DNA from: Pseudoxanthomonas suwonensis
GTDB taxonomy: Bacteria > Pseudomonadota > Gammaproteobacteria > Xanthomonadales > Xanthomonadaceae
Assembly: GCF_000972865.1 (NCBI RefSeq)
Contig: NZ_CP011144.1
Span: 1,054,001-1,118,000, forward strand
Direction: 5' to 3'
Length of the DNA: 64,000 nucleotides
This document shows positions 1 through 64,000 of this stretch, in pieces (position 1 is the stretch's first letter; each line of letters begins with the position of its first letter). Below the pieces are notes generated by a model. That model saw nothing but the letters and a program-made list of their open reading frames with translations, was not told where the DNA came from and searched no databases. Both the position numbers and the translations under genes were made by a program.

Positions 1-937
1 TGTCGGCCAGGCCGGCGGCGAGCGAATCCAGTTCGTGGCCCAGCGACACGCGGCGGCGCTGCTGGCGGTCGTCGCCCTGCAGCGAGCGGGTGGTCGCGTT
101 GATCGCCGACAGCACGTCGCTCTCGGTGCGGTCCTCGTTGCTTTCGGCGGTCAGCTTGAACCGCTGGTCCGCCGACGGCGCGAACACCAGCTTGGCCAGC
201 ACGCTGTTGCCGTCGCGGTCCTGCGGATTGGGCGCGGTGCGGGTGGCGCCGGCGCTGCGGTCGTCGCCCTGGTTGCGGGTTTCCTGGCCCTGGCGGTGGC
301 TGAGCGCGACCATGCCGCTCCAGCGCTCGCCGCCGAACGCGGCGGTGGCGCCGCCGAACAGGCCGCGCCAGTCGCCCTCGTAGCCGAACTTCAGGCCGAA
401 ATAGGCGTCCTTGTCAGCGGCCAGGTAGTCGGCCGGGTCCTTGGTGACGAACGCGACCACGCCGCCCAGCGCGTCGGAGCCGTACAGCGAGCTGGCAGGC
501 CCGCGCACGATCTCCACCCGCTTGAGCGTGTCGAGGTCGACGAAGTTGCGGTTGGCGTTGGCGAAGCTGCCGATCGAGAACGCGTCGGACACGGCGATGC
601 CGTCGGTCTGGATCTGCACGCGATTGCCGTCCAGGCCGCGGATGCGGAAGCCGCCCAGGCCGAAGCGGCCGAAGCTGGAAGTGACCGAGATGCCAGGCTC
701 GTAGCGAACCAGGTCCTTGATGTCGCGGGCCAGGGTGTCGTCGAGGCGCTCGCGGTCGATCACGTCGACCGAGGCGGGCACGTCGACAATGGCGCGTTCG
801 GTGCGGGTGGCGGTGACCTGGACGCGGTCGAACTCGCGCATGCCGGCGTCGGCGGAATCGAGGACAGCGGCGTGGGCGGGCATAGCGGTGGCGAGGACCG
901 CGCAGATGGCGGCGCCGAGCGGGGTGATGCGATTCAT
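1..937 (-). CDS. TonB-dependent receptor, heme/hemoglobin type (3' part outside window)
   Basis: About 312 N-terminal residues are inside the window; the rest lies beyond position 1. The product is an outer-membrane receptor that would import a ligand, probably heme, using TonB energy. It starts MNRITPLGAAICAVLATAM, a clear signal peptide ending near AHA. A TonB-box-like segment (VQVTATRTER) follows, then a plug domain with GGFRIRGLDGNRVQIQTDG and VEIVRGPASSLYGSDALGG, typical of HemR/HmuR-like receptors. It lies 156 bp downstream of hemP on the same strand, below a Fur-type site, so iron-repressed co-expression is likely. The heme assignment rests on the hemP neighbour and plug similarity; the substrate itself cannot be read from the sequence. 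Confidence 0.9.
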   Translation of the reverse strand, partial: MNRITPLGAAICAVLATAMPAHAAVLDSADAGMREFDRVQVTATRTERAIVDVPASVDVIDRERLDDTLARDIKDLVRYEPGISVTSSFGRFGLGGFRIRGLDGNRVQIQTDGIAVSDAFSIGSFANANRNFVDLDTLKRVEIVRGPASSLYGSDALGGVVAFVTKDPADYLAADKDAYFGLKFGYEGDWRGLFGGATAAFGGERWSGMVALSHRQGQETRNQGDDRSAGATRTAPNPQDRDGNSVLAKLVFAPSADQRFKLTAESNEDRTESDVLSAINATTRSLQGDDRQQRRRVSLGHELDSLAAGLAD

Positions 938-1033
938 CGGTGTCAGCTTCGTGGTTCCGGAAGTGGGAGAACCCGGTGGGCTGGCGTCCGGTGAAGCGTG
1001 GCTGGCATCCAGGGAGAGAGCGGTGGCGCGCGG

Positions 1034-1058
1034 CCGTCCGCGCAGTCGGCGCGGACGG
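1034..1058. other. GC-rich hairpin between hemP and the receptor
   Basis: A perfect 10-bp inverted repeat (CCGTCCGCGC / GCGCGGACGG) with a 5-nt loop lies between hemP and the receptor gene. No T-tract follows on the minus strand. It may reduce read-through or stabilise the hemP message. Its function is inferred only from position. Confidence 0.4.
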
Positions 1059-1093
1059 GGTCGGCAGCGGGCGCGCAGGGCGCCCACCGACGG

Positions 1094-1288
1094 TTACTTG
1101 GTCAGGATCAGCTTGTCGTTGCTGGTGTGGCGCAGGCGGTAGAGCTTGTCGCCGTGGCGGATCAGGATCTCGCGGCGGCCCTTCAGCAACTGCTCGCTGC
1201 CCAGCACCACGTCGGTATCGGCGTGCGGCGCCGGCGCTGGCGTGCGGGCGGGTTCGGCATGCGGCAGGGTCAGGCGGTGCACGTTCAT
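1094..1288 (-). CDS. hemP: Hemin uptake protein HemP
   Basis: A 64-residue protein of the HemP family, small proteins encoded beside heme-uptake receptors in proteobacteria. The N-terminal half is low-complexity and Pro/Ala-rich. The C-terminal half carries the family signature: LLKGRREILIRHGDKLYRLR followed by T..DKLILTK at the very end. The start codon is preceded by GGAG at a suitable distance. It is the first gene after the Fur-type site and precedes the TonB-dependent receptor, the usual arrangement for iron-regulated heme uptake. In some bacteria HemP activates expression of the heme receptor; whether it does so here is unknown. Confidence 0.88.
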   Translation of the reverse strand: MNVHRLTLPHAEPARTPAPAPHADTDVVLGSEQLLKGRREILIRHGDKLYRLRHTSNDKLILTK

Positions 1289-1326
1289 GGATGGGGCTCC
1301 AGCGGGAAGGGTCGTGGAACCCAGCG

Positions 1327-1347
1327 AATGATAATGATTCGCATTAC
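1327..1347 (-). promoter_or_regulatory. Fur box upstream of hemP
   Basis: AATGATAATGATTCGCATTAC is an AT-rich imperfect palindrome close to the Fur consensus (GATAATGATAATCATTATC). It stands out in very GC-rich DNA and lies about 40 bp upstream of hemP. It indicates iron-dependent repression of hemP and the receptor. Confidence 0.8.
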
Positions 1348-1360
1348 CCTGTCAAGCGGG

Positions 1361-2338
1361 TCAGACGTTCGCCGCGGCGACCTCCAGCCGCCGCCAGACC
1401 GGCTCGTCGTAGCGCCGGACCAGCTCCAGCGCGCCGAGGTTCTCCCGCAGCTGCGCGGGGGTGCTGGCGCCGAGGATCACGCTGCTCACGTGCGGGTTGC
1501 GCAGGCACCAGGCGATCGCCAGCGGCGCCGGTTTCTCGCCCAGCTCGGCGGCGACCGCGACGAAGCGCCGGGCGCGCTCCAGCCGGCGCTCCTCGCTGTG
1601 CCCGACCACCAGCCGCTGCAGCCAGCCGGCATCGGGCTGCGCCAGCCGTCCCTCGCGGTGGATGCCGTCGGCGTACTTGCCGCTGAGCAGGCCCGAGGCC
1701 AGCGGCGACCAGGTGGTCGTGCCCAGGCCCAGTTCCGAATACAGCGGCGCGTACTCCAGCTCGACCCGCTCGCGGTGCAGCAGGTTGTACTGCGGCTGCT
1801 CCATCGTCGGCGCCGCCAGGTGGTGGGTGCGGGCGAACTTCGCCGCCTCGCGGATCAGCGCCTCGGGCCATTCGGAAGTGCCCCAGTACAGCACCTTGCC
1901 CTGCCGCACCAGCAGGTCCATCGCCGCCACCGTCTCTTCCACCGGCGTGTCCGGGTCGGGGCGGTGGCAGTAGTAGAGGTCGAGGTAGTCCACCCGCAGC
2001 CGCTTCAACGCGGCATGGCAGGCATCGACCACGTGCTTGCGCGACAGCCCGCGCTGGGTCGGGCGCGGATCCTCGGCGGCACCGAAGAACACCTTGCTGG
2101 ACACGCAGTAGCCGTCGCGCGGCAGGCGCAGGTCGGCGATCACGTCGCCCATCACCCGCTCGGCCTCGCCGTTGGCGTAGGCCTCGGCGTTGTCGAAGAA
2201 GTTGATCCCGTGGTCCCAGGCCGCAGCGACCAGCTCGCGCGCCTGGCCGCGGCCGACCTGGCGGCCGAAGGTCATCCAGGCACCGAAGGACAGCGCGGAC
2301 AGCTGCAGGCCCGAGGCGCCGAGGCGGCGGTATTGCAT
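1361..2338 (-). CDS. Aldo/keto reductase (potassium-channel beta-subunit/YghZ-like)
   Basis: A 325-residue NADP(H)-dependent oxidoreductase of the aldo/keto reductase superfamily, a cytoplasmic TIM barrel. Visible landmarks are the N-terminal YRRLGASGLQLSALSFG strand, the NFFDNAEAY segment holding the catalytic Asp and Tyr, the catalytic Lys in SSKVFFG, the LYYCHRPDPDTP segment with the active-site His, and the C-terminal GAS..AQL.EN cofactor-binding stretch. The FDNAEAYANGEAE pattern is that of the Kv-beta/YghZ branch, which reduces aldehydes such as methylglyoxal, but the substrate cannot be deduced. The gene is divergent from the nucleoside transporter. Its stop lies just before the hemP regulatory region. 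Confidence 0.88.
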   Translation of the reverse strand: MQYRRLGASGLQLSALSFGAWMTFGRQVGRGQARELVAAAWDHGINFFDNAEAYANGEAERVMGDVIADLRLPRDGYCVSSKVFFGAAEDPRPTQRGLSRKHVVDACHAALKRLRVDYLDLYYCHRPDPDTPVEETVAAMDLLVRQGKVLYWGTSEWPEALIREAAKFARTHHLAAPTMEQPQYNLLHRERVELEYAPLYSELGLGTTTWSPLASGLLSGKYADGIHREGRLAQPDAGWLQRLVVGHSEERRLERARRFVAVAAELGEKPAPLAIAWCLRNPHVSSVILGASTPAQLRENLGALELVRRYDEPVWRRLEVAAANV

Positions 2339-2470
2339 GCGGTGGACTCCGGGGACGATGGCGGCATTGTAGGAGGCGACGGCAGTAGCGGCATGAGCGC
2401 GGCAGTGAGGGCTGGGGACGCCGAGCGCCGCGTAGGCGACCGATCGTTGATGGGAAGGACGATTCCCCTC

Positions 2471-2503
2471 CCCCGTCGTCCCGGCTTTCGCCGGGACGGC
2501 GGG
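2471..2503. repeat. Intergenic palindrome
   Basis: GTCCCGGC / GCCGGGAC around a TTTC loop, with imperfect flanking pairing, lies between the divergent aldo/keto reductase and nupC genes. It resembles the short GC-rich palindromes dispersed through xanthomonad genomes. There is no T-tract. The rest of 2339-2616 shows no gene. Confidence 0.4.
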
Positions 2504-2616
2504 AATCCTGAGTTGCCATCACTCCGCCAGCCCAACCCGTTCAGCCAGCCCCGCCGGACGCACTCACCCCCGACCTGCTACGCTTTCGCAATTCTTTAAC
2601 ATTCACAGGGGATTCC

Positions 2617-3915
2617 ATGATCGAGGCACTGGGTCGGATCGGCTTCGGCCTGTTCGGGTTGGCCGTGCTGATCGGCATCGTCTGGCTGTTCTCGAACAAC
2701 CGCCGCGCGGTCGACTGGAAGCTGGTGGGCACCGGCGTGTTCCTGCAGATCGCCTTCGCCGCGGTGGTGCTGCGGGTGCCGGGCGGGCGCGAGGTGTTCG
2801 ACTGGCTCAGCCACGGCTTCGTGCGGATCCTCGGCTTCGTCTCGCAGGGCTCGAACTTCATCTTCGGCAGCCTGATGGACATGGAGAAGCACGGCTTCAT
2901 CTTCGCCTTCCAGGTGCTGCCGACCATCATCTTCTTCTCCGCGCTGATGGGCGTGCTCTACCACCTGGGCGCGATGCAGGCGGTGGTGCGCGGCATGGCC
3001 TGGGCGATCACCAAGGTGATGCGCGTTTCCGGTGCCGAGACCACCAGCGTCTGCGCCAGCGTGTTCATCGGCCAGACCGAGGCGCCGCTGACGGTGCGCC
3101 CGTACATCGCCAAGATGACCCAGTCCGAGCTGCTGACCATGATGATCGGCGGCATGGCCCACATCGCCGGCGGCGTGCTGGCCGCCTACGTGGGCATGCT
3201 CGGCGGCGGCGACCCGGAGCAGCAGGCGTTCTTCGCCAAGCACCTGCTCGCGGCCAGCATCATGGCCGCGCCGGCCACGCTGGTGATCGCCAAGATCCTG
3301 GTTCCCGAGACCGGTGAGCCTCTGACCCGCGGCACGGTGAAGATGGAGGTCGAGAAGACCACCGCCAACGTGATCGACGCGGCCGCCGCCGGCGCCGGCG
3401 ACGGCCTGCGCCTGGCGCTGAACATCGGCGCGATGCTGCTGGCCTTCATCGCCCTGATCGCGCTGGTCGACGCGCCGCTGGTCTGGCTGGGCGAGATCAG
3501 CGGCATTGCCGGCTGGCTGGGCCAGCCGACCAGCCTGTCCACGATCCTCGGCTACCTGCTGGCGCCGATCGCCTGGGTGATCGGCGTGCCGTGGGCGGAC
3601 GCGACCACGGTCGGTTCGCTGATCGGGCAGAAGATCGTGCTCAACGAGTTCATCGCCTATTCCCAGCTGTCCAACATCATCAACGGCCAGGTGCCGGACG
3701 TGTCGCTGAGTCCGCAGGCCACGCTGATCGCGACCTACGCGCTGTGCGGCTTCGCCAACTTCAGCTCGATCGCGATCCAGATCGGTGGCATCGGCGGGCT
3801 GGCCCCGGAGCGGCGCCAGGACCTGGCCCGCTTCGGCCTGCGCGCGGTGCTCGGCGGCTCGGTCGCGACCTTCATGACCGCGACCATCGCCGGGGTGCTC
3901 ACCTACCTCGGCTGA
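2617..3915 (+). CDS. nupC: NupC/CNT family concentrative nucleoside transporter
   Basis: A 432-residue inner-membrane protein that takes up nucleosides with a cation gradient. It is strongly hydrophobic with a dozen or so membrane segments. CNT signatures are present: GQTEAPLTVRPYI (the GQ-E-P nucleoside/cation-binding hairpin), AHIAGGVLAAYVGMLGGG, NEFIAYSQL, and GFANFSSIAIQIGGIGGLAP near the C-terminus. Its length matches bacterial CNTs. The start is supported by AGGGGA eight bases upstream. A ribokinase gene follows 94 bp later, so nucleoside uptake and ribose phosphorylation may be functionally linked. A TACGCT hexamer at 2579-2584 could be the -10 element. Confidence 0.92.
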   Translation: MIEALGRIGFGLFGLAVLIGIVWLFSNNRRAVDWKLVGTGVFLQIAFAAVVLRVPGGREVFDWLSHGFVRILGFVSQGSNFIFGSLMDMEKHGFIFAFQVLPTIIFFSALMGVLYHLGAMQAVVRGMAWAITKVMRVSGAETTSVCASVFIGQTEAPLTVRPYIAKMTQSELLTMMIGGMAHIAGGVLAAYVGMLGGGDPEQQAFFAKHLLAASIMAAPATLVIAKILVPETGEPLTRGTVKMEVEKTTANVIDAAAAGAGDGLRLALNIGAMLLAFIALIALVDAPLVWLGEISGIAGWLGQPTSLSTILGYLLAPIAWVIGVPWADATTVGSLIGQKIVLNEFIAYSQLSNIINGQVPDVSLSPQATLIATYALCGFANFSSIAIQIGGIGGLAPERRQDLARFGLRAVLGGSVATFMTATIAGVLTYLG

Positions 3916-4009
3916 GCCGCCCGGCTCCGCCTGCGTTTCCGGCGGGCCCGTGCGGCCCGCCATTTGCGTTTTCCGTTCTGTTGCGCATGTCCAACAAGCT
4001 AGAGGTTTC

Positions 4010-4975
4010 ATGAATTCGGTCATCGTCGTCGGTTCCTTCAACGTCGACCACGTCTGGCGCTGCGCCGAGCTGCCAGCGGTGGGCGCGACCATCGCCGGCC
4101 AGTACGCCACCGGCCCCGGCGGCAAGGGCTTCAACCAGGCCGTGGCCGCGGCGCGGGCCGGTGTGGGCACCGCTTTCGTCTGCGCACTGGGCGACGATGC
4201 CGGCGGCGCGCTGGCGCGGCAGCTGGCCGCCGCCGACGGGATCGGGCTGCGCGCCGAGGCCAGCGACCAGCCGACCGGCACCGCCGGCATCTACGTCGAC
4301 GCGCGCGGCCGCAACTGCATCGTGATCGGCGCCGGCGCCAACGGCACGCTGGGCGCGGCGCACGTGGCCGCCGACCCGGAACTGCTGGCCGGCGCGCGGG
4401 TGCTGCTGGCCCAGCTGGAGTCGCCGGTGGAGACCATCGAGGCGGCGCTGGCGCTGGCGCGCGAGGCCGGCGTGGCCACCCTGCTCAACCCGGCTCCGGC
4501 CAACGCGCCCAGCAGCATCGGCCTGCTGCGCCTGGCCGACCTGCTGACCCCGAACGAGACCGAGTTCGCCGCCCTGCTCAACCGCCACGTCGGCGAACGG
4601 GTCGAGGCCGAGGCGGTCGCCGCGCTCGACGGCGCCAGCCTGCACGCGCTGTGCCGCAAGCTGCTGCCGCACGGCAGCGTGGTGGTCACGCTGGGCTCGG
4701 TCGGCGTGTTCGTGTCGCACCCGGACGAGCAGCTGCGCGGCGACGCGCAGACGCACTATCGCGTCGGCGCCGAGAGCGTGTCCGCCAGCGACACCACCGG
4801 CGCCGGCGACGCCTTCAACGGCGCCCTGGCCGCCTCGCTGGCGCGCGCGCCGGAGCAGCCGTTCGCCGCGCACGTGCGCTACGCCAACCGCTTCGCCGCG
4901 CTGTCCACCGAACGCGCCGGCGCGGCCGCGGCCATGCCGCGGCACGACGAGGTGCAGGAGCGCTTCGGCGCCTGA
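4010..4975 (+). CDS. rbsK: Ribokinase (PfkB family)
   Basis: A 321-residue cytoplasmic sugar kinase that phosphorylates ribose at O5 with ATP. PfkB signatures are GPGGKGFNQAVAAARAG near residue 40 (sugar binding), LLTPNETEF near residue 180, and the catalytic/anion-hole motif DTTGAGDAFNGALAAS near residue 265 with the general-base Asp. The ATG at 4010 is chosen because AGAGG lies just upstream and the protein then begins MNSVIVVGSFNVDH, as family members do; an in-frame start 60 bp upstream adds unrelated residues. It lies between nupC and dusB on the same strand, with only 11 bp to dusB. Specificity for ribose rather than another pentose or nucleoside is inferred. Confidence 0.88.
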   Translation: MNSVIVVGSFNVDHVWRCAELPAVGATIAGQYATGPGGKGFNQAVAAARAGVGTAFVCALGDDAGGALARQLAAADGIGLRAEASDQPTGTAGIYVDARGRNCIVIGAGANGTLGAAHVAADPELLAGARVLLAQLESPVETIEAALALAREAGVATLLNPAPANAPSSIGLLRLADLLTPNETEFAALLNRHVGERVEAEAVAALDGASLHALCRKLLPHGSVVVTLGSVGVFVSHPDEQLRGDAQTHYRVGAESVSASDTTGAGDAFNGALAASLARAPEQPFAAHVRYANRFAALSTERAGAAAAMPRHDEVQERFGA

Positions 4976-4986
4976 GCGCGACCGCC

Positions 4987-6027
4987 ATGCGCATCGGTCC
5001 CCACGCCATCGCGCCGCGCGTGGTCCTGGCCCCCATGGCCGGGGTCACCGACAAGCCGTTCCGGCTGCTGTGCAAGCGGATGGGCGCGGGCCTGGCGGTG
5101 TCGGAGATGACCATCAGCGACCCGCGCTTCTGGAACACGTCCAAGTCGCTGCGGCGCATGGACCACGACGGCGAGCCGGACCCGATCAGCGTGCAGATCG
5201 CCGGAACCGAGCCGCGGCAGCTGGCCGAGGCTGCCCGCTACAACGTCGATCATGGCGCGCAGATCGTCGACATCAACATGGGCTGCCCGGCCAAGAAGGT
5301 ATGTCATGCCTGGGCCGGTTCGGCGCTGATGCGCGACGAGCCGCTGGTCGGGCGCATCCTCGAGGCGGTGGTGGCCGCGGTGGACGTGCCGGTCACGCTG
5401 AAGATCCGCACCGGCTGGGACGCGGCCAACCGCAACGCACCGGCGATCGCGCGGATCGCCGAGGCCGCCGGCATCCAGGCGCTGACCGTGCACGGCCGCA
5501 CCCGCGACCAGCACTACGCCGGCCACGCCGAGTACGACACCATCGCCCGGATCAAGGCCGACATCGCCATCCCGGTGATCGCCAACGGCGACATCGATTC
5601 GCCGCAGCGCGCCGCGCAGGTGCTGCGTGATACCGGCGCCGACGCGGTGATGGTCGGCCGCGCCGCACAGGGTCGGCCGTGGATCTTCCGCGAGATCGCC
5701 CACTACCTCGCCAGCGGCGAACTGCTGCCGCCACCGGCGATCGGCGAGGTGCGCGACATCCTGCTCGGCCACCTGCAGGCGCTGCACGCGTTCTACGGCG
5801 AGGAACAGGGCGTGCGCATCGCGCGCAAGCACCTGGGCTGGTACGCGAAGGACCGGCCAGAGCATTCCGCCGAACAGATGGCGGCATTCCGCGCCGTGGT
5901 CAATCGCGCGCAAGGCGCGGACGAACAGCTCGCGCTGACCCGCGACTACTTCGATGCGCTCGAGGCCGGGATGCCGCCGACCCTGTCCGACGCCGCCTGG
6001 CCACGCGCGGAAAGTTGCTTCATGTAA
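4987..6027 (+). CDS. dusB: tRNA-dihydrouridine synthase B
   Basis: A 346-residue FMN enzyme that reduces specific uridines in the tRNA D-loop to dihydrouridine with NADPH. It begins with the flavin-binding strand VVLAPMAGVTDKPFR. The catalytic Cys is in DINMGCPAKKV near residue 100, followed by WAGSALM. TLKIRTGWD, LTVHGRTRDQHY, VIANGDI and VMVGRAAQGRPW are all standard Dus barrel motifs. The ATG at 4987 gives the conserved N-terminus and follows the ribokinase stop by 11 bp; the reading frame extends upstream but only as overlap with ribokinase. In enterobacteria dusB is followed by fis; here it is followed by an unrelated small exported protein. Confidence 0.93.
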   Translation: MRIGPHAIAPRVVLAPMAGVTDKPFRLLCKRMGAGLAVSEMTISDPRFWNTSKSLRRMDHDGEPDPISVQIAGTEPRQLAEAARYNVDHGAQIVDINMGCPAKKVCHAWAGSALMRDEPLVGRILEAVVAAVDVPVTLKIRTGWDAANRNAPAIARIAEAAGIQALTVHGRTRDQHYAGHAEYDTIARIKADIAIPVIANGDIDSPQRAAQVLRDTGADAVMVGRAAQGRPWIFREIAHYLASGELLPPPAIGEVRDILLGHLQALHAFYGEEQGVRIARKHLGWYAKDRPEHSAEQMAAFRAVVNRAQGADEQLALTRDYFDALEAGMPPTLSDAAWPRAESCFM

Positions 6028-6179
6028 CCGTCCATCGAATAAACGTGACTAGCGTCACCCTGCACTCCGGCACTGGGTGCATCGACACGGCGGCGCGACG
6101 CTGAGGACGCCGGGAAAGCCCGGCCCGTGGCCCACCACCCCCACGGCCACCCGCAGGACGTCCGTCCCAGGAGGCTGTC

Positions 6180-6509
6180 ATGTTTGCTCGCATCGCCGTA
6201 GTCGCGGCCGCGCTGGCCGTCATCCCTTCCACCTTCGCCAAGGAACCCGGCATCGCCGACTTCGCGCGCGAGACGGGCTTCAAGGAACGCCACGTCCGCA
6301 TGGTCGTGGGCGCCCCTGCCGCCTTCGCCGAATACCGCACGTCCTACAAGCGCGTCGTGCGCGAGATGAAGGCAGCGCTCGGCCCGGAAGGCTACAGGCA
6401 CCTGGTCGATGGCAACCTCACCGCTGCGATCGAGATCCAGCGCGCGCACGCCGCCGATGCCGCAATCGCCGCCAACAGCCGCGAAGGCCAGCGGCAACCG
6501 GAAGGCTGA
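6180..6509 (+). CDS. Small exported protein, paralogue of the one at 7706-8059
   Basis: A 109-residue protein of unknown function. A signal peptide (MFARIAVVAAALAVIPSTFA, cut before KEPG) is followed by a helical region FARETGFKERHVRMVVGA..., a YRTSYKRVVREMKAALG stretch and GYRHLVDGNLT. The ETG....HVR.V.GA....YR....LG...Y..L..G pattern is shared with the protein at 7706-8059, so the two are paralogues. The ETGFKERHVRMVVG segment looks like a helix-turn-helix repressor segment, yet the protein appears exported. The start is supported by an AGGAGG-type site immediately upstream. It is convergent with the YdjM-like gene, 17 bp apart. Confidence 0.75.
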   Translation: MFARIAVVAAALAVIPSTFAKEPGIADFARETGFKERHVRMVVGAPAAFAEYRTSYKRVVREMKAALGPEGYRHLVDGNLTAAIEIQRAHAADAAIAANSREGQRQPEG

Positions 6510-6526
6510 GGCGCCACGCGCCCGCG

Positions 6527-7573
6527 TCAGTCGCCGGCCCGGGATCCGGACCCGGGCGCGGCGTCCGCCGGCGCGTGCCAGATGCGCTGCCACATCGGGC
6601 CCAGACGCCGGCGCGCCTCCCATGGCGGCCGCAACTGCTCCGGCGGCATCTCGCGCCAACCGTCGCCGTCGCGTTCGGCGACCGCGAACACGAAGCTGTA
6701 GTCCGGCTCGGCGCCCATGCGCAGGTCGGTCAGTTCCAGGCGGCCGTCACGCTCGCGCGCCTTCATGAAGCCGTGGTTGAACCACGCCAGCCGGCGCACC
6801 GCGGCCACGTGCTCCGCCTCGCCCAGCGCCTGGGTGTTGGACGGATAGCCGCGGAACTGCATCGGGCCGCGGTCGGCCCACAACGAACGCTCGCCCTCGA
6901 CGAAGCCGGAGGGCGTCATCGCCACCACCCGCCACAGCAGCGTGTTGAACGGCATCGGCACCGAGAAGCGCGGCGCATCGCCCAGCCCCATCGCGGCCAG
7001 GCTGCGCTGCGCCTCGCGCTCGACCATGCCCTTGGCGACCAGCGACCAGCCCAGGTAGGCGCTGCTCGCCGCCAGGCCCGCGAGCAGCGCGCCCTGCGCC
7101 AGCGCGCGCTCGCGCGCGAACCACGCCACGACCCAGGCCAGCACCAGCCACACCGTGTAGGCCGGGTCGATGATGAACACGCTCGACCACATCACCGGCG
7201 CCACCGGCAGCGGCCACCACAACTGGGTGCCGTAGACGGTGAAGGCGTCGAGCAGCGGATGGGTGAACAGCGCCAGCTGGATCGCCCAGAACCAGCGTCG
7301 CGGCGCCTCGGCGACGCGGCCGCGGCCGTAGCGCAGGAACAGCCACCATACCAGCCAGCCGACCAGCGGCAGCACGAACAGCGAATGGCTGAAACTGCGG
7401 TGCACGGTCATCAGCGTCACCGGATCGTCGCTGAACAGCAGGATCGGCAGCGAATCCAGGTCCGGCAGGGTGCCGAGCGCCGCCCCCGCGAGCAGCGCGG
7501 CGCGACGGTGGCGGGCAGGGGCGATGGCCGCGGCGACGGCGCCGCCGAGCAGTATCTGGGTCAGGGAATCCAT
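6527..7573 (-). CDS. Membrane-bound metal-dependent hydrolase, YdjM family
   Basis: A 348-residue integral membrane protein of the YdjM/LexA-binding-type family annotated as metal-dependent hydrolases. The N-terminus MDSLTQILLGGAVAAAIAP is the family hallmark and decides the start; the frame continues 21 codons upstream without that support. Conserved polar residues sit in LGTLPDLDSLP, HRSFSHSLFVLP, THPLLDAFTVYGTQ and DPAYTVWL, which probably form a metal site at the membrane face. Four or five membrane segments occupy the first 190 residues and a soluble tail follows. It lies between two exported paralogues, convergent with the first and divergent from the second. No substrate is known for the family. 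Confidence 0.82.
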   Translation of the reverse strand: MDSLTQILLGGAVAAAIAPARHRRAALLAGAALGTLPDLDSLPILLFSDDPVTLMTVHRSFSHSLFVLPLVGWLVWWLFLRYGRGRVAEAPRRWFWAIQLALFTHPLLDAFTVYGTQLWWPLPVAPVMWSSVFIIDPAYTVWLVLAWVVAWFARERALAQGALLAGLAASSAYLGWSLVAKGMVEREAQRSLAAMGLGDAPRFSVPMPFNTLLWRVVAMTPSGFVEGERSLWADRGPMQFRGYPSNTQALGEAEHVAAVRRLAWFNHGFMKARERDGRLELTDLRMGAEPDYSFVFAVAERDGDGWREMPPEQLRPPWEARRRLGPMWQRIWHAPADAAPGSGSRAGD

Positions 7574-7705
7574 GGACGGAATGGTAGCCGATGCAACCAC
7601 CGCGACCGGTGTAATCGGCGGCGGCTTTTCCTGCATATCCCGGTGCCGTCACCCACCACGACGCGGTGCCTGGACGGCGAAGCCACCCACCCCCGGAGCG
7701 TAGCC

Positions 7706-8059
7706 ATGAAAACCCCGCTGATCGCCTTCGTACTGTTCGCCGCCGTCCCCTTCGCCTCCGCCCAGGAGACCAGGGAACCGGCTCCCATCGACGTGGCCCC
7801 GCAGGTCCAGCCGCTGACCGTCCGCATGCTGGCCGACGAGACCGGCCTGTCCCCGCAGCATGTGCGCGTGGTGCTGGGTGCCCGCAGCCTCCATCCCCAC
7901 TACCGCAGCAAGGAGCAGCAGTTCCGCCAGGCGCTGGGCGAGGATCGCTACCAGGACCTGCTGGCCGGGCAACCGATCAAACTGCGCAACCAGCCCGTGC
8001 AAGGGCAAGGCCTGGCGGTGGCGACGGAAGCGTCCCGGGACAGGAAGGAACGTCCGTAG
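7706..8059 (+). CDS. Small exported protein, paralogue of the one at 6180-6509
   Basis: A 117-residue protein of unknown function. The signal peptide MKTPLIAFVLFAAVPFASA precedes a short linker and LTVRMLADETGLSPQHVRVV, then LGARSLHPHYRSKEQQFRQ, LGEDRYQDLLAG and a basic, Gln-rich tail. The core aligns with the protein at 6180-6509 through ETG, HVR.V.GA, YR, LG...Y..L..G. ADETGLSPQHVRVVLG resembles a LacI-type helix-turn-helix, unusual for an exported protein. The start has GGAG eleven bases upstream. It lies 370 bp upstream of the sigma/kinase operon on the same strand; whether that operon controls it is unknown. Confidence 0.75.
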   Translation: MKTPLIAFVLFAAVPFASAQETREPAPIDVAPQVQPLTVRMLADETGLSPQHVRVVLGARSLHPHYRSKEQQFRQALGEDRYQDLLAGQPIKLRNQPVQGQGLAVATEASRDRKERP

Positions 8060-8429
8060 GCCGGCAGCCTGGCGGCCGGCCCGGCCACCATGCCGTGGAT
8101 GCCCACCCGCAGGATGTTTCCACACCATGTTCCCGCACCGGCGGCCGATCCCGCCGGCGCGGGGCCGGGCGGCCAGGCCCCGGGACGCACTGTGCAGGCC
8201 CACCGGCTGCGAGTCTTGCCCCCGCGGGGGCGAGGACACGGGGATTGCCGCCGCTGCCGCCGCGAAGGAGCGGAACTCCGGAAGACGGGAGCGGCGTTAC
8301 CGGTACCGCGGCGCTCTCTCCCCGCGGCGCCGGTCCTTTATGCTCGCGCCGGCGGACCCGCCTTGGCCGCCCGGGTCCGCCGATTGCGTTGTCGATACCA
8401 CCTCTGGGGAACGAGGGAGTGATCCGGAC
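8060..8429 (+). other. Leader region of the sigma/kinase/receptor operon
   Basis: A 370-bp stretch with no convincing gene. It is very GC-rich with several short palindromes, for example near 8060-8090 and 8150-8185. It must contain the promoter of the downstream operon. No canonical -35/-10 pair is evident, as would be expected if a dedicated sigma factor drives it. GAGGGA at 8413-8418 is the ribosome binding site of the first sigma gene. Confidence 0.5.
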
Positions 8430-9161
8430 ATGTTCCGCACTACGCGTTGGAGCCTCGTGATCGGAACCCGCGCCGACTCCGCCGACGGACGCGAGGCCCT
8501 GGACACCCTGTGCCGCATCTACCGCTCCCCGGTGACGGCCTACCTGCGTGCGCACGGCTATTCGCCCAGCGATGCCGAGGACATGACCCAGGCCTTCTTC
8601 GAGCAGCTCCTGCTTCGCCGGATGCATGCGGCAGCCGATCCGGAACGCGGACGCTTCCGTGCGTTCCTGCTCACCGCGCTCAAGCGCTTCCTGGTCAACC
8701 AGCACGAACGCGAGCAGGCGTGCAAGCGCGGTGGCGGCCTGCGGATGGTGGCCCTGGAGCCGGAGCCGGAGCCGGACCTGGCCGACGGACGCACCCCGAG
8801 CCCGGAAGAGGCATTCGAGCGCGACTATGCGCTGACGGTGATCGCCCGGGCCCTGGCCAGGCTGCGCGACGAAGCCGTGCACGCCGGCAAGGCCGACCTG
8901 TTCGACCAGGTCAGCGCTTTCCTGCTGGAGCCGCCGGACGCCAGCGAGTACACCGCCCTGGCCGAGAAGCTCGACCTGCGCCGCAACACCCTGGCCGTCG
9001 CCATCCACCGCCTGCGCAACCGGCTGCGCGACATGGTCCGGTTCGAACTCAGCGAAACCGTGGACGGACCCGATGGACTCGACGCCGAGATGGCGGCGCT
9101 GCGCAAGGCGCTCGCGGTCCGCCGGGCGCAACCGCGATACGCATACGACAGCACCGGATAG
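8430..9161 (+). CDS. ECF-type RNA polymerase sigma factor 1
   Basis: A 243-residue sigma-70 family protein with regions 2 and 4 only. It opens with FRTTRWSLVIGTRA, typical of the kinase-associated ECF groups. Region 2 spans about residues 25-95, with DAEDMTQAFFEQLL as the core-binding segment and FRAFLLTALKRFLVNQ after it. An acidic Pro/Glu linker follows, and region 4 spans about 130-205, with YTALAEKLDLRRNTLAVAIH as the helix-turn-helix. The start was chosen at the ATG behind GAGGGA; the frame extends far upstream without sigma similarity. No anti-sigma factor is adjacent. The next genes are a second sigma-like protein and a transmembrane Ser/Thr kinase, so phosphorylation-based control is plausible, as for ECF43-type EcfP/PknT. 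Confidence 0.88.
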   Translation: MFRTTRWSLVIGTRADSADGREALDTLCRIYRSPVTAYLRAHGYSPSDAEDMTQAFFEQLLLRRMHAAADPERGRFRAFLLTALKRFLVNQHEREQACKRGGGLRMVALEPEPEPDLADGRTPSPEEAFERDYALTVIARALARLRDEAVHAGKADLFDQVSAFLLEPPDASEYTALAEKLDLRRNTLAVAIHRLRNRLRDMVRFELSETVDGPDGLDAEMAALRKALAVRRAQPRYAYDSTG

Positions 9162-9196
9162 CCGCCGAGGTCCATGAAACGGGGGAGCGCTGGGCG

Positions 9197-9931
9197 ATGA
9201 CCGAAACCAGGATTCCGGAACACCCTGCCGCCGTGCGGTTCGCCGACACGCGCTGGACCCTGGTGGGTACGGCGGCGCGGGGCGAGCGCCTCGAGGCCAG
9301 GCGCGCGCTGCTCGAGCTGTGCCTGCAGTACTGGTATCCGGTCTACGCCTACCTGCGGCGATGCGGCCACGCGCCGCTCCTGGCCGAGGACATCGCCTGC
9401 GCGTTCTTCCGCGACCTGGTGCATTCACGGCTGCCGCTGGCATCGGTGCCGACGCAGACCCGCTTCCGGGATTTCCTGCTCGAGTCGTTGCACCACTTCC
9501 TGGCGACGGACTGGCGGCGGATGGAAAACCCGGGTGGGCCGGCCGACGCCCTGCAGGGACCTGCCATCGAGGATCTGGAAGCGCGGCACCGGCGCGAATC
9601 GCCGGCGGCGTCGGCTTCGCTCGCGTTCCATCGCGGCTACGCCCTGGAGCTGATCGCGAGCGCACACCGGCGCCTGTCACTGGAAGCGGCCCACGCCGGT
9701 CGCGGCCCGATGTACCAAGCACTGGCGCCGTTCCTCGCAACCCCGCCGGAGCCGGGCACGCTCGAGTCGCTCGCACAGCGGCTCTCGACCCGGCCGCTGG
9801 TGCTGGCCATCGCCCTCAAGCGCCTGCGCCAGCGGTTCCAGGAACTGGTCCACGACGAACTCGCGCAGACGGTCAGCGATGCGGCCGGGCTCGAACGCGA
9901 GCGGCTCGAACTGCTGGCGGTGCTGCAATGA
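9197..9931 (+). CDS. ECF-type sigma factor 2 (diverged paralogue)
   Basis: A 244-residue protein with the same layout as the preceding sigma factor: FADTRWTLVGTAARG at the N-terminus, a region-2-like part containing LAEDIACAFFRDLV and RFRDFLLESLHHFLATDWRR, a linker, and a region-4-like C-terminus ending RLSTRPLVLAIALKRLRQRF. Identity to sigma 1 is low, and the usual DAED..Q motif is altered (no Asp before Ala, Cys for Gln). It may be an active sigma factor of different specificity or a sigma-like regulator. The start at 9197 has GGGGGAG upstream. Its TGA overlaps the kinase ATG (ATGA at 9928-9931), showing translational coupling. Confidence 0.8.
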   Translation: MTETRIPEHPAAVRFADTRWTLVGTAARGERLEARRALLELCLQYWYPVYAYLRRCGHAPLLAEDIACAFFRDLVHSRLPLASVPTQTRFRDFLLESLHHFLATDWRRMENPGGPADALQGPAIEDLEARHRRESPAASASLAFHRGYALELIASAHRRLSLEAAHAGRGPMYQALAPFLATPPEPGTLESLAQRLSTRPLVLAIALKRLRQRFQELVHDELAQTVSDAAGLERERLELLAVLQ

Positions 9932-12900
9932 GTACCACCCGCGACGGCCCGCAACACCCGGATCCCGCGGCGATCGCCGCGCTGGCGTCGCTGGCGTTCG
10001 GCTCCTCCGGCGTCCGCACCGCGGTGGCGGGAACGGCCACGCGCCACCTGGCCTTCCTCCCGATCGAGGCCCTCGAGCTGGACCTGTCCGATCCGGAACA
10101 GCGCGACTTCGGCGACTACGAGCTGCTGGAACGGCTGGGCGCCGGTGGAATGGGCGTGGTGTACCGGGCGCTGCAGAAGAGCCTGGACCGCGAGGTGGCG
10201 CTGAAGCTGCTGTCGGCCGGTCCCTGGGCCTCGGCGGATTTCATCGAGCGCTTCCGGCGCGAGGCGCAGTCGGCCGCCCGGCTCGAGCACCCGAACATCG
10301 TCGCCATCCACGAGATCGGCAGCCGCGACGAGCTCAACTACTTCTCGATGGCGCTGGTGCGCGGGCCCAACCTGGCGCAGCTGCTGGAGCGCGACGGCGC
10401 CCTGCCCGCGTGGCAGGCCGCGCGTCTGATGCGCACGATCGCCGAAGCCCTGCACTACGCGCACCGGCTGGGCGTGCTGCACCTGGATCTGAAGCCGGGC
10501 AACGTGCTGATCGATCCGCAGGGCGAGCCGCAGGTGGCCGACTTCGGCCTGGCCCGGCGCATCGACAGCACCCTGGCGATCGACGGCGACGAAGTCTCCG
10601 GCACGCCGAGCTACATGGCCCCGGAGCAGATCGAGCTCAAGCGGGCGCGGCTGAGCGTGGCCACCGACATCTACGGCCTCGGCGCGATCCTCTACGAACT
10701 GCTCACCGGGCATCCGCCGTTCGACGCGCCCACGCCGAAGGAAATCCTCGCGCTGGCGCTGAACGGCACGATCCGCCGGCCGCGGCGCTACCGCGCCGAC
10801 ATCCCGGAGGACCTGGAGGCGATCTGCCTGAAGTGCCTGGCGCGCGAACCGGGCGAGCGCTATCCGAGCGCGCAGGCGCTGGCCGACGACCTGGGCCGGT
10901 TCCTGGAGGGCCGCGCGGTCAGCGTGCGCCCGCTTTCGGCGCCGCAGCGGCTGGCCCGCTGGGCGCGCCGCGAACCCAGGCTGGTCGGCGCGCTGGCGAT
11001 GGGCCTGCTGGCGCTGCTGACCGGACTGGCGGCCGCGCTGGTCCAGCGCGAGCGCGCGCTCGAAAGCGCCACCGCGGCCCGCGAGCAGACCTGGGCCACG
11101 CGCGCCGACGCGGCATGGCGCCTGGTGCAGCAGGGACGCGGCATCGATGCGAAGGCGCTGCTGCTGGACAACCTGGCCGAGCTCGAGGCGCAGGGCGACG
11201 GCGATGGCGCCAGGCTCGAACGCCTGCGCCTGGGAACGCTGGCGGAGAACGGACCGCGTCTGATCGACGCCATCGCCACCGGCGTGTCCGGCCGTGCGGT
11301 GGACATCGATCCGGCCGGCGAGCGCGTGGCGGTGATCGGCCTGGACGAACAGGTGCACCTCTACGACGTGGCCGACGGCCGCCGGTCCTGGCTGACTGCG
11401 ACCGCCCACGAGGCCGGCTTCCGCGCGCAGGGCCTGCCGCCGACCCGGGTCCGGTTCAGCGCCGACGGCCGCTACCTGGTGAGCGCCACCTTCGAACCGG
11501 GGACCTTCCTGATTCCGCACGGCCGCAACAACGTACTGCTCGATGCGCGGGACGGCCGCCTGGTCATGCCGCCCGAGGACCGCTTCCCGGACCGGCTCGA
11601 TGCCACCTTCGGCTCGGATGGCCGCTACGCGGTGCTGCGCGACCGCAACGGCCACGCCCAGTATTTCCGCGTCGAAGGCTGGGAACCCCAGGGACCCAGG
11701 TTGCCGATGCCGAGCATGGCCGGAAGCTGGATGGTGGGCGACGACGGCCGCTTCGTCGCGCGCAGCGCCAACCACCGGATCGAGCTGCTGGACACCGCCA
11801 CGTTCGAACCCAGGTTCGCGCACCAGTTCGATACGGCCGACGGGCCCAGCCACTGGGCGGCGCAGCCGGGCGGCTCGCTGCTGGCGCTCGGGCACCTGGA
11901 CGGCAGCGTGCGGCTGCTCGACAGCATCAGCCTGGCCATGCGCGAGCTGCGTCCGGCACCGCCGGCCGGGATCAGCGCGCTGGCCTTCAGCAACGAGGGC
12001 GACTTGCTGCTCGCCGCCACCCGCGGGCACGTGTTCGTGTGGGACGTCGCCACCGGCCACGGCGGCATGCTGCCCGCCACCCGCCAGCTGGATGCCATGC
12101 GCCTGCAGGCCGACTCGGCGACCGGCACGGTGTTCGCGCTGGCGCCGGACGACGCGATGCTGTGGCGGCTGGCCGACGCGCCAAGCGGTGCCTTCGACAT
12201 GCGCGCGCGCGTCATGAACGCGCGCATGCTGGTCACCCAGTTCGGCTTCGGCAACCCGCTCCCGCGCAACGCCGCGGCCTATGCGCCGGCCGCCAACCTC
12301 GCCGCCAGCCTCGAACGCAACGGCGAACTGCGCCTGTGGCGCTGGCGCGATCCGCGCCCGCTGCCTGGCCGCGCGCCGGGACAGACCACCGAGACGCTGT
12401 ATTTCGACGGCCGCCATGCCGCGATCGTGGAAGGCGGTACCGTCCGGATCGTCGACGTCGCCGACGGACTCGACGCGGCGCCGGCACTCGTGCATCCCGG
12501 CCCGGTCTCTCTGGCATCGTTCACGCCCGATGGCGCCACGCTGGTCACGGTCAGCGGACGCGAACTGCGCATGCTCGACTGGCGCGCCGGCAAGGAGCGC
12601 CATCCGCCCGTGCTGCTGGCCGACTCGCCGCTCCGCGTCGCGATCGGCCCCGACTCGACGATCCTGCTCGCCACCACCGGCGCCTACGTCGAAGGCCGCT
12701 TCCGGGAGCTGGCCTCGAGCTTCGACCTGCGCGACGGCAGCGTCCTGGCGCGGGATGTGCCACTGCCCGGGCCGCTGGCGGGCCTGCGCTTCAGCCCCGA
12801 CGGCCGCCACCTGGTCCACTGGCGCTACGGGGAACTGGAAGTGCGCGATGCCGCCAGCCTGCAGCCGGTCGCCGCGCCGGCGCGGTTCGGCCCGGACATG

Positions 12901-14277
12901 GCCGCCGCACGCGACGCCCCGGAGGCGGGGACGCCACAGGCCAACGCCCTGCACCAGCCCGGCGAAACCCCGGTTTTCGATGCCGCGGTATCGAACGACG
13001 GTTCGCGCGTCACCCTGCTGCTGTACGGCAGCGAGCCGGACAAGCCCAGGCTGGTCCAGGTCCACGCGCGGACGCAGGAAATCCTGCGTTCGCAGCCGCT
13101 CCCGTTCGGGGTGTACTCGCGGCTGTGGCCGAGGGGGGACGCCTACGACTTCGGCATCTGGACCGGCGCATCCGGCGCGGCCCACTTGATGGACAGCGAC
13201 GGCCGAAGCCGCCCGCTGTCACTGGCCGGCGGAACCCAGCTGGTGGCCCAGGCCACCAGCCGGGACCAGCGCTGGGTGGCCGCCGGCAGCAAGACCGGGG
13301 TCGCGCTCGCCGAGCGGGGGAGCGGGCGGTGGGCATCCGCTCCGTTGGTCGCGCACCTGGCCGCGGGCGACGGCATCACCCAGCTGGCCTTCGCCGCCGA
13401 CGGCAACAGCCTTCTCGCACGCACCCAGTACGGCGCGTGGATCTGGTGGCCGCTGGTGCCGGATGCGCGGCCGACGCAGCGGATATCGCGCCATCTCGCC
13501 TACCTGACCGCCACCGCCTCCGAACGCGCGCCCATCGCCTCGCCCATGGAAGCGGGCGAGCGGCGGGAGCTGCGCGAAACCGATCCGGGCACGCACAGGC
13601 GCTCGGCGGGAGCGCCCGCGACCGTGGAACTGGCCACGCACGCCGCCACGCGGGACCGGTCCGGAGGGATCCCCATCGACCTGACGGCTGCCGTCAACCG
13701 TCCAACCGATGCGTTCGACCTGACCGCCATCGAAGGCGACCTCGGCCTCGCCGGCGTGCCAGCCGGGAGCCAGCGCCTGCTCGGCGTCGATTTCGACATC
13801 GCGGGCGTGGTCGCCCTGCGCATGCCGGAAGCCCCGCAGCCATCGCTCGGACTGCCGGCCTCGTCGCCGGAGGTGCCGTTCGCGGCGTCGCGCATCGCCG
13901 CGGTCCACGTGCTGCTCGGCGGCTGCTGCCCGTTGCCGGCCAAGCCGGACGGCCCCTACGCCTACCTCAACCTGCGCTATGCCGATGCGACATCCGCGCG
14001 GATTCCGATCGTGCATCGCACGCACATGTGGTTCTTCGGCGGGGACCCCGGGGACGGCGAGCATGCGAGGATCGCCTGGGTGGCGACGTTCCCGTCGGGC
14101 GACATGATCTACCTGTACGGGCCGCGCCTGGAAAACCCGCACCCGGAGCGGGAGGTGGTCGCGCTCTCGTTCGAGGCGTCCGAGTACTTCGCCAGCAGCC
14201 CGCTGGTGTTCGCCGCGACCGCCGAACCGGCGCACGACGCGGCCGGATCGCTGCCGCCCGGCATGGCGCCGCCATGA
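9928..14277 (+). CDS. Transmembrane Ser/Thr protein kinase with periplasmic beta-propeller
   Basis: 1449 residues. A 60-residue N-terminal extension precedes a Hanks-type kinase domain (about 64-330): LGAGGMGVVYRA glycine loop, K93 in VALKLL, HLDLKPGNVL with D187, DFGLAR at 205-210, GTPSYMAPEQ activation-loop end. A single membrane segment lies at about 352-372. About 900 residues of WD40/PD40-like blades follow (repeated FS.DGRYLV, DGSVRLLDS, FTPDGATLVTVSG), placing a propeller in the periplasm. A last domain of about 190 residues contains RLLGVDFDIAGVVALR, LNLRYADATSARIPIV and ENPHPEREVVAL. It resembles beta-sandwich domains that end sigma-linked kinases in Planctomycetes and Verrucomicrobia. 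It overlaps both neighbours by ATGA and probably reports an envelope signal to the sigma factors. Confidence 0.88.
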   Translation: MSTTRDGPQHPDPAAIAALASLAFGSSGVRTAVAGTATRHLAFLPIEALELDLSDPEQRDFGDYELLERLGAGGMGVVYRALQKSLDREVALKLLSAGPWASADFIERFRREAQSAARLEHPNIVAIHEIGSRDELNYFSMALVRGPNLAQLLERDGALPAWQAARLMRTIAEALHYAHRLGVLHLDLKPGNVLIDPQGEPQVADFGLARRIDSTLAIDGDEVSGTPSYMAPEQIELKRARLSVATDIYGLGAILYELLTGHPPFDAPTPKEILALALNGTIRRPRRYRADIPEDLEAICLKCLAREPGERYPSAQALADDLGRFLEGRAVSVRPLSAPQRLARWARREPRLVGALAMGLLALLTGLAAALVQRERALESATAAREQTWATRADAAWRLVQQGRGIDAKALLLDNLAELEAQGDGDGARLERLRLGTLAENGPRLIDAIATGVSGRAVDIDPAGERVAVIGLDEQVHLYDVADGRRSWLTATAHEAGFRAQGLPPTRVRFSADGRYLVSATFEPGTFLIPHGRNNVLLDARDGRLVMPPEDRFPDRLDATFGSDGRYAVLRDRNGHAQYFRVEGWEPQGPRLPMPSMAGSWMVGDDGRFVARSANHRIELLDTATFEPRFAHQFDTADGPSHWAAQPGGSLLALGHLDGSVRLLDSISLAMRELRPAPPAGISALAFSNEGDLLLAATRGHVFVWDVATGHGGMLPATRQLDAMRLQADSATGTVFALAPDDAMLWRLADAPSGAFDMRARVMNARMLVTQFGFGNPLPRNAAAYAPAANLAASLERNGELRLWRWRDPRPLPGRAPGQTTETLYFDGRHAAIVEGGTVRIVDVADGLDAAPALVHPGPVSLASFTPDGATLVTVSGRELRMLDWRAGKERHPPVLLADSPLRVAIGPDSTILLATTGAYVEGRFRELASSFDLRDGSVLARDVPLPGPLAGLRFSPDGRHLVHWRYGELEVRDAASLQPVAAPARFGPDMAAARDAPEAGTPQANALHQPGETPVFDAAVSNDGSRVTLLLYGSEPDKPRLVQVHARTQEILRSQPLPFGVYSRLWPRGDAYDFGIWTGASGAAHLMDSDGRSRPLSLAGGTQLVAQATSRDQRWVAAGSKTGVALAERGSGRWASAPLVAHLAAGDGITQLAFAADGNSLLARTQYGAWIWWPLVPDARPTQRISRHLAYLTATASERAPIASPMEAGERRELRETDPGTHRRSAGAPATVELATHAATRDRSGGIPIDLTAAVNRPTDAFDLTAIEGDLGLAGVPAGSQRLLGVDFDIAGVVALRMPEAPQPSLGLPASSPEVPFAASRIAAVHVLLGGCCPLPAKPDGPYAYLNLRYADATSARIPIVHRTHMWFFGGDPGDGEHARIAWVATFPSGDMIYLYGPRLENPHPEREVVALSFEASEYFASSPLVFAATAEPAHDAAGSLPPGMAPP

Positions 14278-17075
14278 CCCTCGCCCCGCCCTTGGTGCTG
14301 GCCCTGGCGCTGCACGATCCGGCCGCCACCGGCGGCGATGCCACGCCCGGCAGCACCACCGCCACGCTGCAGACCGTCGAGGTCACCGGCAGCCATATCC
14401 GTCGGGTCGAGTTCGAGACCGCGCATCCGCTGCTGGTGCTGGACCGCGAGCGGCTGCGGCGCACCGGCCTGAACACCCTGGGCGAGGTGCTGCAGCAACT
14501 GCCGCAGCACGTCGCCGGCCTCAACACCGATTTCAACAACGGCGGCAACGGCGAGACCTACGTCGACCTGCGCAACCTCGGCTCCTTCCGCACTCTGGTG
14601 CTGCTCAACGGCCGCCGCTACGTCGCCGGCATCGACGGATCGGTGGATGTCAGCAGCATCCCGCTGGCGATCGTCGAGCGCGTGGAGGTGCTGACCGACG
14701 GCGCGTCGGCGATCTACGGCTCCGACGCGATCGGCGGCGTGGTCAACATCATCACCCGCAACGACTACGACGGGATGGAGGCCGGCGCCCAGTACGCCAC
14801 CAGCGAATACGGCGACGGCCAGCGCCGCGCCGCCGACTTCAGCTGGGGCCATGACGGGGAGCGCGGCGGCGTGGCGGCCAGCCTGTCCTATGCCGACCAG
14901 CAGCCGGTCTGGGCAGGCGACCGTGCGATTTCGTCGGTCCCGGTCTATGGCCTGCCTGCCAACGACGTGCTGGGCCGGGCATCGTTCCTCACCCCGGACG
15001 GCAGTTTCGCCTTCGGCCCCGGCGGCAACCTGCGGCCCGACGGCCGCCCCGGCCGCACGACCTGGGACGCGGCCATCGGCGACTACCGCCCGTTCAATCC
15101 ACGGCAGGACTCCTACAACTACGCCCCCGAGAACTACCTGCGCACGCCCTACCAGCGGCTTTCCCTGTTCGCGACGGCGCAGCGGACGCTGCCCGGAGAG
15201 GCGAGCCTGCGCGCCGGCCTGCTGCTGCAGCGCCGCCGTTCGGCCCAGGAACTGGCGCCCACGCCGATCGTCCAGTACGGCGGCGGGAATCCCGGCGATG
15301 CGAACATCTCCAGCGAAAGCCTGTACAACCCGTTCGGCCAGCCGGTCACCCAGTTCAGCTTCCGCCCCCTGAACCAATCGCGGCGAAAGGAACAGGATGC
15401 GCTGAGCCACAACGCCTCGGTCGGACTGGAGGGCGTGCTGACGCTGGGGTCGCAACCGCTGGACTGGCGGTTCGACCTGGTCGACGCACGCGCCCGCATC
15501 GACCACGGCTACAACGGCGGCTACGACCTCCGGCGCCTGGCTGCGGGCATCGGCCCCTCGTTCCTCGATGCCCAGGGCAGGCCGCGTTGCGGCACGCCGT
15601 CCAGCCCGGTCGCGGACTGCCTGCCGCTGGACTTCCTGCATGGCCGCGACGGGTTCACGGATGCGATGTTCGACTACCTCAAGGTGGACGGGGAAGCATG
15701 GCTGCGCGAGGAGCGCGGCCTGCGCGACGCCACCTTCGCCGTCAGCGCCGCCCCGTTCCGCCTGCCCGCCGGCCAGTTGGCCATGGCAGCCGGCCTGGAG
15801 TGGCGCGAGGAGCGCGGGCGCATCACGATGGACCCGCTGCTGGCCGACGACCGTTTCGATTTCGGCGGATTCGGCGCCGACCCGGTCGACAGCCGGATCC
15901 GCGTGCGCGAAGCCTGGCTCGAACTGGACCTGCCGCTGCTGGCCGGAAAGCCGTGGGCCGAAGTGCTGTCGCTCAGCCTGGCCGCGCGCCATTCCCGCTA
16001 TTCGAGCTTCGGCGCCACCACCAACGGCAAGCTGGGTGCGGTCTGGCGCCCGCACGCCGGGCTGCTGCTGCGCGGCACCTGGTCCAGCGGCTTCCGTGCC
16101 CCATCGCCCAGCGAACTGTACGGATTCAGCGGCATGACCCAGCTGCCCGCCATGGCCGCGGCGCTGGATCCCTGCCTGGTCCCCGCCAATCCGGCCGTCG
16201 CGGCGCGCTGCCATGCCGACGGCGTACCGGCCGACGGTTTCGATCCGCCGATGGGCCCCAGGGTCCAGTTCGGCTCCAATCCCGGACTGCAGCCCGAGCG
16301 CGCGCGAAACCGCAACCTGGGGGTGGTATGGAGCCCCGATCCGGTCCCGGGACTGGGCCTGAGCCTGGACTGGTGGCGGATCCGGCTGTTCGACACCATC
16401 GCCGAGATCCCGATCATGCAGTTGCCGGCCATGTGCTACCTGCAGGGACTGGCCGGCGCCTGCCAGCAGCTGGCCCGCGACCCGGCCACCGGCACGCTGA
16501 CGGAAATCGACGGACGCCTGCGCAACTACGGCACCTACGAACTGGAGGGCTACGACGTCTCGGCGTCCTATCGTCGCGACCTGCCCTGGGGCCGGCTGCA
16601 ACTCCGCTGGGACAGCGTGTACCTGGACCGCTTCCTCTCGGAGGTGCCGGTGGGCGCGCCGCCCACCCAGTCGGCGGGCAACTACTTCATGCTCGATCCC
16701 GGCTGGCGCCTGCGCTCGGTACTCTCGCTGGACTGGGACCGCGAACGGCTCGGCGCCACCTTGCGCCTGCGCCATTATTCGCCGCTCGACGAAAGCTGCG
16801 TGACGCCCACCGTGGCCGGTCGTCCCGAGCTGTGCAGCGGCGGCGTCGACCAGGATCCGGCGTTCCCAGGCCAGCCCGTGCACGTCATCGCCGCGCGGAC
16901 ATATACCGACCTGCAACTGCGCTGGCGCTGGGGAGCCGCGCAGTTCGCCCTGGGCGTGAACAACGCCTTCGACCTCGATCCGCCGGTGTCGTACGACGCC
17001 TATGCGAACTCCTACGATCCCAGCTACGACATCCCCGGCCGCTTCTGGCACATGAGCTATCGCCAGCGCTTCTGA
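14274..17075 (+). CDS. TonB-dependent receptor coupled to the kinase operon
   Basis: A 933-residue outer-membrane receptor. After a short hydrophobic N-terminus (MTLAPPLVLALALHD, a weak signal peptide without basic residues) comes VEVTGSHIRR, a TonB-box-like start. The plug domain contains TYVDLRNLGSFRTLVLLNGR and VEVLTDGASAIYGSDAIGGV. A 22-strand-type barrel follows, with WSSGFRAPSPSELYG and a C-terminal Phe (YRQRF). There is no N-terminal STN/FecR-interacting domain, so it is not a Fec-type transducer. Its ATG overlaps the kinase TGA (ATGA at 14274-14277). It is therefore the last gene of the sigma-sigma-kinase-receptor operon and either imports the signal molecule or is itself the product needed when the signal is sensed. 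The substrate is unknown. Confidence 0.9.
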   Translation: MTLAPPLVLALALHDPAATGGDATPGSTTATLQTVEVTGSHIRRVEFETAHPLLVLDRERLRRTGLNTLGEVLQQLPQHVAGLNTDFNNGGNGETYVDLRNLGSFRTLVLLNGRRYVAGIDGSVDVSSIPLAIVERVEVLTDGASAIYGSDAIGGVVNIITRNDYDGMEAGAQYATSEYGDGQRRAADFSWGHDGERGGVAASLSYADQQPVWAGDRAISSVPVYGLPANDVLGRASFLTPDGSFAFGPGGNLRPDGRPGRTTWDAAIGDYRPFNPRQDSYNYAPENYLRTPYQRLSLFATAQRTLPGEASLRAGLLLQRRRSAQELAPTPIVQYGGGNPGDANISSESLYNPFGQPVTQFSFRPLNQSRRKEQDALSHNASVGLEGVLTLGSQPLDWRFDLVDARARIDHGYNGGYDLRRLAAGIGPSFLDAQGRPRCGTPSSPVADCLPLDFLHGRDGFTDAMFDYLKVDGEAWLREERGLRDATFAVSAAPFRLPAGQLAMAAGLEWREERGRITMDPLLADDRFDFGGFGADPVDSRIRVREAWLELDLPLLAGKPWAEVLSLSLAARHSRYSSFGATTNGKLGAVWRPHAGLLLRGTWSSGFRAPSPSELYGFSGMTQLPAMAAALDPCLVPANPAVAARCHADGVPADGFDPPMGPRVQFGSNPGLQPERARNRNLGVVWSPDPVPGLGLSLDWWRIRLFDTIAEIPIMQLPAMCYLQGLAGACQQLARDPATGTLTEIDGRLRNYGTYELEGYDVSASYRRDLPWGRLQLRWDSVYLDRFLSEVPVGAPPTQSAGNYFMLDPGWRLRSVLSLDWDRERLGATLRLRHYSPLDESCVTPTVAGRPELCSGGVDQDPAFPGQPVHVIAARTYTDLQLRWRWGAAQFALGVNNAFDLDPPVSYDAYANSYDPSYDIPGRFWHMSYRQRF

Positions 17076-17107
17076 GCCGCGCCGGGGCGATGCCGCCGGC
17101 GATGGTG

Positions 17108-17929
17108 TCAGGCCGCCCGCGTCACCGGCGACACGGCGGGGCGCTCCAGCAACGGCAACGATGCCAGCGTATCGCCGCGATGGCCGACCAGGCGCAGGCC
17201 GCCATCGGCATCTTCCACCAGCGCGGTCAGGCTCTCCACCCAGTCGCCGTCGTTGGCATAGACCAGGCCGTCGCGCTCGAACAGTCCGGCGCGGTGGATG
17301 TGCCCGCAGACGATGCCGTCCAGTCCGCGCCGCCGCGCATCCTCCAGCCCGGCCTGCACGAAGCGCTCGATGTAGCGCTCGGCGGCGGTGCTGCGCCGCT
17401 TGATCCAGTCGGCCAGCGACCAGTAGCGCAGGCCGAGGCGGCGCCGGGCGGCGTTGGTCAGCCGGTTGCCGGTGAGGATGCGGTAGTAGAGCCAGTCGCC
17501 GAAACGCTCCTGCAGCCCACCGAAGTGAGTGACGCCGTCGTAGTCATCGCCATGCACCACCAGCAGGCGGCGGCCGTCGGTGGTGGCGTGGATCGCGCGC
17601 CGGCGCACCTGCATCGCCGGGAGCACCAGCCCGCAGTAGCGCCGTACCGGCCGGTCGTGGTTGCCCGGCACGTAGACCAGTTCGGTGCCGCTGCGGGCCA
17701 GCGCATGCAGGGCCTCGACCACGCGCTGCTGGGCGGTGCCCCAGGTCGCGCGGCGCTGCGCCATCCACCAGAAGTCGACGATGTCGCCGACCAGGTACAG
17801 CTGCCCGCAGCGCAGGCCGCCGAGGAAGTCGGCCAGCTCGGCGGCGTGGCAGTGGCGCGAGCCGAGGTGGACGTCGGAGATGAAGACCGCGCGATGCCGG
17901 GGCGGCAGCATCGCCACGGCCGTGCTCAC
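17108..17929 (-). CDS. Metallophosphoesterase, LpxH-like (UDP-2,3-diacylglucosamine diphosphatase family)
   Basis: A 273-residue calcineurin-type phosphoesterase. The metal-binding motifs are in order: FISDVHLGSRH (D-x-H), LVGDIVDFWW (GD-x-x-D), VPGNHDRP (GNHD), LVVHGDDYDG (H-x-D) and CGHIHRAGLF (GH-x-H). This pattern is that of the LpxH/YbbF-like group, which hydrolyses UDP-diacylglucosamine in lipid A synthesis, though related enzymes act on other substrates. The GTG at 17929 is preferred because it overlaps the stop of a small upstream ORF (GTGA); an ATG at 17911 is the alternative. It converges with the receptor gene across a 32-bp gap. Confidence 0.8.
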   Translation of the reverse strand: MSTAVAMLPPRHRAVFISDVHLGSRHCHAAELADFLGGLRCGQLYLVGDIVDFWWMAQRRATWGTAQQRVVEALHALARSGTELVYVPGNHDRPVRRYCGLVLPAMQVRRRAIHATTDGRRLLVVHGDDYDGVTHFGGLQERFGDWLYYRILTGNRLTNAARRRLGLRYWSLADWIKRRSTAAERYIERFVQAGLEDARRRGLDGIVCGHIHRAGLFERDGLVYANDGDWVESLTALVEDADGGLRLVGHRGDTLASLPLLERPAVSPVTRAA

Positions 17930-18117
17930 CGGCCCGGCCCGCCGGCCGGTTCGGCGAACGCGGCGGCCGCGACCGCCGGCACGGGCAGCGGCAGCCGGCG
18001 TCCGTTCGGCGCGCCGCGCAGGCGTACCGGCGACCGCCAGTCCAGGCGGATGCGCCGGCCGGGGATCGGCGCGGGGCAGCGGCCTGGCACTGGCGGATGC
18101 TCGCAGCTGGCGGTCAT
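17926..18117 (-). CDS. Possible small protein coupled to the phosphoesterase
   Basis: A 63-residue reading frame (MTASCEHPPVPGRCPAPIPG at the start, then basic and Ala/Pro-rich) whose TGA overlaps the GTG start of the phosphoesterase. The four-base overlap is the only support. No family is recognised, composition is biased as in spurious high-GC ORFs, and the start could also be at 18162. It may be a short regulatory ORF or not a gene. Confidence 0.3.
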   Translation of the reverse strand: MTASCEHPPVPGRCPAPIPGRRIRLDWRSPVRLRGAPNGRRLPLPVPAVAAAAFAEPAGGPGR

Positions 18118-18280
18118 CAGACATCCCTCGACGGCGCTCTGCCACGCAGCCTGCGCCCGCACCGCGGCAATGCAGTGACAGCCGCGCTACCGGCGGGTGA
18201 CACCTCGCCCGTCGGCGCGCGTGGCCTTAACAACGGGTCAACCCCGGCCCTGCCACCATGCACCCCGCCCCGCTCCCGTG

Positions 18281-18286
18281 TATCAT
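18281..18286 (+). promoter_or_regulatory. Putative -10 element of metK
   Basis: TATCAT lies about 40 bp before the metK start and is the best -10 match in the 18118-18326 intergenic region. No good -35 hexamer is visible. A leader of about 35 nt would result. No SAM-responsive riboswitch is recognised there. Confidence 0.35.
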
Positions 18287-18326
18287 GCGCGGCCATCTTT
18301 TCATCCGCATACAGGGATATAGCCGC

Positions 18327-19547
18327 ATGTCCAGCTATCTCTTCACCTCCGAGTCGGTCTCCGAAGGCCACCCGGACAAGATCGCCGACCAGATCTCCGA
18401 CGCCGTCCTCGACGCCATCCTGGCCCAGGACAAGCGCGCCCGCGTAGCCTGCGAGACGCTGGTGAAGACCGGCGCGGCGATCGTGGCCGGCGAGGTCACC
18501 ACCAGTGCCTGGGTGGACATCGAGGGCCTGGCCCGCTCGGTGATCAACGAGATCGGCTACAACAACTCCGACGTCGGCTTCGACGGCCACACCTGCGCGA
18601 TCATCAACATGCTCGGCAAGCAGTCGCCGGACATCGCCGCCGGCGTGGACCGCAGGAAGCCGGAGGAACAGGGTGCCGGCGACCAGGGCCTGATGTTCGG
18701 CTACGCCTGCAACGAGGCCCCGGAATTCATGCCGGCGCCGATCTACTACTCGCACCGCCTGGTCGAGCAGCAGGCCAAGGTGCGCAAGAAGAAGAACTCG
18801 CCGCTGCCGTGGCTGCGCCCGGACGCCAAGTCGCAGGTCACCCTGCGCTACGACAACGAGCACAAGGTCGTCGGCCTGGACGCGGTGGTGCTGTCGACCC
18901 AGCACGACCCGGGCGTGAAGCAGAAGGACCTGGTCGAGGGCGTGTACGAGCACATCCTCAAGCCGGTGCTGCCGAAGAAGTGGCTGGAGTCGCTGCCGAA
19001 GAAGAAGGTGCACATCAACCCGACCGGGATCTTCGTGATCGGCGGCCCGGTGGGCGACTGCGGCCTGACCGGCCGCAAGATCATCGTCGACAGCTACGGC
19101 GGCATGGCCCGCCACGGCGGCGGCGCGTTCTCGGGCAAGGATCCGTCGAAGGTGGACCGTTCGGCCGCCTACGCCGCGCGCTACGTGGCCAAGAACATCG
19201 TCGCCGCCGGCCTGGCCGACAAGTGCGAAGTGCAGGTCTCCTACGCCATCGGCGTGGCCGAGCCGACCTCGATCTCGGTGACCACTTTCGGCACCGGCCG
19301 CATCAGCGACGACAAGATCGAGAAGCTGATCCGCAAGCACTTCGACCTGCGCCCGTACGGCATCGTCAAGATGCTCGACCTGATCCACCCGGTGTACCAG
19401 GCCACCGCCGCCTACGGCCATTTCGGCCGCAAGCCGCAGCAGGTCAGCTACACCGACGGCGCCGGCAAGAAGCAGACCGCCACCGCCTTCTCCTGGGAGA
19501 AGACCGACCGGGCCGAGGCGCTGCGGGCGGATGCGAAGCTGAAGTGA
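18327..19547 (+). CDS. metK: S-adenosylmethionine synthetase
   Basis: A 406-residue cytoplasmic enzyme making S-adenosylmethionine from methionine and ATP. It begins [20 protein letters not shown] with the ATP-binding GHPDK, then [12 protein letters not shown] (the family GAGDQG signature), [20 protein letters not shown], and the phosphate-binding [19 protein letters not shown]. The insert [18 protein letters not shown] and the length of about 400 residues fit xanthomonad MetK. The gene is followed by two hairpins and, on the opposite strand, ppc. With ahcY (26015) and metF (29248) it forms a loose cluster of activated-methyl-cycle genes. Confidence 0.96.
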
Positions 19548-19554
19548 CGGCCTG

Positions 19555-19582
19555 GCGCGCCCGCGCAACGCGCGGGCGCCTT
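19555..19582 (+). terminator. Hairpin immediately after metK
   Basis: GGCGCGCCCGCG / CGCGCGGGCGCC with a short loop lies within 10-35 bp of the metK stop and is followed by only a short T-run (CTTTG). It is a possible weak intrinsic terminator. The remainder of 19583-19657 holds a second short palindrome-like stretch and no gene. Confidence 0.5.
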
Positions 19583-19657
19583 TGCCAAGCAGTCATCCCC
19601 GCGGAGGCGGGAAGCGCTTTACAGCAGCCGGATGGCTGATCATCCAGTGACTTCAGG

Positions 19658-19688
19658 ACGGGCCGCGCAAGCGGCCCGTCTGCTTTTT
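19658..19688. terminator. Intrinsic terminator between metK and ppc
   Basis: ACGGGCCGC-GCAA-GCGGCCCGT followed by CTGCTTTTT. A strong GC stem and a T-run read in the metK direction. It separates metK from the convergent ppc gene. Confidence 0.75.
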
Positions 19689-19727
19689 GGCCCCACGCCG
19701 GAGTAAAACCCGCCACCCGACCGCCCT

Positions 19728-19825
19728 TGTAGGAGCTGACTTCAGTCGGCGACTCGACGCCCTCGGCACAGGCGACGCCTCCATGATCCCGACGCCCGTG
19801 TCGCCGACTGAAGTCAGCTCCTACA
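19728..19825. repeat. GTAG-type palindromic REP element
   Basis: A 98-bp element with arms TGTAGGAGCTGACTTCAGTC and the matching GACTGAAGTCAGCTCCTACA, enclosing a GACGCC...GGCGAC-rich middle. It is the same sequence family as the arrays at 32065 and 54524. It resembles the GTAG (SMAG/REP) elements of Stenotrophomonas that RAYT transposases mobilise. No RAYT gene is in the window. Confidence 0.8.
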
Positions 19826-19862
19826 GAAAACCGTCATAGCCAAGGCACGCGATTGCCCGCAC

Positions 19863-22607
19863 TCACCCCGTGTTCTGCACACCCTGCGACACGCCGTTGA
19901 CGCTGGCCACCAGCGCGCGCAGCAGCGCCTCGTCCTCGCGCCCGCTGGCGCGCCAGCGCTCGAGCAGGTCGGCCTGCAGCACGCTGATCGGGTCCACGTA
20001 CGGGTTGCGCAGGCGGATCGACAGCGCCAGGCGCTGGTCGTGCTGCAGCAGGAACTCGTTGCCGTTCAGGCGCAGCACCCACTCGCGCGTCAGCGCATGC
20101 TCGGCCTCGATCCGCGGGAAGAACTCGCCGTGCAGTTCCTGGCCGGCCAGCCGCGAGAACATCCCGGCGATGCCCATGTCGCCCTTGGCCAGGACCATCG
20201 ATACGTCGTCGAGCAGGGTCTTGAAGAACGGCCAGTCGCGGCCCATCTCGCGCAGCGCGTCCTCGCCGTATTCGTCCACCGCCGCCTGCAGGCCGCTGCC
20301 GACGCCGTACCAGCCCGGCACCACCGCACGCGCCTGGCTCCAGGCGAACACCCACGGGATCGCGCGCAGGTTGGACAGCGCCGCATCCTGGCCCAGCCGC
20401 CGCGACGGCCGCGAGCCCAAGGTCATGCGCTCGATCACGTCGATCGGCGTGGCACTGCGGAAGTAGTCCATGAACCGCGGCGCGCCGACCAGGCCGCGGT
20501 AGGCGCGGCTGCTGGCCTCGGACACGGTCGCCATCACCTCGCGCCACCGTTCCTCGCGTGGCTCGGCCTCGCGCGGGCGGATGCTCGACACCAGCACCGC
20601 GCCGGTGGCCTGCTCCAGCGAACGCAGCGCCAGCGCGCGGATGCCGAACTTGCGGTGGATCGCCTCGCCCTGCTCGGTCACGCGCAGGCGGCCGTCGACG
20701 CTGCCGCGCGGCGAGGCGTCGACCGCGCGGGTGGTCTTGCTGCCGCCGCGGCTGAGCGAACCGCCGCGGCCATGGAAGAAGGTCAGCCGGATGCCCAGTT
20801 CCTCGGCCGCCTGCATCAGCTCGACCTGGGCCCGCTGCAGGCCCCAGCGCGAGGCGGCGATGCCGCCGTCCTTGCCGCTGTCCGAATAGCCCAGCATCAC
20901 CATCTGCACGTTGCCGCGCGCGGCCAGGTGCTGGCGGTAGACCGGGTCGGCGAACAGGTCGCGCAGCGTGTCCGGGCCGTGGCGCAGGTCTTCCACGGTC
21001 TCGAACAGTGGAGCGATGTCCAGCGGGACGTGCCCCTTCGAAGCCGGCCCCTTCGCGGCCGGGTCGTCGGTTTCGACCAGGCCGCCGCGACGGGCCAGCG
21101 CCAGCACGGCCAGCACGTCGGCGCGGCTGCGCGCCATGGAGATGATGTAGGCGCCGAGCGCGTCGGTGCCGTGGCGGCGGCGGGCGTCGCCGAGCGCGGA
21201 GAACACCGCGTCCAGGCGCGGGTTGCCCGCTTCTTCGGTCCGCTCCAGCACCCGCTCGCCGCTGGCGTACGGGCCGAGCACGCGGGCCTGCTCGACCGGA
21301 TCGCGCGATTCCCACTGCTCGTCGCCCAGCGCGGCGGCCACCGCGCGCGCGTGCACGCTCGACTCCTGGCGCACGTCCAGCCGCGCCAGGTGGAAGCCGA
21401 AGGTGCGCAGCCGCCACACCAGCCGCCGCACCGAGAACCAGCCGGCGTGCACGCCGCGGTGGTGTTCGAGGCTTTGCCGGATCAGGTCGACGTCGGCGGC
21501 GAATTCCTGCGGCGAGGCGTAGCCCTCGGCGCGGTCCTCCAGCGTGGCCCGCAGGCGGGCGCCCATCAGGTCGATCAGCAGCCGGTACGGCATGTCGGCG
21601 TGGCGCGGCCGCGCCTGCGCCGCGGCGGCCGGCAGCAGCGTCCGGTAGCGTTCCACCTGTGCCAGCACCTCCGGGTCGACCTCGACCACGCCGGTCGATT
21701 GGGTCAGCACCTGGGTCAGCTGCTGCAACTCGGTCAGGTACTTGCCGAGGATCGCCCGCCGCTGCGCGTCGAGCGTGCTGCGGATGGTGTGCGCGTCGAC
21801 GTTCGGGTTGCCGTCCATGTCGCCGCCGACCCAGGTGCCGAAGCGCAGCAGCCGCGGCAGCTCGGTGGCGATGCCGAAGCTCTCGCCGATGGCGTGCTCC
21901 AGGGTCTCGTAGAACACCGGCATCACCCGGTACAGGACCTCCGTCAGGTAGAAGCCGACGTGCTCGCGCTCGTCCTCCACGCCCGGGCGCACCGGCGAGG
22001 AATCGGCGGTCTGCCAGGCCGAGGTCAGTGCCATGCGGAAACGGGCGATGTCGGCGGCGCGCTCGCCGGGCGTACGCCCGCCGTCGAGGTCGTCGACCAG
22101 CGCGGCGACCATGATCTGTTCCTTCTCCAGCAGCGCGCGGCGCACCGCCTCGGTCGGGTGCGCGGTGAACACCGGCTCGATGTCGATCCGCTCCAGCCAG
22201 TCGAGCAGCTCCCCGGGCGACACGCCCTTGTCCTTCAGCCGGCCCAGCGCTTCATGCAGGCTCTCCGGCTGCGGCTTGCCGGTCTCGGCGCGCTGGTAGT
22301 CGCGGCGGCGGCGGATGCGGTGCACGCGCTCGGCGATGTTAACCACCTGGAAATAGGTGCTGAAAGCACGCACCAGCGACTCGGCGTGGGCCGGCTCCAG
22401 CCCGTCCAGCAGATCCGACAGCGATTCCATCGAGCCGCCGTTCTGGCGCCGCGCGATCGCGGTGGTGCGCACCCGCTCCACCTCCTCGAGGAAGGCCGGC
22501 GAGACCTGCTCGGCGAGCACGTCGCCGACCAGCGCGCCGAGGCGGCGCACGTCGTCGCGCAGCGGAAGGTCCGGTGGAGCGAATTCGAGGTTGCGGGGGG
22601 CATTCAT
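19863..22607 (-). CDS. ppc: Phosphoenolpyruvate carboxylase
   Basis: A 914-residue cytoplasmic enzyme that carboxylates phosphoenolpyruvate to oxaloacetate, refilling the TCA cycle. The catalytic signatures are intact: [12 protein letters not shown] (catalytic His) near residue 145, [19 protein letters not shown] near 560, and [13 protein letters not shown] near 600. [10 protein letters not shown] and the C-terminal QGVQNTG (the conserved end of bacterial PEPC) are present. The ATG at 22607 gives [15 protein letters not shown] and normal length; the frame continues 183 codons upstream through unrelated intergenic sequence and a REP element. It converges with metK. Confidence 0.96.
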
Positions 22608-22756
22608 CGACGCGCGCGGGTCCAGGTCGGTGGGCAGGCGAACGTTGGAGCTTAGCCGCGTCTTGTGCGATGCGGCAAAAGTTTCAGGAGTATCGAACGA
22701 CGTGATGCTGCCGAAGCGCCGGGCTTTTTTCGCAGGCGCAGCCACGCCAGGCTCTC

Positions 22757-22851
22757 TGCAGGAGCCCGGCTTGCTGGCGACACGGGCGTCGGAAACACGA
22801 AGGCGTCGCCTGGGCCAACGGCGTCGTGTCGCGGTCATGCCCGCTCCTACA
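22757..22851. repeat. GTAG-type REP element upstream of ppc
   Basis: A variant of the repeat: TGCAGGAGCCCGGCTTGCTG on the left and CATGCCCGCTCCTACA on the right, enclosing the shared GGCGACACGGGCGTCGG...GGCGTCGCC core. It sits in the 545-bp region 22608-23152, which has no gene. Confidence 0.75.
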
Positions 22852-22910
22852 AGAGCCGTACGCTGGTCGTCCTGTGAACGGAGCCACGACCTGGAAGCGC
22901 CCGAAGACGT

Positions 22911-23009
22911 GGCAGGCCGGGTGTGTTGCGGCAGCGGCCAGGGATGGCCGCGTCGGCGAGTCGGCACACGGATGTGCCGCCGAGACGACCGCAACACACC
23001 CGGCCTGCC
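22911..23009. repeat. Long perfect inverted repeat (21-bp arms)
   Basis: 22911-22931 (begins GGCAGGCCGGGTGTGTTGCG) is repeated in exact inverse at 22989-23009. The 57 bp between contain a nested palindrome, CGGCACA-CGGA-TGTGCCG. There is no T-tract, so a simple terminator is unlikely. It lies between the divergently oriented upstream end of ppc and the 3' end of the S9 peptidase. Function unknown. Confidence 0.75.
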
Positions 23010-23152
23010 GCGGCTCAGCCCGAAGCCGACCACGCCAATCGCTCTTGCCGTTGCCGTTGCCATCAGGGCGCGGCCCTGTCCCCTCGGATCGGCGAAGAAC
23101 CACAACACACGGCCACGGAAACCCGGCGCCCCGAAGGGCGCCGGGCACGGCC

Positions 23153-25711
23153 TCAATTCGCGGCCTGCGCGCGCTCCGGTGCGGCGCCGCGCACGTGCTG
23201 CTGCAGCCAGTCGTCGGTCTCCGCCAGCATGTGCAGGATCGACTCGCGGGCGCGGTAGCCGTGCGACTCGTTGGGCAGCATCACCAGCCGCGCGTTGCCG
23301 CCCAGGCCCTTGACCGCCGCGAACATGCGCTCGCTCTGGATCGGGAAGGTGCCGGAGTTGTTGTCCTGCTCGCCGTGGATCAGCAGCAGCGCGTCCTGGA
23401 TCCGGTCGGCGTAGTTGAACGGCGACATCGCCAGGTAGGTCTCCTGCGCCTGCCAGAAGTTGCGCTCCTCGGACTGGAAGCCGAACGGGGTCAGGGTGCG
23501 GTTGTAGGCGCCGCTGCGGGCGATGCCGGCCTTGAACAGGCGGGTGTGGGCCAGCAGGTTGGCGGTCATGAACGCGCCGTAGGAATGGCCGCCGACCGCG
23601 ACCCGCTGCGGGTCGCCGACGCCACGCCGGGCCAGTTCGTCCACTGCCGCCTGCGCACTGGCGCCGAGCTGGGCGATGTAGCTGTCGTTCGGCTCGGCGT
23701 CGCCCTCGCCCACGATCGGCATCGACGGATCATCGAGCACGGCGAAGCCGCGGGCCAGGAACGGCAACGGCCCCCAGTAGCTGATCCGGTTGAAGCGGTA
23801 CGGCGAGTCGGTGACCTGGCTGGCCGCCTGCGCCGACTTGAACTCCTGCGGGTAGGCCCACATCAGCACCGGCAGCGGGCCGTCGCGCCCGGCGTCGTAG
23901 CCGGCCGGCAGGTACAGCGTGCCGGTCAGCTCCACGCCGTCGGCGCGCTTGTAGCGGATCTGCTCCTTGCCCACGTCGCGCAGCTGCGGGGTGGGATGCG
24001 GGAAGCGGGTCAGCGCGCGCAGCGGCTCGGCCGCGGCGGCGTCGCGCAGGTAATAGTTGGCCGGCTCGGTCGGTGACTCGCGGGTGGTCAGCAGGCGCCG
24101 GCCGCTGTCGTCCAGCAGCGCCTGCGGCGCCTCGTAGTACGGCGCCTGCGAGTGGAACAGGCGCTCGGCCTGGCCGGTGGCCAGGTCGTAGCGGTCGACG
24201 AACGGACGGTCGCCCTCGGGCGAGGCACCCTCGCCGATCAGGAACAGGCTGCCGCCGTCGGCGCTGGTGAGCAGGCGCTGGCGGCCGGCCGCGTCGCTCA
24301 CGGTGACCGGGGTGCCGGGATCGGCGTAGCGGTCCTCGAACGAACGCTCGACCAGCAGCTGCGGCGCCTGCGCCGGCTGGTCCGGGCGGATGCGCCAGGT
24401 CCGGGTCTGGCGCGTCTTCCACCAGTACTCGTCCAGCAGCGCCAGGTCGCCTCGGCCCCAGGTGACGCCGCGGTAGCGCGAACCCAGCTCGGCCAGCTTC
24501 GCCGGCGCGGCGGAGAACGGCGCGGCCTGCAGGAACACCACGTCGCGCACCACCGTCTCGCGCGCCGGGTCGCCGCCGTCCTGGGCCTCGGCCCAGACCA
24601 GGGTGGCGGGCGCGTCGCTGCGCCAGGAAACCGAACGCACTCCGGTCGGCACCGCATCGTTACCGGTCGGCAGGCCTTCCACCAGCGGCAACCGGGCGAT
24701 GGTATGCGCGACCCGTCCGGAAGCAGCGTCGAGCACCTCGATCACCCGCGGGAAGCGCGACAGCGGCGCCAGGTACGAGAACGGACGCTCGACCCGCTGC
24801 GCCAGCACGTAGCGGCCGTCCGGCGACGGCGAAGTCGCCGTGTACAGCGCCGGCGCGCCGAAGCGCACAACCTTGCCCTGCAGGTCGACCCGCGCCGGCT
24901 GCGACACCAGGTAGTGCTCCAGGGTCAGCGCGTCGTTCTCGTTGCGCAGCAGGTCCTGGAAGGTGCGCACCGAACGCACGCCGGCACCGGCTTCGGTCTG
25001 CTGCACGCTGGGACCGGTCGGCACCGCGTCCGGCGGCGGCAGCGGGCCCGGGTTGGCGGCCTGCAGGCGCACCAGCAGGCCACGGCTGTCGGGCAGCCAG
25101 CCGTAGCCGCCACCGGCGATGGTGTTGAGTTGGGCGACCAGGCGCCGTGCGCTTCCGGCGGCCACGTCGACCAGCCACAACTCGTTGGCGCCGCTGGCGC
25201 GATCGATGCGGTTGAACGCCAGCCAGCGCTGGTCGGGCGACCAGCTGGCGCCGGCCAGGCCGAGCGGCTGCGGCAGCCCGGCGATGCGCCGTTCGGCGCC
25301 GCTGGCCACGTCCATCAGCCACAGGTCGCTGCCGAACACGAACTGGCTGGGCGCGTGCACGCGCGGGTGGAAGCGCAGGCCGGCCAGCTTCAGCTCGGGC
25401 TGGGCGACCACGTCGATCCCGGGCAGGTCCGGCATCTGCACCAGCGCGGCCAGGTCGCGGCGCGGCGACAGGGTCAGCTGCGGCGCGCGCGGCGCGTCGA
25501 CGATCGCGCGCAGTTCCGGCACCGGCTCGCGGTAGCTGGCGGCGCCCGCTGCGGCCTGGGCAGCGGCGGCCTGCGGCCACCCGGCCCAGGCCAGCGCGGC
25601 GCAGGCCAGCAGCGGCAGCGTGGTCCAGGCGCCGGGACGCGGACGACGGTGGCGTTGCGGGTGCCGGACGTGGCGGCCGGCAGCGGCGGGCATCGGTACG
25701 GATACGTGCAT
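23153..25711 (-). CDS. Exported S9 family serine peptidase (prolyl oligopeptidase fold)
   Basis: An 852-residue peptidase. An unusually long, His/Arg-rich N-region precedes a hydrophobic signal segment ([20 protein letters not shown]). Residues about 60-600 form a beta-propeller with blades such as [14 protein letters not shown] and [14 protein letters not shown]. The C-terminal alpha/beta-hydrolase domain carries the nucleophile in GGHSYGAFM, the Asp in HGEQDNNSG and the His in ESHGYRAR. The motif set is close to glutamyl-endopeptidase-like S9D members. It is probably periplasmic or secreted and degrades peptides. The ATG at 25711 has GGGGAAG upstream; an internal ATG six codons later is possible. 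It is divergent from ahcY. Confidence 0.9.
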
Positions 25712-25808
25712 TGTCGGTTTCTTCCCCGGAGGCGACCTGTCTGGATACCACGTCCCGCCGGCGACCGACCCGTGACGAAAGTCCCGCCGGCAGCGACGCC
25801 GGACCCGA

Positions 25809-25840
25809 TTCATCCTTTGATCCGGATGACCCGATATAAT
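25809..25840 (+). promoter_or_regulatory. Putative ahcY promoter
   Basis: TATAAT at 25835-25840 is a perfect -10 hexamer in GC-rich DNA. The -35 is poorer: TTCATC at 25809-25814 is 20 bp away. Transcription would begin just before the riboswitch. Confidence 0.6.
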
Positions 25841-25846
25841 GCGCGA

Positions 25847-25975
25847 CGCCCGCCGAGGGGCGCTGCGACCGTGGACCGGGCGGGACTTCCGCCGGAACCC
25901 GCACCGAGGTGCGGAGCTTTCCGATCCACGGCCAGGCTCGGCATGGCACACCCTAGCGACAACGGCGCCCGGCGA
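25847..25975 (+). ncRNA. SAH riboswitch (S-adenosylhomocysteine) in the ahcY leader
   Basis: The conserved blocks of this proteobacterial riboswitch are visible in order: CGCCGAGGGGCGCTGCGACC at 25851-25870, GGCCAGGCTCGGCA near 25931-25944, and GACAACGGCGCCC near 25958-25970, where GGGCGC and GGCGCCC can pair. It lies directly downstream of a TATAAT box and 40 bp before ahcY. Riboswitches of this class turn on SAH hydrolase when its toxic substrate accumulates. Boundaries are approximate. Confidence 0.88.
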
Positions 25976-26014
25976 AAGCGAGACCCCGTCTCGCCATTGA
26001 CCCGGAGCACACGC

Positions 26015-27460
26015 ATGAACGCCGTAGCCAAGACCCTGACGTCCACTCCTGGCGACTACAAGGTCGCCGACATCTCCCTGGCCGACTGGGGCCGCAAGGA
26101 GATCGACATCGCCGAGCACGAGATGCCCGGCCTGATGTCCATCCGCCGCAAGTACGCCGCCGCGCAACCGCTCAATGGCGTGCGCGTGACCGGCTCGCTG
26201 CACATGACCATCCAGACCGCGGTGCTGATCGAGACCCTGAAGGACGTCGGCGCCGACGTGCGCTGGGCCTCGTGCAACATCTTCTCGACCCAGGACCACG
26301 CCGCCGCCGCGATCGCCGCCACCGGCACCCCGGTGTTCGCCTGGAAGGGCGAGACCCTGGAGGAGTACTGGGACTGCACCCTGGACGCGCTGACCTTCAC
26401 CCTGGCCGACGGCACCCTGACCGGCCCGGAGCTGGTGGTGGACGACGGCGGCGACGTGACCCTGCTGATCCACAAGGGCTACGAGCTGGAGAACGGCAGC
26501 GACTGGGTGAACACCGCCTCGGGCAGCCACGAGGAGCAGGTGATCAAGAACCTGCTCAAGCGCGTGGCCAAGGAGCGCCCGGGCTACTGGGCCCGCGTGG
26601 TCGCCGACTGGCGCGGCGTGTCCGAGGAGACCACCACCGGCGTGCACCGCCTGTACCAGCTGGCCGAGGCCGGCACCCTGCTGGTCCCGGCGATCAACGT
26701 CAACGACTCGGTGACCAAGTCCAAGTTCGACAACCTGTACGGCTGCCGCGAGTCGCTGGCCGACGGCCTCAAGCGCGCGATGGACGTGATGCTGGCCGGC
26801 AAGGTCGCCGTGGTCTGCGGCTACGGCGACGTGGGCAAGGGCTCGGCGCACTCGCTGCGCGCTTACGGCGCCCGCGTGGTGGTCACCGAGATCGATCCGA
26901 TCTGCGCGCTGCAGGCGGCGATGGAGGGCTTCGAGGTCGCCCCCATCGAGGACACCCTGGGCCGGGGCGACATCTACGTCACCACCACCGGCAACAAGGA
27001 CATCATCACCCTTGAGCACATGAAGGCGATGAAGGACCAGGCCATCGTCTGCAACATCGGCCACTTCGACAACGAGATCCAGGTCGATGCGCTGTACGCC
27101 TCCGGCGCGGTGAAGACCAACATCAAGCCGCAGGTGGACAAGTTCACCTTCGCCAATGGCAACAGCATCTTCCTGCTGGCCGAGGGCCGGCTGGTGAACC
27201 TAGGCTGCGCCACCGGCCACCCCAGCTTCGTGATGTCCAACTCGTTCTCGAACCAGACCCTGGCCCAGATCGACCTGTGGGCGAACAAGGACGCGTACGA
27301 GAAGACCGTGTACCGCCTGCCGAAGAAGCTGGACGAGGAAGTGGCGCGCCTGCACCTGGAGAAGATCGGGGTCAAGCTGACCAGGCTGACGCAGGAACAG
27401 GCCGACTACCTCGGCGTGCCGGTGGACGGCCCGTACAAGCCGGAGCACTACCGCTACTGA
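26015..27460 (+). CDS. ahcY: S-adenosylhomocysteine hydrolase
   Basis: A 481-residue cytoplasmic NAD-dependent enzyme that splits S-adenosylhomocysteine into adenosine and homocysteine, removing the inhibitor of methyltransferases. Signatures: [44 protein letters not shown] (catalytic Lys/Asp), the NAD-binding [13 protein letters not shown], and the C-terminal PYKPEHYRY that closes over the cofactor of the partner subunit. The start at 26015 has CGGAG upstream and gives the usual N-terminus. It is controlled by the SAH riboswitch in its leader and ended by a strong hairpin. Confidence 0.97.
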
Positions 27461-27486
27461 GCGGTTCCGGCATCGAAGCGGGAAAC

Positions 27487-27520
27487 GGAACGGGCGCCGA
27501 AGGGCGCCCGTTCCTGTTCC
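27487..27520 (+). terminator. Hairpin terminator after ahcY
   Basis: A perfect 12-bp stem (GGAACGGGCGCC / GGCGCCCGTTCC) with loop GAAG begins 27 bp after the ahcY stop; TGTTCC follows. The U-tract is weak, but position and stem strength fit transcription termination. Confidence 0.65.
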
Positions 27521-27587
27521 GGCCGGCAGATGCGGGAGGCGGCTGGTTGTCGCGTGCCGCGGATTTCCGCCGACGGCCGGGTGCCGC

Positions 27588-28319
27588 TCAGCCTGCGCTG
27601 GTGGCGGGCGCCGGCTGTGCGGCTTCGCGGTCCGGAGGCTGCGCGTGCCCGGCACCCTCCGGATCCGGCGCCGTCTTCATCGCGATCGAGCGGATGGCGT
27701 CGGTCACGCCGGCCAGCGGCACGCGCTCGGCCAGCCGCCGGAAGGTGTCGCGGCTGTCGTAACCAGACCCGTCCTTGAGGTACATGTCGTACATGGACAG
27801 CAGCTCCCCGCAGGCCGCGGCGAGCCCGCGCTGGCTGCCGGCGGCCAGCGCCTTCCCGACCCGGTCGAAGGCGTGCAGGCAATCCGAGAGCCAGAGCAGG
27901 TCGTAGCGGGCCTTGTTCGGCTCCGGGCCATGGTGGCCGCGGGTGTAGGCGCTGTAGTGCCTGATCGCCACCGCCACGCGCGCGACGTGCTCGAACAGCG
28001 TGCCGACCTCCCCGGAGATGTCGAGGCTGTCGACCACGACCGTCGGCAGCGGCCGCTCCGCCTGCGCCTGGTCCCGGGCCTCGAGCGACCGCCTGAGCTC
28101 GGCGTGCTCGCGCTGCAGGGCATCGAACCGGGCCGCGACCGCGGCGGCCTTGTCCTCCAGGCGGCGCAGGGCGGCGCGATAGCGTGCGTTGCGTTCCTGG
28201 GTCTCGGCATGCTCCTGACGCTCGCGGCGCAGGCGCCTGCCCAGGCCGGCCGCCAGCAGGGTGGCTGCAATGGCCCAGCCAGCGAGGATCGCCATAAGGA
28301 CGAGCGGGAAAATGTTCAT
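27588..28319 (-). CDS. Membrane-anchored coiled-coil protein of unknown function
   Basis: 243 residues. One N-terminal membrane segment (MNIFPLVLMAILAGWAIAAT...) is followed by a highly charged heptad-rich helix, about residues 30-90 (RRERQEHAETQERNARYRAA), predicted to be coiled coil. A globular helical domain follows with TLFEHVARVAVAIRHYSAYT, YDLLWLSDCLHAFDRVG and LLSMYDMYLKDGSGYDSRD. A Pro/Ala-rich tail ends it. The topology places the domain in the cytoplasm or periplasm at the inner membrane. The start is the ATG beginning MNIF; the frame extends 22 codons further. It converges with ahcY. No family is recognised. Confidence 0.7.
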   Translation of the reverse strand: MNIFPLVLMAILAGWAIAATLLAAGLGRRLRRERQEHAETQERNARYRAALRRLEDKAAAVAARFDALQREHAELRRSLEARDQAQAERPLPTVVVDSLDISGEVGTLFEHVARVAVAIRHYSAYTRGHHGPEPNKARYDLLWLSDCLHAFDRVGKALAAGSQRGLAAACGELLSMYDMYLKDGSGYDSRDTFRRLAERVPLAGVTDAIRSIAMKTAPDPEGAGHAQPPDREAAQPAPATSAG

Positions 28320-28466
28320 TCGGCTCGGAGGGGAGTGGACGGACGGTGGCGTGTCCCCTGGTGGACGATGCGCGCCGGGCGGCACCCAGCGGACCGGGAG
28401 ACCATGACTAGATCGGCCGGCCCGGGAATATCCTGAGCCCGCACCGCATGCGGCGCGGCGACCGGG

Positions 28467-29024
28467 TCAAGGCCGCCAGTTGGCGTTGTTCTCCCAGAAC
28501 TCGACGCTGCGCCGGTAGGCCTCGCGGTCCAGCGGCACGCCCGAGCCACCCTCCTCCACGCCCAGCGCGTTGCGCATCATGGTGACCGGCGCCATCGGGA
28601 TCTCCTCCGGCAGCGCGGTGTACAGGCAGCCGACCACGCCCCAGTCGGCCTCGATCGGCGAGCCTTCCGCCGCCAGCTGCCCGCGGCTGTAGAGGATGAC
28701 GACCAGATAGTCGGCGACCGGCGGCTCCACGCCCTCGAACCAGCGCACGAGCACCGGCAACTCCTGCTTCGTGCGCGCCTCGTAGGCGGAACGCAGCCGG
28801 TGCCGGTTGGCGTCGGTGACCGGCACGGTCAGGCAGCGGGTGGCGGTCCAGTTGCGGTGCACGTGCAGCTTGCAGAACGGCGCATAGCCGTCGAGCACCT
28901 TCAGCGGCGCATGCTCGTTGAGGTAGCGCTCGAATTCATCCGGCGTGCAGTCCTGGATGGTGTTGCCGCGCGGTTGCCGCGGGAACAGGCGGGCACGGGC
29001 GAAGGGGGTGAGGAAGATCGACAT
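28467..29024 (-). CDS. Conserved hypothetical protein, probably DUF3228
   Basis: A 185-residue soluble protein with no signal peptide. Distinctive parts are CTPDEFERYLN, GYAPFCKLHVHRNWT, a basic segment, YLVVILYSRGQLAAEG, ADWGVVGCLYTALPEEIPMA and a C-terminal EFWENNANWRP. The pattern recalls DUF3228, a family of unknown function in proteobacteria and plants; this is from memory and not tested. No catalytic motif is obvious. It is divergent from metF across 223 bp and is preceded on the same strand by the coiled-coil gene, 147 bp away. Confidence 0.7.
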   Translation of the reverse strand: MSIFLTPFARARLFPRQPRGNTIQDCTPDEFERYLNEHAPLKVLDGYAPFCKLHVHRNWTATRCLTVPVTDANRHRLRSAYEARTKQELPVLVRWFEGVEPPVADYLVVILYSRGQLAAEGSPIEADWGVVGCLYTALPEEIPMAPVTMMRNALGVEEGGSGVPLDREAYRRSVEFWENNANWRP

Positions 29025-29189
29025 GCGGGAGGCGGGCCGTGGCGTCGGGCGAGTCTAGCGGCGGGCGGGCGCGCCACGCACGCCCAAGACTCCGACCAGC
29101 CCACGATCCACGACCGGATCATGCCCGCGACCGCGGGGGTCAGGCGGACCGGCGCCGCCCGGGCCCACGCCCGGATATGCGCCTCCAAC

Positions 29190-29219
29190 TTCACATCCAT
29201 CGCGATAAAGAGATATTAT
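29190..29219 (+). promoter_or_regulatory. Putative metF promoter
   Basis: TTCACA at 29190-29195 and TATTAT at 29214-29219 are separated by 18 bp, about 30 bp upstream of the metF ATG. The AT-rich CGATAAAGAGATATTATC stretch is exceptional locally. A transcription start would leave a leader of about 22 nt, too short for a riboswitch. Confidence 0.6.
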
Positions 29220-29247
29220 CCCGGCACCGTCCGCCCGACCCGCCGCG

Positions 29248-30069
29248 ATGACCCCGCTCAGCTTCGAGTTCTACCCCCCCAAGACCGACGAGCAGCGCGC
29301 CCAGCTCGACCGTGCCGCAGCGAAGCTGAGGCCGTACGCCCCCGATTACGTGTCCTGCACCTTCGGCGCCGGCGGCTCGACCCTGAGCTACACCTCCGAG
29401 ACGGTGCGCCACCTCAACCAGCACCATGGCTTCGAGGCCGCGCCGCACCTGTCCTGCGTCGGCGGCAACCGCGAGGAGATCCGCGAACTGCTCAAGCTCT
29501 ACCGCGCGATCGGCTGTCGCCGCATCGTCGCCCTGCGCGGCGACCTGCCCTCGGGCATGGGCCATCCCGGTGACCTGCGCTATGCCGCCGAGCTGGTCGA
29601 ACTGATCCGCGCCGAGCACGGCGACCGCTTCCGCATCGAGGTGGCCGCCTACCCGGAGACCCATCCCCAGGCCGAGGACGCCCTGGCCGACCTGCGCCAC
29701 TTCAAGGCCAAGGTCGAGGCCGGCGCCGACGCGGCGATCACCCAGTACTTCTACAACGCCGACGCCTACTTCCGCTTCGTCAACGACGTGCGCCGGCTCG
29801 GCGTGGACATCCCGATCGTGCCCGGGATCATGCCGATTTCCAATTTCGCCCAGCTGCGCCGCTTCTCCGAGGCCTGCGGTGCGGAGATCCCGCGCTGGAT
29901 CGGCAAGCGCATGCAGGCCTTCGGCGACGACGCGGCGGCGGTGCGCGAGTTCGGCGCCGACGTGGTCGCCGACCTGTGCCGCCAGCTGGTCGCGGGCGGC
30001 GCGCCCGGCCTGCACTTCTACACCCTGAACCTGGCCAAGCCGACCGAGGCCGTGCTGGCCAGGCTGTGA
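29248..30069 (+). CDS. metF: 5,10-methylenetetrahydrofolate reductase
   Basis: A 273-residue flavin enzyme that reduces methylene-THF to methyl-THF, the methyl donor for methionine synthesis. It begins directly with the TIM-barrel strand LSFEFYPPKTDEQRA, whose Glu is catalytic. CTFGAGGSTLS, RRIVALRGDLP (folate-binding Asp), AAYPETHP, ITQYFYNADAYFRF and VPGIMPISNF are all characteristic. Its length matches bacterial MetF without the eukaryotic regulatory domain. With ahcY and metK nearby it belongs to the methionine/SAM cycle. A small exported protein follows 46 bp downstream. Confidence 0.95.
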   Translation: MTPLSFEFYPPKTDEQRAQLDRAAAKLRPYAPDYVSCTFGAGGSTLSYTSETVRHLNQHHGFEAAPHLSCVGGNREEIRELLKLYRAIGCRRIVALRGDLPSGMGHPGDLRYAAELVELIRAEHGDRFRIEVAAYPETHPQAEDALADLRHFKAKVEAGADAAITQYFYNADAYFRFVNDVRRLGVDIPIVPGIMPISNFAQLRRFSEACGAEIPRWIGKRMQAFGDDAAAVREFGADVVADLCRQLVAGGAPGLHFYTLNLAKPTEAVLARL

Positions 30070-30115
30070 CGGGGGCGCTTCTCGCGGCCGCCCGCTCCGG
30101 CTAGGCTGCGGCCGC

Positions 30116-30823
30116 ATGTGCCGCTTCCTGCTGCTCCTGTCCGGAACCCTGCTGGTGAGCCTGCCCGCTTCGGCGCACGCGCAGCCGGTGCAGCGCTGCA
30201 TCGGGCCGGACGGTCGCGCCGTCTACACCGACCGCCGCTGCGACGACATCGGCGCGGTCGAACGCCTGCCCCCTGCCGCCGCCGGCGAGGGCCCGCGGCT
30301 GTTCCGCGGCGGTTGCCCGCACCTGCTCAGCCAGCTGGTCGGCGAGATCGGCGCGGCGATCCAGGGCCGCGACGTCAACCGGCTGGCCAGCGTCTACGAC
30401 TGGAGCGGCGTGTCCAATGCCTCCGCCGGGCGGCTGCTCGACCGGCTCGAAGGCATCGTGCAACGGCCGCTGGTGGACATCGCGCCGGTCTATGGCGGCG
30501 ACGTGGGCGTCGCCGCTGCGACCGGCCCGGCGCCCGCCCCCATGGCCGCGGCGCCAGCGGACGACAGCCCGCCGCCTACCGGACCGGACGCCTGGATGCC
30601 GAGCTGGAGCGGCCGGATGCGCAGTGCCGTTCCGGCCGACGGTGCGGATGCCGTTGCCGATGCCGGCCCCGACGCCGGCACGCTGCCCGCACCGCCACCG
30701 GCACCCGCCCGGCCGCGGCCGGTGGCGCTGCGCATCGAACAGACCCTGGCCGGCGGCACCACGCCCACGCGCACGGTGTTCGGCCTGCGGCGCCACTACG
30801 GCTGCTTCTGGATCACTTTGTAG
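30116..30823 (+). CDS. Exported protein with DUF4124-like N-terminus; stop codon lies in a REP element
   Basis: 235 residues. A signal peptide (MCRFLLLLSGTLLVSLPASA) is followed by QRCIGPDGRAVYTDRRCDD, the pattern of DUF4124-type exported proteins, with two Cys likely to form a disulphide. A helical middle (CPHLLSQLVGEIGAAIQGRD..) and a long Pro/Ala-rich linker follow. The C-terminus HYGCFWITL is hydrophobic. The TAG stop is the GTAG start of a palindromic repeat (30819-30916), so the natural end may have been altered by insertion. A TAGGCT hexamer at 30102-30107 could be its -10. Function unknown. Confidence 0.72.
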   Translation: MCRFLLLLSGTLLVSLPASAHAQPVQRCIGPDGRAVYTDRRCDDIGAVERLPPAAAGEGPRLFRGGCPHLLSQLVGEIGAAIQGRDVNRLASVYDWSGVSNASAGRLLDRLEGIVQRPLVDIAPVYGGDVGVAAATGPAPAPMAAAPADDSPPPTGPDAWMPSWSGRMRSAVPADGADAVADAGPDAGTLPAPPPAPARPRPVALRIEQTLAGGTTPTRTVFGLRRHYGCFWITL

Positions 30824-30916
30824 GAGCCGGGTTCAGCCGGCGACACGGGCGTCGGGATCACGAGGGCGTCGCCTGTGCCAACGACGTCGGGTCGCCGGCT
30901 GAACCCGGCTCCTACA
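30819..30916. repeat. GTAG-type REP element overlapping the preceding stop codon
   Basis: TGTAGGAGCCGGGTTCAGCC ... GGCTGAACCCGGCTCCTACA: a 98-bp element with nearly perfect 20-bp arms. The left-arm TAG at 30821-30823 serves as the stop codon of the upstream gene. Confidence 0.85.
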
Positions 30917-30938
30917 ACAGCAGCGCCAATGCGCTTTC

Positions 30939-31020
30939 TGTAGGAGCTGACTTCAGTCGGCGACACGGGCGTCGGAAACACAAGGGTGTCGCCTGTGCCA
31001 ACGCGCGTCGGGTCACCGAT
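30939..31020. repeat. Partial REP element
   Basis: The left arm TGTAGGAGCTGACTTCAGTC and the core are present, but the right arm has decayed (GGGTCACCGATGG). It starts 22 bp after the complete copy and ends about 80 bp before ilvE. Confidence 0.7.
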
Positions 31021-31100
31021 GGATCGCCCCTGCACACCCAGGACCGGCCTGCCACCACCGCTTGCGGCAGAATGGCCCCGTCCCCGCACGGAGCAGGCCG

Positions 31101-32012
31101 ATGCAGTTCCCGGAGAAGATCTGGCACAACGGCGCGATCAAGCCCTGGGCCGAGGCCACCACCCACGTGATGGCGCACGCGATCCACTACGGCTCCTCGG
31201 TGTTCGAGGGCCTCCGCGCCTACGACACGCCGAACGGCACGGCGATCTTCCGCCTGAGCGACCACAACCGGCGCCTGTTCAATTCAGCGAAGATCTACGA
31301 CATCGCGATCCCGTACACGCTGGAGCAGATCAACGCCGCCTGCCGCGACATCGTCAAGGCCAACGGCCTGCGCAGCGCCTACCTGCGCCCGGTCGCGTTC
31401 CGCGGCGTGGGCAGCGTCGGCATCGCCGCCGAGACGCCGATCGACGTGGCGGTGGCCGCGCTGGACTTCGGCCGTTACCTCGGCGCCGAGGCGCTGGAAC
31501 AGGGCATCGACGCCTGCGTCTCCAGCTGGCAGCGGTTCGCGCCCAACACCGTGCCGGCCGGGGCCAAGGCCGGCGGCAACTACCTGTCCGGGCAGCTGGT
31601 CACGCGCGAGGCGCGCCGGCACGGCTATGGCGAAGGCATCGCGCTGGCCTCGACCGGGCTGCTCAGCGAAGGCGCCGGCGAGAACCTGTTCCTGGTCTTC
31701 GACGGCGCGCTGCACACCACGCCGGCCAGCGCCTCGATCCTGGCCGGTATCACACGCGACTCGATCATCAAGCTCGCCCGCGACGCCGGCATCGAAGTGA
31801 TCGAGCGCGACCTCCCGCGCGAGTACCTGTACCTGTGCGACGAGCTGCTGATGTGCGGCACCGCCGCCGAGATCACCCCGCTGCGCTCGGTCGACGGCAA
31901 GCCGGTCGGCGACGGCGCGCCCGGGCCGGTGACGCGGCGTGTGCAGGAGCTGTTCTTCGGCCTGTTCGACGGCAGCACGCCGGACACGCGCGGCTGGCTG
32001 GAGTACATCTGA
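31101..32012 (+). CDS. ilvE: Branched-chain amino acid aminotransferase
   Basis: A 303-residue PLP enzyme (aminotransferase class IV) that makes valine, leucine and isoleucine from their keto acids and glutamate. MAHAIHYGSSVFEGLRAY at the N-terminus, RPVAFRG, the cofactor Lys in PAGAKAGGNYLSGQLV, EGAGENLFLV, LAGITRDSIIKLA and the C-terminal CGTAAEITPLRSVDG are typical of IlvE. The ATG at 31101 gives the standard N-terminus (MQFPEKIWHNGAIKPW) and has GGAG upstream. It lies alone between REP elements rather than in an ilv operon. Confidence 0.94.
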   Translation: MQFPEKIWHNGAIKPWAEATTHVMAHAIHYGSSVFEGLRAYDTPNGTAIFRLSDHNRRLFNSAKIYDIAIPYTLEQINAACRDIVKANGLRSAYLRPVAFRGVGSVGIAAETPIDVAVAALDFGRYLGAEALEQGIDACVSSWQRFAPNTVPAGAKAGGNYLSGQLVTREARRHGYGEGIALASTGLLSEGAGENLFLVFDGALHTTPASASILAGITRDSIIKLARDAGIEVIERDLPREYLYLCDELLMCGTAAEITPLRSVDGKPVGDGAPGPVTRRVQELFFGLFDGSTPDTRGWLEYI

Positions 32013-32064
32013 AGCCACGGCACTGCCGCTGCGCATAGAAAGCGGGCGCTGGCCGGACCCCGTG

Positions 32065-32770
32065 TGCAGGAGCCGGGTTCAGCCGGCGACACGACGCCGT
32101 CGGCACAGGCGACGCCTTCGTGGTCCCGACGCCCGTGTCGCCGACTGAAGTCAGCTCCTACAGAAGAGCGGCCGCGCTGTGGCTGTTGTAGGAGCCGGGT
32201 TCAGCCGGCGACACGACGCCGTCGGCACAGGCGACGCCCTCGTGGTTCCGACGCCCGTGTCGCCGACTGAAGTCAGCTCCTACAGAAGAGCGGCCGCGCC
32301 ACGGCTGTTGTAGGAGCCGGGTTCAGCCGGCGACGCGACGCCCTCGGCACAGGCAACGCCCTCGTGGTCCCGACGCCCGTGTCGTCGACTGAAGTCAGCT
32401 CCTACAGAAGAGCGGCCGCGCTGTGGCTGATGTAGGAGCCGGGTTCAGCCGGCGACACGACGCCGTCGGCACAGGCGACGCCCCCGTGGTTCCGACGCCC
32501 GTGTCGCCGACTGAAGTCAGCTCCTACAGAAGAGCGGCCGCGCTGTGGCTGTTGCAGGGGCCGGGTTCAGCCGGCGACCCGACGCCATCGGCACAGGCGA
32601 CGCCCCCGTGGTTCCAACGCCCGTGTCGCCGACTGAAGTCAGCTCCTACAGGAGAGCGGCCGCGCTGTGGCTGTTGTAGGAGCCGGGTTCAGCCGGCGAC
32701 CCGACGCCGTCGGCACAGGCGACGCCCCCACGCCTCAGACACCCGAGCCGCCATGCCGGCTCCTGCAACA
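32065..32770. repeat. Tandem array of six REP units, period about 122 bp
   Basis: Six copies begin near 32065, 32187, 32309, 32432, 32553 and 32675. Each has left arm AGGAGCCGGGTTCAGCCGGC, a core GACGCC.TCGGCACAGGCGACGCC, right arm GACTGAAGTCAGCTCCTACA, and a near-constant linker AGAGCGGCCGCGC..GGCTGT. The sixth unit degenerates at its right end. The array fills the 792-bp gap 32013-32804 between ilvE and a histidine kinase, and no gene lies there. Left and right arms differ (GGGTTCAGCC versus GACTTCAGTC), so each unit is itself a pair of half-matching palindromes. Confidence 0.9.
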
Positions 32771-32804
32771 GGAAACCACGGCAGCGCCCACGCGAAACAC
32801 GGCT

Positions 32805-34184
32805 TCAGGCTTCGGTGCCGTCCGTTTCAACGTCGGCCGGGATCGCGCCGCCGAACGACAGCATCGCCACCACCCCGTGTTCGCCGTCATGGCGCGGCTG
32901 GACGCTGACGTCCCAGCCGTACAGGTCGCATAGCCGGCCCACGATCGACAGGCCGATGCCGGCGCCCTGCGAATGCCCGGCATGGGTCCCGCGGTAGCCG
33001 CGCTGGAACAGGCGCGCGGCGTCCTCCTCGCTCAGGCCGGGGCCGGTGTCGACCACCTCGACCCCGTTGGGCAGCAGGCGCACCACGATCTCACCCTGCG
33101 GGGTGTACTTGACCGCGTTGCCGACCAGGTTGCCCAGAGCCACCGACAGCGCCGCCTCCGGCGCCTCGATCACCAGGCCCTGCTCGCCCTCCATGCGCAA
33201 TTCCAGCGGCTTGCCGCCGAGCTGGGCACGGTGCGAGTCCAGCAGCTGCTCGGCGACCTTGGCCACGTCGCTGCTGCCCTGGCCGCGCTCGTTGCGCGAC
33301 AGCAGCAGCAGCGAGCCGATCAGGTCGCTGCACTGCTGCTCGGCGCGCTGGATGCGCTGCAGGCGCGCGCGGGTGCGCTCGTCCAGGTCCGGGCGCGACA
33401 GCAGCAGTTCCACCGCGCCCTTGATCACCGCCAGCGGCGTGCGCAGCTCGTGGCTGACGTCGGCGTTGAACTCGCGGTCGCGCTGGACCACTTCGGTCAG
33501 GCGCAGGGCGTAGTCGTCCAGTGCCTCGGCCAGCTGGCCGACCTCGTCCTCCGGGAAATGCGCCGCCAGCCGCCGCGGATGGCTGCTGCCGCGGTAGGCG
33601 CGCAGGCGCGCGGCCAGTTCGGTCACCGGCCGCATCACCCGCGCCGCCGACCACCAGCCGATCACCAGCGACAGCGCGCTGAACAGCAGGATCGAGACGA
33701 ACAGCGCGCGCTTGAGCTGGACCTCGCCGCGCATGGTCTGGGTCATGTCGTAGGCGAGGAAGAACCACTCGTCGGGGGTCTTGCGCACCGCCAGCTTGTA
33801 GGCGAACGGCTGCCCGACCTCGTCGCGTCCGCTGATGCTGTGGATGCCGTCGGGCAACTCATACCAGTCCGGTTCGTCGCGGCGCAGCTGCTCGAAGCCC
33901 TCGCGGGTGACCACCCGGCCGTACATCTGCTGCACCGGCAGCTCCGGCCTGGCGTTACCTGGGTCCAGGTAGAACCGACGCGCGTACTCGTCGATGTTCT
34001 TGTTCATCACGTCCTCGACCAGCTGGCTCTCCACGCGCTGGCGCGCGTAGTCGGTCAGGAACGCGAACAGCGCCGTCAGGCCGGTGCCCAGCAGCAGGAA
34101 CGAGAGGATGATGCGGGTGCGCAGCCGCCGGCGGAAACGCCTGTGCCCGCGCGGGACCGGTGCGGCGCCGTCAGGTGCCGCCAT
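32805..34184 (-). CDS. Sensor histidine kinase, ColS/VgrS-like
   Basis: A 459-residue inner-membrane kinase. Membrane segments lie at about 24-44 and 161-180 and enclose a periplasmic sensor of about 115 residues with acidic/aromatic stretches (RRDEPDWYELPDGIHSI). A HAMP linker, the phospho-acceptor His in DVSHELRTP near 245, and the ATP-binding boxes (GNLVGNAVKYTP, VVDTGPGLSEED, GAGIGLSIVGRLC) follow. It forms a pair with the response regulator upstream, overlapping it by 14 bp if the ATG at 34184 is used; an ATG at 34214 is also possible. Sensor layout and the partner suggest the ColRS/VgrRS type, which senses metals in pseudomonads and xanthomonads; this is not proved. Confidence 0.85.
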   Translation of the reverse strand: MAAPDGAAPVPRGHRRFRRRLRTRIILSFLLLGTGLTALFAFLTDYARQRVESQLVEDVMNKNIDEYARRFYLDPGNARPELPVQQMYGRVVTREGFEQLRRDEPDWYELPDGIHSISGRDEVGQPFAYKLAVRKTPDEWFFLAYDMTQTMRGEVQLKRALFVSILLFSALSLVIGWWSAARVMRPVTELAARLRAYRGSSHPRRLAAHFPEDEVGQLAEALDDYALRLTEVVQRDREFNADVSHELRTPLAVIKGAVELLLSRPDLDERTRARLQRIQRAEQQCSDLIGSLLLLSRNERGQGSSDVAKVAEQLLDSHRAQLGGKPLELRMEGEQGLVIEAPEAALSVALGNLVGNAVKYTPQGEIVVRLLPNGVEVVDTGPGLSEEDAARLFQRGYRGTHAGHSQGAGIGLSIVGRLCDLYGWDVSVQPRHDGEHGVVAMLSFGGAIPADVETDGTEA

Positions 34185-34854
34185 CGGGAGCCGCGATGCG
34201 GTAGCCGATGCCATGCCGGGTCTGGATGTAGGGGACGGGGAACGGCTTGTCGACCACGGCGCGCAGGCCGTGGATATGCACGCGCAGCGAATCCGAATCC
34301 GGCAGCTCCTCGCCCCAGACCCGGGTTTCCAGTTCCTGGCGGGTAACCACCGCCGGGGAGGCTTCCATCAGCGCCTGCAGGATCTTCAGCGCGGTCGGGT
34401 TGAGCTGCAGCAGCCGGCCCTCGCGGCGGACCTCGAGCGTGTCCAGGTTGTATTCCAGGTCGCCGGTGTTGAGCACCCGGGTCTGCACGCCCTTGCCGCG
34501 CCGCGACAGCGCGTTGAGCCGGACCTCGACCTCCTGCAGCGCGAACGGCTTGATCAGGTAGTCGTCGGCGCCGGAGTCGAAGCCGGCCAGCTTGTTCTCC
34601 AGGCTGTCGCGCGCGGTGAGCATCAGCACCGGGGTCTGCTTGCGCGCCTCGTTGCGCAGCTTGCGGCAGACCTCGATCCCATCCATGCCCGGCAGGTTCA
34701 GGTCGAGCACGATCGCATCGAAGTCGTGGACCACGGCCAGGTGCAGCCCGGTCACGCCGTCGGCGGCGAAGTCCACGGTGTGGCCGCGATCCTCGAGGTA
34801 GTCGCCGAGGTTGGCGGCGATGTCGCTGTTGTCTTCGATGACGAGGATGCGCAC
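34171..34854 (-). CDS. OmpR-family response regulator, ColR/VgrR-like
   Basis: A 227-residue DNA-binding regulator. The receiver domain VRILVIEDNSDIAANLGDYL has acidic residues D8-E7-type, phospho-acceptor D51 in LDLNLPGMDG, T in MLTARD and K in LIKPFAL. The C-terminal winged helix (about 130-225) contains LNPTALKILQALMEAS and RVHIHGLRAVVDKP. The GTG at 34854 is chosen because it follows AGAGGA and gives the usual receiver N-terminus; the frame extends 24 codons further. It lies 10 bp downstream of a gene for a small exported protein and overlaps the histidine kinase, so the three form one operon. The receiver closely resembles ColR of xanthomonads from memory. Confidence 0.88.
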   Translation of the reverse strand: MRILVIEDNSDIAANLGDYLEDRGHTVDFAADGVTGLHLAVVHDFDAIVLDLNLPGMDGIEVCRKLRNEARKQTPVLMLTARDSLENKLAGFDSGADDYLIKPFALQEVEVRLNALSRRGKGVQTRVLNTGDLEYNLDTLEVRREGRLLQLNPTALKILQALMEASPAVVTRQELETRVWGEELPDSDSLRVHIHGLRAVVDKPFPVPYIQTRHGIGYRIAAPDGGT

Positions 34855-34864
34855 GGGTTTCCTC

Positions 34865-35353
34865 TTAGTTGGCCTGCGGCAGGCCGTAGCCACGCTTGCT
34901 CTGCAGCGCGTCGAGCGTCTGTTCACGCATCCGCCGGCGCTCGGCCACAGTCATGCAGTTATTGGTGGGGCGGTGCGACCCGACCCGCTTCTCGCGGATG
35001 CAGACCAGGCGGCTGTCCTCGTGCGCCCGGGTCAGCAGGGTATTGATCCTTTCCTGCTCGTTGAATACTTCCACCTTGGCCGCTTCTGACAGCTGGTCGG
35101 CCGACTGCGCGTCCCCCAGGAGGCTGGAAATACGGTCCAGCGAAGCGGCCACCTGTTGCCGGTCGGCTGCGGAAATCTCGCTGTAGGTCTTGCCGTCGGC
35201 GAGCGCACCGACTATCGCCTGGCGCTGCGCCTCGAACGACCTGCTCAGGTCCAGCCCCTTGTCCGGGGAGAAACCGTTGCCACCGGACTGGACGGTGGCG
35301 CCTGCGGCGAGCGGCGCCAGGGCAAGAAGGGAAGCCAGGACCAGCTTGTACAT
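34865..35353 (-). CDS. Exported helical protein in operon with the two-component system
   Basis: 162 residues, unknown function. A signal peptide (MYKLVLASLLALAPLAAGA) is followed by a mostly helical mature domain: LDLSRSFEAQRQAIVGALAD, ISAADRQQVAASLDRISSLL, a Cys pair in DSRLVCIREKRVGSHRPTNN-C, and MTVAERRRMREQTLDALQS. The start at 35353 is preferred because GAGG lies six bases upstream; an ATG four codons earlier is the alternative. It is 10 bp upstream of the response regulator, so it is probably a periplasmic accessory or a target expressed with the ColRS-like pair. Confidence 0.75.
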   Translation of the reverse strand: MYKLVLASLLALAPLAAGATVQSGGNGFSPDKGLDLSRSFEAQRQAIVGALADGKTYSEISAADRQQVAASLDRISSLLGDAQSADQLSEAAKVEVFNEQERINTLLTRAHEDSRLVCIREKRVGSHRPTNNCMTVAERRRMREQTLDALQSKRGYGLPQAN

Positions 35354-35460
35354 CCAGAACCTCATGGGTGGTGGGATGGCGGGAAGTTCACGGCACGCGG
35401 GGCGTGCCGCCTCCCGATTCTGCCTGTCGTTCCGAAGCCGGGCAAACGCCTGCCGCGGAT

Positions 35461-35495
35461 ACAAAAAGGCCCAGGCTGGGGAGACCGCCTGGGCC
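35461..35495 (-). terminator. Intrinsic terminator downstream of rimK
   Basis: Read on the minus strand: GGCCCAGG ... CCTGGGCC (12-nt loop) followed by TTTTTGT. A textbook stem plus T-tract about 160 bp after rimK, insulating the exported protein/two-component operon from it. The rest of 35366-35656 contains a possible minus-strand promoter (TTGCCC-17-CAGAAT near 35405-35440) and no gene. Confidence 0.75.
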
Positions 35496-35656
35496 AAAGG
35501 ATTGCCCCGATTACCGTATCTCGTATGACGACCGGGGCAGGATGGCCCCGGCTGACGAAGGAGCTGCGGTCCGACGGAGCGTAAGCCCGATTCGATTAAA
35601 GGGGTGTTAAATCCGCGGGCCCGGATCCAGCCCGGTGTCCGGGGCCTCGAATCATC

Positions 35657-36544
35657 CTATTGATTTATATAGTTTTTATGAAAGGAAACGTGGTCGATAA
35701 TGGCGCCGGCCACGTCCACCCCGCACACCCCCTCGACCCCTTCCAGCCCCGGCGTCGAGTTGACCTCCAGCACCAGCGGGCCGCGCGCCGAGCGGATCAG
35801 GTCCACGCCGGCCACGCCCAGGCCCAGCGCCTGCGCCGAACGTACCGCCACCGCCTGCTCCTCGGCGCTGGCCTCGGCCGCGAAGCCCTCGCCGCCGCGG
35901 TGCAGGTTGGAGCGGAACTCGCCCTCGGCCGCCTGCCGCCGCATCGCCGCCACCACCCGGTCGCCGACCACGAAGCAGCGCAGGTCCGCGCCGCCGGCCT
36001 CGGCCACGAACTCCTGGACCAGGAAGCTGGCGTACAACCCGCGCAGGGTCTCGACCACCGCGCGCGAGGCCGATGCCTTCTCGGTCAGCATCACCCCGGC
36101 GCCCTGGGTGCCCTCGTTGAGCTTGACCACGTGCGGTGGCGGGCCGAGCAGCGAGAGCAGGTCGGCGGTGTCGTCCGGGTTGTCGCCGAACACGGTGGTC
36201 GGCAATCCAATACCCTGCGCGGCCAGCAACTGGTGGCTGCGCAGCTTGTCGCGCGCGCGCAGGATCGCGTCGGACGGGTTGGGGGTGTAGCAGCCCATCA
36301 GTTCGAACTGGCGCAGCACCGCGGTGGCGTAGCGGGTGATCGACGCGCCGATCCTGGGGATCACCACGTCGTAGCCGGCCACCGGGCGACCCTTGTAGCG
36401 CATGGCGAAGCCGCCGGGCGCGATGCGCATGTAGCAGCGCAGCGGGTCGAGCACGCGCACGCTGTGGCCGCGCGCGCGCGCGGCCTCGACCAGCCGGCGG
36501 GTGGAATACAGCGAGGCGTTGCGGGAGAGGATCGCCAGCTTCAT
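35657..36544 (-). CDS. rimK: RimK-type ribosomal protein S6 L-glutamate ligase
   Basis: A 295-residue ATP-grasp enzyme that adds glutamates to the C-terminus of ribosomal protein S6. It begins [20 protein letters not shown]. The ATP-grasp features are [15 protein letters not shown] (glycine-rich loop), [20 protein letters not shown] (adenine hinge), and [15 protein letters not shown] (Mg-binding Glu/Asn). [11 protein letters not shown] is typical of RimK. Length matches the E. coli enzyme. The C-terminal codons (FHKNYINQ) and the 40 bp beyond are strikingly AT-rich compared with the surroundings. It ends at a terminator and is preceded by a tRNA gene. Confidence 0.92.
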
Positions 36545-36581
36545 CGGCGCGTCACCGGCCGGGGGAGTCCTTGAACGCGAA

Positions 36582-36606
36582 ACGCCGCGGAACGGCTCCG
36601 CGGCGT
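36582..36606 (-). terminator. Terminator of tRNA-Gly
   Basis: ACGCCGCGGA / TCCGCGGCGT with a 5-nt loop, followed on the minus strand by TTTCG, begins 11 bp after the tRNA 3' end. Confidence 0.6.
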
Positions 36607-36617
36607 CAGGCGATGGA

Positions 36618-36691
36618 TGGAGCGGGTGATGGGAATCGAACCCACGTTAGCAGCTTGGGAAGCTGCAGTTCTACCATTGAACTACACCCGC
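36618..36691 (-). tRNA. tRNA-Gly (anticodon CCC)
   Basis: 74 nt including an encoded CCA. On the minus strand it begins GCGGGTGTAGTTCAATGGTA and ends GGTTCGATTCCCATCACCCGCTCCA-type sequence, with acceptor stem GCGGGTG/CACCCGC paired. The anticodon arm is GCAGC-TTCCCAA-GCTGC, giving CCC at positions 34-36. The T-loop GTTCGATTC is canonical. It reads GGG glycine codons, as E. coli glyU does. Confidence 0.95.
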
Positions 36692-36709
36692 GCGGGATCG
36701 GCAGTCTAT

Positions 36710-36731
36710 GCGCCGGCGGGGCACCGGCGCA
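36710..36731 (-). terminator. Hairpin after the autotransporter gene
   Basis: GCGCCGG / CCGGCGC around a 7-nt loop lies 50-70 bp after the stop of the autotransporter gene, before the tRNA. There is no T-tract. Confidence 0.4.
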
Positions 36732-36779
36732 ACGCCGCGCGGAGGCGCCGGGCGCGGCGCATCCGCACGGTGGGGCGGC

Positions 36780-38579
36780 TCAGAAGCTGCCGCCGAGGGT
36801 GAGGAACAGGCCGCTGTCGCTGCCGCCCTTCTGGCCGACGGTCGCGCGCGCGCCGAGGTCGGCTTCCAGCCCGAACAGGCCGAAGCGTGCGCCCAGCACC
36901 AGCGTGCCGTGGTCGCCGTCGAACTGCGCCGCGGGCACCGCGTACTCCATCCCCGGCAGGGTCTGCAGCTGCGCGAACGCCTCGGCCGGCGCGTCCTCGA
37001 ACTCGTGGTCCCAGGTCGCGCGCAGGTACGGCTGCCAGCCGCCCGCGTCGTAGCGGGCCTGCCAGCCGAGGCTGCCGACCAGCGAGTCCAGGCTCTGGTC
37101 CGGGTAGGCCAGCGCGCTGGAGGACGGGTTGTCCTCGCTGTAGCCGTCCACGTCGATCGTCTGCCAGAGCAGGCCGGCAACCGGACCGTGGCGCAGCGCG
37201 CCTTCGCCGAAGTCGTAGCCGCCGTTGACGCCGAAGGCGGTGTTGCTGCCGTCGGCCGAGCCGGCGTGCCGGCGCATCGACGGGCCCATGCGCACGCCGC
37301 GGGTCACGTCGTAGTCGAGCGTGGTGTAGCTGAGCTGGGCGTTGACCCAGCTGCGCCCGCCGTACCAGCCGAGGAAGCCGCCGAAGGTGGCGTCGGCCTG
37401 GCGGAAGTCGCCACGGTTGCCGCCGAAATCCGCATCCAGGCGGCCATAGCCGAGGAAGCCGCCGGCGACCAGGCCGTCGCCGCTGGCCCAGTCCAGGCCG
37501 AACAGGCCCGCCGGCGCCAGGCCGTCGAAGAGGTCGGCATGGTCATGGCGCAGGTAGTCGCCGCGCAGCCCGCCCCACCAGCGCAGGCCCGCCGCTTCCG
37601 GCGCCTCTGCCAGGTGGAAGGCCACCTGGTCGGCGCGGCTGCGGCCGACGATCCTGGCCGAGTGCGGCAGGATCCCGATCAGCTGCGGACCTTCCAGCAC
37701 CGAGATCGCATAGTCGGCCAGGATCGCGTGCGCGGCCGCGCTGGGATGCACGCCGTCGGCGAACAGGTAGGTGCTGGCCGCGTCCGGCGCCACCAGCGAG
37801 GACGGATTGCAGGTCAGCGAACTGCCGTCCGGCGGCAGGCAGGCGGTCTGGGTGACATTGCGCAGGCCATAGGTGGCCGGGCTGGCCACCACTTCGCGCA
37901 GCATGCTGAAGGTGTCCAGCGGGATCACCCGGTAACCGTTCTGCGCCAGCGCGCCGTACATGGCGGCATTGTAGGTAGTGGCCAGCTGGGTCAGCGCCGC
38001 CTGCCCCGCCGGGCCGGCGGCGATCGCGTTGGGGGTGATGCCCATGTCCGGCAGGCTCGGCACCAGGATGTAGCGCGCGCCGGCCGCGTCCAGGGTGCCG
38101 ACGATCTGGACCACGCCACCGACCGCGGTGGCGATGGTCTGCTGCGGCGGCGCGCCGGCGCCGGCGATCGCGAAGATATCGTTGGCGCCGGTCCACACCG
38201 TGTACAGCGTGCCCGGGTCGGCCCTGCCGCCGTTGGCCGCCAGGTAGCGGCCGACCTGGGCCACGGTCGATTCGGCCGCGCCGTTCTGCACCGTCACCCG
38301 CGAGCCGCCCTGGGCGTAGTTGTCGCCCCCCTGGTTGGCGGTGCGGCCGTCGCCGTCGTAGCGCTCGGCCACGTACTCGGCCCAGACCCAGGCCGGGTTG
38401 GTGGTGAACTTGCCGGTGATCGGGCGCACCGCCGGCGGCAACTGGTTCTGGAAGTGGCCCGAGTCAGTGAGGCTGTCGCCGAAGAACACGGCGCCTTTGA
38501 ACTCCCCCGCAAGGGCCGGAGCGGCCGCGAGGGCCAGGGCAACGGCGAGAGTCGAGCGGAGTGGGCGGGGAGCGGACAT
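36780..38579 (-). CDS. GDSL-type autotransporter esterase/lipase (EstA-like)
   Basis: 599 residues. A signal peptide (MSAPRPLRSTLAVALALAAA) precedes a secreted SGNH-hydrolase domain (about 25-320). Block I is FFGDSLTDSG with the Ser nucleophile, block III is YTVWTGANDIF, and block V is DGVHPSAAAHA with the catalytic Asp and His. Residues from about 340 form a 12-stranded autotransporter barrel (LRWWGGLRGDYLRHD, GGYDFGEG, GTLVLGARFGLFGLEADLGA) ending in Phe (LTLGGSF). The family displays an esterase on the outer membrane that hydrolyses acyl esters or lipids. The start is fixed by a perfect AAGGAG eight bases upstream; the frame extends far beyond. It is divergent from thiS. Confidence 0.92.
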   Translation of the reverse strand: MSAPRPLRSTLAVALALAAAPALAGEFKGAVFFGDSLTDSGHFQNQLPPAVRPITGKFTTNPAWVWAEYVAERYDGDGRTANQGGDNYAQGGSRVTVQNGAAESTVAQVGRYLAANGGRADPGTLYTVWTGANDIFAIAGAGAPPQQTIATAVGGVVQIVGTLDAAGARYILVPSLPDMGITPNAIAAGPAGQAALTQLATTYNAAMYGALAQNGYRVIPLDTFSMLREVVASPATYGLRNVTQTACLPPDGSSLTCNPSSLVAPDAASTYLFADGVHPSAAAHAILADYAISVLEGPQLIGILPHSARIVGRSRADQVAFHLAEAPEAAGLRWWGGLRGDYLRHDHADLFDGLAPAGLFGLDWASGDGLVAGGFLGYGRLDADFGGNRGDFRQADATFGGFLGWYGGRSWVNAQLSYTTLDYDVTRGVRMGPSMRRHAGSADGSNTAFGVNGGYDFGEGALRHGPVAGLLWQTIDVDGYSEDNPSSSALAYPDQSLDSLVGSLGWQARYDAGGWQPYLRATWDHEFEDAPAEAFAQLQTLPGMEYAVPAAQFDGDHGTLVLGARFGLFGLEADLGARATVGQKGGSDSGLFLTLGGSF

Positions 38580-38739
38580 TGAATCTCCTTTGGGGTGGCT
38601 TTCGGGGCCATCTGGCCAGACTGCGCCGGACGTACGGCTACGCATGGTTGCCATGGTCCGCCCATACCGATCCGCGTTCACGCTGCGCTGCGGCAAGCGG
38701 CCGCGGTCGCGGCGAAGCCTCCGGTGCGACAATGCGCGC

Positions 38740-38940
38740 ATGGACATCGCATTGAACGGGGAGCCGCGCACCCTCCAGGCCGGCACGACGGTGACGGGGC
38801 TGCTGCAAGCCGAAGGTCTGGCCGGGCGCCGGGTCGCGGTCGAGGTGAACGGCGAGATCGTGCCGCGCGGAGCGCACGCCGGCCGCGAACTGCATGCCGG
38901 CGACGTGGTCGAGATCGTGCACGCCCTGGGCGGTGGCTGA
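38740..38940 (+). CDS. thiS: Sulfur carrier protein ThiS
   Basis: A 66-residue ubiquitin-like protein whose C-terminal thiocarboxylate donates sulfur to the thiazole of thiamine. MDIALNGEPRTL, VTGLLQAEGLAGRRVAVEVN, EIVPR, GDVVEIVHALGGG: the ThiS fold with the obligatory Gly-Gly end. GACAAT, 6 nt before the ATG, resembles a -10, so the message may be nearly leaderless. In related genomes thiS normally precedes thiG directly; here thiG lies 12 kb away and thiS is followed by two hairpins. Confidence 0.92.
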   Translation: MDIALNGEPRTLQAGTTVTGLLQAEGLAGRRVAVEVNGEIVPRGAHAGRELHAGDVVEIVHALGGG

Positions 38941-38957
38941 ACACCGACCCGGCGGCA

Positions 38958-39025
38958 GCGCCTCGCACAGGCGAGGCGCCTCTGCACGACGATGCCGTCG
39001 GGCGTCGAGGCACCCGCCGGTGCCT
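38958..39025. terminator. Two hairpins between thiS and the barrel-protein gene
   Basis: GCGCCTCGC-ACAG-GCGAGGCGC at 38958-38979 and GAGGCACC-CGCC-GGTGCCTC at about 39006-39025. They sit between convergent genes (thiS + and the barrel protein -) and probably terminate both; neither has a long T-tract. Confidence 0.55.
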
Positions 39026-39048
39026 CCCGCCAAGCGGCGGTCAGGCGA

Positions 39049-42000
39049 TCAGTACCGCCCGACCACGTTGAGGAAGAAGCCCTGGTGGTCGTAGTCGAAG
39101 TTGGTGAGGTCGTCGCTGAAACGGGTGAAGTTGTAGCCGACGCCCACCCGGAAGTTGCGGCCCAGGTCGCGATCCACGCCCGCCAGGAAGCCGGACTTGG
39201 CGCCGCCGTCGTCCACGTCCAGCCAGCGGTACTCGCCGAGCGCATGCCATTGCCCGCCGATGTCGTAACGCACCTGGCCGGCGGCAAAGGTGGTGGCGGA
39301 ATCCGCCCACGCGCCCACCAATCGGCCCATGCGCACCTCGCCTTCGCGTCGCGCCAGCTTGGCGGCGAGCTCCCAGCGGTCGTCGGCCTTGAACACGCCC
39401 TCCATCGACAGCACCTGGCTGCGCTGGTCGTAGTCGGCCACGTTGACGCCCTCCTGTGACAACGCGGACACGTCGTACAGGTAGGTGTAGCGGCCGAACA
39501 TCGCCCAGCGGGTGCCGTCCCACGGACGCCAGGCGAAACCGAGATTGCCCTCCACGAACTTCGCGCCCGCGGCGGCCAGCAACTCGTCACGGGTGCGCGA
39601 ATAGTTGAGCCGCCCGGCGATGCGGAAGCTCTCGCTGAGCTTGTGGGCCAGGCGGTTGCTGCTCACCCATTGCTCGCGCCGTTCGGCGCCGGTGTCGCGC
39701 CGCCATTCCAGCTTGCTCTGCCACTGGGTGGCGTTGGAGGTGCGGCCGCCATTGACGCTGACCGCCTCGCGATCCACGCCTCCCACTGTCGTGTCCAGCT
39801 CGGCCTGTTGCAAGGTGAAGCCCATGTTCCAGCCCAGGGCCGGGTAGAAATCCATGCCGAAGGTACGCGCCAGCCCGGATTCGCTGGGGGATTTCAGCCA
39901 CTGGCTCTCGTTGTACAGGTTGACCTGGTTGGACAGCCGCCAGCGCTGGCCGATGGTCCAGCCTCCGTCGGCACGGTTGTTGAAAAGCGGGTCGTACGGG
40001 CTGCGGTCGGTGCTGTGGGTGTAGGCCGTATAGATCGAATGCTCCGTGCCCAGCCGGTACTCGGCGTTGACCTGGGCCGCGTCGCCGCGATCGCCGTGCG
40101 TGGCTTCCGCACCCACGCTGGACAGGTTGCCGAACAGGTACTTGCCGCCCGCGGTGACCGCGTCGTTGTCGGCATAGCGTCCGCCGTCGTCATCCAACGT
40201 CTTCTGCGCGGTGCCATACAGTTCCACGCTGGAACCGAAGCGCTGCTTGTACTGCAGGGCGGCCAACACCCCCGCGGCGGCGCCGCTGGCGCGCTGCTCC
40301 TCGACCCGGCGAAGTTCGGCGCCGAGGGTGGAGAAATCGCTCACCCGCCATTCCGCGGTGGCCTGGGCCTGGGTCAGCGCTTCGGGCCCGCGCTCGGTAC
40401 GGCTGTAGCGGGTGTAGAGATTGAAGCCGGGCGAGAACTGGCCCAGCACTTCCGCGCCGTACTCCTCGACGTCCTGGCCGATGTCGAAACGCGACACGGA
40501 GAAACCGGCATCGACCTGCCGCCACCAGGCGCCCGCCGACCAGTCCAGCTCGGTCCAGCCCTGCTCCCTGAAGTTGGCGCGCGCCTCCACCGCGCGGGCA
40601 TCGCCCTTGCGCGCGGCCGACACCGGATTGATGCGGGTGAAGCTCAGGCCGCCATTGCTGGAGAAGAACACCGGCGCGCTGGTGGACTCGGTGCGGCTGT
40701 GCTCGAGCTTGAGGTAGGTGCCGTTCCCCGCCTGCAGGGTGAGGTCCGCTCCGGCCAGGGTGTAGTCGTCGCCGGCCCGGTTCTCGTCGACATAGGTACC
40801 GCCGATGGCGACATGGTCGCCGAACCAGTGCTTGCCACGCACGCCGGCGGCCACGTCGTCGGCGTCGAAGCCCTGCGGCACGTACTCGTAGTCCACCAGC
40901 AACACCTGCGACAGGCCGTCGAGCGGCATGTCACGGGTCAGCGAAGGCACGTTCTCGCGGGTCACCACCGCCAGCGGGCGGGTCAGCAGGATGCGGCCCT
41001 GCATGGCGTCGATTTCATAGTCGGCGCCTTCGACCAGGTCGACGCGCTGCTCGGTACGTCCGGTGGTCGGGTCGCGCACTTCCAGCACCACGCGTTCCGA
41101 ACCCGGCAACACGTCGGTGTGCCTGAGGTAGTACAGGCTGCCGCCGGTGCCCAGGAATTCGCTGTGGCCGGGCGCGGTCTGCGCCTCCGAGCCGAACACC
41201 TTCAGCTGGCTGCCCGCCTCGCCCAGCACGGTGCTGCGCCGGCTGCGCCAGCCCAGCGCGCCGCCGTACAGCGAGCGCGAGTACTGGCCGTACTCGGTGC
41301 CGGTGACGCCGGTGTTGAAGTTGCCCCACAACGCCTGGCTCTTGTCCCAATCCACCCGCACGTACAGGCGCCCCATCGTGTCGATGTCGCGGTAGGTGCT
41401 GGAATCGTCGCCATAGACCGGGTAGTACCGGTCGGGGTCGAGACGGCGGAATATGTCCTGCGGATCGGCTTTCCAGAACCCGCTGAACAGGTTGCCGACC
41501 TCGCGCTCCTGGGTGTCGGCCTGCGCGGTGACCAGATACTTGCCGCGCACCTTGCCCTTCAGGTAGAAGGCCAGGCGGCCATCGACCACCAAGTCCCTCT
41601 CGAAATGGTCGTCGCCCGCCAGCGGCTCGATGGAGCCGGATACGCTGTTGCCGGACAGGGTGAAATCCGCCAACGCCATCGCGAACATGTACTTGCCGCT
41701 GACATCGACATCCAGCGTGCGCGTGACCGGCGCGGACAGGCCGTGGCCGTTCATCTCGATCTCGAAGCGATGCTGCCCCACCGGCTCCAGGAACTCGGCG
41801 ACCAGCTTGCGCTCGGTGTCCAGCGGGAAGCTGCGCCCGTTGATGCGGACACTGGCGTTGTCCGGCAGGTTGTGCCCCTGGATGCGGATGCGCGAGCCGT
41901 AGACCGGGATGTTCTGCACGCGCAGGCCGTTGCCGTCGAACACGTCGTCGACCAGGCTGCGCGCTTCGGCCTCGTCGCTGCCCAAGCTCTGGCCCAGCTT

Positions 42001-42732
42001 GCGCTCGGTGGCGCTGCGCAGGGCCTGGCCGCCACGCTGGGCTTCGTCCGGCGCTACCAGCTGCATGCGGCGCGGCCAGGTTTCGTCGAACGCGCCATCC
42101 GCGCCCCAGGCGCGCACGACGTAAAGCAGCTCGTCGCCCGCGCGCACCCTGGCATCGGCCGGTAGCACGCCATCCCACTCGACGTCGGCCACCGCCGCCA
42201 CCGGCAGCGGGATCGTGGCCAGTGGCGCAACCAGATCACTGTCGTTGGCGCGGAACACCCGCACCTCGGCTCGTTCGATGAACGCACTGTAGTTGCTGTA
42301 ACTGAAGAAGCGTACCGGCCTAGTGATGCGGCTGCCGTCGAACGCGACCAGCGAGGTGGCCGAGACATCCAGCTGCGGCTGGCCCAGGTTGGGATCCTCG
42401 GTGGCCCACACCACCCCGCCGCCCGGCATCTGCACCGACCACTTGCCAACCGCCACGGCCTTGCCCGGCTGCACGGCTTCCACCGTCACCCGGCGATCGG
42501 ACTGCAGTGCCTGCGTCGTTTCCGGCGCTTCCACGGTCTGCGGTTGCCGTTTGCCGCGCGTGCGCACCTGCATCAGCAGCTCGCCCTGCGCGGCCACGCA
42601 GCCTGCGCTGGTGCAGTCGACGCCGGCGGCATCGGCAGTCTGCTCCTGCGCAACGGCCGCTTGCATGACCAGGGCGGACAGGATGCCAATCAGGGCGCAG
42701 TCCAGCGCTTTCATCTTCATCGTCGTCTTCAT
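39049..42732 (-). CDS. Large outer-membrane beta-barrel protein paired with the giant repeat protein
   Basis: 1227 residues. After a signal peptide (KALDCALIGILSALVMQAAVA) lies an N-terminal soluble part of about 400 residues with Ig-like stretches (VYGSRIRIQGHNLPDNASVR, RFEIEMNGHGLSAPVTRTLD). From about residue 400 come alternating amphipathic strands: SLYGGALGWRSRRSTVLGEA, WRQVDAGFSVSRFDIGQDVE, FRIAGRLNYSRTRDELL. It ends HQGFFLNVVGRY, the aromatic terminus recognised by the Bam machinery. No TonB box or plug is seen, so it is not a standard receptor. Its ATG overlaps the stop of the repeat-protein gene (TGATG at 42730-42734) and GGGGGAG precedes it. It probably anchors, exports or binds that protein. 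A GTG three bases upstream is an alternative start. Confidence 0.8.
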   Translation of the reverse strand: MKTTMKMKALDCALIGILSALVMQAAVAQEQTADAAGVDCTSAGCVAAQGELLMQVRTRGKRQPQTVEAPETTQALQSDRRVTVEAVQPGKAVAVGKWSVQMPGGGVVWATEDPNLGQPQLDVSATSLVAFDGSRITRPVRFFSYSNYSAFIERAEVRVFRANDSDLVAPLATIPLPVAAVADVEWDGVLPADARVRAGDELLYVVRAWGADGAFDETWPRRMQLVAPDEAQRGGQALRSATERKLGQSLGSDEAEARSLVDDVFDGNGLRVQNIPVYGSRIRIQGHNLPDNASVRINGRSFPLDTERKLVAEFLEPVGQHRFEIEMNGHGLSAPVTRTLDVDVSGKYMFAMALADFTLSGNSVSGSIEPLAGDDHFERDLVVDGRLAFYLKGKVRGKYLVTAQADTQEREVGNLFSGFWKADPQDIFRRLDPDRYYPVYGDDSSTYRDIDTMGRLYVRVDWDKSQALWGNFNTGVTGTEYGQYSRSLYGGALGWRSRRSTVLGEAGSQLKVFGSEAQTAPGHSEFLGTGGSLYYLRHTDVLPGSERVVLEVRDPTTGRTEQRVDLVEGADYEIDAMQGRILLTRPLAVVTRENVPSLTRDMPLDGLSQVLLVDYEYVPQGFDADDVAAGVRGKHWFGDHVAIGGTYVDENRAGDDYTLAGADLTLQAGNGTYLKLEHSRTESTSAPVFFSSNGGLSFTRINPVSAARKGDARAVEARANFREQGWTELDWSAGAWWRQVDAGFSVSRFDIGQDVEEYGAEVLGQFSPGFNLYTRYSRTERGPEALTQAQATAEWRVSDFSTLGAELRRVEEQRASGAAAGVLAALQYKQRFGSSVELYGTAQKTLDDDGGRYADNDAVTAGGKYLFGNLSSVGAEATHGDRGDAAQVNAEYRLGTEHSIYTAYTHSTDRSPYDPLFNNRADGGWTIGQRWRLSNQVNLYNESQWLKSPSESGLARTFGMDFYPALGWNMGFTLQQAELDTTVGGVDREAVSVNGGRTSNATQWQSKLEWRRDTGAERREQWVSSNRLAHKLSESFRIAGRLNYSRTRDELLAAAGAKFVEGNLGFAWRPWDGTRWAMFGRYTYLYDVSALSQEGVNVADYDQRSQVLSMEGVFKADDRWELAAKLARREGEVRMGRLVGAWADSATTFAAGQVRYDIGGQWHALGEYRWLDVDDGGAKSGFLAGVDRDLGRNFRVGVGYNFTRFSDDLTNFDYDHQGFFLNVVGRY

Positions 42733-45700
42733 CACTGCTCCCCCTGATGGCTCTGCGGGCCAACGGGAGCTGTCGGGTCGTCGTCCACCTCCACCCGCAA
42801 CCGGCTTCGCGCCTCCGCGCTCAACAGGCTGGCGATGGCCTCATGGACCGCGTTGGCGCGACGCAGGCCCAGCGCCAGGTTGTAGGCATCGGAGCCACGG
42901 CGGTCGGCATGGCCAACCACGCCGACCGTGCCGCCGCCCAGCCTCTCGATATCGGCGGCGATCCTCTCGATCACCGGGGCGAACTCGGGCTTGATCGCGG
43001 ACTTGTCGGTATCGAACAGCACCGTGCCCAGCAGCGGCGACTGGCCCAGCGACAGCAGGGTGCTGCGCGGATCGGCCAGGTCGGTGCGCAAGCTGACCGT
43101 CACGGCCTGCGCCAGTTCAGGATCCAGGGCCGCCAGCAGCGCTTCGCGCACCGCCTTGGCGCGGTCGTAGGCCAGCGCCTGGGAACCGCCGTTGGCCGAT
43201 ATCACCACTTCGCCGGCACCGTGCTGGCGCACCTGCGCGGCCATCTGCTCGATGACGGGCAGGTACGGTGCGCGCAACGCGGCGCTGCCCGGGTCGAACA
43301 TCACCTCACCCAGCTCCAGCTCCACCTCCTGGCGCCCCTCGTCAGCCACGCCTGGCGGCAACTTCACGCCGAAGTCGAAGCGCACCGGCAAGCCCGGCGT
43401 CACCCGGCGCAACTGCGGGTTGTCGGTGGTGAGCGCACTGCCCGGCGGCAGCGTGGCCGGATCGACCTTCAGCATGAAGTTGCGGCCCCGCTCCCAGCGC
43501 CCTCCTTCGATGCCGGCCAGGTGGTAGCGGCCGAACTGGTCGGTTTCCACCAGCAGGCCTTCCAGCGAAGCGATGCGCACACCCGGGATGCCGCGCTCAT
43601 CGACACCCTCGTTCCGGATGACGTAGTCCACGCGGTAGCCGTCCGCCATCCGGCTGATCCTGCGGGCCACGCTAGGCGCCGCAGCGGTCAGGCCCTTGGC
43701 GGCCTTGCCGGTGCGTTCCACCGTGGTGCCGCCGGCGGCGTCCATGCGCACGCTCACGCCTTCGTCGCTGGTCAGCACGAAGCCATCGGTGAAGTCCAGC
43801 GAGGCCAGCGTCTGGCTTACCACCACGCGATGGGCCACAGCCGGATCGGCATCCGATTCGCGTCCGGCGATGGCACCGATGGCGATGCCATGCAGCAGCG
43901 GCGAACTGGCGTCCGCCTCCGGCTGCGGGCCATTGCCGCGATCCACCGTGGTCGAGTTGGCGACATACGCGCCCGGAGCGAAGCCGCCCTGCACCCGCAC
44001 GCCACTCAGCGCCGCGCTGTCCTGCCAGCCATCGCCGTCGCGGTCGTCGAACACCGTACCCAGGATCAGCGACTCGTCCAGCATCGGATCGCCGGTCAAC
44101 TGCACGTCGGCCGTGGCCACGTTCGAGGCCGGCTCTCCGCTGTCGCGCACCAGCGCGCTGTTGCTGTGGATGCCCGGGCGGACGCCCGCGCCCACGCGCA
44201 GCAGGTAGGCCACCGTCGCGGTGTGGCCGGCCGGGATGTCGATCTGGTCGATGTCGAGCGGATGCTGGTTGACCAGGCGGCCGGCATTGTCCGCATCCCG
44301 CACCACCAGCGAACCTTCGACGTAGCTGAAGCCGGCCGGCGGGGTGTCGACGATGACGCCATTGACCAGCGGTGTGGTGCCGGTGTTCTGGATCGACAGC
44401 GTGTAGCGCACCAGGTCGCCGACCTTCACGTCGCGCGGGCTGGCGGTCTTGACCATCCGCAGCTGCATCGGATCCGGCTCGACCGCCATCATCGCGTTGC
44501 CCTGCGCGGTCACGGTGAACGACACGCTGCCGCCCATCAGCGCGGTCGCGCTCGCCTCCACCCTGTTGTCCAGGCTGCCGCCGGCGCGGTTGGCGTCGGC
44601 CACCGTCACCGTGTGGTCGTAGCTGGCGCAGGTCGCCGTCTCGCCGGGCGCCAGCGTGGTCGGCACGCAGGCCAGCAGGGTCGGCGCGTAGCCGTCCAGG
44701 GTGTCCTCGACCGCCACATCGGCCAGGGTCACGTTGCCGGTATTGGTCGCCGTCACCGCATAGGTGATCACGTCGCCGATGTTGGCCATGCCGGGCGTGG
44801 CGCCGTCCACGCTCAGCACCGCCGTCTTGGCGGTGACGATGGCCGGGTGCTGCGCGATGGGCGTGGTCACCTCGGCCGGTTCGCTGCTGATCGGCTGGGC
44901 GGATGCGCCGGGCGGCGTCGCCGTGGCAGTGGCCACGTTGTGCACGCTGCCCACATCCACGTCGGCCTGCGTCACGGTGTAGGCGCCCGTGCAGGTCGTC
45001 GACGCGGCCGCGGCCAGCATCGTCACCGGGCATGCTGCCGGCGCGTCCAGCAGCGCATCGTTCACCTGGATGTCGCTGAGCGTCACGTTGCCGGTGTTCG
45101 TCACCACGAACCGGTAGGCGATCGCGTCGCCCACGCCATGGCTGCCTTCCACCGCCGTCTTCACTACCGTCAGGCCCGGCAGCTGGGTGATCGGCGTATC
45201 CACGTCACCCGGCGTGGGCGTCGGCACCGGCGACGGGGTCGGATTGCCCGGGGTCGCCGGCGGCGTACCACTGGCCGTGGCACTGTTGTGCACGTTGCCC
45301 GCATCCACATCCGCGGCCGTCACCGTGTAGCTCGCCGTACAGGTCATGCCTGTGCCCGGCGCCAGCGTCGTCGCCGGACAGGTGACAGCGCTCAGGCCCG
45401 GCAACGGGTCGGTCACCGCCACATCGCTCAGGGTCACGTCGCCAGTGTTGGTCACCAGGAACGCGTAGGCGATCGTGCTGCCCTGCGCGTAGGGGCTGGT
45501 CGAGGTTACGCTCTTGCCGATGCTCAGGCCGGGGGCTTGGGCAATCGGTGTATCCACCTGGCCCGGTGTCGGGGCATTGATCGGCGTGGGGGTCGGGTTG
45601 GCTGTCGTCACCGGCGGCGTGCCGCGGGCCATCGCGCTGTTGTGCACGTTGCCCGCTTCCACGTCGGCGGCCGTCACCGTGTAGCTCGCCGTGCAGGTCA

Positions 45701-48700
45701 TGCCTGTGCCCGGCGCCAGCGTCGTCGCCGGACAGGTGACAGCGCTCAGGCCCGGCAACGGGTCGGTCACCGCCACATCGCTCAGGGTCACGTCGCCAGT
45801 GTTGGTCACCAGGAACGCGTAGGCGATGGTGCTGCCTGCCGTATAAGGGCCGGTCGAGGTCACGCTCTTGGCGATGCTCAGGCCAGGGGCCTGCGCGATC
45901 GGTGTATCCACTTCGCTCGGCGTCGGCGTGTTGATCGGCGCCGGGGCCGGGTTGGTCGGCGTCGCCGGCGGCGTGCCGCGGGCCATCGCGCTGTTGTGCA
46001 CGTTGCCCGCTTCCACGTCGGCGGCCGTCACCGTGTAGCTCGCCGTACAGGTCATGTCCGCGCCCGACGCCAGCGTCGTCGCCGGACAGGCGACCGCGCT
46101 CAGGCCCGGCAACGGATCGGTCACCGCCACATCGCTCAGGGTGACGTCACCGGTGTTGGTCACCAGGAACGCATAGCTGATCGTGCTGCCTGCCGTATAA
46201 GGGCCGGCCGAGGTCACGCTCTTGCCGATGCTCAGGCCAGGGGCCTGTGCGATCGGCGTGTTCACTTCGCTCGGCGTCGGCGTGTCCACCGGCGTCGGCG
46301 TCGGATTGCCCGGCGTCACCGGCGGCGTGCCCTGGGCCGTGACGCTGTTGTGCACGTTGCCCGCGTCCACATCCGCGGCCGTCACCGTGTAGCTCGCCGT
46401 GCAGGTCATGTCCGCGCTTGGCGCCAGCGTCGTCGCCGGACAGGCGACCGCGCTCAGGCCCGGCAACGGGTCGGTCACCGCCACATTGCTCAGGGTGACG
46501 TCGCCGGTGTTGGTCACCAGGAACGCATAGGCGATCGTGCTGCCTGCCGTATACGGACCGGTCGAGGTCACGCTCTTGGCGATCGTCAGCGACGGCGCCT
46601 GCGCGATCGGCGTATCCACTTCGCCAGGCGTCGGCGTGTCCACCGGCGTCGGCGTCGGATTGCCCGGCGTCACCGGCGGCGTACCACTGGCCGTGGCGCT
46701 GTTGTGCACGTTGCCCGCGTCCACATCCGCGGCCGTGACCGTGTGGCTGCCGGTGCAGGTGGTCGAAGCCGTGGGTGCCAGCGTCGTGGCCGCACAGACG
46801 GCGGCCGCGTCCAGCTGCCCATCGTGCACCACGATGCCGCTCAGGTTCACGTCGCCCGTATTCGTCACCACGAACTGGTAGTCGATCACGTCGCCCACGG
46901 TGTATGGACCGGCCGAGGTCACCGACTTGACGATGGTCAGCCCCGGGTTCTGTACGGTCGGCGTGTCCACCTCGCTCGGTGTCGGCGTATCCACCGGCGT
47001 CGGCGTCGGATTGCCCGGCGTCGCCGGCGGCGTACCACTGGCCGTCGCACTGTTGTGCACGTTGCCGACCGCCACTTCCGCCGCGGTCACTGTGTGGCTG
47101 CCCGTGCAGGTGGTCGAAGCCGTCGGCGCCAGCGCCGTGGCCGCACAGACGGCGGCCGCGTCCAGCTGCGCATCGTGCACCACGATGCCGCTCAGGTTCA
47201 CGTCGCCCGTATTCGTCACCACGAACTGGTAGTCGATCACGTCGCCCACGGCGTATGGACCGGCCGAGGTCACCGACTTGACGATGGTCAGCCCCGGGTT
47301 CTGCGCGGTTTCGATGTCCACCTCGCTCGGCGGACTGTCCACGGCGGCACCCGTGGGAGGCGTACCCGTCGCGGTGGCGCTGTTATGCACCAGGCCGACA
47401 GCCACTTCCGCGGCCGTCACCGTGTGGCTGCCGGTGCAGGTGGTTTCCGCATCCGGGGCCAGCGTGGTCACGGGGCAGTTCGCCGCCGCATCCAGCCGCG
47501 CGTCGTTCACCAAAATGCCGGTCAACGCAACGTTGCCTGTGTTCTTCACCAGGAAGGCGTAGTCGATCACGTCGCCCTGCGTGTATGGCCCGCTCGACGA
47601 TTCGCTCTTGGTGACGGTGAGCTTGGGATCGGGGGTCACGAACGTCACATGGAACGCACAGTCCTCCGTCACCGGGCTGACGCTCCAGGTGTAGTTGCCG
47701 CCGCTGGGGCCGGTCAGCGTGCCAGGGCAGGTATTTGCTCCGGTCGGCGTGCTGATGACCGGCACCTGGCCGGGTGTACCGGGGGTGATGCTGAAGCTGG
47801 TGCCTTGGCCTTCCTCCACCACCTGTGGGGTAACGGGGGTCATGCTGCCGCCGACGATGGAGGGCGTGACCATCCAGACTTTGGCAAAGACCGCGGTGAC
47901 GGAGAGGTCCTGCGTGCCCATCCTCACGTGGCACTGGTCGCCACCGACGGACGTGCAATCGCCGGGCGTGATCCAGTGCTTGAAGATGGAACCGGAATCG
48001 GCGACCGCGCTCAGGTACGCCTCCTGGTCCCTGCCCAGAAGCTGGGCGCGGCAAGCCGTGCCGCCCGGTGAGGCGCATGCGAGCGTGCCGGGCACCGCCG
48101 TGACCTTGCCGGTACCCGCGCCCGTGGTGTTGACCGTGAGCGTGTGCTGCTGGTCGCTGACCGGGGTGCTCAGGCCATCGGTGTTGTTGGCCGCCACGCT
48201 GTCGGACATGCCGGCGGGCGGAGCCACGTTGACGACGGTCACCACGGGCGTGCCTGCCGCCGTGGCGGTGATGCCGGTGACGGTATAGACCAGGCTCTGG
48301 CCTACGGGCAGGCTGCCGGTGGTCGAGATGGGGCCGGTCCCGCTAGCCGCGCCGCAGGTGGCCGTGCTGCCAGGGGCCGGGGCACAGGTCCAGGCTGCCG
48401 TGCCGCTCACGCCCGTCAGTATCTGGGTGACGGCCGCACCATTGACGTCGATCGGGCCGTTGTTGGTGACGGTGACCGTGTAGGCGACCGGATTGCCCTG
48501 CAGGTAGGACGGCACGCCGCCATTGCCGACAGTGATGCCCATGTCCACCAGGGAGGTGGCGGCGCCGACGATGTTGGTCTTGACCAGCGGGCCGATGAAC
48601 GGGCTGACCGTATTGGCGCGAATGTCGTAGTCACCGTTGTTGATGACCGCCAGCGCGGCATTCGTCTGGTTGGTTTCGGCATTTGCCGGCACCGTGAAGG

Positions 48701-49823
48701 TGACGTTGAAGCTGCCTCCGTCACCGGCCACCAGGTCACCCACCGGGCATTCGATGTATGCACCGCGCAACGGATTGGTCGTGGCCGGCTGGACAGCCGA
48801 GCAACTGGCCGGATAGCTGCCCGACACGAAGGTCAGCGCCTTGCTGTCCTCGGTGAACGGCGCCGCCAGGCGCACCATCGAACCCAGCGCATAGACGCCG
48901 GTGTTGTTGACGTAGTTGTAGGTATAGGTGACCTGCTCGCCAGGCTTGGTGGTGGACGGTCCGGCGGCGGCCACGGTCAGGCCCGGCATCTTGGAGCCGA
49001 CCACGTCGAGATAGACCTGGGCCGTATGGGCGGCCGCGCTTGGCGAACAGTTGGCGACGAATATCTTCAGCAGGACCTGGTCACCCACGTCCAGTTGGCC
49101 GTTGCCGGGCGCGATGTCGAAGCCCTGCCAATTGGTGAACTTGTAGTCTCCGAAGTTCTGCCACGGAATGCCGGGCTGGTTGGCGTAGTTGAAAGTCTGG
49201 AAGAGCTGCCTGTTCTTGGTCAGGTTGACCACTTCCACGAAGAAGTACGGCTGCTCGTGCTTGGCGTGATTCGGATCGTTCAGTACCGGCGCCATCGCGA
49301 AGCGGATGTGCACCTTGCCGTCCACCGGATCGACGTCGGACAACGCCATGGTGACGGTCTGTTCGATCGAGGAACCCTTCAGGCTGCCACTGCCGCCGAC
49401 ACGGGCCGACACATTGCCCGAGAACGGATACCTCGGCCCGTTGCTGCCCGTGTTCGCCGCGGTGCCGGCACTGGTCAGCACCTGCGTCCGATAGACGTTC
49501 GTGTCGCCCGCGCCGCCCCTGTCCGCCCCCGTCTTGGTCAGGTCCAGTTGGTTCGGCAACCCCACCAGGCCGCTGCTGGTTGGCGGCACCGACGGGAGGC
49601 CGGAACCGGAACGGTTGTAGTCCTTGATGGTCCAGCTGGAGAAATTGCCGGTTTCGAACCCACCGTTCTGGACCTGCGCCTGCGCCACGGGTGCGAACAG
49701 CAGCAGGGTGGCCATGGCAGCGGCGGAACTGCCGCGCGGCCAGCCGGCGCGCAATGCCCGCGTTGCGCCGGCGGCGCGCATGATCCAGGTGGCGGTAGTT
49801 GCTGAGGGGCGGAAAACGTTCAT
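42732..49823 (-). CDS. Giant DUF11-type repeat surface protein with C-terminal OmpA-like domains
   Basis: 2363 residues. A long signal peptide of about 50 residues (ends LLLFAPVAQAQ) precedes an N-terminal domain with NGGFETGNFSSWTIKD, similar to carbohydrate-binding modules. Ig-like DUF11 domains and an InlB-B-type segment (LTVNTTGAGTGKVTAVPGT) follow, then ten tandem DUF11/DUF7507 repeats of about 117 residues with PGL.I.KSVTS.GPY and FLVTNTGDVTLS, the middle six almost identical. Near the C-terminus are a SdrD-B-like module (ILGTVFDDRDGDGWQD), a degenerate OmpA-like domain, and a good OmpA domain (LFDTDKSAIKPEF, GHADRRGSDAYNLALGLRRA) that should bind peptidoglycan. It is probably an adhesin or surface fibre. 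It is translationally coupled to the downstream barrel gene. The ATG at 49823 is chosen because it starts the signal peptide. Confidence 0.85.
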   Translation of the reverse strand: MNVFRPSATTATWIMRAAGATRALRAGWPRGSSAAAMATLLLFAPVAQAQVQNGGFETGNFSSWTIKDYNRSGSGLPSVPPTSSGLVGLPNQLDLTKTGADRGGAGDTNVYRTQVLTSAGTAANTGSNGPRYPFSGNVSARVGGSGSLKGSSIEQTVTMALSDVDPVDGKVHIRFAMAPVLNDPNHAKHEQPYFFVEVVNLTKNRQLFQTFNYANQPGIPWQNFGDYKFTNWQGFDIAPGNGQLDVGDQVLLKIFVANCSPSAAAHTAQVYLDVVGSKMPGLTVAAAGPSTTKPGEQVTYTYNYVNNTGVYALGSMVRLAAPFTEDSKALTFVSGSYPASCSAVQPATTNPLRGAYIECPVGDLVAGDGGSFNVTFTVPANAETNQTNAALAVINNGDYDIRANTVSPFIGPLVKTNIVGAATSLVDMGITVGNGGVPSYLQGNPVAYTVTVTNNGPIDVNGAAVTQILTGVSGTAAWTCAPAPGSTATCGAASGTGPISTTGSLPVGQSLVYTVTGITATAAGTPVVTVVNVAPPAGMSDSVAANNTDGLSTPVSDQQHTLTVNTTGAGTGKVTAVPGTLACASPGGTACRAQLLGRDQEAYLSAVADSGSIFKHWITPGDCTSVGGDQCHVRMGTQDLSVTAVFAKVWMVTPSIVGGSMTPVTPQVVEEGQGTSFSITPGTPGQVPVISTPTGANTCPGTLTGPSGGNYTWSVSPVTEDCAFHVTFVTPDPKLTVTKSESSSGPYTQGDVIDYAFLVKNTGNVALTGILVNDARLDAAANCPVTTLAPDAETTCTGSHTVTAAEVAVGLVHNSATATGTPPTGAAVDSPPSEVDIETAQNPGLTIVKSVTSAGPYAVGDVIDYQFVVTNTGDVNLSGIVVHDAQLDAAAVCAATALAPTASTTCTGSHTVTAAEVAVGNVHNSATASGTPPATPGNPTPTPVDTPTPSEVDTPTVQNPGLTIVKSVTSAGPYTVGDVIDYQFVVTNTGDVNLSGIVVHDGQLDAAAVCAATTLAPTASTTCTGSHTVTAADVDAGNVHNSATASGTPPVTPGNPTPTPVDTPTPGEVDTPIAQAPSLTIAKSVTSTGPYTAGSTIAYAFLVTNTGDVTLSNVAVTDPLPGLSAVACPATTLAPSADMTCTASYTVTAADVDAGNVHNSVTAQGTPPVTPGNPTPTPVDTPTPSEVNTPIAQAPGLSIGKSVTSAGPYTAGSTISYAFLVTNTGDVTLSDVAVTDPLPGLSAVACPATTLASGADMTCTASYTVTAADVEAGNVHNSAMARGTPPATPTNPAPAPINTPTPSEVDTPIAQAPGLSIAKSVTSTGPYTAGSTIAYAFLVTNTGDVTLSDVAVTDPLPGLSAVTCPATTLAPGTGMTCTASYTVTAADVEAGNVHNSAMARGTPPVTTANPTPTPINAPTPGQVDTPIAQAPGLSIGKSVTSTSPYAQGSTIAYAFLVTNTGDVTLSDVAVTDPLPGLSAVTCPATTLAPGTGMTCTASYTVTAADVDAGNVHNSATASGTPPATPGNPTPSPVPTPTPGDVDTPITQLPGLTVVKTAVEGSHGVGDAIAYRFVVTNTGNVTLSDIQVNDALLDAPAACPVTMLAAAASTTCTGAYTVTQADVDVGSVHNVATATATPPGASAQPISSEPAEVTTPIAQHPAIVTAKTAVLSVDGATPGMANIGDVITYAVTATNTGNVTLADVAVEDTLDGYAPTLLACVPTTLAPGETATCASYDHTVTVADANRAGGSLDNRVEASATALMGGSVSFTVTAQGNAMMAVEPDPMQLRMVKTASPRDVKVGDLVRYTLSIQNTGTTPLVNGVIVDTPPAGFSYVEGSLVVRDADNAGRLVNQHPLDIDQIDIPAGHTATVAYLLRVGAGVRPGIHSNSALVRDSGEPASNVATADVQLTGDPMLDESLILGTVFDDRDGDGWQDSAALSGVRVQGGFAPGAYVANSTTVDRGNGPQPEADASSPLLHGIAIGAIAGRESDADPAVAHRVVVSQTLASLDFTDGFVLTSDEGVSVRMDAAGGTTVERTGKAAKGLTAAAPSVARRISRMADGYRVDYVIRNEGVDERGIPGVRIASLEGLLVETDQFGRYHLAGIEGGRWERGRNFMLKVDPATLPPGSALTTDNPQLRRVTPGLPVRFDFGVKLPPGVADEGRQEVELELGEVMFDPGSAALRAPYLPVIEQMAAQVRQHGAGEVVISANGGSQALAYDRAKAVREALLAALDPELAQAVTVSLRTDLADPRSTLLSLGQSPLLGTVLFDTDKSAIKPEFAPVIERIAADIERLGGGTVGVVGHADRRGSDAYNLALGLRRANAVHEAIASLLSAEARSRLRVEVDDDPTAPVGPQSHQGEQ
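45176..47297 (-). repeat. Six near-identical ~353-bp tandem repeats inside the giant gene
   Basis: Units start (minus strand) near 47297, 46946, 46593, 46239, 45885 and 45530 and end at about 45176. Each encodes 117-118 residues. Stretches such as GTGTTGGTCACCAGGAACGC and GGTGTATCCACTTCGC-type linkers recur almost unchanged. Flanking units on both sides are clearly diverged. Confidence 0.88.
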
Positions 49824-49877
49824 GAGCGATCTCGATGACTCAGGTGCAGCCGTGAAGGTGTGATTGGCCAATCCCGT

Positions 49878-49896
49878 GGCCGGGGCCTCCCCGGCC
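49878..49896. other. Palindrome before the giant repeat gene
   Basis: GGCCGGGG-CCT-CCCCGGCC lies in the 120-bp spacer between the DUF3617-like gene and the giant gene. It could attenuate transcription of the downstream genes. No T-tract. Confidence 0.35.
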
Positions 49897-49943
49897 CGAA
49901 TCGCCATTGCATTGCCGGCCGCGCATGTGGCGCAGCCGTTGCC

Positions 49944-50522
49944 TCAATGGTGGTGGTGCCCCAGCGCGCGTCGTGCGTCGTCCACCGGGTGCACGGTGAT
50001 GCCGTTGGGCAGCACCATCTCCCCCGGCTGCTGGCCCGGCCTGCAGTCGCCCAACCGGCGCCCTTGGAACGCCACCGGGCCGACGTTGCTCTGCGGAGAC
50101 TTGGGGTAGGCGAAGCTGTAGGTCCCGCTGTACATCGCTTGCGGGTCACCCGACAGCTTCACCTGCATTCGCCGGACCCGGCCCTCGGTCTCGCATACGG
50201 TGTTGACCTCGTACCCCTGGCCGGCTTCCCCTGCGATCTTGATCTCGCTGCAGCCTTCCTTCGCCGGCAGGAGGAAGAACGGGATGACCCGCTCGGCATC
50301 GCGATTGGTGCACTGCTGCACCGTCACCGGCCCCTGCTGCATGCCGCCCAGCCCATCCGGGGCATGGGGTTGCATCGTCACTTCCCACAGCCCTGCCTTG
50401 CGCTGTGGCAGGTCGGCATAGGGATCGGCGCGCCCGTCACCCGCAGGCGCACCTTGCGTCGCAAGGGACGCATTCGGCAGCAAGGCGAACAAGCCCCACG
50501 CCGCGCATTTCAGGTATCGCAT
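49944..50522 (-). CDS. Exported DUF3617-like protein with a poly-His C-terminus
   Basis: 192 residues. The N-terminus MRYLKCAAWGLFALLPNASLA is a signal peptide. The mature part has LPQRKAGLWEVTMQPHAPDG, the Trp-containing start of DUF3617 domains. QQCTNRDAERVIPFF, EGCSEIKI and NTVCETEGR supply conserved Cys residues, and YSGTYSFAYPK follows. The last residues are ALGHHHH, a natural run of four His that could bind metal. The start at 50522 begins the signal peptide; the frame extends 54 codons upstream. It is the first gene of the minus-strand island (this gene, giant repeat protein, barrel protein) and has its own promoter candidate at 50688-50716. Confidence 0.78.
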   Translation of the reverse strand: MRYLKCAAWGLFALLPNASLATQGAPAGDGRADPYADLPQRKAGLWEVTMQPHAPDGLGGMQQGPVTVQQCTNRDAERVIPFFLLPAKEGCSEIKIAGEAGQGYEVNTVCETEGRVRRMQVKLSGDPQAMYSGTYSFAYPKSPQSNVGPVAFQGRRLGDCRPGQQPGEMVLPNGITVHPVDDARRALGHHHH

Positions 50523-50687
50523 CACCCCAACCCCACTGCTTCGACCATTGGCACAATCCGCTTGCCCCATAAAACTTCCGCGCGCGCGAAGCCGTCCTAG
50601 GCGACAGCCAGGGACACGGAGGATGGACAAGGAGGCAGACGCGAGGCCGCCGGGATGGCGCCTCCCCTCTGTTACGTCTGACACAAA

Positions 50688-50716
50688 ATATTAGTGATCA
50701 ACTTCACATATCGCAA
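50688..50716 (-). promoter_or_regulatory. Putative promoter of the surface-protein island
   Basis: On the minus strand TTGCGA (50711-50716) and TAATAT (50688-50693) are separated by 17 bp, in a conspicuously AT-rich patch (about 50665-50760). It would drive the DUF3617-like gene and probably the giant repeat and barrel genes, with a leader of about 160 nt. The remainder of 50523-50982 has no convincing gene. Confidence 0.55.
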
Positions 50717-50982
50717 GCAAAACCTTCACTCCTTCTTAATACTTGCCTTCCTTAGCCCATAGGAACCTATCGGCCGCGACCGCCATCCGCTTGACTGCGC
50801 AAGAGGCATTCGCGAATCCAAGATCGCGCCCGGCATTGCGCGTGTCCTGGCGCCGGTACGGCGCAGCCGACGAGGCACTCAGCCCTCGTCCGCCCGAAGC
50901 CAACCAACCTTCCGAAGGCAAGAGCCATGCCACCGAATGCATCGCTGTCCCTCGTGCTGGCGCGATGGGCGATAATCGGCGC

Positions 50983-51777
50983 ATGAATGCACACGCCCCC
51001 ACCGATCCACTGGTCATCGCCGGGAGGACCTATTCCTCGCGGCTGCTGACCGGCACCGGCAAGTTCAAGGATATGGAAGAGACCCGGCTGGCCACCGAAG
51101 CCGCAGGCGCGCAGATCGTCACCGTGGCCATCCGCCGCAGCAACATCGGCCAGAACCCCGGCGAGCCCAACCTGCTCGACGTGTTGCCGCCGGAGCGCTA
51201 CACGATCCTGCCCAACACCGCCGGCTGCTACACCGCCGAGGACGCGGTGCGCACCTGCCGCCTGGCGCGCGAGTTGCTCGACGGCCACACCTTGGTGAAG
51301 CTCGAAGTGCTGGGTGACCAGCGCACCCTGTACCCGGACGTGGTGCAGACGCTCAAGGCCGCCGAACTGCTGGTGGCCGACGGCTTCGACGTGATGGTCT
51401 ACACCAGCGACGACCCGATCCTGGCCCGCCAGCTCGAGCAGATCGGCTGCTGCGCGGTGATGCCGCTGGCCGCGCCGATCGGCTCGGGCCTGGGCATCCA
51501 GAACCGCTACACGCTGCTGGAGATCATCGAGAACGCCAAGGTTCCGGTGCTGGTTGACGCCGGCGTGGGCACCGCCTCCGACGCGGCCATCGCCATGGAG
51601 CTGGGCTGCGACGGCGTGCTGATGAACACCGCCATCGCCGGCGCCAGGGACCCGGTGCTGATGGCCAGCGCCATGCGCAAGGCGGTCGAGGCCGGGCGCG
51701 AGGCGTTCCTGGCCGGGCGCATCCCGCGCAAGCGCTACGCCAGCGCGTCCTCGCCGGTGGACGGGCTGATCGCCTGA
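50983..51777 (+). CDS. thiG: Thiazole synthase
   Basis: A 264-residue TIM-barrel enzyme that assembles the thiazole phosphate of thiamine from deoxyxylulose phosphate, dehydroglycine and ThiS-thiocarboxylate. [20 protein letters not shown] at the start, [21 protein letters not shown], the Schiff-base Lys in [45 protein letters not shown] and [10 protein letters not shown] are diagnostic. The ATG at 50983 gives the standard N-terminus; GATAAT at 50971-50976 may be a -10 so close that the message is almost leaderless. The frame is open 80 codons upstream without similarity. trmB follows after 2 bp. Its partner thiS is 12 kb away. Confidence 0.95.
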
Positions 51778-51779
51778 CG

Positions 51780-52556
51780 ATGACCGACCCGTTCGCCAGC
51801 GACGGGGCCAAGGCCCCGCCCAAGCCCTACACCGCCAGCGAAGGCCGCCGCGAGATCCGCAGCTTCGTCCTGCGCCAGGGCCGCTTCACCCCGGCCCAGC
51901 AGCGCGCCTTCGACGAGGCCTGGCCGCGTTTCGGCCTGGACTACGCCGGCGCCCCGCGCGACCTCGATGCCGCCTTCGGCCGCGCCGCGCCGAAGGTGCT
52001 GGAGATCGGCTTCGGCAACGGCGAGGCGCTGCGCTTCGCCGCGCGCCAGGATCCGGCGCGCGACTACATCGGCCTGGAGGTCCACGCCCCCGGCGTAGGC
52101 CGGCTGCTCAACGCCCTGGCCGCCGACGGCAGCGACCACGTGCGCGTGTACCACCACGACGCGGTCGAGGTGCTGCGGCACGAGATCGCCGACGGCGCCC
52201 TGGACGAAATCCGGATCTACTTCCCCGACCCCTGGCACAAGAAGCGCCACAACAAGCGCCGCCTGGTGCAGCCGGAGTTCGCCGCGCTGCTGGTGCGCAA
52301 GCTGCGCCCCGGCGGGCGCCTGCACCTGGCCACCGACTGGGAGCCCTATGCCGAGCACATGTGGGACGTGCTCGAGGCCACGCCGGGGCTGGCCAACCAC
52401 GCCGGCCCGCGCGGCCACGTGCCGCGCCCGGAATGGCGGCCGGAGACCCACTTCGAGCGCCGCGGCGTGAAACTGGGCCACGGCGTCTGGGACCTGCTCT
52501 ACGACCGGATCGACGACCACGCCGCGGCAACGGCGCTAAACTCGCCGGCAACATGA
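51780..52556 (+). CDS. trmB: tRNA (guanine-N7)-methyltransferase TrmB
   Basis: A 258-residue SAM-dependent enzyme that methylates G46 in the tRNA variable loop. A 60-residue basic N-terminus with [20 protein letters not shown] precedes [18 protein letters not shown] (SAM-binding motif I), [35 protein letters not shown] (the TrmB signature with the catalytic region) and [14 protein letters not shown]. Separated from thiG by only 2 bp, as in related genomes. A 25-codon ORF overlaps its stop (ATGA at 52553) but looks spurious. Confidence 0.95.
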
Positions 52557-52645
52557 GCGTCGCGCCGCCGCCCGAACCCGAACCCGCCGCCACCGGCCGC
52601 GCACGCCGCTCCGCCTACGCCTCGCCATAAGGACCCCGGCGCGCA

Positions 52646-54505
52646 ATGGAATCCGGCCTGACCCTGACCAACGACATGCGCCTGGTGCTCGGGCTGGTCG
52701 GGTTCACGATGGCCATGTTCCTGTTCGAGCGCATCCGCGCCGACCTGGTCGCGCTGGTGGTGCTGGTGGTGCTGGGCATCACCGGGCTGATCGCGCCGGA
52801 GGAGATCTTCAGCGGCTTCTCCGGCAACGCGGTGATGAGCATCATCGCCACCATGATCCTGGGCGCCGGGCTGGACCGCACCGGCGCGCTCAACCGCCTG
52901 GCCGGCTGGCTGCTGCGCCGCGGCCACGGCAAGGAGCAGCGCCTGCTGGCCCTGACCGGCCTGATCGCCGGCCTGAACTCGTCCTTCATGCAGAACCCGT
53001 CGGTGATGGCGCTGTACCTGCCGGTGGCCGCGCGGCTGTCCTCGCGCAGCGGCCTGGCGATGTCGCGGCTGCTGCTGCCGCTGGCCGCGGCGATCGTGAT
53101 GGGCGCGGCGCTGACCATGGTCGGCAACTCGCCACTGATCCTGCTCAACGACCTGCTGCTCTCGGCCAACAACAACCTGCCCTCGGGCATGGCCACGCTC
53201 GAGCAGCTGCCGATGTTCGCGCCGGCGCCGGTGGGCGTGGTGCTGCTGGCCGCCGCGCTGCTGTACTTCCGCTTCTACGGCAACCGCAAGCTGGCCGAAC
53301 TGGAGGACGGCGGCGGCGAGAACCCGACCCCGGCCAGCACCGAGAGCTACTTCGCCCGCACCTACGGCATCGAGGGCGACGTGTTCGAGCTGGTGGTCAG
53401 TGCCGAGAGCCCGCTGGTGGGCATGGCGGTGGCCGAGGCCGAGTCGATGCACGACGCGCCGCTGCTGCTCGCGCTGAAGACCGGCAACGACACCCGCCTG
53501 GCGCCGTCGGCGGACATGCGCATCTGGGTCGGCAGCGTGCTCGGGGTGATGGGCCCGCGCCAGCAGGTGGCCGACTTCGCCCAGAACCACTTCCTGCGCA
53601 TGTCATCGCGGCTGCGCAACCTGGGCGACCTGTTCAACCCGGCCCGCGCCGGCATCTCCGAGGCGGTAGTGCCGCCGACCTCGCGCTTCATCGGCAAGAG
53701 CGCACGCGACCTGCGCCTGCGCCACCAGTCCGGGATCAGCCTGCTGGCGATCAACCGCGACAAGCAGGTGATCCGCGAGGACGTGCGCTCGGTGCCGCTG
53801 CGCGCCGGCGACATGCTGGTGTTCCACAGCATCTGGCAGGACCTGGCGCGCGCGGCCGAGAGCCGCGACTTCGCCGTGGTCACCGACTATCCCAAGGGCG
53901 AGCAGCGCCCGCACAAGTTCAAGATCGCGATGGCGATCTTCGCCGTCACTATAGTGATAGCCCTGACCGGCAAGCTGCCGGTGGCGCTGACCCTGATGAC
54001 CGGGGTGGCCGGGATGCTGCTGGCCGGGGTGCTGAAGATGGACGAGGCCTATGCGGCGATCAGCTGGAAGACGGTGTTCCTCACCGCCGGCCTGATCCCG
54101 CTGGGCTGGGCGATGGACAGCAGCGGCGCGGCGGCGTGGATCGCCGGCAACACCCTGGAGCGGCTGCCGGACGGCACCCCGCCGTGGGCGCTGCAGATCG
54201 TGGTCGCGCTGCTGACCACCGCGTTCTCGCTGGTGGTCAGCCATGTCGGCGCGACCATCATCATGGTGCCGATCGCGATCAACCTGGCGCTGGCGGTGGG
54301 CGGCGACCCCACCGCGTTCGCGCTGATCGCCGCGCTGTCGGCGTCCAACAACCTGATGACCGCCTCCAACCCGGTGATGTCGATGATCACCGGCCCGGCC
54401 AACTACTCCGCGCGCGACCTGTGGCGCATCGGCGGACCGCTGTCGCTGATCTATGCGGTGATCGCGGTGACGGTGGTGAACCTGATGTTCTGGGGCGGGC
54501 GCTGA
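52646..54505 (+). CDS. SLC13/DASS-type permease with two RCK_C domains
   Basis: A 619-residue inner-membrane transporter. Two membrane halves (about 10-215 and 415-619) surround a cytoplasmic insert of about 200 residues with two TrkA-C-like domains (GDVFELVVSAESPLVGMAVA..., GISLLAINRDKQVIREDVRS..LRAGDML). Landmarks are FSGFSGNAVMSIIATMILGA, NSSFMQNPSVMALYLPVAAR, AALTMVGNSPLILLND and the second-half VSHVGATIIMVPIAINLAL and SASNNLMTASNPVMSMITGP. Such proteins carry sulfate, di- or tricarboxylates or similar anions with Na+; the substrate is not known here. TAAACT at 52537-52542 may be a -10. A REP array starts 18 bp after its stop. Confidence 0.9.
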   Translation: MESGLTLTNDMRLVLGLVGFTMAMFLFERIRADLVALVVLVVLGITGLIAPEEIFSGFSGNAVMSIIATMILGAGLDRTGALNRLAGWLLRRGHGKEQRLLALTGLIAGLNSSFMQNPSVMALYLPVAARLSSRSGLAMSRLLLPLAAAIVMGAALTMVGNSPLILLNDLLLSANNNLPSGMATLEQLPMFAPAPVGVVLLAAALLYFRFYGNRKLAELEDGGGENPTPASTESYFARTYGIEGDVFELVVSAESPLVGMAVAEAESMHDAPLLLALKTGNDTRLAPSADMRIWVGSVLGVMGPRQQVADFAQNHFLRMSSRLRNLGDLFNPARAGISEAVVPPTSRFIGKSARDLRLRHQSGISLLAINRDKQVIREDVRSVPLRAGDMLVFHSIWQDLARAAESRDFAVVTDYPKGEQRPHKFKIAMAIFAVTIVIALTGKLPVALTLMTGVAGMLLAGVLKMDEAYAAISWKTVFLTAGLIPLGWAMDSSGAAAWIAGNTLERLPDGTPPWALQIVVALLTTAFSLVVSHVGATIIMVPIAINLALAVGGDPTAFALIAALSASNNLMTASNPVMSMITGPANYSARDLWRIGGPLSLIYAVIAVTVVNLMFWGGR

Positions 54506-54523
54506 GCCGGCAGTGCGCATTGC

Positions 54524-54864
54524 TGTAGGAGCCGGGCTTGCCCGCGACGCGACGCCATCGGTACAGGCAACGCCCTCGTGGTTCCGACGCCCGTGTCGCC
54601 GACTGAAGTCAGCTCCTACAGGAGAGCGGCTGCGCCACGGCTGTTGTGTAGGAGCCGGGTTCAGCCGGCGACACGACGCCATCGGCACAGGCGACGCCCT
54701 CGTGGTCCCGACGCCCGTGTCGCCGACTGAAGTCAGCTCCTACAGGAGAGCGGCTGCGCCGGGGTGTTGTAGGAGCCGGGTTCAGCCGGCGACACGATGA
54801 CTTCGGCACAGGCGACGCCCTCGGGATCCCGACGCCCGTGTCGCCAGCAAGCTGGGCTCCTACA
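54524..54864. repeat. Tandem array of three REP units
   Basis: Units begin at 54524, 54647 and 54768 (period about 122 bp) with the same arms and core as the array at 32065 and the linker AGAGCGGCTGCGCC. The first and last units carry alternative outer arms (GCTTGCCCGCG and CAGCAAGCTGGGCTCCTACA). The array fills the gap between the permease and the Rieske gene, and its last TGTAG (reverse) supplies the Rieske stop codon. Confidence 0.88.
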
Positions 54865-55213
54865 CAGGCGGATCTGCCAGCCAGACCTGGCCGTCGCGCA
54901 CTTCCACCGCCACCGACCGCAGCATGTCGCCGCGGCAGGGGCCGGCCACGCACTGGCCGCCTTCCAGCTCGAACGAGGCGCCATGCGCGGCGCAGACCAG
55001 CAGGCCATCGCGGCTCTTCAGGAACTGCCCCGGCGCCCAGTCCAGCCGGCGTCCGGCATGCGGGCAGACGTTCAGCCAGGCTCGCACCGCGTCGCCGTGG
55101 CGGTACACGATCAGCGATTCGGCATCGTCGCCCAGCTGCACCTCGGCCTCGACCAGTGCACCATCGGCCAATGCCTCGAAACTGAGCAGCGGCCCAACGT
55201 TTAACGATCCCAT
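54860..55213 (-). CDS. Rieske [2Fe-2S] protein
   Basis: A 117-residue soluble Rieske ferredoxin-like protein. The cluster ligands are in CPHAGRRLDW (C-x-H) and, 17 residues on, VCAAHGASFELEGG (C-x2-H). LRSVAVEVRDGQVWL forms the usual C-terminal strands. It resembles the small Rieske subunits of dioxygenases or NirD-like electron carriers; no oxygenase is adjacent. The ATG at 55213 follows GAGG; a GTG three bases earlier is possible. The TAG stop (54860-54862) belongs to the REP element, so the C-terminus may have been changed by its insertion. Confidence 0.88.
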   Translation of the reverse strand: MGSLNVGPLLSFEALADGALVEAEVQLGDDAESLIVYRHGDAVRAWLNVCPHAGRRLDWAPGQFLKSRDGLLVCAAHGASFELEGGQCVAGPCRGDMLRSVAVEVRDGQVWLADPPV

Positions 55214-55278
55214 CACAACCTCGCCGGCGCCGGCGCCGATACTGGGCGCCTGCCCGCCATTCTGGCACGTGGACTCAC

Positions 55279-55575
55279 ATGCACGCCCGTTCCTTCCGCT
55301 TCGATCCGGCCCAGCTGCACGGCCGGCTACATGGCCTGTTCGTCTCTCCGCGCAAGCCGCGCACGCCGTTGCTGCGCGTGCTGCTGGGCCTGGTCGGGCT
55401 GGTGCTGCTGGCGGTGCTGGTGTTCTTCGGGCTGTTCATCGGCGCGGCGATGCTCGCCGCGGGGCTGGCCTGGCGCCTGCTGCGCAAGCGCGAGGCGCGC
55501 CCGGCCGCACCGGACAACGTGGTCGAAGCCGAGTACCGCGTGCTGCGCAAACCGGAACTGCCGTCGCAGCGCTGA
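55279..55575 (+). CDS. Small membrane protein of unknown function
   Basis: 98 residues: a basic N-terminus (MHARSFRFDPAQLHGRLHG), a long hydrophobic stretch of two probable membrane helices (LLRVLLGLVGLVLLAVLVFF, GLFIGAAMLAAGLAW) and a basic/acidic tail ending VVEAEYRVLRKPELPSQR. No family is recognised with confidence. It is divergent from the Rieske gene and followed by the FAH-family hydrolase gene on the same strand. Confidence 0.7.
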   Translation: MHARSFRFDPAQLHGRLHGLFVSPRKPRTPLLRVLLGLVGLVLLAVLVFFGLFIGAAMLAAGLAWRLLRKREARPAAPDNVVEAEYRVLRKPELPSQR

Positions 55576-55634
55576 CCCTCGGGGCTGCGGCCCGCTGCGC
55601 GTAGACTGTGCGGCCCCACGACCCGGGCCGAACC

Positions 55635-56354
55635 GTGACCGACGCGCACTCCTCCGACGTGATCCCCGCCCCGCCCGTGCCGCGCGTTCGCGTGCGCGGC
55701 GGCGGCCGCTTCCCGGTCCGCCGCATCTACTGCGTCGGCCGCAACTTCGCCGACCATGCCCGCGAGATGGGCGCCGACGCCCCGGCCTCGAAGGCCGAGC
55801 GCGGCACGCCGGTGTTCTTCATGAAGCCGGCCGACGCCATCGTCACCGGCGAGGCAGTGCCCTATCCGTCCGCCACCGCCGACCTGCACCACGAGGTGGA
55901 GCTGGTGGTGGCGATCGGCCGCGACGCGCCGCCCGGCGTGCTGCCGGTCGCGCAGGCGCAGGCGCTGGTGTTCGGCTACACGGTCGGCCTGGACCTGACC
56001 CGGCGCGACCTGCAGGCCGCGGCCAAGGCCAAGGGCCTGCCCTGGGACACGGCCAAGGGCTTCGACCACTCGGCCCCGCTCGGCGAACTGGTGCCGGCGG
56101 CCGAGGCCGGCGAACTGGGCGCGCGCGCGCTCGAACTGGAGGTCAACGGCCAGCCGCGCCAGCGCGCGCCGCTGTCGGACCTGATCTGGGACGTGCCGGA
56201 GATCCTGCACGAGCTGTCGAAACTGTATGCGCTGCGTGCCGGCGACCTGGTGTTCATGGGCACGCCGGCCGGCGTGGCCGCGCTGCAACCGGGCGACCAT
56301 TACGTGGCGCGCCTGGAGGGCATCGCCACCCTGCGCGGCAGGATCGAGGCCTGA
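55635..56354 (+). CDS. Fumarylacetoacetate hydrolase family protein
   Basis: A 239-residue cytoplasmic hydrolase of the FAH family, close to fumarylpyruvate hydrolases and acylpyruvases. The metal site is visible: HHEVELVVAIG (two Glu) and YTVGLDLTRRDLQ (Asp). IYCVGRNFADHAREMG near the start, FFMKPADAIV, KGFDHSAPLGE and GDLVFMGTPAGVAAL complete the family pattern. The GTG at 55635 is chosen; the frame extends nine codons further. TAGACT at 55602-55607 may be a -10. Which C-C bond it cleaves (oxaloacetate decarboxylation is another activity in this group) cannot be told. Confidence 0.88.
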   Translation: MTDAHSSDVIPAPPVPRVRVRGGGRFPVRRIYCVGRNFADHAREMGADAPASKAERGTPVFFMKPADAIVTGEAVPYPSATADLHHEVELVVAIGRDAPPGVLPVAQAQALVFGYTVGLDLTRRDLQAAAKAKGLPWDTAKGFDHSAPLGELVPAAEAGELGARALELEVNGQPRQRAPLSDLIWDVPEILHELSKLYALRAGDLVFMGTPAGVAALQPGDHYVARLEGIATLRGRIEA

Positions 56355-56424
56355 ACCATCCGCCATGCCTCCGGGTTAGGCTAGGCGCGCACCCGCGCCG
56401 GGTGCCGGACACCAGGAGCACTGC

Positions 56425-56829
56425 ATGGGCATGATCAGCGAGTTCAAGGAATTCGCCATGCGCGGCAACGCGATGGACCTCGCCTTGGGCGTGGTCATCG
56501 GCGCCGCCTTCGGCAAGATCGTCACCGCACTGGTCGACAACGTGATCATGCCGCCGATCGGGCTGCTGATCGGCGGGGTCGACTTCTCCGACTGGTCGTG
56601 GACGCTGAAGCAGGCCACGGTCGACGCGGCCGGCAACGCGGTGCCGGAGGTGAGCATCGGCATCGGTGTGTTCATCAACGCGATCATCCAGTTCGTGATC
56701 ATCGCCTTCGCCATCTTCATGGTGGTCAAGGCCATGAACCGCCTCTCGCGCAAGGAGGCGCCGCCGCCGGCCGCGCCGACCGAAGAGGTGCTGCTGCTGC
56801 GCGACATCCGCGACTCGCTCCAGCGCTGA
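56425..56829 (+). CDS. mscL: Large-conductance mechanosensitive channel
   Basis: A 134-residue pentameric inner-membrane channel that opens under hypo-osmotic stress. The N-terminal amphipathic helix ([20 protein letters not shown]), the pore helix [20 protein letters not shown], a periplasmic loop, the second membrane helix [20 protein letters not shown] and the cytoplasmic helix [15 protein letters not shown] are all in place. CAGGAG lies eight bases upstream of the ATG. TAGGCT at 56377-56382 may be the -10. A 13-bp hairpin follows the gene. Confidence 0.95.
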
Positions 56830-56842
56830 TCGCGAACCACGC

Positions 56843-56876
56843 GTGCGCTCCCGTGACCATGCGCACGGGAGCGCAC
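56843..56876 (+). terminator. Strong hairpin after mscL
   Basis: GTGCGCTCCCGTG / CACGGGAGCGCAC, a perfect 13-bp stem with an 8-nt loop, starts 14 bp after the mscL stop. Only CCTTT follows some bases later, so it is a terminator-like hairpin without a clear T-tract. Confidence 0.6.
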
Positions 56877-56920
56877 GGCAGTCCTTTGCTAGGCTCCGGG
56901 GTTTGTGCTCCGGAGTCCGT

Positions 56921-58312
56921 ATGCGCCTCGCCCTGCTCGCCGCCGCCTTGCTGCTCGCCGCATCCTCGGCGACGGCCGCCGACACCCGCATCCCCGCCAA
57001 GGCCCTGGAACAGGCCGCGCAGCTGCGCGAGCGCGCCCTGGCCGACGACACCGGCTGGAAGGTCACCGAATCGCTGACCACCGAGGTCGGCCCGCGCCTG
57101 GCCGGCAGCGAGGCCGACGCGCGCGCGGTGGCCTGGGCCAAGGCCAAGTTCGCCGAACTGGGCTTCGACCGGGTGTGGACCGAACCGGTGACCTTCCCGA
57201 AATGGGTCCGCCGCAGCGAGAGCGCCGAGGTGCTCGGCCCGCACGCGCAGCCGCTGGCGGTCACCGCGCTGGGCGGCAGCCCCGGCGGCACCGTCGAAGG
57301 CGAGATCGTGCGTTTCGCCGACCTGGCCGCATTGCAGGCCGCGCCGGAAGGTTCGCTGGCCGGCAAGATCGCCTTCGTCGATTACCAGATGACGGCCTCG
57401 CGCGACGGCAGCGGCTACGCCCAGGGCGGCGCGATCCGCTCCCGCGGCCCGTCGGCGGCGATCCGCAAGGGCGCCAGCGGCTTCCTGATGCGCTCGGCCG
57501 GCACCGACAACCACCGCGTGCCGCACACCGGCATCACCCGCTACGACGAAGGCCTGACCCCGGTGCCGTCTGCGGCGCTGAGCATCCCCGATGCCGACCA
57601 GCTCGGGCGCCTGCTCGCGCGCGGGCCGGTGAAGGTGCGGCTGGCGATCGATGCCGGCTGGGACGGCGAATACACCTCGCAAAATGTCATTGGCGAGATC
57701 ACCGGGCGCAGCAGGCCCGACGAGGTCGTGCTGATCGGCGCGCACCTGGATTCCTGGGACCTGGGCACCGGCGCGATCGACGACGCGGCCGGCGTCGGCA
57801 TCACCATGGCCGCGGCCAACCTGATCCGGCAGCTGCCGCAGCGTCCGGCGCGCAGCATCCGCGTGCTCGCCTACGCCAACGAGGAACAGGGCCTGCACGG
57901 CGGCAAGGCCTACGCCGAACGCCACGCCGCCAATGCCGGCAGGCACCTGCTGGCCGCCGAAAGCGACTTCGGCGCCGGCCGCATCTACGCCTTCAACACC
58001 GGCGCGCCGGAACACGCGCGCGCGGCCACCCGGCAGATCGCCGAAGCGCTGGCGCCGCTGGGCATCGAGTACGCACCCGGCAAGGGCGGTCCCGGCCCGG
58101 ACATCGGCCCGCTGGCGGCCAAGGGCGTGACCTGGGCCTGGCTGGCGCAGGACGGCAGCGACTACTTCCACCTGCACCACACCGCCGACGACACGCTCGA
58201 CAAGATCGACCCGGCCGCGCTGGCGCAGAACGTGGCCGCGTACGCGGTGTTCGCCTACTTGGCCGCCGAGGCCGAGGGCGACTTCGGCAGCCAGGCCAAG
58301 CCGGCGCCGTAA
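56921..58312 (+). CDS. Exported M28-family zinc metallopeptidase
   Basis: 463 residues. A signal peptide (MRLALLAAALLLAASSATAA) is followed by an N-terminal region, an inserted PA-type domain (about 130-260; GSLAGKIAFVDYQM, KGASGFLMRSAG) and the M28 catalytic domain. Zinc ligands: His and Asp in LIGAHLDSWDLGTGAIDDAAG, Glu-Glu in ANEEQGLHGG, Asp in ESDFGAG, His in FHLHHTADDTLD. It resembles plasma glutamate carboxypeptidase-like aminopeptidases and probably works in the periplasm or medium. TAGGCT at 56890-56895 may be a -10. A GH97 glycosidase follows. Confidence 0.92.
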   Translation: MRLALLAAALLLAASSATAADTRIPAKALEQAAQLRERALADDTGWKVTESLTTEVGPRLAGSEADARAVAWAKAKFAELGFDRVWTEPVTFPKWVRRSESAEVLGPHAQPLAVTALGGSPGGTVEGEIVRFADLAALQAAPEGSLAGKIAFVDYQMTASRDGSGYAQGGAIRSRGPSAAIRKGASGFLMRSAGTDNHRVPHTGITRYDEGLTPVPSAALSIPDADQLGRLLARGPVKVRLAIDAGWDGEYTSQNVIGEITGRSRPDEVVLIGAHLDSWDLGTGAIDDAAGVGITMAAANLIRQLPQRPARSIRVLAYANEEQGLHGGKAYAERHAANAGRHLLAAESDFGAGRIYAFNTGAPEHARAATRQIAEALAPLGIEYAPGKGGPGPDIGPLAAKGVTWAWLAQDGSDYFHLHHTADDTLDKIDPAALAQNVAAYAVFAYLAAEAEGDFGSQAKPAP

Positions 58313-58430
58313 CGCGGGGAAACGTGCATGCGACCGGCGGCTATGCCGGTCGCACGCCGCAGGTATTCCAGACACTGCGCAGGCGAGCGGGTAGGCTCCC
58401 TTCCACGCCGGGGAAGAGGAACCTGCCGAA

Positions 58431-60491
58431 ATGCCGCGCACGTTGGGCTCCATACTGATCCTGTTGTCGTTCCTGCACTGCGCGCCGGCGCGCGCACTGC
58501 CACCTCCGCCACTGTTGCTCGAGTCGCCCAACGGTCGCATCGCCTTCACCCTGGCGATGGGTGTCGACAGCGTGCCGACCTACGCGGTGGAGCGCGACGG
58601 ACGCGTGGTGATCGCGCCGTCGCCGCTTGGCGTGCAGTTCGACGAAGACGACCGCATCGACCGCGGGCTGCGCATCGTGGACGTGCGCCACGGCGAGTCC
58701 GACGGCACCTATGAACTGGTCGCCGGCAAGACCCGCCAGGTGCGCGAGCGCTACCGGCAGATGGACGTGGACCTGGCCGATCCGCAGGGCCGCACCCTCG
58801 GCGTGGTCGTGCGCGCCTACGACGACGGCATCGCCCTGCGCTACCGCCTGCCGCTGCCGGCGCAGGGCGACCTGGTGGTGAAGGAGGACCTCACCGGCTT
58901 CCTGTTCCCGCGCGACTACGCCTGCTGGGCGCTCAACCTCGGCCGCTTCGGCACCAGCCACGAAGGCGAGTACGACCCGGTCGACGCTTCGAAGCTGCGC
59001 CCGCACCACCTGCTGGAACTGCCGCTGGTCTGCCGCACCGGCGAGGGCGACGTGACCTTCGCCATCGCCGAGGCCGACCTGGACCGCTATGCCGGCCTGT
59101 ACCTGAGCGGCCGCGGCGACGGCCGCCTCGGCGTGGAAGCGAAGCTGTCGCCGCGCCTGGACACGCCGGACCTCGCCGTGCGTCTGCCGCGCGGCGAGGT
59201 CGCGCGCGAGGGCCACCTGACGCCGTGGCGGGTGCTGATGCTCGGCGACAGTCCCGGCGCGCTGATCGAGTCGAACCTGGTCTCCAGCCTCAACCCGCCA
59301 ACGGCCATAGCCGACACCTCGTGGATCCGGCCGGGCAAGACCGCCTGGGACTGGTGGTCCGGCGGCCTGGCGCCCGACGTGCCCGACGTGCCCGACGTGC
59401 CCGACGCCGGCATGAACACCGCGACGATCCGGCGCTACATCGACCACGCCGCGGCGCTGGGACTGGAGTACATGCTGATCGACGACGGCTGGTACGTCGG
59501 CAGCACCGGCAACGGCCGCTACCACCCCGACGCCGACATCACCCGCCCGATACCGCAGCTGGACCTGCCGGCGCTGGTCGACCACGCGCGCCAGCGCGGC
59601 GTCGGGATCTGGCTGTGGGCGCACTGGAAGTCGCTGCAGCCGCGCATGGACGAGGTGTTCGCCCGCTACCGCGACATGGGCATCCGCGGGGTCAAGGTCG
59701 ACTTCATGGACCGCGACGACCAGGAGATGGTGGCGTTCTTCCACCGCATGCTGGAAAGCGCGGCCCGGCACCGGCTGATGCTCAACCTGCACGGCGCCTA
59801 CCGGCCGACCGGGCTCAACCGCACCTGGCCGAACTTCCTGACCCAGGAGGGCGTGCTCGGCGCCGAGTACAACAAGTGGAGCCGGCGGGCCACGCCCGCG
59901 CACAACGTCACCCTGCCGTTCACGCGTATGCTGCTCGGGCCGATGGACTACACGCCGGGCGGCTTCCGCAACGTGACGCCGGAACGGTTCCAGGTTTCCT
60001 TCGCCGGCCCGCAGGTGATGGGCACGCGCGCGCACCAGCTGGCGATGTTCGTCGTCTACGAAAGCGCGCTGCAGGTGGTCGCCGACAGCCCGGACGCCTA
60101 TGTGGACGCGAACGGCGTCCTCGCCCCCGGCGCCGACTTCATCGCCGCCGTGCCGGCCAGCTGGGACGAGACCCGGGTGCTGGCCGGCGAGATCGGCGAG
60201 TACGTCGTGGTCGCGCGCCGCAGCGGCCGCGACTGGTACCTCGGCGCGATGACCAACGAGCGGCCGCGCACGCTGGAGGTGCCGCTGGATTTCCTGCCGG
60301 CGGCCGACTACCGCGCCACGCTGTGGCTGGACGGCGATGCGCCCACGCAGGTGCGGCGCGAGGAGCGGCGCATCGATGCGGACAACCGCATGCTCACCCT
60401 GCCATTGTCGGGCAGCGGTGGCGCGGCCGTGCGCCTGGCGCCACCGTCGCCGCGCATCGCCGCGACGGCAACGGCGGGCGATGCGCACTAG
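58431..60491 (+). CDS. Glycoside hydrolase family 97 protein
   Basis: 686 residues. A signal peptide (LGSILILLSFLHCAPARA) precedes an N-terminal beta-sandwich (about 25-290: SPNGRIAFTLAMG, YDDGIALRYRLP, FLFPRDYACWALN), a TIM barrel (about 300-570: TSWIRPGKTAWDWWSGG, YMLIDDGWYVG, GVGIWLWAHWKSL, GVKVDFMDRDDQEMV, MLNLHGAYRPTGLNRTWPN) and a small C-terminal sandwich. GH97 enzymes are periplasmic alpha-glucosidases or alpha-galactosidases. The VKVDFMDRDDQ segment resembles the Asp-nucleophile segment of the retaining members; activity is inferred. A 9-bp tandem repeat at 59372-59407 inserts PDVPDVPDVPD after the first barrel strand. TAGGCT at 58392-58397 may be a -10. Confidence 0.92.
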   Translation: MPRTLGSILILLSFLHCAPARALPPPPLLLESPNGRIAFTLAMGVDSVPTYAVERDGRVVIAPSPLGVQFDEDDRIDRGLRIVDVRHGESDGTYELVAGKTRQVRERYRQMDVDLADPQGRTLGVVVRAYDDGIALRYRLPLPAQGDLVVKEDLTGFLFPRDYACWALNLGRFGTSHEGEYDPVDASKLRPHHLLELPLVCRTGEGDVTFAIAEADLDRYAGLYLSGRGDGRLGVEAKLSPRLDTPDLAVRLPRGEVAREGHLTPWRVLMLGDSPGALIESNLVSSLNPPTAIADTSWIRPGKTAWDWWSGGLAPDVPDVPDVPDAGMNTATIRRYIDHAAALGLEYMLIDDGWYVGSTGNGRYHPDADITRPIPQLDLPALVDHARQRGVGIWLWAHWKSLQPRMDEVFARYRDMGIRGVKVDFMDRDDQEMVAFFHRMLESAARHRLMLNLHGAYRPTGLNRTWPNFLTQEGVLGAEYNKWSRRATPAHNVTLPFTRMLLGPMDYTPGGFRNVTPERFQVSFAGPQVMGTRAHQLAMFVVYESALQVVADSPDAYVDANGVLAPGADFIAAVPASWDETRVLAGEIGEYVVVARRSGRDWYLGAMTNERPRTLEVPLDFLPAADYRATLWLDGDAPTQVRREERRIDADNRMLTLPLSGSGGAAVRLAPPSPRIAATATAGDAH
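59372..59407 (+). repeat. 9-bp microsatellite within the GH97 gene
   Basis: GCCCGACGT occurs three times in a row and then once as GCCCGACGC. It encodes repeated PDV triplets between the GG..A and AGMNT segments of the barrel. Copy number can change in frame. Confidence 0.85.
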
Positions 60492-60528
60492 CGGCACCGG
60501 CCGTGCCGCCTCCCGGCGGTGAGGGCAC

Positions 60529-61353
60529 TCAGCGCACCGCGCGCACCAGCCATACTCCGCGCGGCAGTCCCTGCCCGGGCTGCCAGGCGCGGATCAGCGC
60601 CGCGTCGGTGAACCCCACCCGTCGCAGCGTACCGACCAGGTCCCAACCGAAGTGGTGGAAGCAGGGCACTCCGCCCCCGCGCGGATCGCCGTGGTATTCG
60701 GCCTCGGCGAAGAATTCGACGCTCCCGTCGTCGCGCACGCGCGCGATGGTCTCGCTGTGCGCCTGGTGCTCGTAGAACGGCACGCTGAAGACCAGCACGC
60801 CACCGGGCCGCAGGACGCGGGCGAACTCGGCCAGCGCGGCTTCATAGCGAGGCACATGCTCGAGCACGTCCAGGCTCGCCACGGCGTCCAGTTCGGCGTC
60901 GCCGAAGTCCAGCGCAGTCACGTCGCGGTGGTGTATCCATGCCGGCACACCGTGGCGCAGCAGCCAGGCTGCCATGCGCAACCGCCGGGCCCATCCGGTG
61001 GCGAACTCGCTGCCTTCCAGCCGTGGAACCTGCCGGCGCAGCGCCACGAACAGCGGGCTGGCCTGCTCGCTGAGGTAGACCCGGCTGGCGCCCCGGGCCC
61101 CGTGGTCGGCCAACGCCTGGAGCAGCACCATGGCCGCGGCCCGCTGCCTGGCATTGCAATCGCACGCCAGGCAGCGCAGGCCTTCGCGCGGATCGGACGA
61201 GGCGCCGGCGGCGGCGAAGCCACGCCCGCTGCCGCACAGTCCACAATCGCCCGCCAGCACCGCATTCCCCGTCGGGATCGCCACCGCATCTTCGACGGCA
61301 TGTACGGCGGAGGCACTGCCCTGCCATTCCTGCAGTGAGCGCCAAGCCCTCAT
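60529..61353 (-). CDS. Class I SAM-dependent methyltransferase with a Cys-rich N-terminus
   Basis: 274 residues. The N-terminal 65 residues contain CGLCGSG and LRCLACDCNARQR, a possible zinc-binding knuckle. The methyltransferase part runs from about residue 85: SRVYLSEQASPLFVALRRQ (in place of a glycine-rich motif I), VTALDFGDAELDAVASLDVL, EHVPRYEAALAEFARVLRPG and VLVFSVPFYEHQ, then FHHFGWDLVGTLRRVGFTDA. This is the Methyltransf_11/23 pattern. The target is unknown. Its ATG overlaps the TGA of the upstream RNA methyltransferase gene (ATGA at 61350-61353), so the two are co-translated. Confidence 0.82.
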   Translation of the reverse strand: MRAWRSLQEWQGSASAVHAVEDAVAIPTGNAVLAGDCGLCGSGRGFAAAGASSDPREGLRCLACDCNARQRAAAMVLLQALADHGARGASRVYLSEQASPLFVALRRQVPRLEGSEFATGWARRLRMAAWLLRHGVPAWIHHRDVTALDFGDAELDAVASLDVLEHVPRYEAALAEFARVLRPGGVLVFSVPFYEHQAHSETIARVRDDGSVEFFAEAEYHGDPRGGGVPCFHHFGWDLVGTLRRVGFTDAALIRAWQPGQGLPRGVWLVRAVR

Positions 61354-62189
61354 CGGCCGCGACAAGCCCACTGCGACAGGAACACGGCCGTGGCCGCGGC
61401 CACGTTGAGGCTCTCGACCGCGCCGCTGCCGGGGATCGACAGGCGCCGGTCGCAGGCCGCGGCCAGTGCCGCGTCCATGCCTTCGCCCTCGGCGCCCATG
61501 ACGTAGACCAGCCGCGCCGGCAGTGCGGTCGCGAACAGATCCCCGCCACCACGCACGACCGTGGCGGCCAGTTCGAAGCCGGCGCCGTGCAACCGCGCGA
61601 TCGCCTCCGGCGCCGGGAGCAAGCGCACCAGCGGCACCGCTTCGGCACCGCCCTCGGCCACCCGCGCGGCCGCACCCGACAGCGCCAGGGTCGAGCCGGC
61701 GGGCAGCAGCACCGCCGCGCCGAAGTGCGCGGCCGAGCGCAGGATCGCACCGAAGTTGTGCGGATTGCCGACTCCGTCCAGCCAGAGCGCCAGCGCCGGC
61801 GAAGCCGGCGCCAGCCCGTGCAACCATGCATCCAGCGGCTGCGGCTCGACCTTCAGCACGTCGGCGACCACGCCCTCGTGGTGGGTGCTGGCGGCCAGCC
61901 GCTCCAGGTCGCCCTCCTCCACCACCCGGTAGCCGACCCGCTGCCGCACGCACCAGGCCAGCAGCGGCTTGAGTGCGGCGATGCGCGATTCCAGCAGCCA
62001 GACCTTGCGGATCGCCTCCGGCCGGCGCCGGAACACCGCATCGATCGCGTTCAGTCCGTACAGCCGCAGTTCGTGGCGCGCGGCCGCCGCCGGCGTGTGC
62101 GGATCGCGCGGCGCCGACGTCCCGCGCGCGGGACGCGGCGTCGGCGGGCGCGGCCCGCGTGGCGGCCGCTTGTCCCAGGGACCGGCCAT
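61350..62189 (-). CDS. SpoU/TrmH-family RNA 2'-O-methyltransferase (RlmB-like)
   Basis: 279 residues. A Pro/Arg-rich N-terminal tail of about 35 residues precedes a substrate-binding domain (ELRLYGLNAIDAVFRRRPEA, HHEGVVADV) and the knotted SPOUT domain with the three family motifs: LDGVGNPHNFGAILRSAAHF, VYVMGAEGEGM and RLSIPGSGAVESLNVAAATA. This set is that of TrmH/RlmB enzymes, which methylate ribose in rRNA or tRNA; the exact nucleotide is not deducible. It is coupled to the following methyltransferase by an ATGA overlap and begins only 1 bp from the stop of the alanine symporter gene. Confidence 0.88.
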   Translation of the reverse strand: MAGPWDKRPPRGPRPPTPRPARGTSAPRDPHTPAAAARHELRLYGLNAIDAVFRRRPEAIRKVWLLESRIAALKPLLAWCVRQRVGYRVVEEGDLERLAASTHHEGVVADVLKVEPQPLDAWLHGLAPASPALALWLDGVGNPHNFGAILRSAAHFGAAVLLPAGSTLALSGAAARVAEGGAEAVPLVRLLPAPEAIARLHGAGFELAATVVRGGGDLFATALPARLVYVMGAEGEGMDAALAAACDRRLSIPGSGAVESLNVAAATAVFLSQWACRGR

Positions 62190-62190
62190 G

Positions 62191-63681
62191 TCAGCGGCGC
62201 TGCTTCCAGAAGTCGGCGTTGCGGATGCCCAGCGCGTCCGGGTCGAACACCGGCTCCAGGCCCAGCTTCTTCTGCCGCTCGTAGTCGCGCAGCGCCAGCA
62301 GCGCCGGCTTCTGCAGCAGGAAGATGGCGACGATGTTCAGCCACGCCATCAGGCCCACGCCGATGTCGCCCAGGGTCCAGGCCATCTCCGCGGTGCGCAC
62401 CGTGCCGTAGATGGTCATGGCGACGATGCCCAAGCGCAGCGCCAGCGTGGCCAGCGGCCGCACCTTGTGGCCGTTGACGTAGGTCAGGTTGGTCTCGGCC
62501 ATGTAGTAGTAGGCCATGATCGTGGTGAAGGCGAAGAAGAACAGCGCCGCCGCCACGAAGCCCGCGCCCCAACCCGGCAATACCGACTCGATGCCGGCCT
62601 GGGCGAAACCGGCGCCGGCGGCCACGCCAGGCAACGCCTGCTGCAGCAGCGTGCCGTCCGGCAGGACCACGTTGTACATCCCGGTGGACAGCACCAGGAA
62701 CGCGGTGGCGGTGCACACCAGCATGGTGTCGAAGTAGATCGCCCAGGCCTGCACATAGCCCTGCTTGGCCGGGTGCGAGACCTCGGCCGCGGCCGCCGCG
62801 TGCGGACCGGTGCCCTGGCCGGCCTCGTTGGCGTAGATGCCGCGCTTGACGCCCCACTCCACCGCCAGGCCGAGCATCGCGCCGAAACCGGCGTGCAGGC
62901 CGAACGCGCTCTCGAAGATGGTGCGGAACATGGTCGGCAGGAAGTCGAGGTTCAGCAGCATCACCACCACGGCCATCAGGATGTAGCCGACGGCCATGAA
63001 CGGCACCACGACCTCGGCGACCAGCGCGATGCGCTTGAGGCCGCCGAAGATGATCGCCGCCAGCATCAGGCCGACCACGACGCCGATGCCGAGCTTGAAC
63101 GCGAATGCCGCCTGCATGCCCAGCCACTGGCCGGACAGGTCCGGGCAGACGTTGGTGCTGTTGCAGAAGTTGCTGGCGCTGTCGGCGATGGCGTTGGCCT
63201 GCACGCCGGGCATCAGGAAGCCGGTGGCGACGATGGTCGCCAGCGCGAACGTCCAGGCGTACCACTTCAGGCCCAGGCCCTTCTCGATGTAGTAGGCCGG
63301 GCCGCCGCGGTAGCGGCCCTCGTTGTCCTTCTCCTTGTAGATCTGCGCCAGGCAGCACTCGACGAACGAGGTCGAGGCGCCGAGGAAGCCCATCACCCAC
63401 ATCCAGAAGATCGAACCGGGACCGCCGAAGGCGATCGCCGTGGCCACGCCGGCGATGTTGCCGATGCCGATGCGCCCGGACATCGACAGCGCCAGCGCCT
63501 GGAACGAGGACACGCCGGCCTCGGACTTCTGCCCGCTGAAGGTCAGCCGGGTCATCTCGACGAAGCCACGCACCTGCATGAAGCGGGTGCGGAAGGAGAA
63601 CCACAGGCCGGCGCCCAGGCACAGCGCGATCAGCGCCTTGCTCCAGATGATGCCGTTCAACCAGACGAAAATTGCTTCCAC
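62191..63681 (-). CDS. Alanine/glycine:cation symporter (AGCS family)
   Basis: A 496-residue inner-membrane transporter for alanine or glycine driven by Na+ or H+. About eleven membrane segments are visible. The AGCS signatures are SSFQALALSMSGRIGIGNIAG (substrate site), FGGPGSIFWMWVMGFLGAST, RGGPAYYIEKGLG, ANEAGQGTGPHAAAAAEVSHP and FFAFTTIMAYYYMAETNLTY. The GTG at 63681 is chosen: GGAGA lies eight bases upstream and VEAIFVWLNGIIW matches family N-termini; the frame extends 67 codons further. Its stop abuts the RNA methyltransferase gene on the same strand, suggesting a three-gene transcript. Confidence 0.92.
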   Translation of the reverse strand: MEAIFVWLNGIIWSKALIALCLGAGLWFSFRTRFMQVRGFVEMTRLTFSGQKSEAGVSSFQALALSMSGRIGIGNIAGVATAIAFGGPGSIFWMWVMGFLGASTSFVECCLAQIYKEKDNEGRYRGGPAYYIEKGLGLKWYAWTFALATIVATGFLMPGVQANAIADSASNFCNSTNVCPDLSGQWLGMQAAFAFKLGIGVVVGLMLAAIIFGGLKRIALVAEVVVPFMAVGYILMAVVVMLLNLDFLPTMFRTIFESAFGLHAGFGAMLGLAVEWGVKRGIYANEAGQGTGPHAAAAAEVSHPAKQGYVQAWAIYFDTMLVCTATAFLVLSTGMYNVVLPDGTLLQQALPGVAAGAGFAQAGIESVLPGWGAGFVAAALFFFAFTTIMAYYYMAETNLTYVNGHKVRPLATLALRLGIVAMTIYGTVRTAEMAWTLGDIGVGLMAWLNIVAIFLLQKPALLALRDYERQKKLGLEPVFDPDALGIRNADFWKQRR

Positions 63682-63855
63682 GGGGACGGGTCTCCGGCCG
63701 TTGCTGGATCGGGGAATGGGGAATCGCGGCGGCACGGGCCGTCGCGCAGGTGACGGAAAGATAACCGCTAGCGCGGCGGATGCGCAGCGCCCGGTGCTCC
63801 GGCGGTCCTCCCGGCGCGCGGCGCCGGCGCGCGACTTACGGGGCGTCGCCGCCGT

Positions 63856-63936
63856 TGCGGGAGCCGGTCTTGCCGTCGGCACAGGCGACGCCCTAGCAGT
63901 CCCGACGCCCGGGTCGCGGTCATGCCCGCTCCTACA
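63856..63936. repeat. REP element near the right edge
   Basis: TGCGGGAGCCGGTCTTGCCG on the left and CATGCCCGCTCCTACA on the right enclose a shortened core (GTCGGCACAGGCGACGCC). Its right arm supplies a TAG in the minus direction. The rest of 63682-63855 shows no gene. Confidence 0.7.
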
Positions 63937-64000
63937 ACGGCCAGAGCCGGCCGAACAGCCTCAGGTCGTGCAGCCCGTCCGGCTTGAGGACGGCGCCGCG
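63932..64000 (-). CDS. Possible C-terminus of a gene extending beyond the window
   Basis: Reading leftward from the window edge, 22 codons (RGAVLKPDGLHDLRLFGRLW and two more) run into a TAG at 63932-63934 that belongs to the REP element. The composition looks like real protein, but the piece is too short to identify. Confidence 0.3.
   Translation of the reverse strand, partial: RGAVLKPDGLHDLRLFGRLWPL

Follow-up and report, generated by a model that had tools for sequence, protein, structure and literature searches.

The 64,000-nucleotide stretch of Pseudoxanthomonas suwonensis DNA analysed here (the window) carries four consecutive genes for an ECF-type sigma factor (sigma1), a related protein (sigma2), a transmembrane Ser/Thr kinase and a TonB-dependent receptor (TBDR), and we found that sigma2 is a degenerate paralog of sigma1 that is under purifying selection and is not recognisable as a sigma factor (Table 1). 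We put the chances at about even that the cassette as a whole is a module that signals from the cell surface through a kinase and whose regulator derives from a sigma factor without acting as one. The combination of a receptor, a membrane kinase, a sigma factor and a decayed sigma copy suggests a new signalling route from the surface to gene expression, and we did not find the sigma1-sigma2-kinase-TBDR arrangement described in the open-licence literature searched.

The first-pass annotation had proposed a coupled four-gene operon, and the coordinates, both ATGA overlaps (sigma2/kinase at 9928-9931, kinase/TBDR at 14274-14277) and the 35-bp gap between sigma1 and sigma2 all proved correct. It had also made its case depend on conservation of the gene order in relatives. 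The order sigma1-sigma2-kinase-TBDR does recur, in three families of the order, including other genera, which supports the linkage of sigma, kinase and receptor as a conserved one; Pseudoxanthomonas daejeonensis DSM 17801 (L037/L151), for instance, has all four genes. The overlap of 4 bp between kinase and TBDR is seen again in four loci (L042, L044, L048 and L122). Chance adjacency was rejected, given that order, overlaps and TBDR subfamily all recur. For these counts we dropped 19 contigs repeating genomes already included and one row (L063) that marks the same place as L120; L043 and L132 were excluded from alignment A1. One locus (L131) has sigma1 and sigma2 with the kinase not found.

Table 1. 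Features of the cassette, with positions in the window
Feature	Coordinates	Strand	Details
Possible housekeeping -10-like hexamer TATGCT	8339..8344	+	85 bp before sigma1; 4/6 matches, weak
sigma1 (canonical ECF-type sigma factor)	8430..9161	+	243 aa; Pfam Sigma70_r2 and conservation table
sigma2 (degenerate sigma paralog)	9197..9931	+	244 aa; 38% identical to sigma1; predicted to fold like a sigma factor
Transmembrane Ser/Thr kinase	9928..14277	+	1449 aa
Kinase tail motif A, AALASLAFG	9976..10002	+	residues 17-25; variants occur in kinases of one-sigma and two-sigma loci alike
Kinase tail motif B, RHLAFLPIEALELDL	10042..10086	+	residues 39-53; accompanies sigma2
Kinase catalytic domain	10117..10887	+	VALK, HLDLKPGN (non-RD), DFG, APE; Pfam and motifs
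Single transmembrane segment	10981..11043	+	residues 352-372; hydropathy
Tandem WD40-type beta-propellers, probably periplasmic	11257..13452	+	about residues 444-1175; model m0b0f0fc1575b, pLDDT 82.5; fold matches
C-terminal beta-rich kinase domain	13669..14229	+	about residues 1248-1434; model m0b0f0fc1575b
TonB-dependent receptor (TBDR)	14274..17075	+	933 aa; plug and barrel, no STN

Sigma1 is a canonical ECF-type sigma factor, with the core-binding acids E50/D51 and Q54, the K99-R100-G-G motif and the helix-turn-helix residues N186-T187 all in place; residues of regions 2.4 and 4 have roles in -10 and -35 recognition, respectively. By its region 2 profile it belongs with the ECF sigma factors: Sigma70_r2 was matched in 30/30 relatives (Pfam, E up to 0.01), the window protein scoring 24.9 bits against a cut-off of 24, and only 4 of the 30 matched the region 4 model. 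The acidic core-binding patch is kept, with E or D at position 50 and D51 each in 30/30 relatives. Position 124, an S/T-P site with S or T in 24/31 sequences, is a candidate for phosphorylation, although it may instead be a helix cap. Three loci with a weak second sigma (L058, L066 and L067) were left out of the residue table and kept in the locus, motif and tree counts.

Sigma2 is homologous to sigma1 and its predicted fold is sigma-like, the best matches of the model being sigma factors held by anti-sigma factors, with modest Z scores. None of 24 sigma2 sequences matched a sigma Pfam model for region 2 or region 4 at E up to 0.01, PF04542 is carried by one of the 120 listed database relatives, and a single weak NCBIfam sigma match (E 0.004) lies far below the cut-off of that model. 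Among 120 consensus-like top database matches, position E50 is acidic in six, N186 is replaced by L in 118, H193 by K in all 120, and KRGG is not retained; altogether E50, Q54, K85, KRGG, N186 and T187 are altered in most sigma2 members, a trend repeated in 26 locus sequences. D51 is kept in 115 of these 120 matches and Q54 in 23, so some core binding by sigma2 is conceivable, and a conserved basic RLRQRF helix is found in its region 4. We rejected the idea of a decaying pseudogene, as the frame is open in aligned relatives and dN/dS is 0.38-0.45 in two pairs.

The first-pass annotation had counted two ECF-type sigma factors; because the hallmark sigma residues of sigma2 are lost or weakened in most relatives, treating the two as equals is not supported. 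It is unlikely, in our view, that both are working sigma factors with promoters of their own and that phosphorylation by the kinase switches each of them. The homology, the fold and the retained D51 would fit such a pair, as would the RLRQRF helix, which could still bind DNA, but the absent Pfam matches and the altered residues count against it, and so does the distribution of the genes: sigma1-kinase loci without sigma2 occur, whereas no sigma2-kinase locus with sigma1 shown absent was seen among 57 locus rows.

The annotation had further supposed that the kinase controls one or both sigma proteins by phosphorylation, and had named EcfP/PknT and EcfK/PknS as known cases of kinase control. Like those pairs, from Vibrio and Xanthomonas citri respectively, the cassette has the gene of a transmembrane Ser/Thr kinase next to that of an ECF-type sigma factor, and an adjacent Hanks-type kinase gene is a feature of ECF43. 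In that group, as described in PMC13147305 and PMC8999054, the acidic DAED patch in sigma2.2 has given way to uncharged residues and a phospho-Thr. The linked kinase there resembles the one predicted here in joining a sensor in the periplasm (made of three TPR in PknS) to an N-terminal tail, 83 residues long, before the kinase domain (PMC13147305). Sigma1 does not show this replacement, position 50 being acidic and D51 present throughout its 30 relatives (position correspondence read from the motif); it would therefore have no need of a negative charge supplied by phosphorylation, and at sequence level ECF43-manner control is not borne out. Nor did Thr occupy the switch position in any of 120 sigma2 sequences (Q 94, N 12, E 6, H 3, Y 2, R 2, G 1). 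The cassette further differs from ECF43 in its degenerate second sigma, its WD40 double propeller and its outer-membrane partner gene. The ECF43 switch does not account for Ser/Thr kinase control of sigma factors in which the polymerase-binding charges are retained.

The kinase matched Pkinase and WD40 (Pfam), and the window protein has the glycine loop, VAIK Lys, HRD Asp, DFG and APE of a Hanks-type enzyme. The HRD Arg is Leu in 32/32 kinases, and the DFG-to-APE pattern was found in 31/32, being missed in L047. The sequence RWARREPR before the transmembrane segment suggests that the kinase N-terminus is inside. In the tail, strict motif B was present in 43/45 two-sigma kinases and 0/23 one-sigma kinases, in related rows on which the pattern was itself shaped; the counts cover those kinases in which a pattern search located the glycine loop. 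When independent pairs were compared, about 3 agreed with a link between sigma2 and motif B and 0 opposed it, which is not significant (sign test, p 0.25). One locus (L043) has sigma2 and motif B, yet by its kinase domain it falls among the one-sigma kinases, and another (L049), whose kinase is in pieces, keeps a loose match to motif B without sigma2.

In another arrangement, which we judge improbable, sigma2 would bind sigma1 itself as a decoy resembling an anti-sigma factor, and the kinase would phosphorylate sigma1 only. Something should restrain sigma1 because its core-binding patch is intact, and no anti-sigma (FecR) gene lies nearby; however, sigma1-kinase loci without sigma2 and the way motif B follows sigma2 both count against it. 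That a degenerate sigma copy and the corresponding kinase motif co-occur across a bacterial order provides defined residues to test.

Beyond the membrane, the annotation had placed a propeller of about 900 residues in the periplasm. A propeller sensor, probably periplasmic, is indeed predicted, but the region resolves into a helical segment, two propellers and a separate beta-rich C-terminal domain. No convincing sequence family was found for the last (best Pfam E 0.063 in 1/21 members, best PDB E 0.62); the fold-match lists cover mainly the propellers. The two halves of the kinase gave different trees: sigma number changes 2 times and outer-membrane partner 4 times on the kinase-domain tree, compared with 5 times and once on the sensor tree (alignment A3, 28 of 30 sensor sequences, L064 and L065 left out). 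Input and output halves of the kinase have been inherited separately.

The outer-membrane partner is either a TBDR or a secreted 'CGE' protein with a beta-barrel, and no scored locus has both. In the window TBDR, Pfam matched plug and barrel and no STN domain, the domain of Fec-type signalling; 36 aa separate its ATG from the VTGSH motif, too few for an STN domain, and no in-frame start codon occurs in the 49 codons examined before that ATG, which agrees with the earlier reading of a receptor without STN. Its nearest solved relatives by sequence gave a plug-only match (BtuB). In the TBDR tree, for which both strands were read, 11/12 linked TBDRs group together, apart from 27 unlinked receptors, in a single clade with 99/99 support; the unlinked receptors, those long enough among 28 unlinked loci, are best matches retained as loci and not all TBDRs of their genomes, and a TBDR fragment (L039) was left out. 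In L120 the TBDR still adjoins the kinase though the order is reversed.

The earlier suggestion that sensor and receptor belong together is strengthened because the sensor tree follows partner type and linked TBDRs form one subfamily. The two are not strictly tied, since the window sensor is nearest to those of L049 and L055, one-sigma loci without an adjacent TBDR, and the sensors of L050 and L051 sit in a TBDR-type clade, yet no TBDR adjoins them. It is a real possibility, somewhat short of even, that the TBDR is output only, co-expressed with the signalling genes while the kinase senses something else. STN-less TBDRs are not known to signal in Fec-type systems, the kinase-TBDR overlap requires co-expression only, and the closest sensors just named lack an adjacent TBDR; against this stand the single change by which sensor phylogeny splits TBDR loci from CGE/barrel loci, the one subfamily of linked TBDRs and the arrangement in L120.

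A TBDR and an ECF sigma factor occur together in Fec-type signalling (FecA-FecR-FecI), as they do in this operon, and the cassette might be such a system with an unrecognised anti-sigma factor. We consider this very improbable: the receptor is without STN, the kinase takes the anti-sigma position in the membrane, and the two FecR-domain matches in the genome are distant from the cassette, by about 87 kb and 228 kb, none adjacent, as the annotation had held in reporting no FecR-like gene. A kinase-based module suggests a way in which TBDRs that lack a signalling domain could still be coupled to transcription. Its outer-membrane partners are of two exchangeable kinds, and comparing them is a natural route to the signal.

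For such a kinase-based module we infer the following topology, ligand, receptor sensing, docking, phosphorylation and direction of control. The TBDR, or in sister loci the secreted CGE protein and beta-barrel, would be located in the outer membrane, and the periplasmic double propeller would sense this partner or its delivered cargo. The catalytic domain would be cytoplasmic, and the N-terminal kinase tail may dock the sigma proteins through short motifs, with motif B holding sigma2. Sigma1 would bind RNA polymerase and promoters, and sigma2, an ex-sigma factor turned regulator and placed on the kinase tail, would set the amount of free or active sigma1 through phosphorylation or docking. Tentatively, and with more doubt than belief, we suggest a form of sigma mimicry built on a Ser/Thr kinase. 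Here sigma2, having lost promoter binding and much polymerase binding, would compete with sigma1 for docking motifs on the kinase tail. The double propeller would read transport or ligand capture at the outer membrane and change the kinase, with sigma2 then held or phosphorylated and sigma1 released, and the input half (partner and propeller) and output half (kinase domain and sigma set) would be swapped as modules.

Sigma mimicry is described for PhyR-NepR-EcfG of Alphaproteobacteria (PMC8999054), and by analogy only, a sigma-like non-sigma protein could likewise steer a real sigma factor here. Unlike PhyR, sigma2 has no receiver domain, no Pfam domain being matched in its 244 aa, no NepR is known here, and docking would take place on the tail of a Ser/Thr kinase. 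ECF groups 59, 61, 62 and 217 are associated with Ser/Thr kinases, with planctomycete examples (PMC8999054), and WD40 kinases of Planctomycetota are described with a cytoplasmic kinase and WD40 arrays predicted to be periplasmic (PMC11032199). Similar to these groups, single sigma1-like genes lie near a kinase in Verrucomicrobia and Planctomycetes; in the loci fetched from them we saw no sigma1-sigma2 pair and one borderline lone match (L193).

A small secreted protein at 6180-6509 was considered as a fifth component and rejected: relatives occur in 36/198 family genomes, and because many of these 36 lack this sigma family the link is only partial. By eye, no conserved ECF autoregulatory promoter was seen in the upstream regions of relatives. 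A -10 scan, though not decisive, found a CATAAT/TATAGT-like hexamer in 8/29 upstream regions, compared with 1.24 expected from base shuffles.

All four genes placed in the cassette by the first-pass annotation were found at their positions (see table) in a genome of 3.89 Mb in a single contig, with ATGA joins at 9928-9931 and 14274-14277 and 35 bp between sigma1 and sigma2. Pfam identified sigma region 2 in sigma1, protein kinase and WD40 domains in the kinase, and plug and barrel in the TonB-dependent receptor (TBDR); to sigma2, the degenerate paralog of sigma1, Pfam gave no match. The earlier description of two ECF-type sigma factors is supported for sigma1 and not for sigma2. The C-terminal domain of the kinase belongs to no Pfam family, and motifs like its own presumably also occur in planctomycete proteins. 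Aside from the TBDR part, the two very long open frames most likely reflect the high G+C content. The window TBDR begins with a short hydrophobic stretch lacking basic residues (MTLAPPLVLALALHD, 14274-14320), and signal peptides of the linked TBDRs at two related loci, L037 and L048, differ from this start.

Features in and around the sigma-kinase-receptor cassette
Feature	Position	Strand	Remark
Small secreted-looking protein	6180-6509	+	near cassette; motif like HVRMVLGAR..YPEYR
Small secreted-looking protein	7706-8059	+	same family as 6180-6509 protein
sigma1	8430-9161	+
sigma2	9197-9931	+
Kinase	9928-14277	+
TBDR	14274-17075	+
Very long open frame	9637-13185	-	1182 aa; overlaps cassette genes antisense
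Very long open frame	9879-17075	+	2398 aa; overlaps kinase and TBDR; ends at TBDR end
C-terminal beta-rich domain	13669-14229	+	kinase residues about 1248-1434; motif G.DYD.RG.v...Y.DGS..lPI..NPhP

When conservation of the gene order was checked across genomes, as first suggested, we found that it recurs within both the family and the order. A sigma protein of the cassette kind is present in 23 of 198 family genomes and both sigma1 and sigma2 in 10 by locus maps, counting one genome with the pair split over two contigs (G014) and one whose sigma1 at that place was seen only by profile (G078); a TBDR adjoins the kinase in 7 of these 10, one of them cut by a contig end. Loci fetched from an order-level sample of 398 genomes, with at most six candidates scored per genome, added at least 12 genomes with the pair, at least five of them with a TBDR, while a class-level sample of 369 (at most seven candidates scored per genome) gave three matches, all from the order. 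Among the best 80 matches of a named-contig scan, the pair was seen in Pseudoxanthomonas, Luteimonas, Arenimonas, Rhodanobacter, Dokdonella and Rudaea, and in metagenome bins labelled just Lysobacterales, Proteobacteria or Gammaproteobacteria. The cassette is patchily distributed in the genus to which the window belongs: sigma2 was seen in two of nine listed genomes (the window's and G010) and in another Pseudoxanthomonas bin (L150). G078 carries two such loci. One (L043) is a sigma2-kinase locus that lacks a TBDR and, like the cassette in the window, adjoins the metK and LpxH-like genes; at the other (L120) the order is TBDR-kinase-sigma1, with the closest relative of the window TBDR (60% identical). 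Another same-genus genome (G136) has a sigma1-kinase locus (L049) with a window-type sensor, sigma2 and TBDR missing, and kinase and propeller in separate frames. Two contigs (L168 and L188) each bear two cassettes, complete or partial.

For 57 sigma2 rows, distinct loci that include three second sigmas classed as weak and a lone borderline hit from Verrucomicrobia, the kinase lies directly 3' in 47, a contig ends there in five, and the script's rule found none in five, one of which (L156) has a kinase in the finer locus table. The next gene in the 47 rows is a TBDR (17), a 'CGE' protein plus outer-membrane beta-barrel (11), CGE alone (1), a second kinase (1), a contig end (13) or none (4); the finer table adds a barrel at L183, a TBDR at L186 missed by the distance rule and, following the second kinase at L160, both CGE and a barrel. 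The alternative pair (L041, L046, L126, L129, L130 and others) has weak, sub-threshold Pfam similarities, its CGE protein being secreted-looking (..ACGE..YRMGGALRYQAF..ILLYG..), and within the 1.5 kb scored no row combines it with a TBDR.

N-terminal of the kinase domain, two-sigma kinases carry motif B (RHLAFLPxEALELDL-like), in whose stead one-sigma propeller kinases have a WW..ALARVAFG-like sequence (WW in 7/7). A strict motif B pattern, fitted to the same related sequences on which it was counted, matched 43 of 45 kinases after sigma2 versus 0 of 23 after sigma1 only (eight of the latter from Planctomycetes, Verrucomicrobia and relatives), and a looser one 45/45 versus 1/23 (L049). The kinase-domain tree offers four independent well-supported pairs, of which about three agree and none oppose (p 0.25), by a pattern that also matched L069. 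The most telling single case is L043, which has sigma2 and motif B, yet its kinase domain falls within the one-sigma clade. The divergent loci L058, L066 and L067, which have two sigmas but sensors of other kinds, bear variants such as RPLAWLSPEEL. HRD is replaced by HLD in all 32 propeller kinases examined. At L158 (8283-10696) there are two sigma1-like genes and one sigma2, and the kinase tail bears both motifs, WW..ALAQLAFG and HLAFLP.

Trees of the kinase domain (47 rows) and the sensor (30 rows) disagree: sigma number takes two changes on the former and five on the latter (30 rows with a sensor), and partner type four and one (22 rows with a known partner). Sensors of CGE/barrel loci form one clade (9 rows, 100/97). 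In a tree of the receptors, 11 of 12 linked TBDRs form one clade, separate from 27 unlinked TBDRs (support 99/99), the linked TBDR of L121 being unrelated. The window's mixed nearest relatives, L037 for the kinase domain (76.6%), L049 and L055 for the sensor, and L120 (60%) and L037 (57-58%) for the TBDR, fit these two histories. In the model we propose, sigma1 would be the working output, sigma2 may act as a regulator that derives from a sigma factor and is bound by motif B of the kinase, and the propellers would read the outer-membrane partner or its cargo; phosphorylation, docking, direction of control and ligand are parts that we infer. Related sensors at L055, L050 and L051 lack an adjoining TBDR, and the genomes searched for this case held none above 41% full-length or 50% over part, which argues against a strict sensor-receptor rule. 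That the TBDR is output only seems to us possible, if somewhat doubtful.

In EcfP and EcfK (ECF43), the acidic patch is replaced and phospho-Thr brings the charge back, with additional sites in the EcfK linker (PMC13147305, PMC8999054). Control in this manner, raised in the first-pass annotation, is not supported here at the sequence level: unlike ECF43, sigma1 already carries the acidic-patch charges and sigma2 has no Thr at the switch position (0/120). Ser124 in the sigma1 linker, before an invariant Pro (S/T in 24/31, D in 3/31), may serve as a target, as T106 does in EcfK, or may simply cap a helix. ECF factors under kinase control, kinases with WD40 domains and systems that join a TBDR to a sigma factor are each known already; in the open-licence literature searched, which leaves most subscription papers outside, we found no report of the sigma-kinase-TBDR combination, of a degenerate sigma partner or, as had been supposed, of a sigma pair coupled to a TonB receptor.

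The two small secreted-looking proteins near the cassette are of a type for which Pfam returned no family. Their relatives occur in 36 of 198 genomes, many without the cassette-type sigma family, and adjoin related sigma-kinase loci (L037, L043, L049, L053, L054, L055, L120, L122 and L127).
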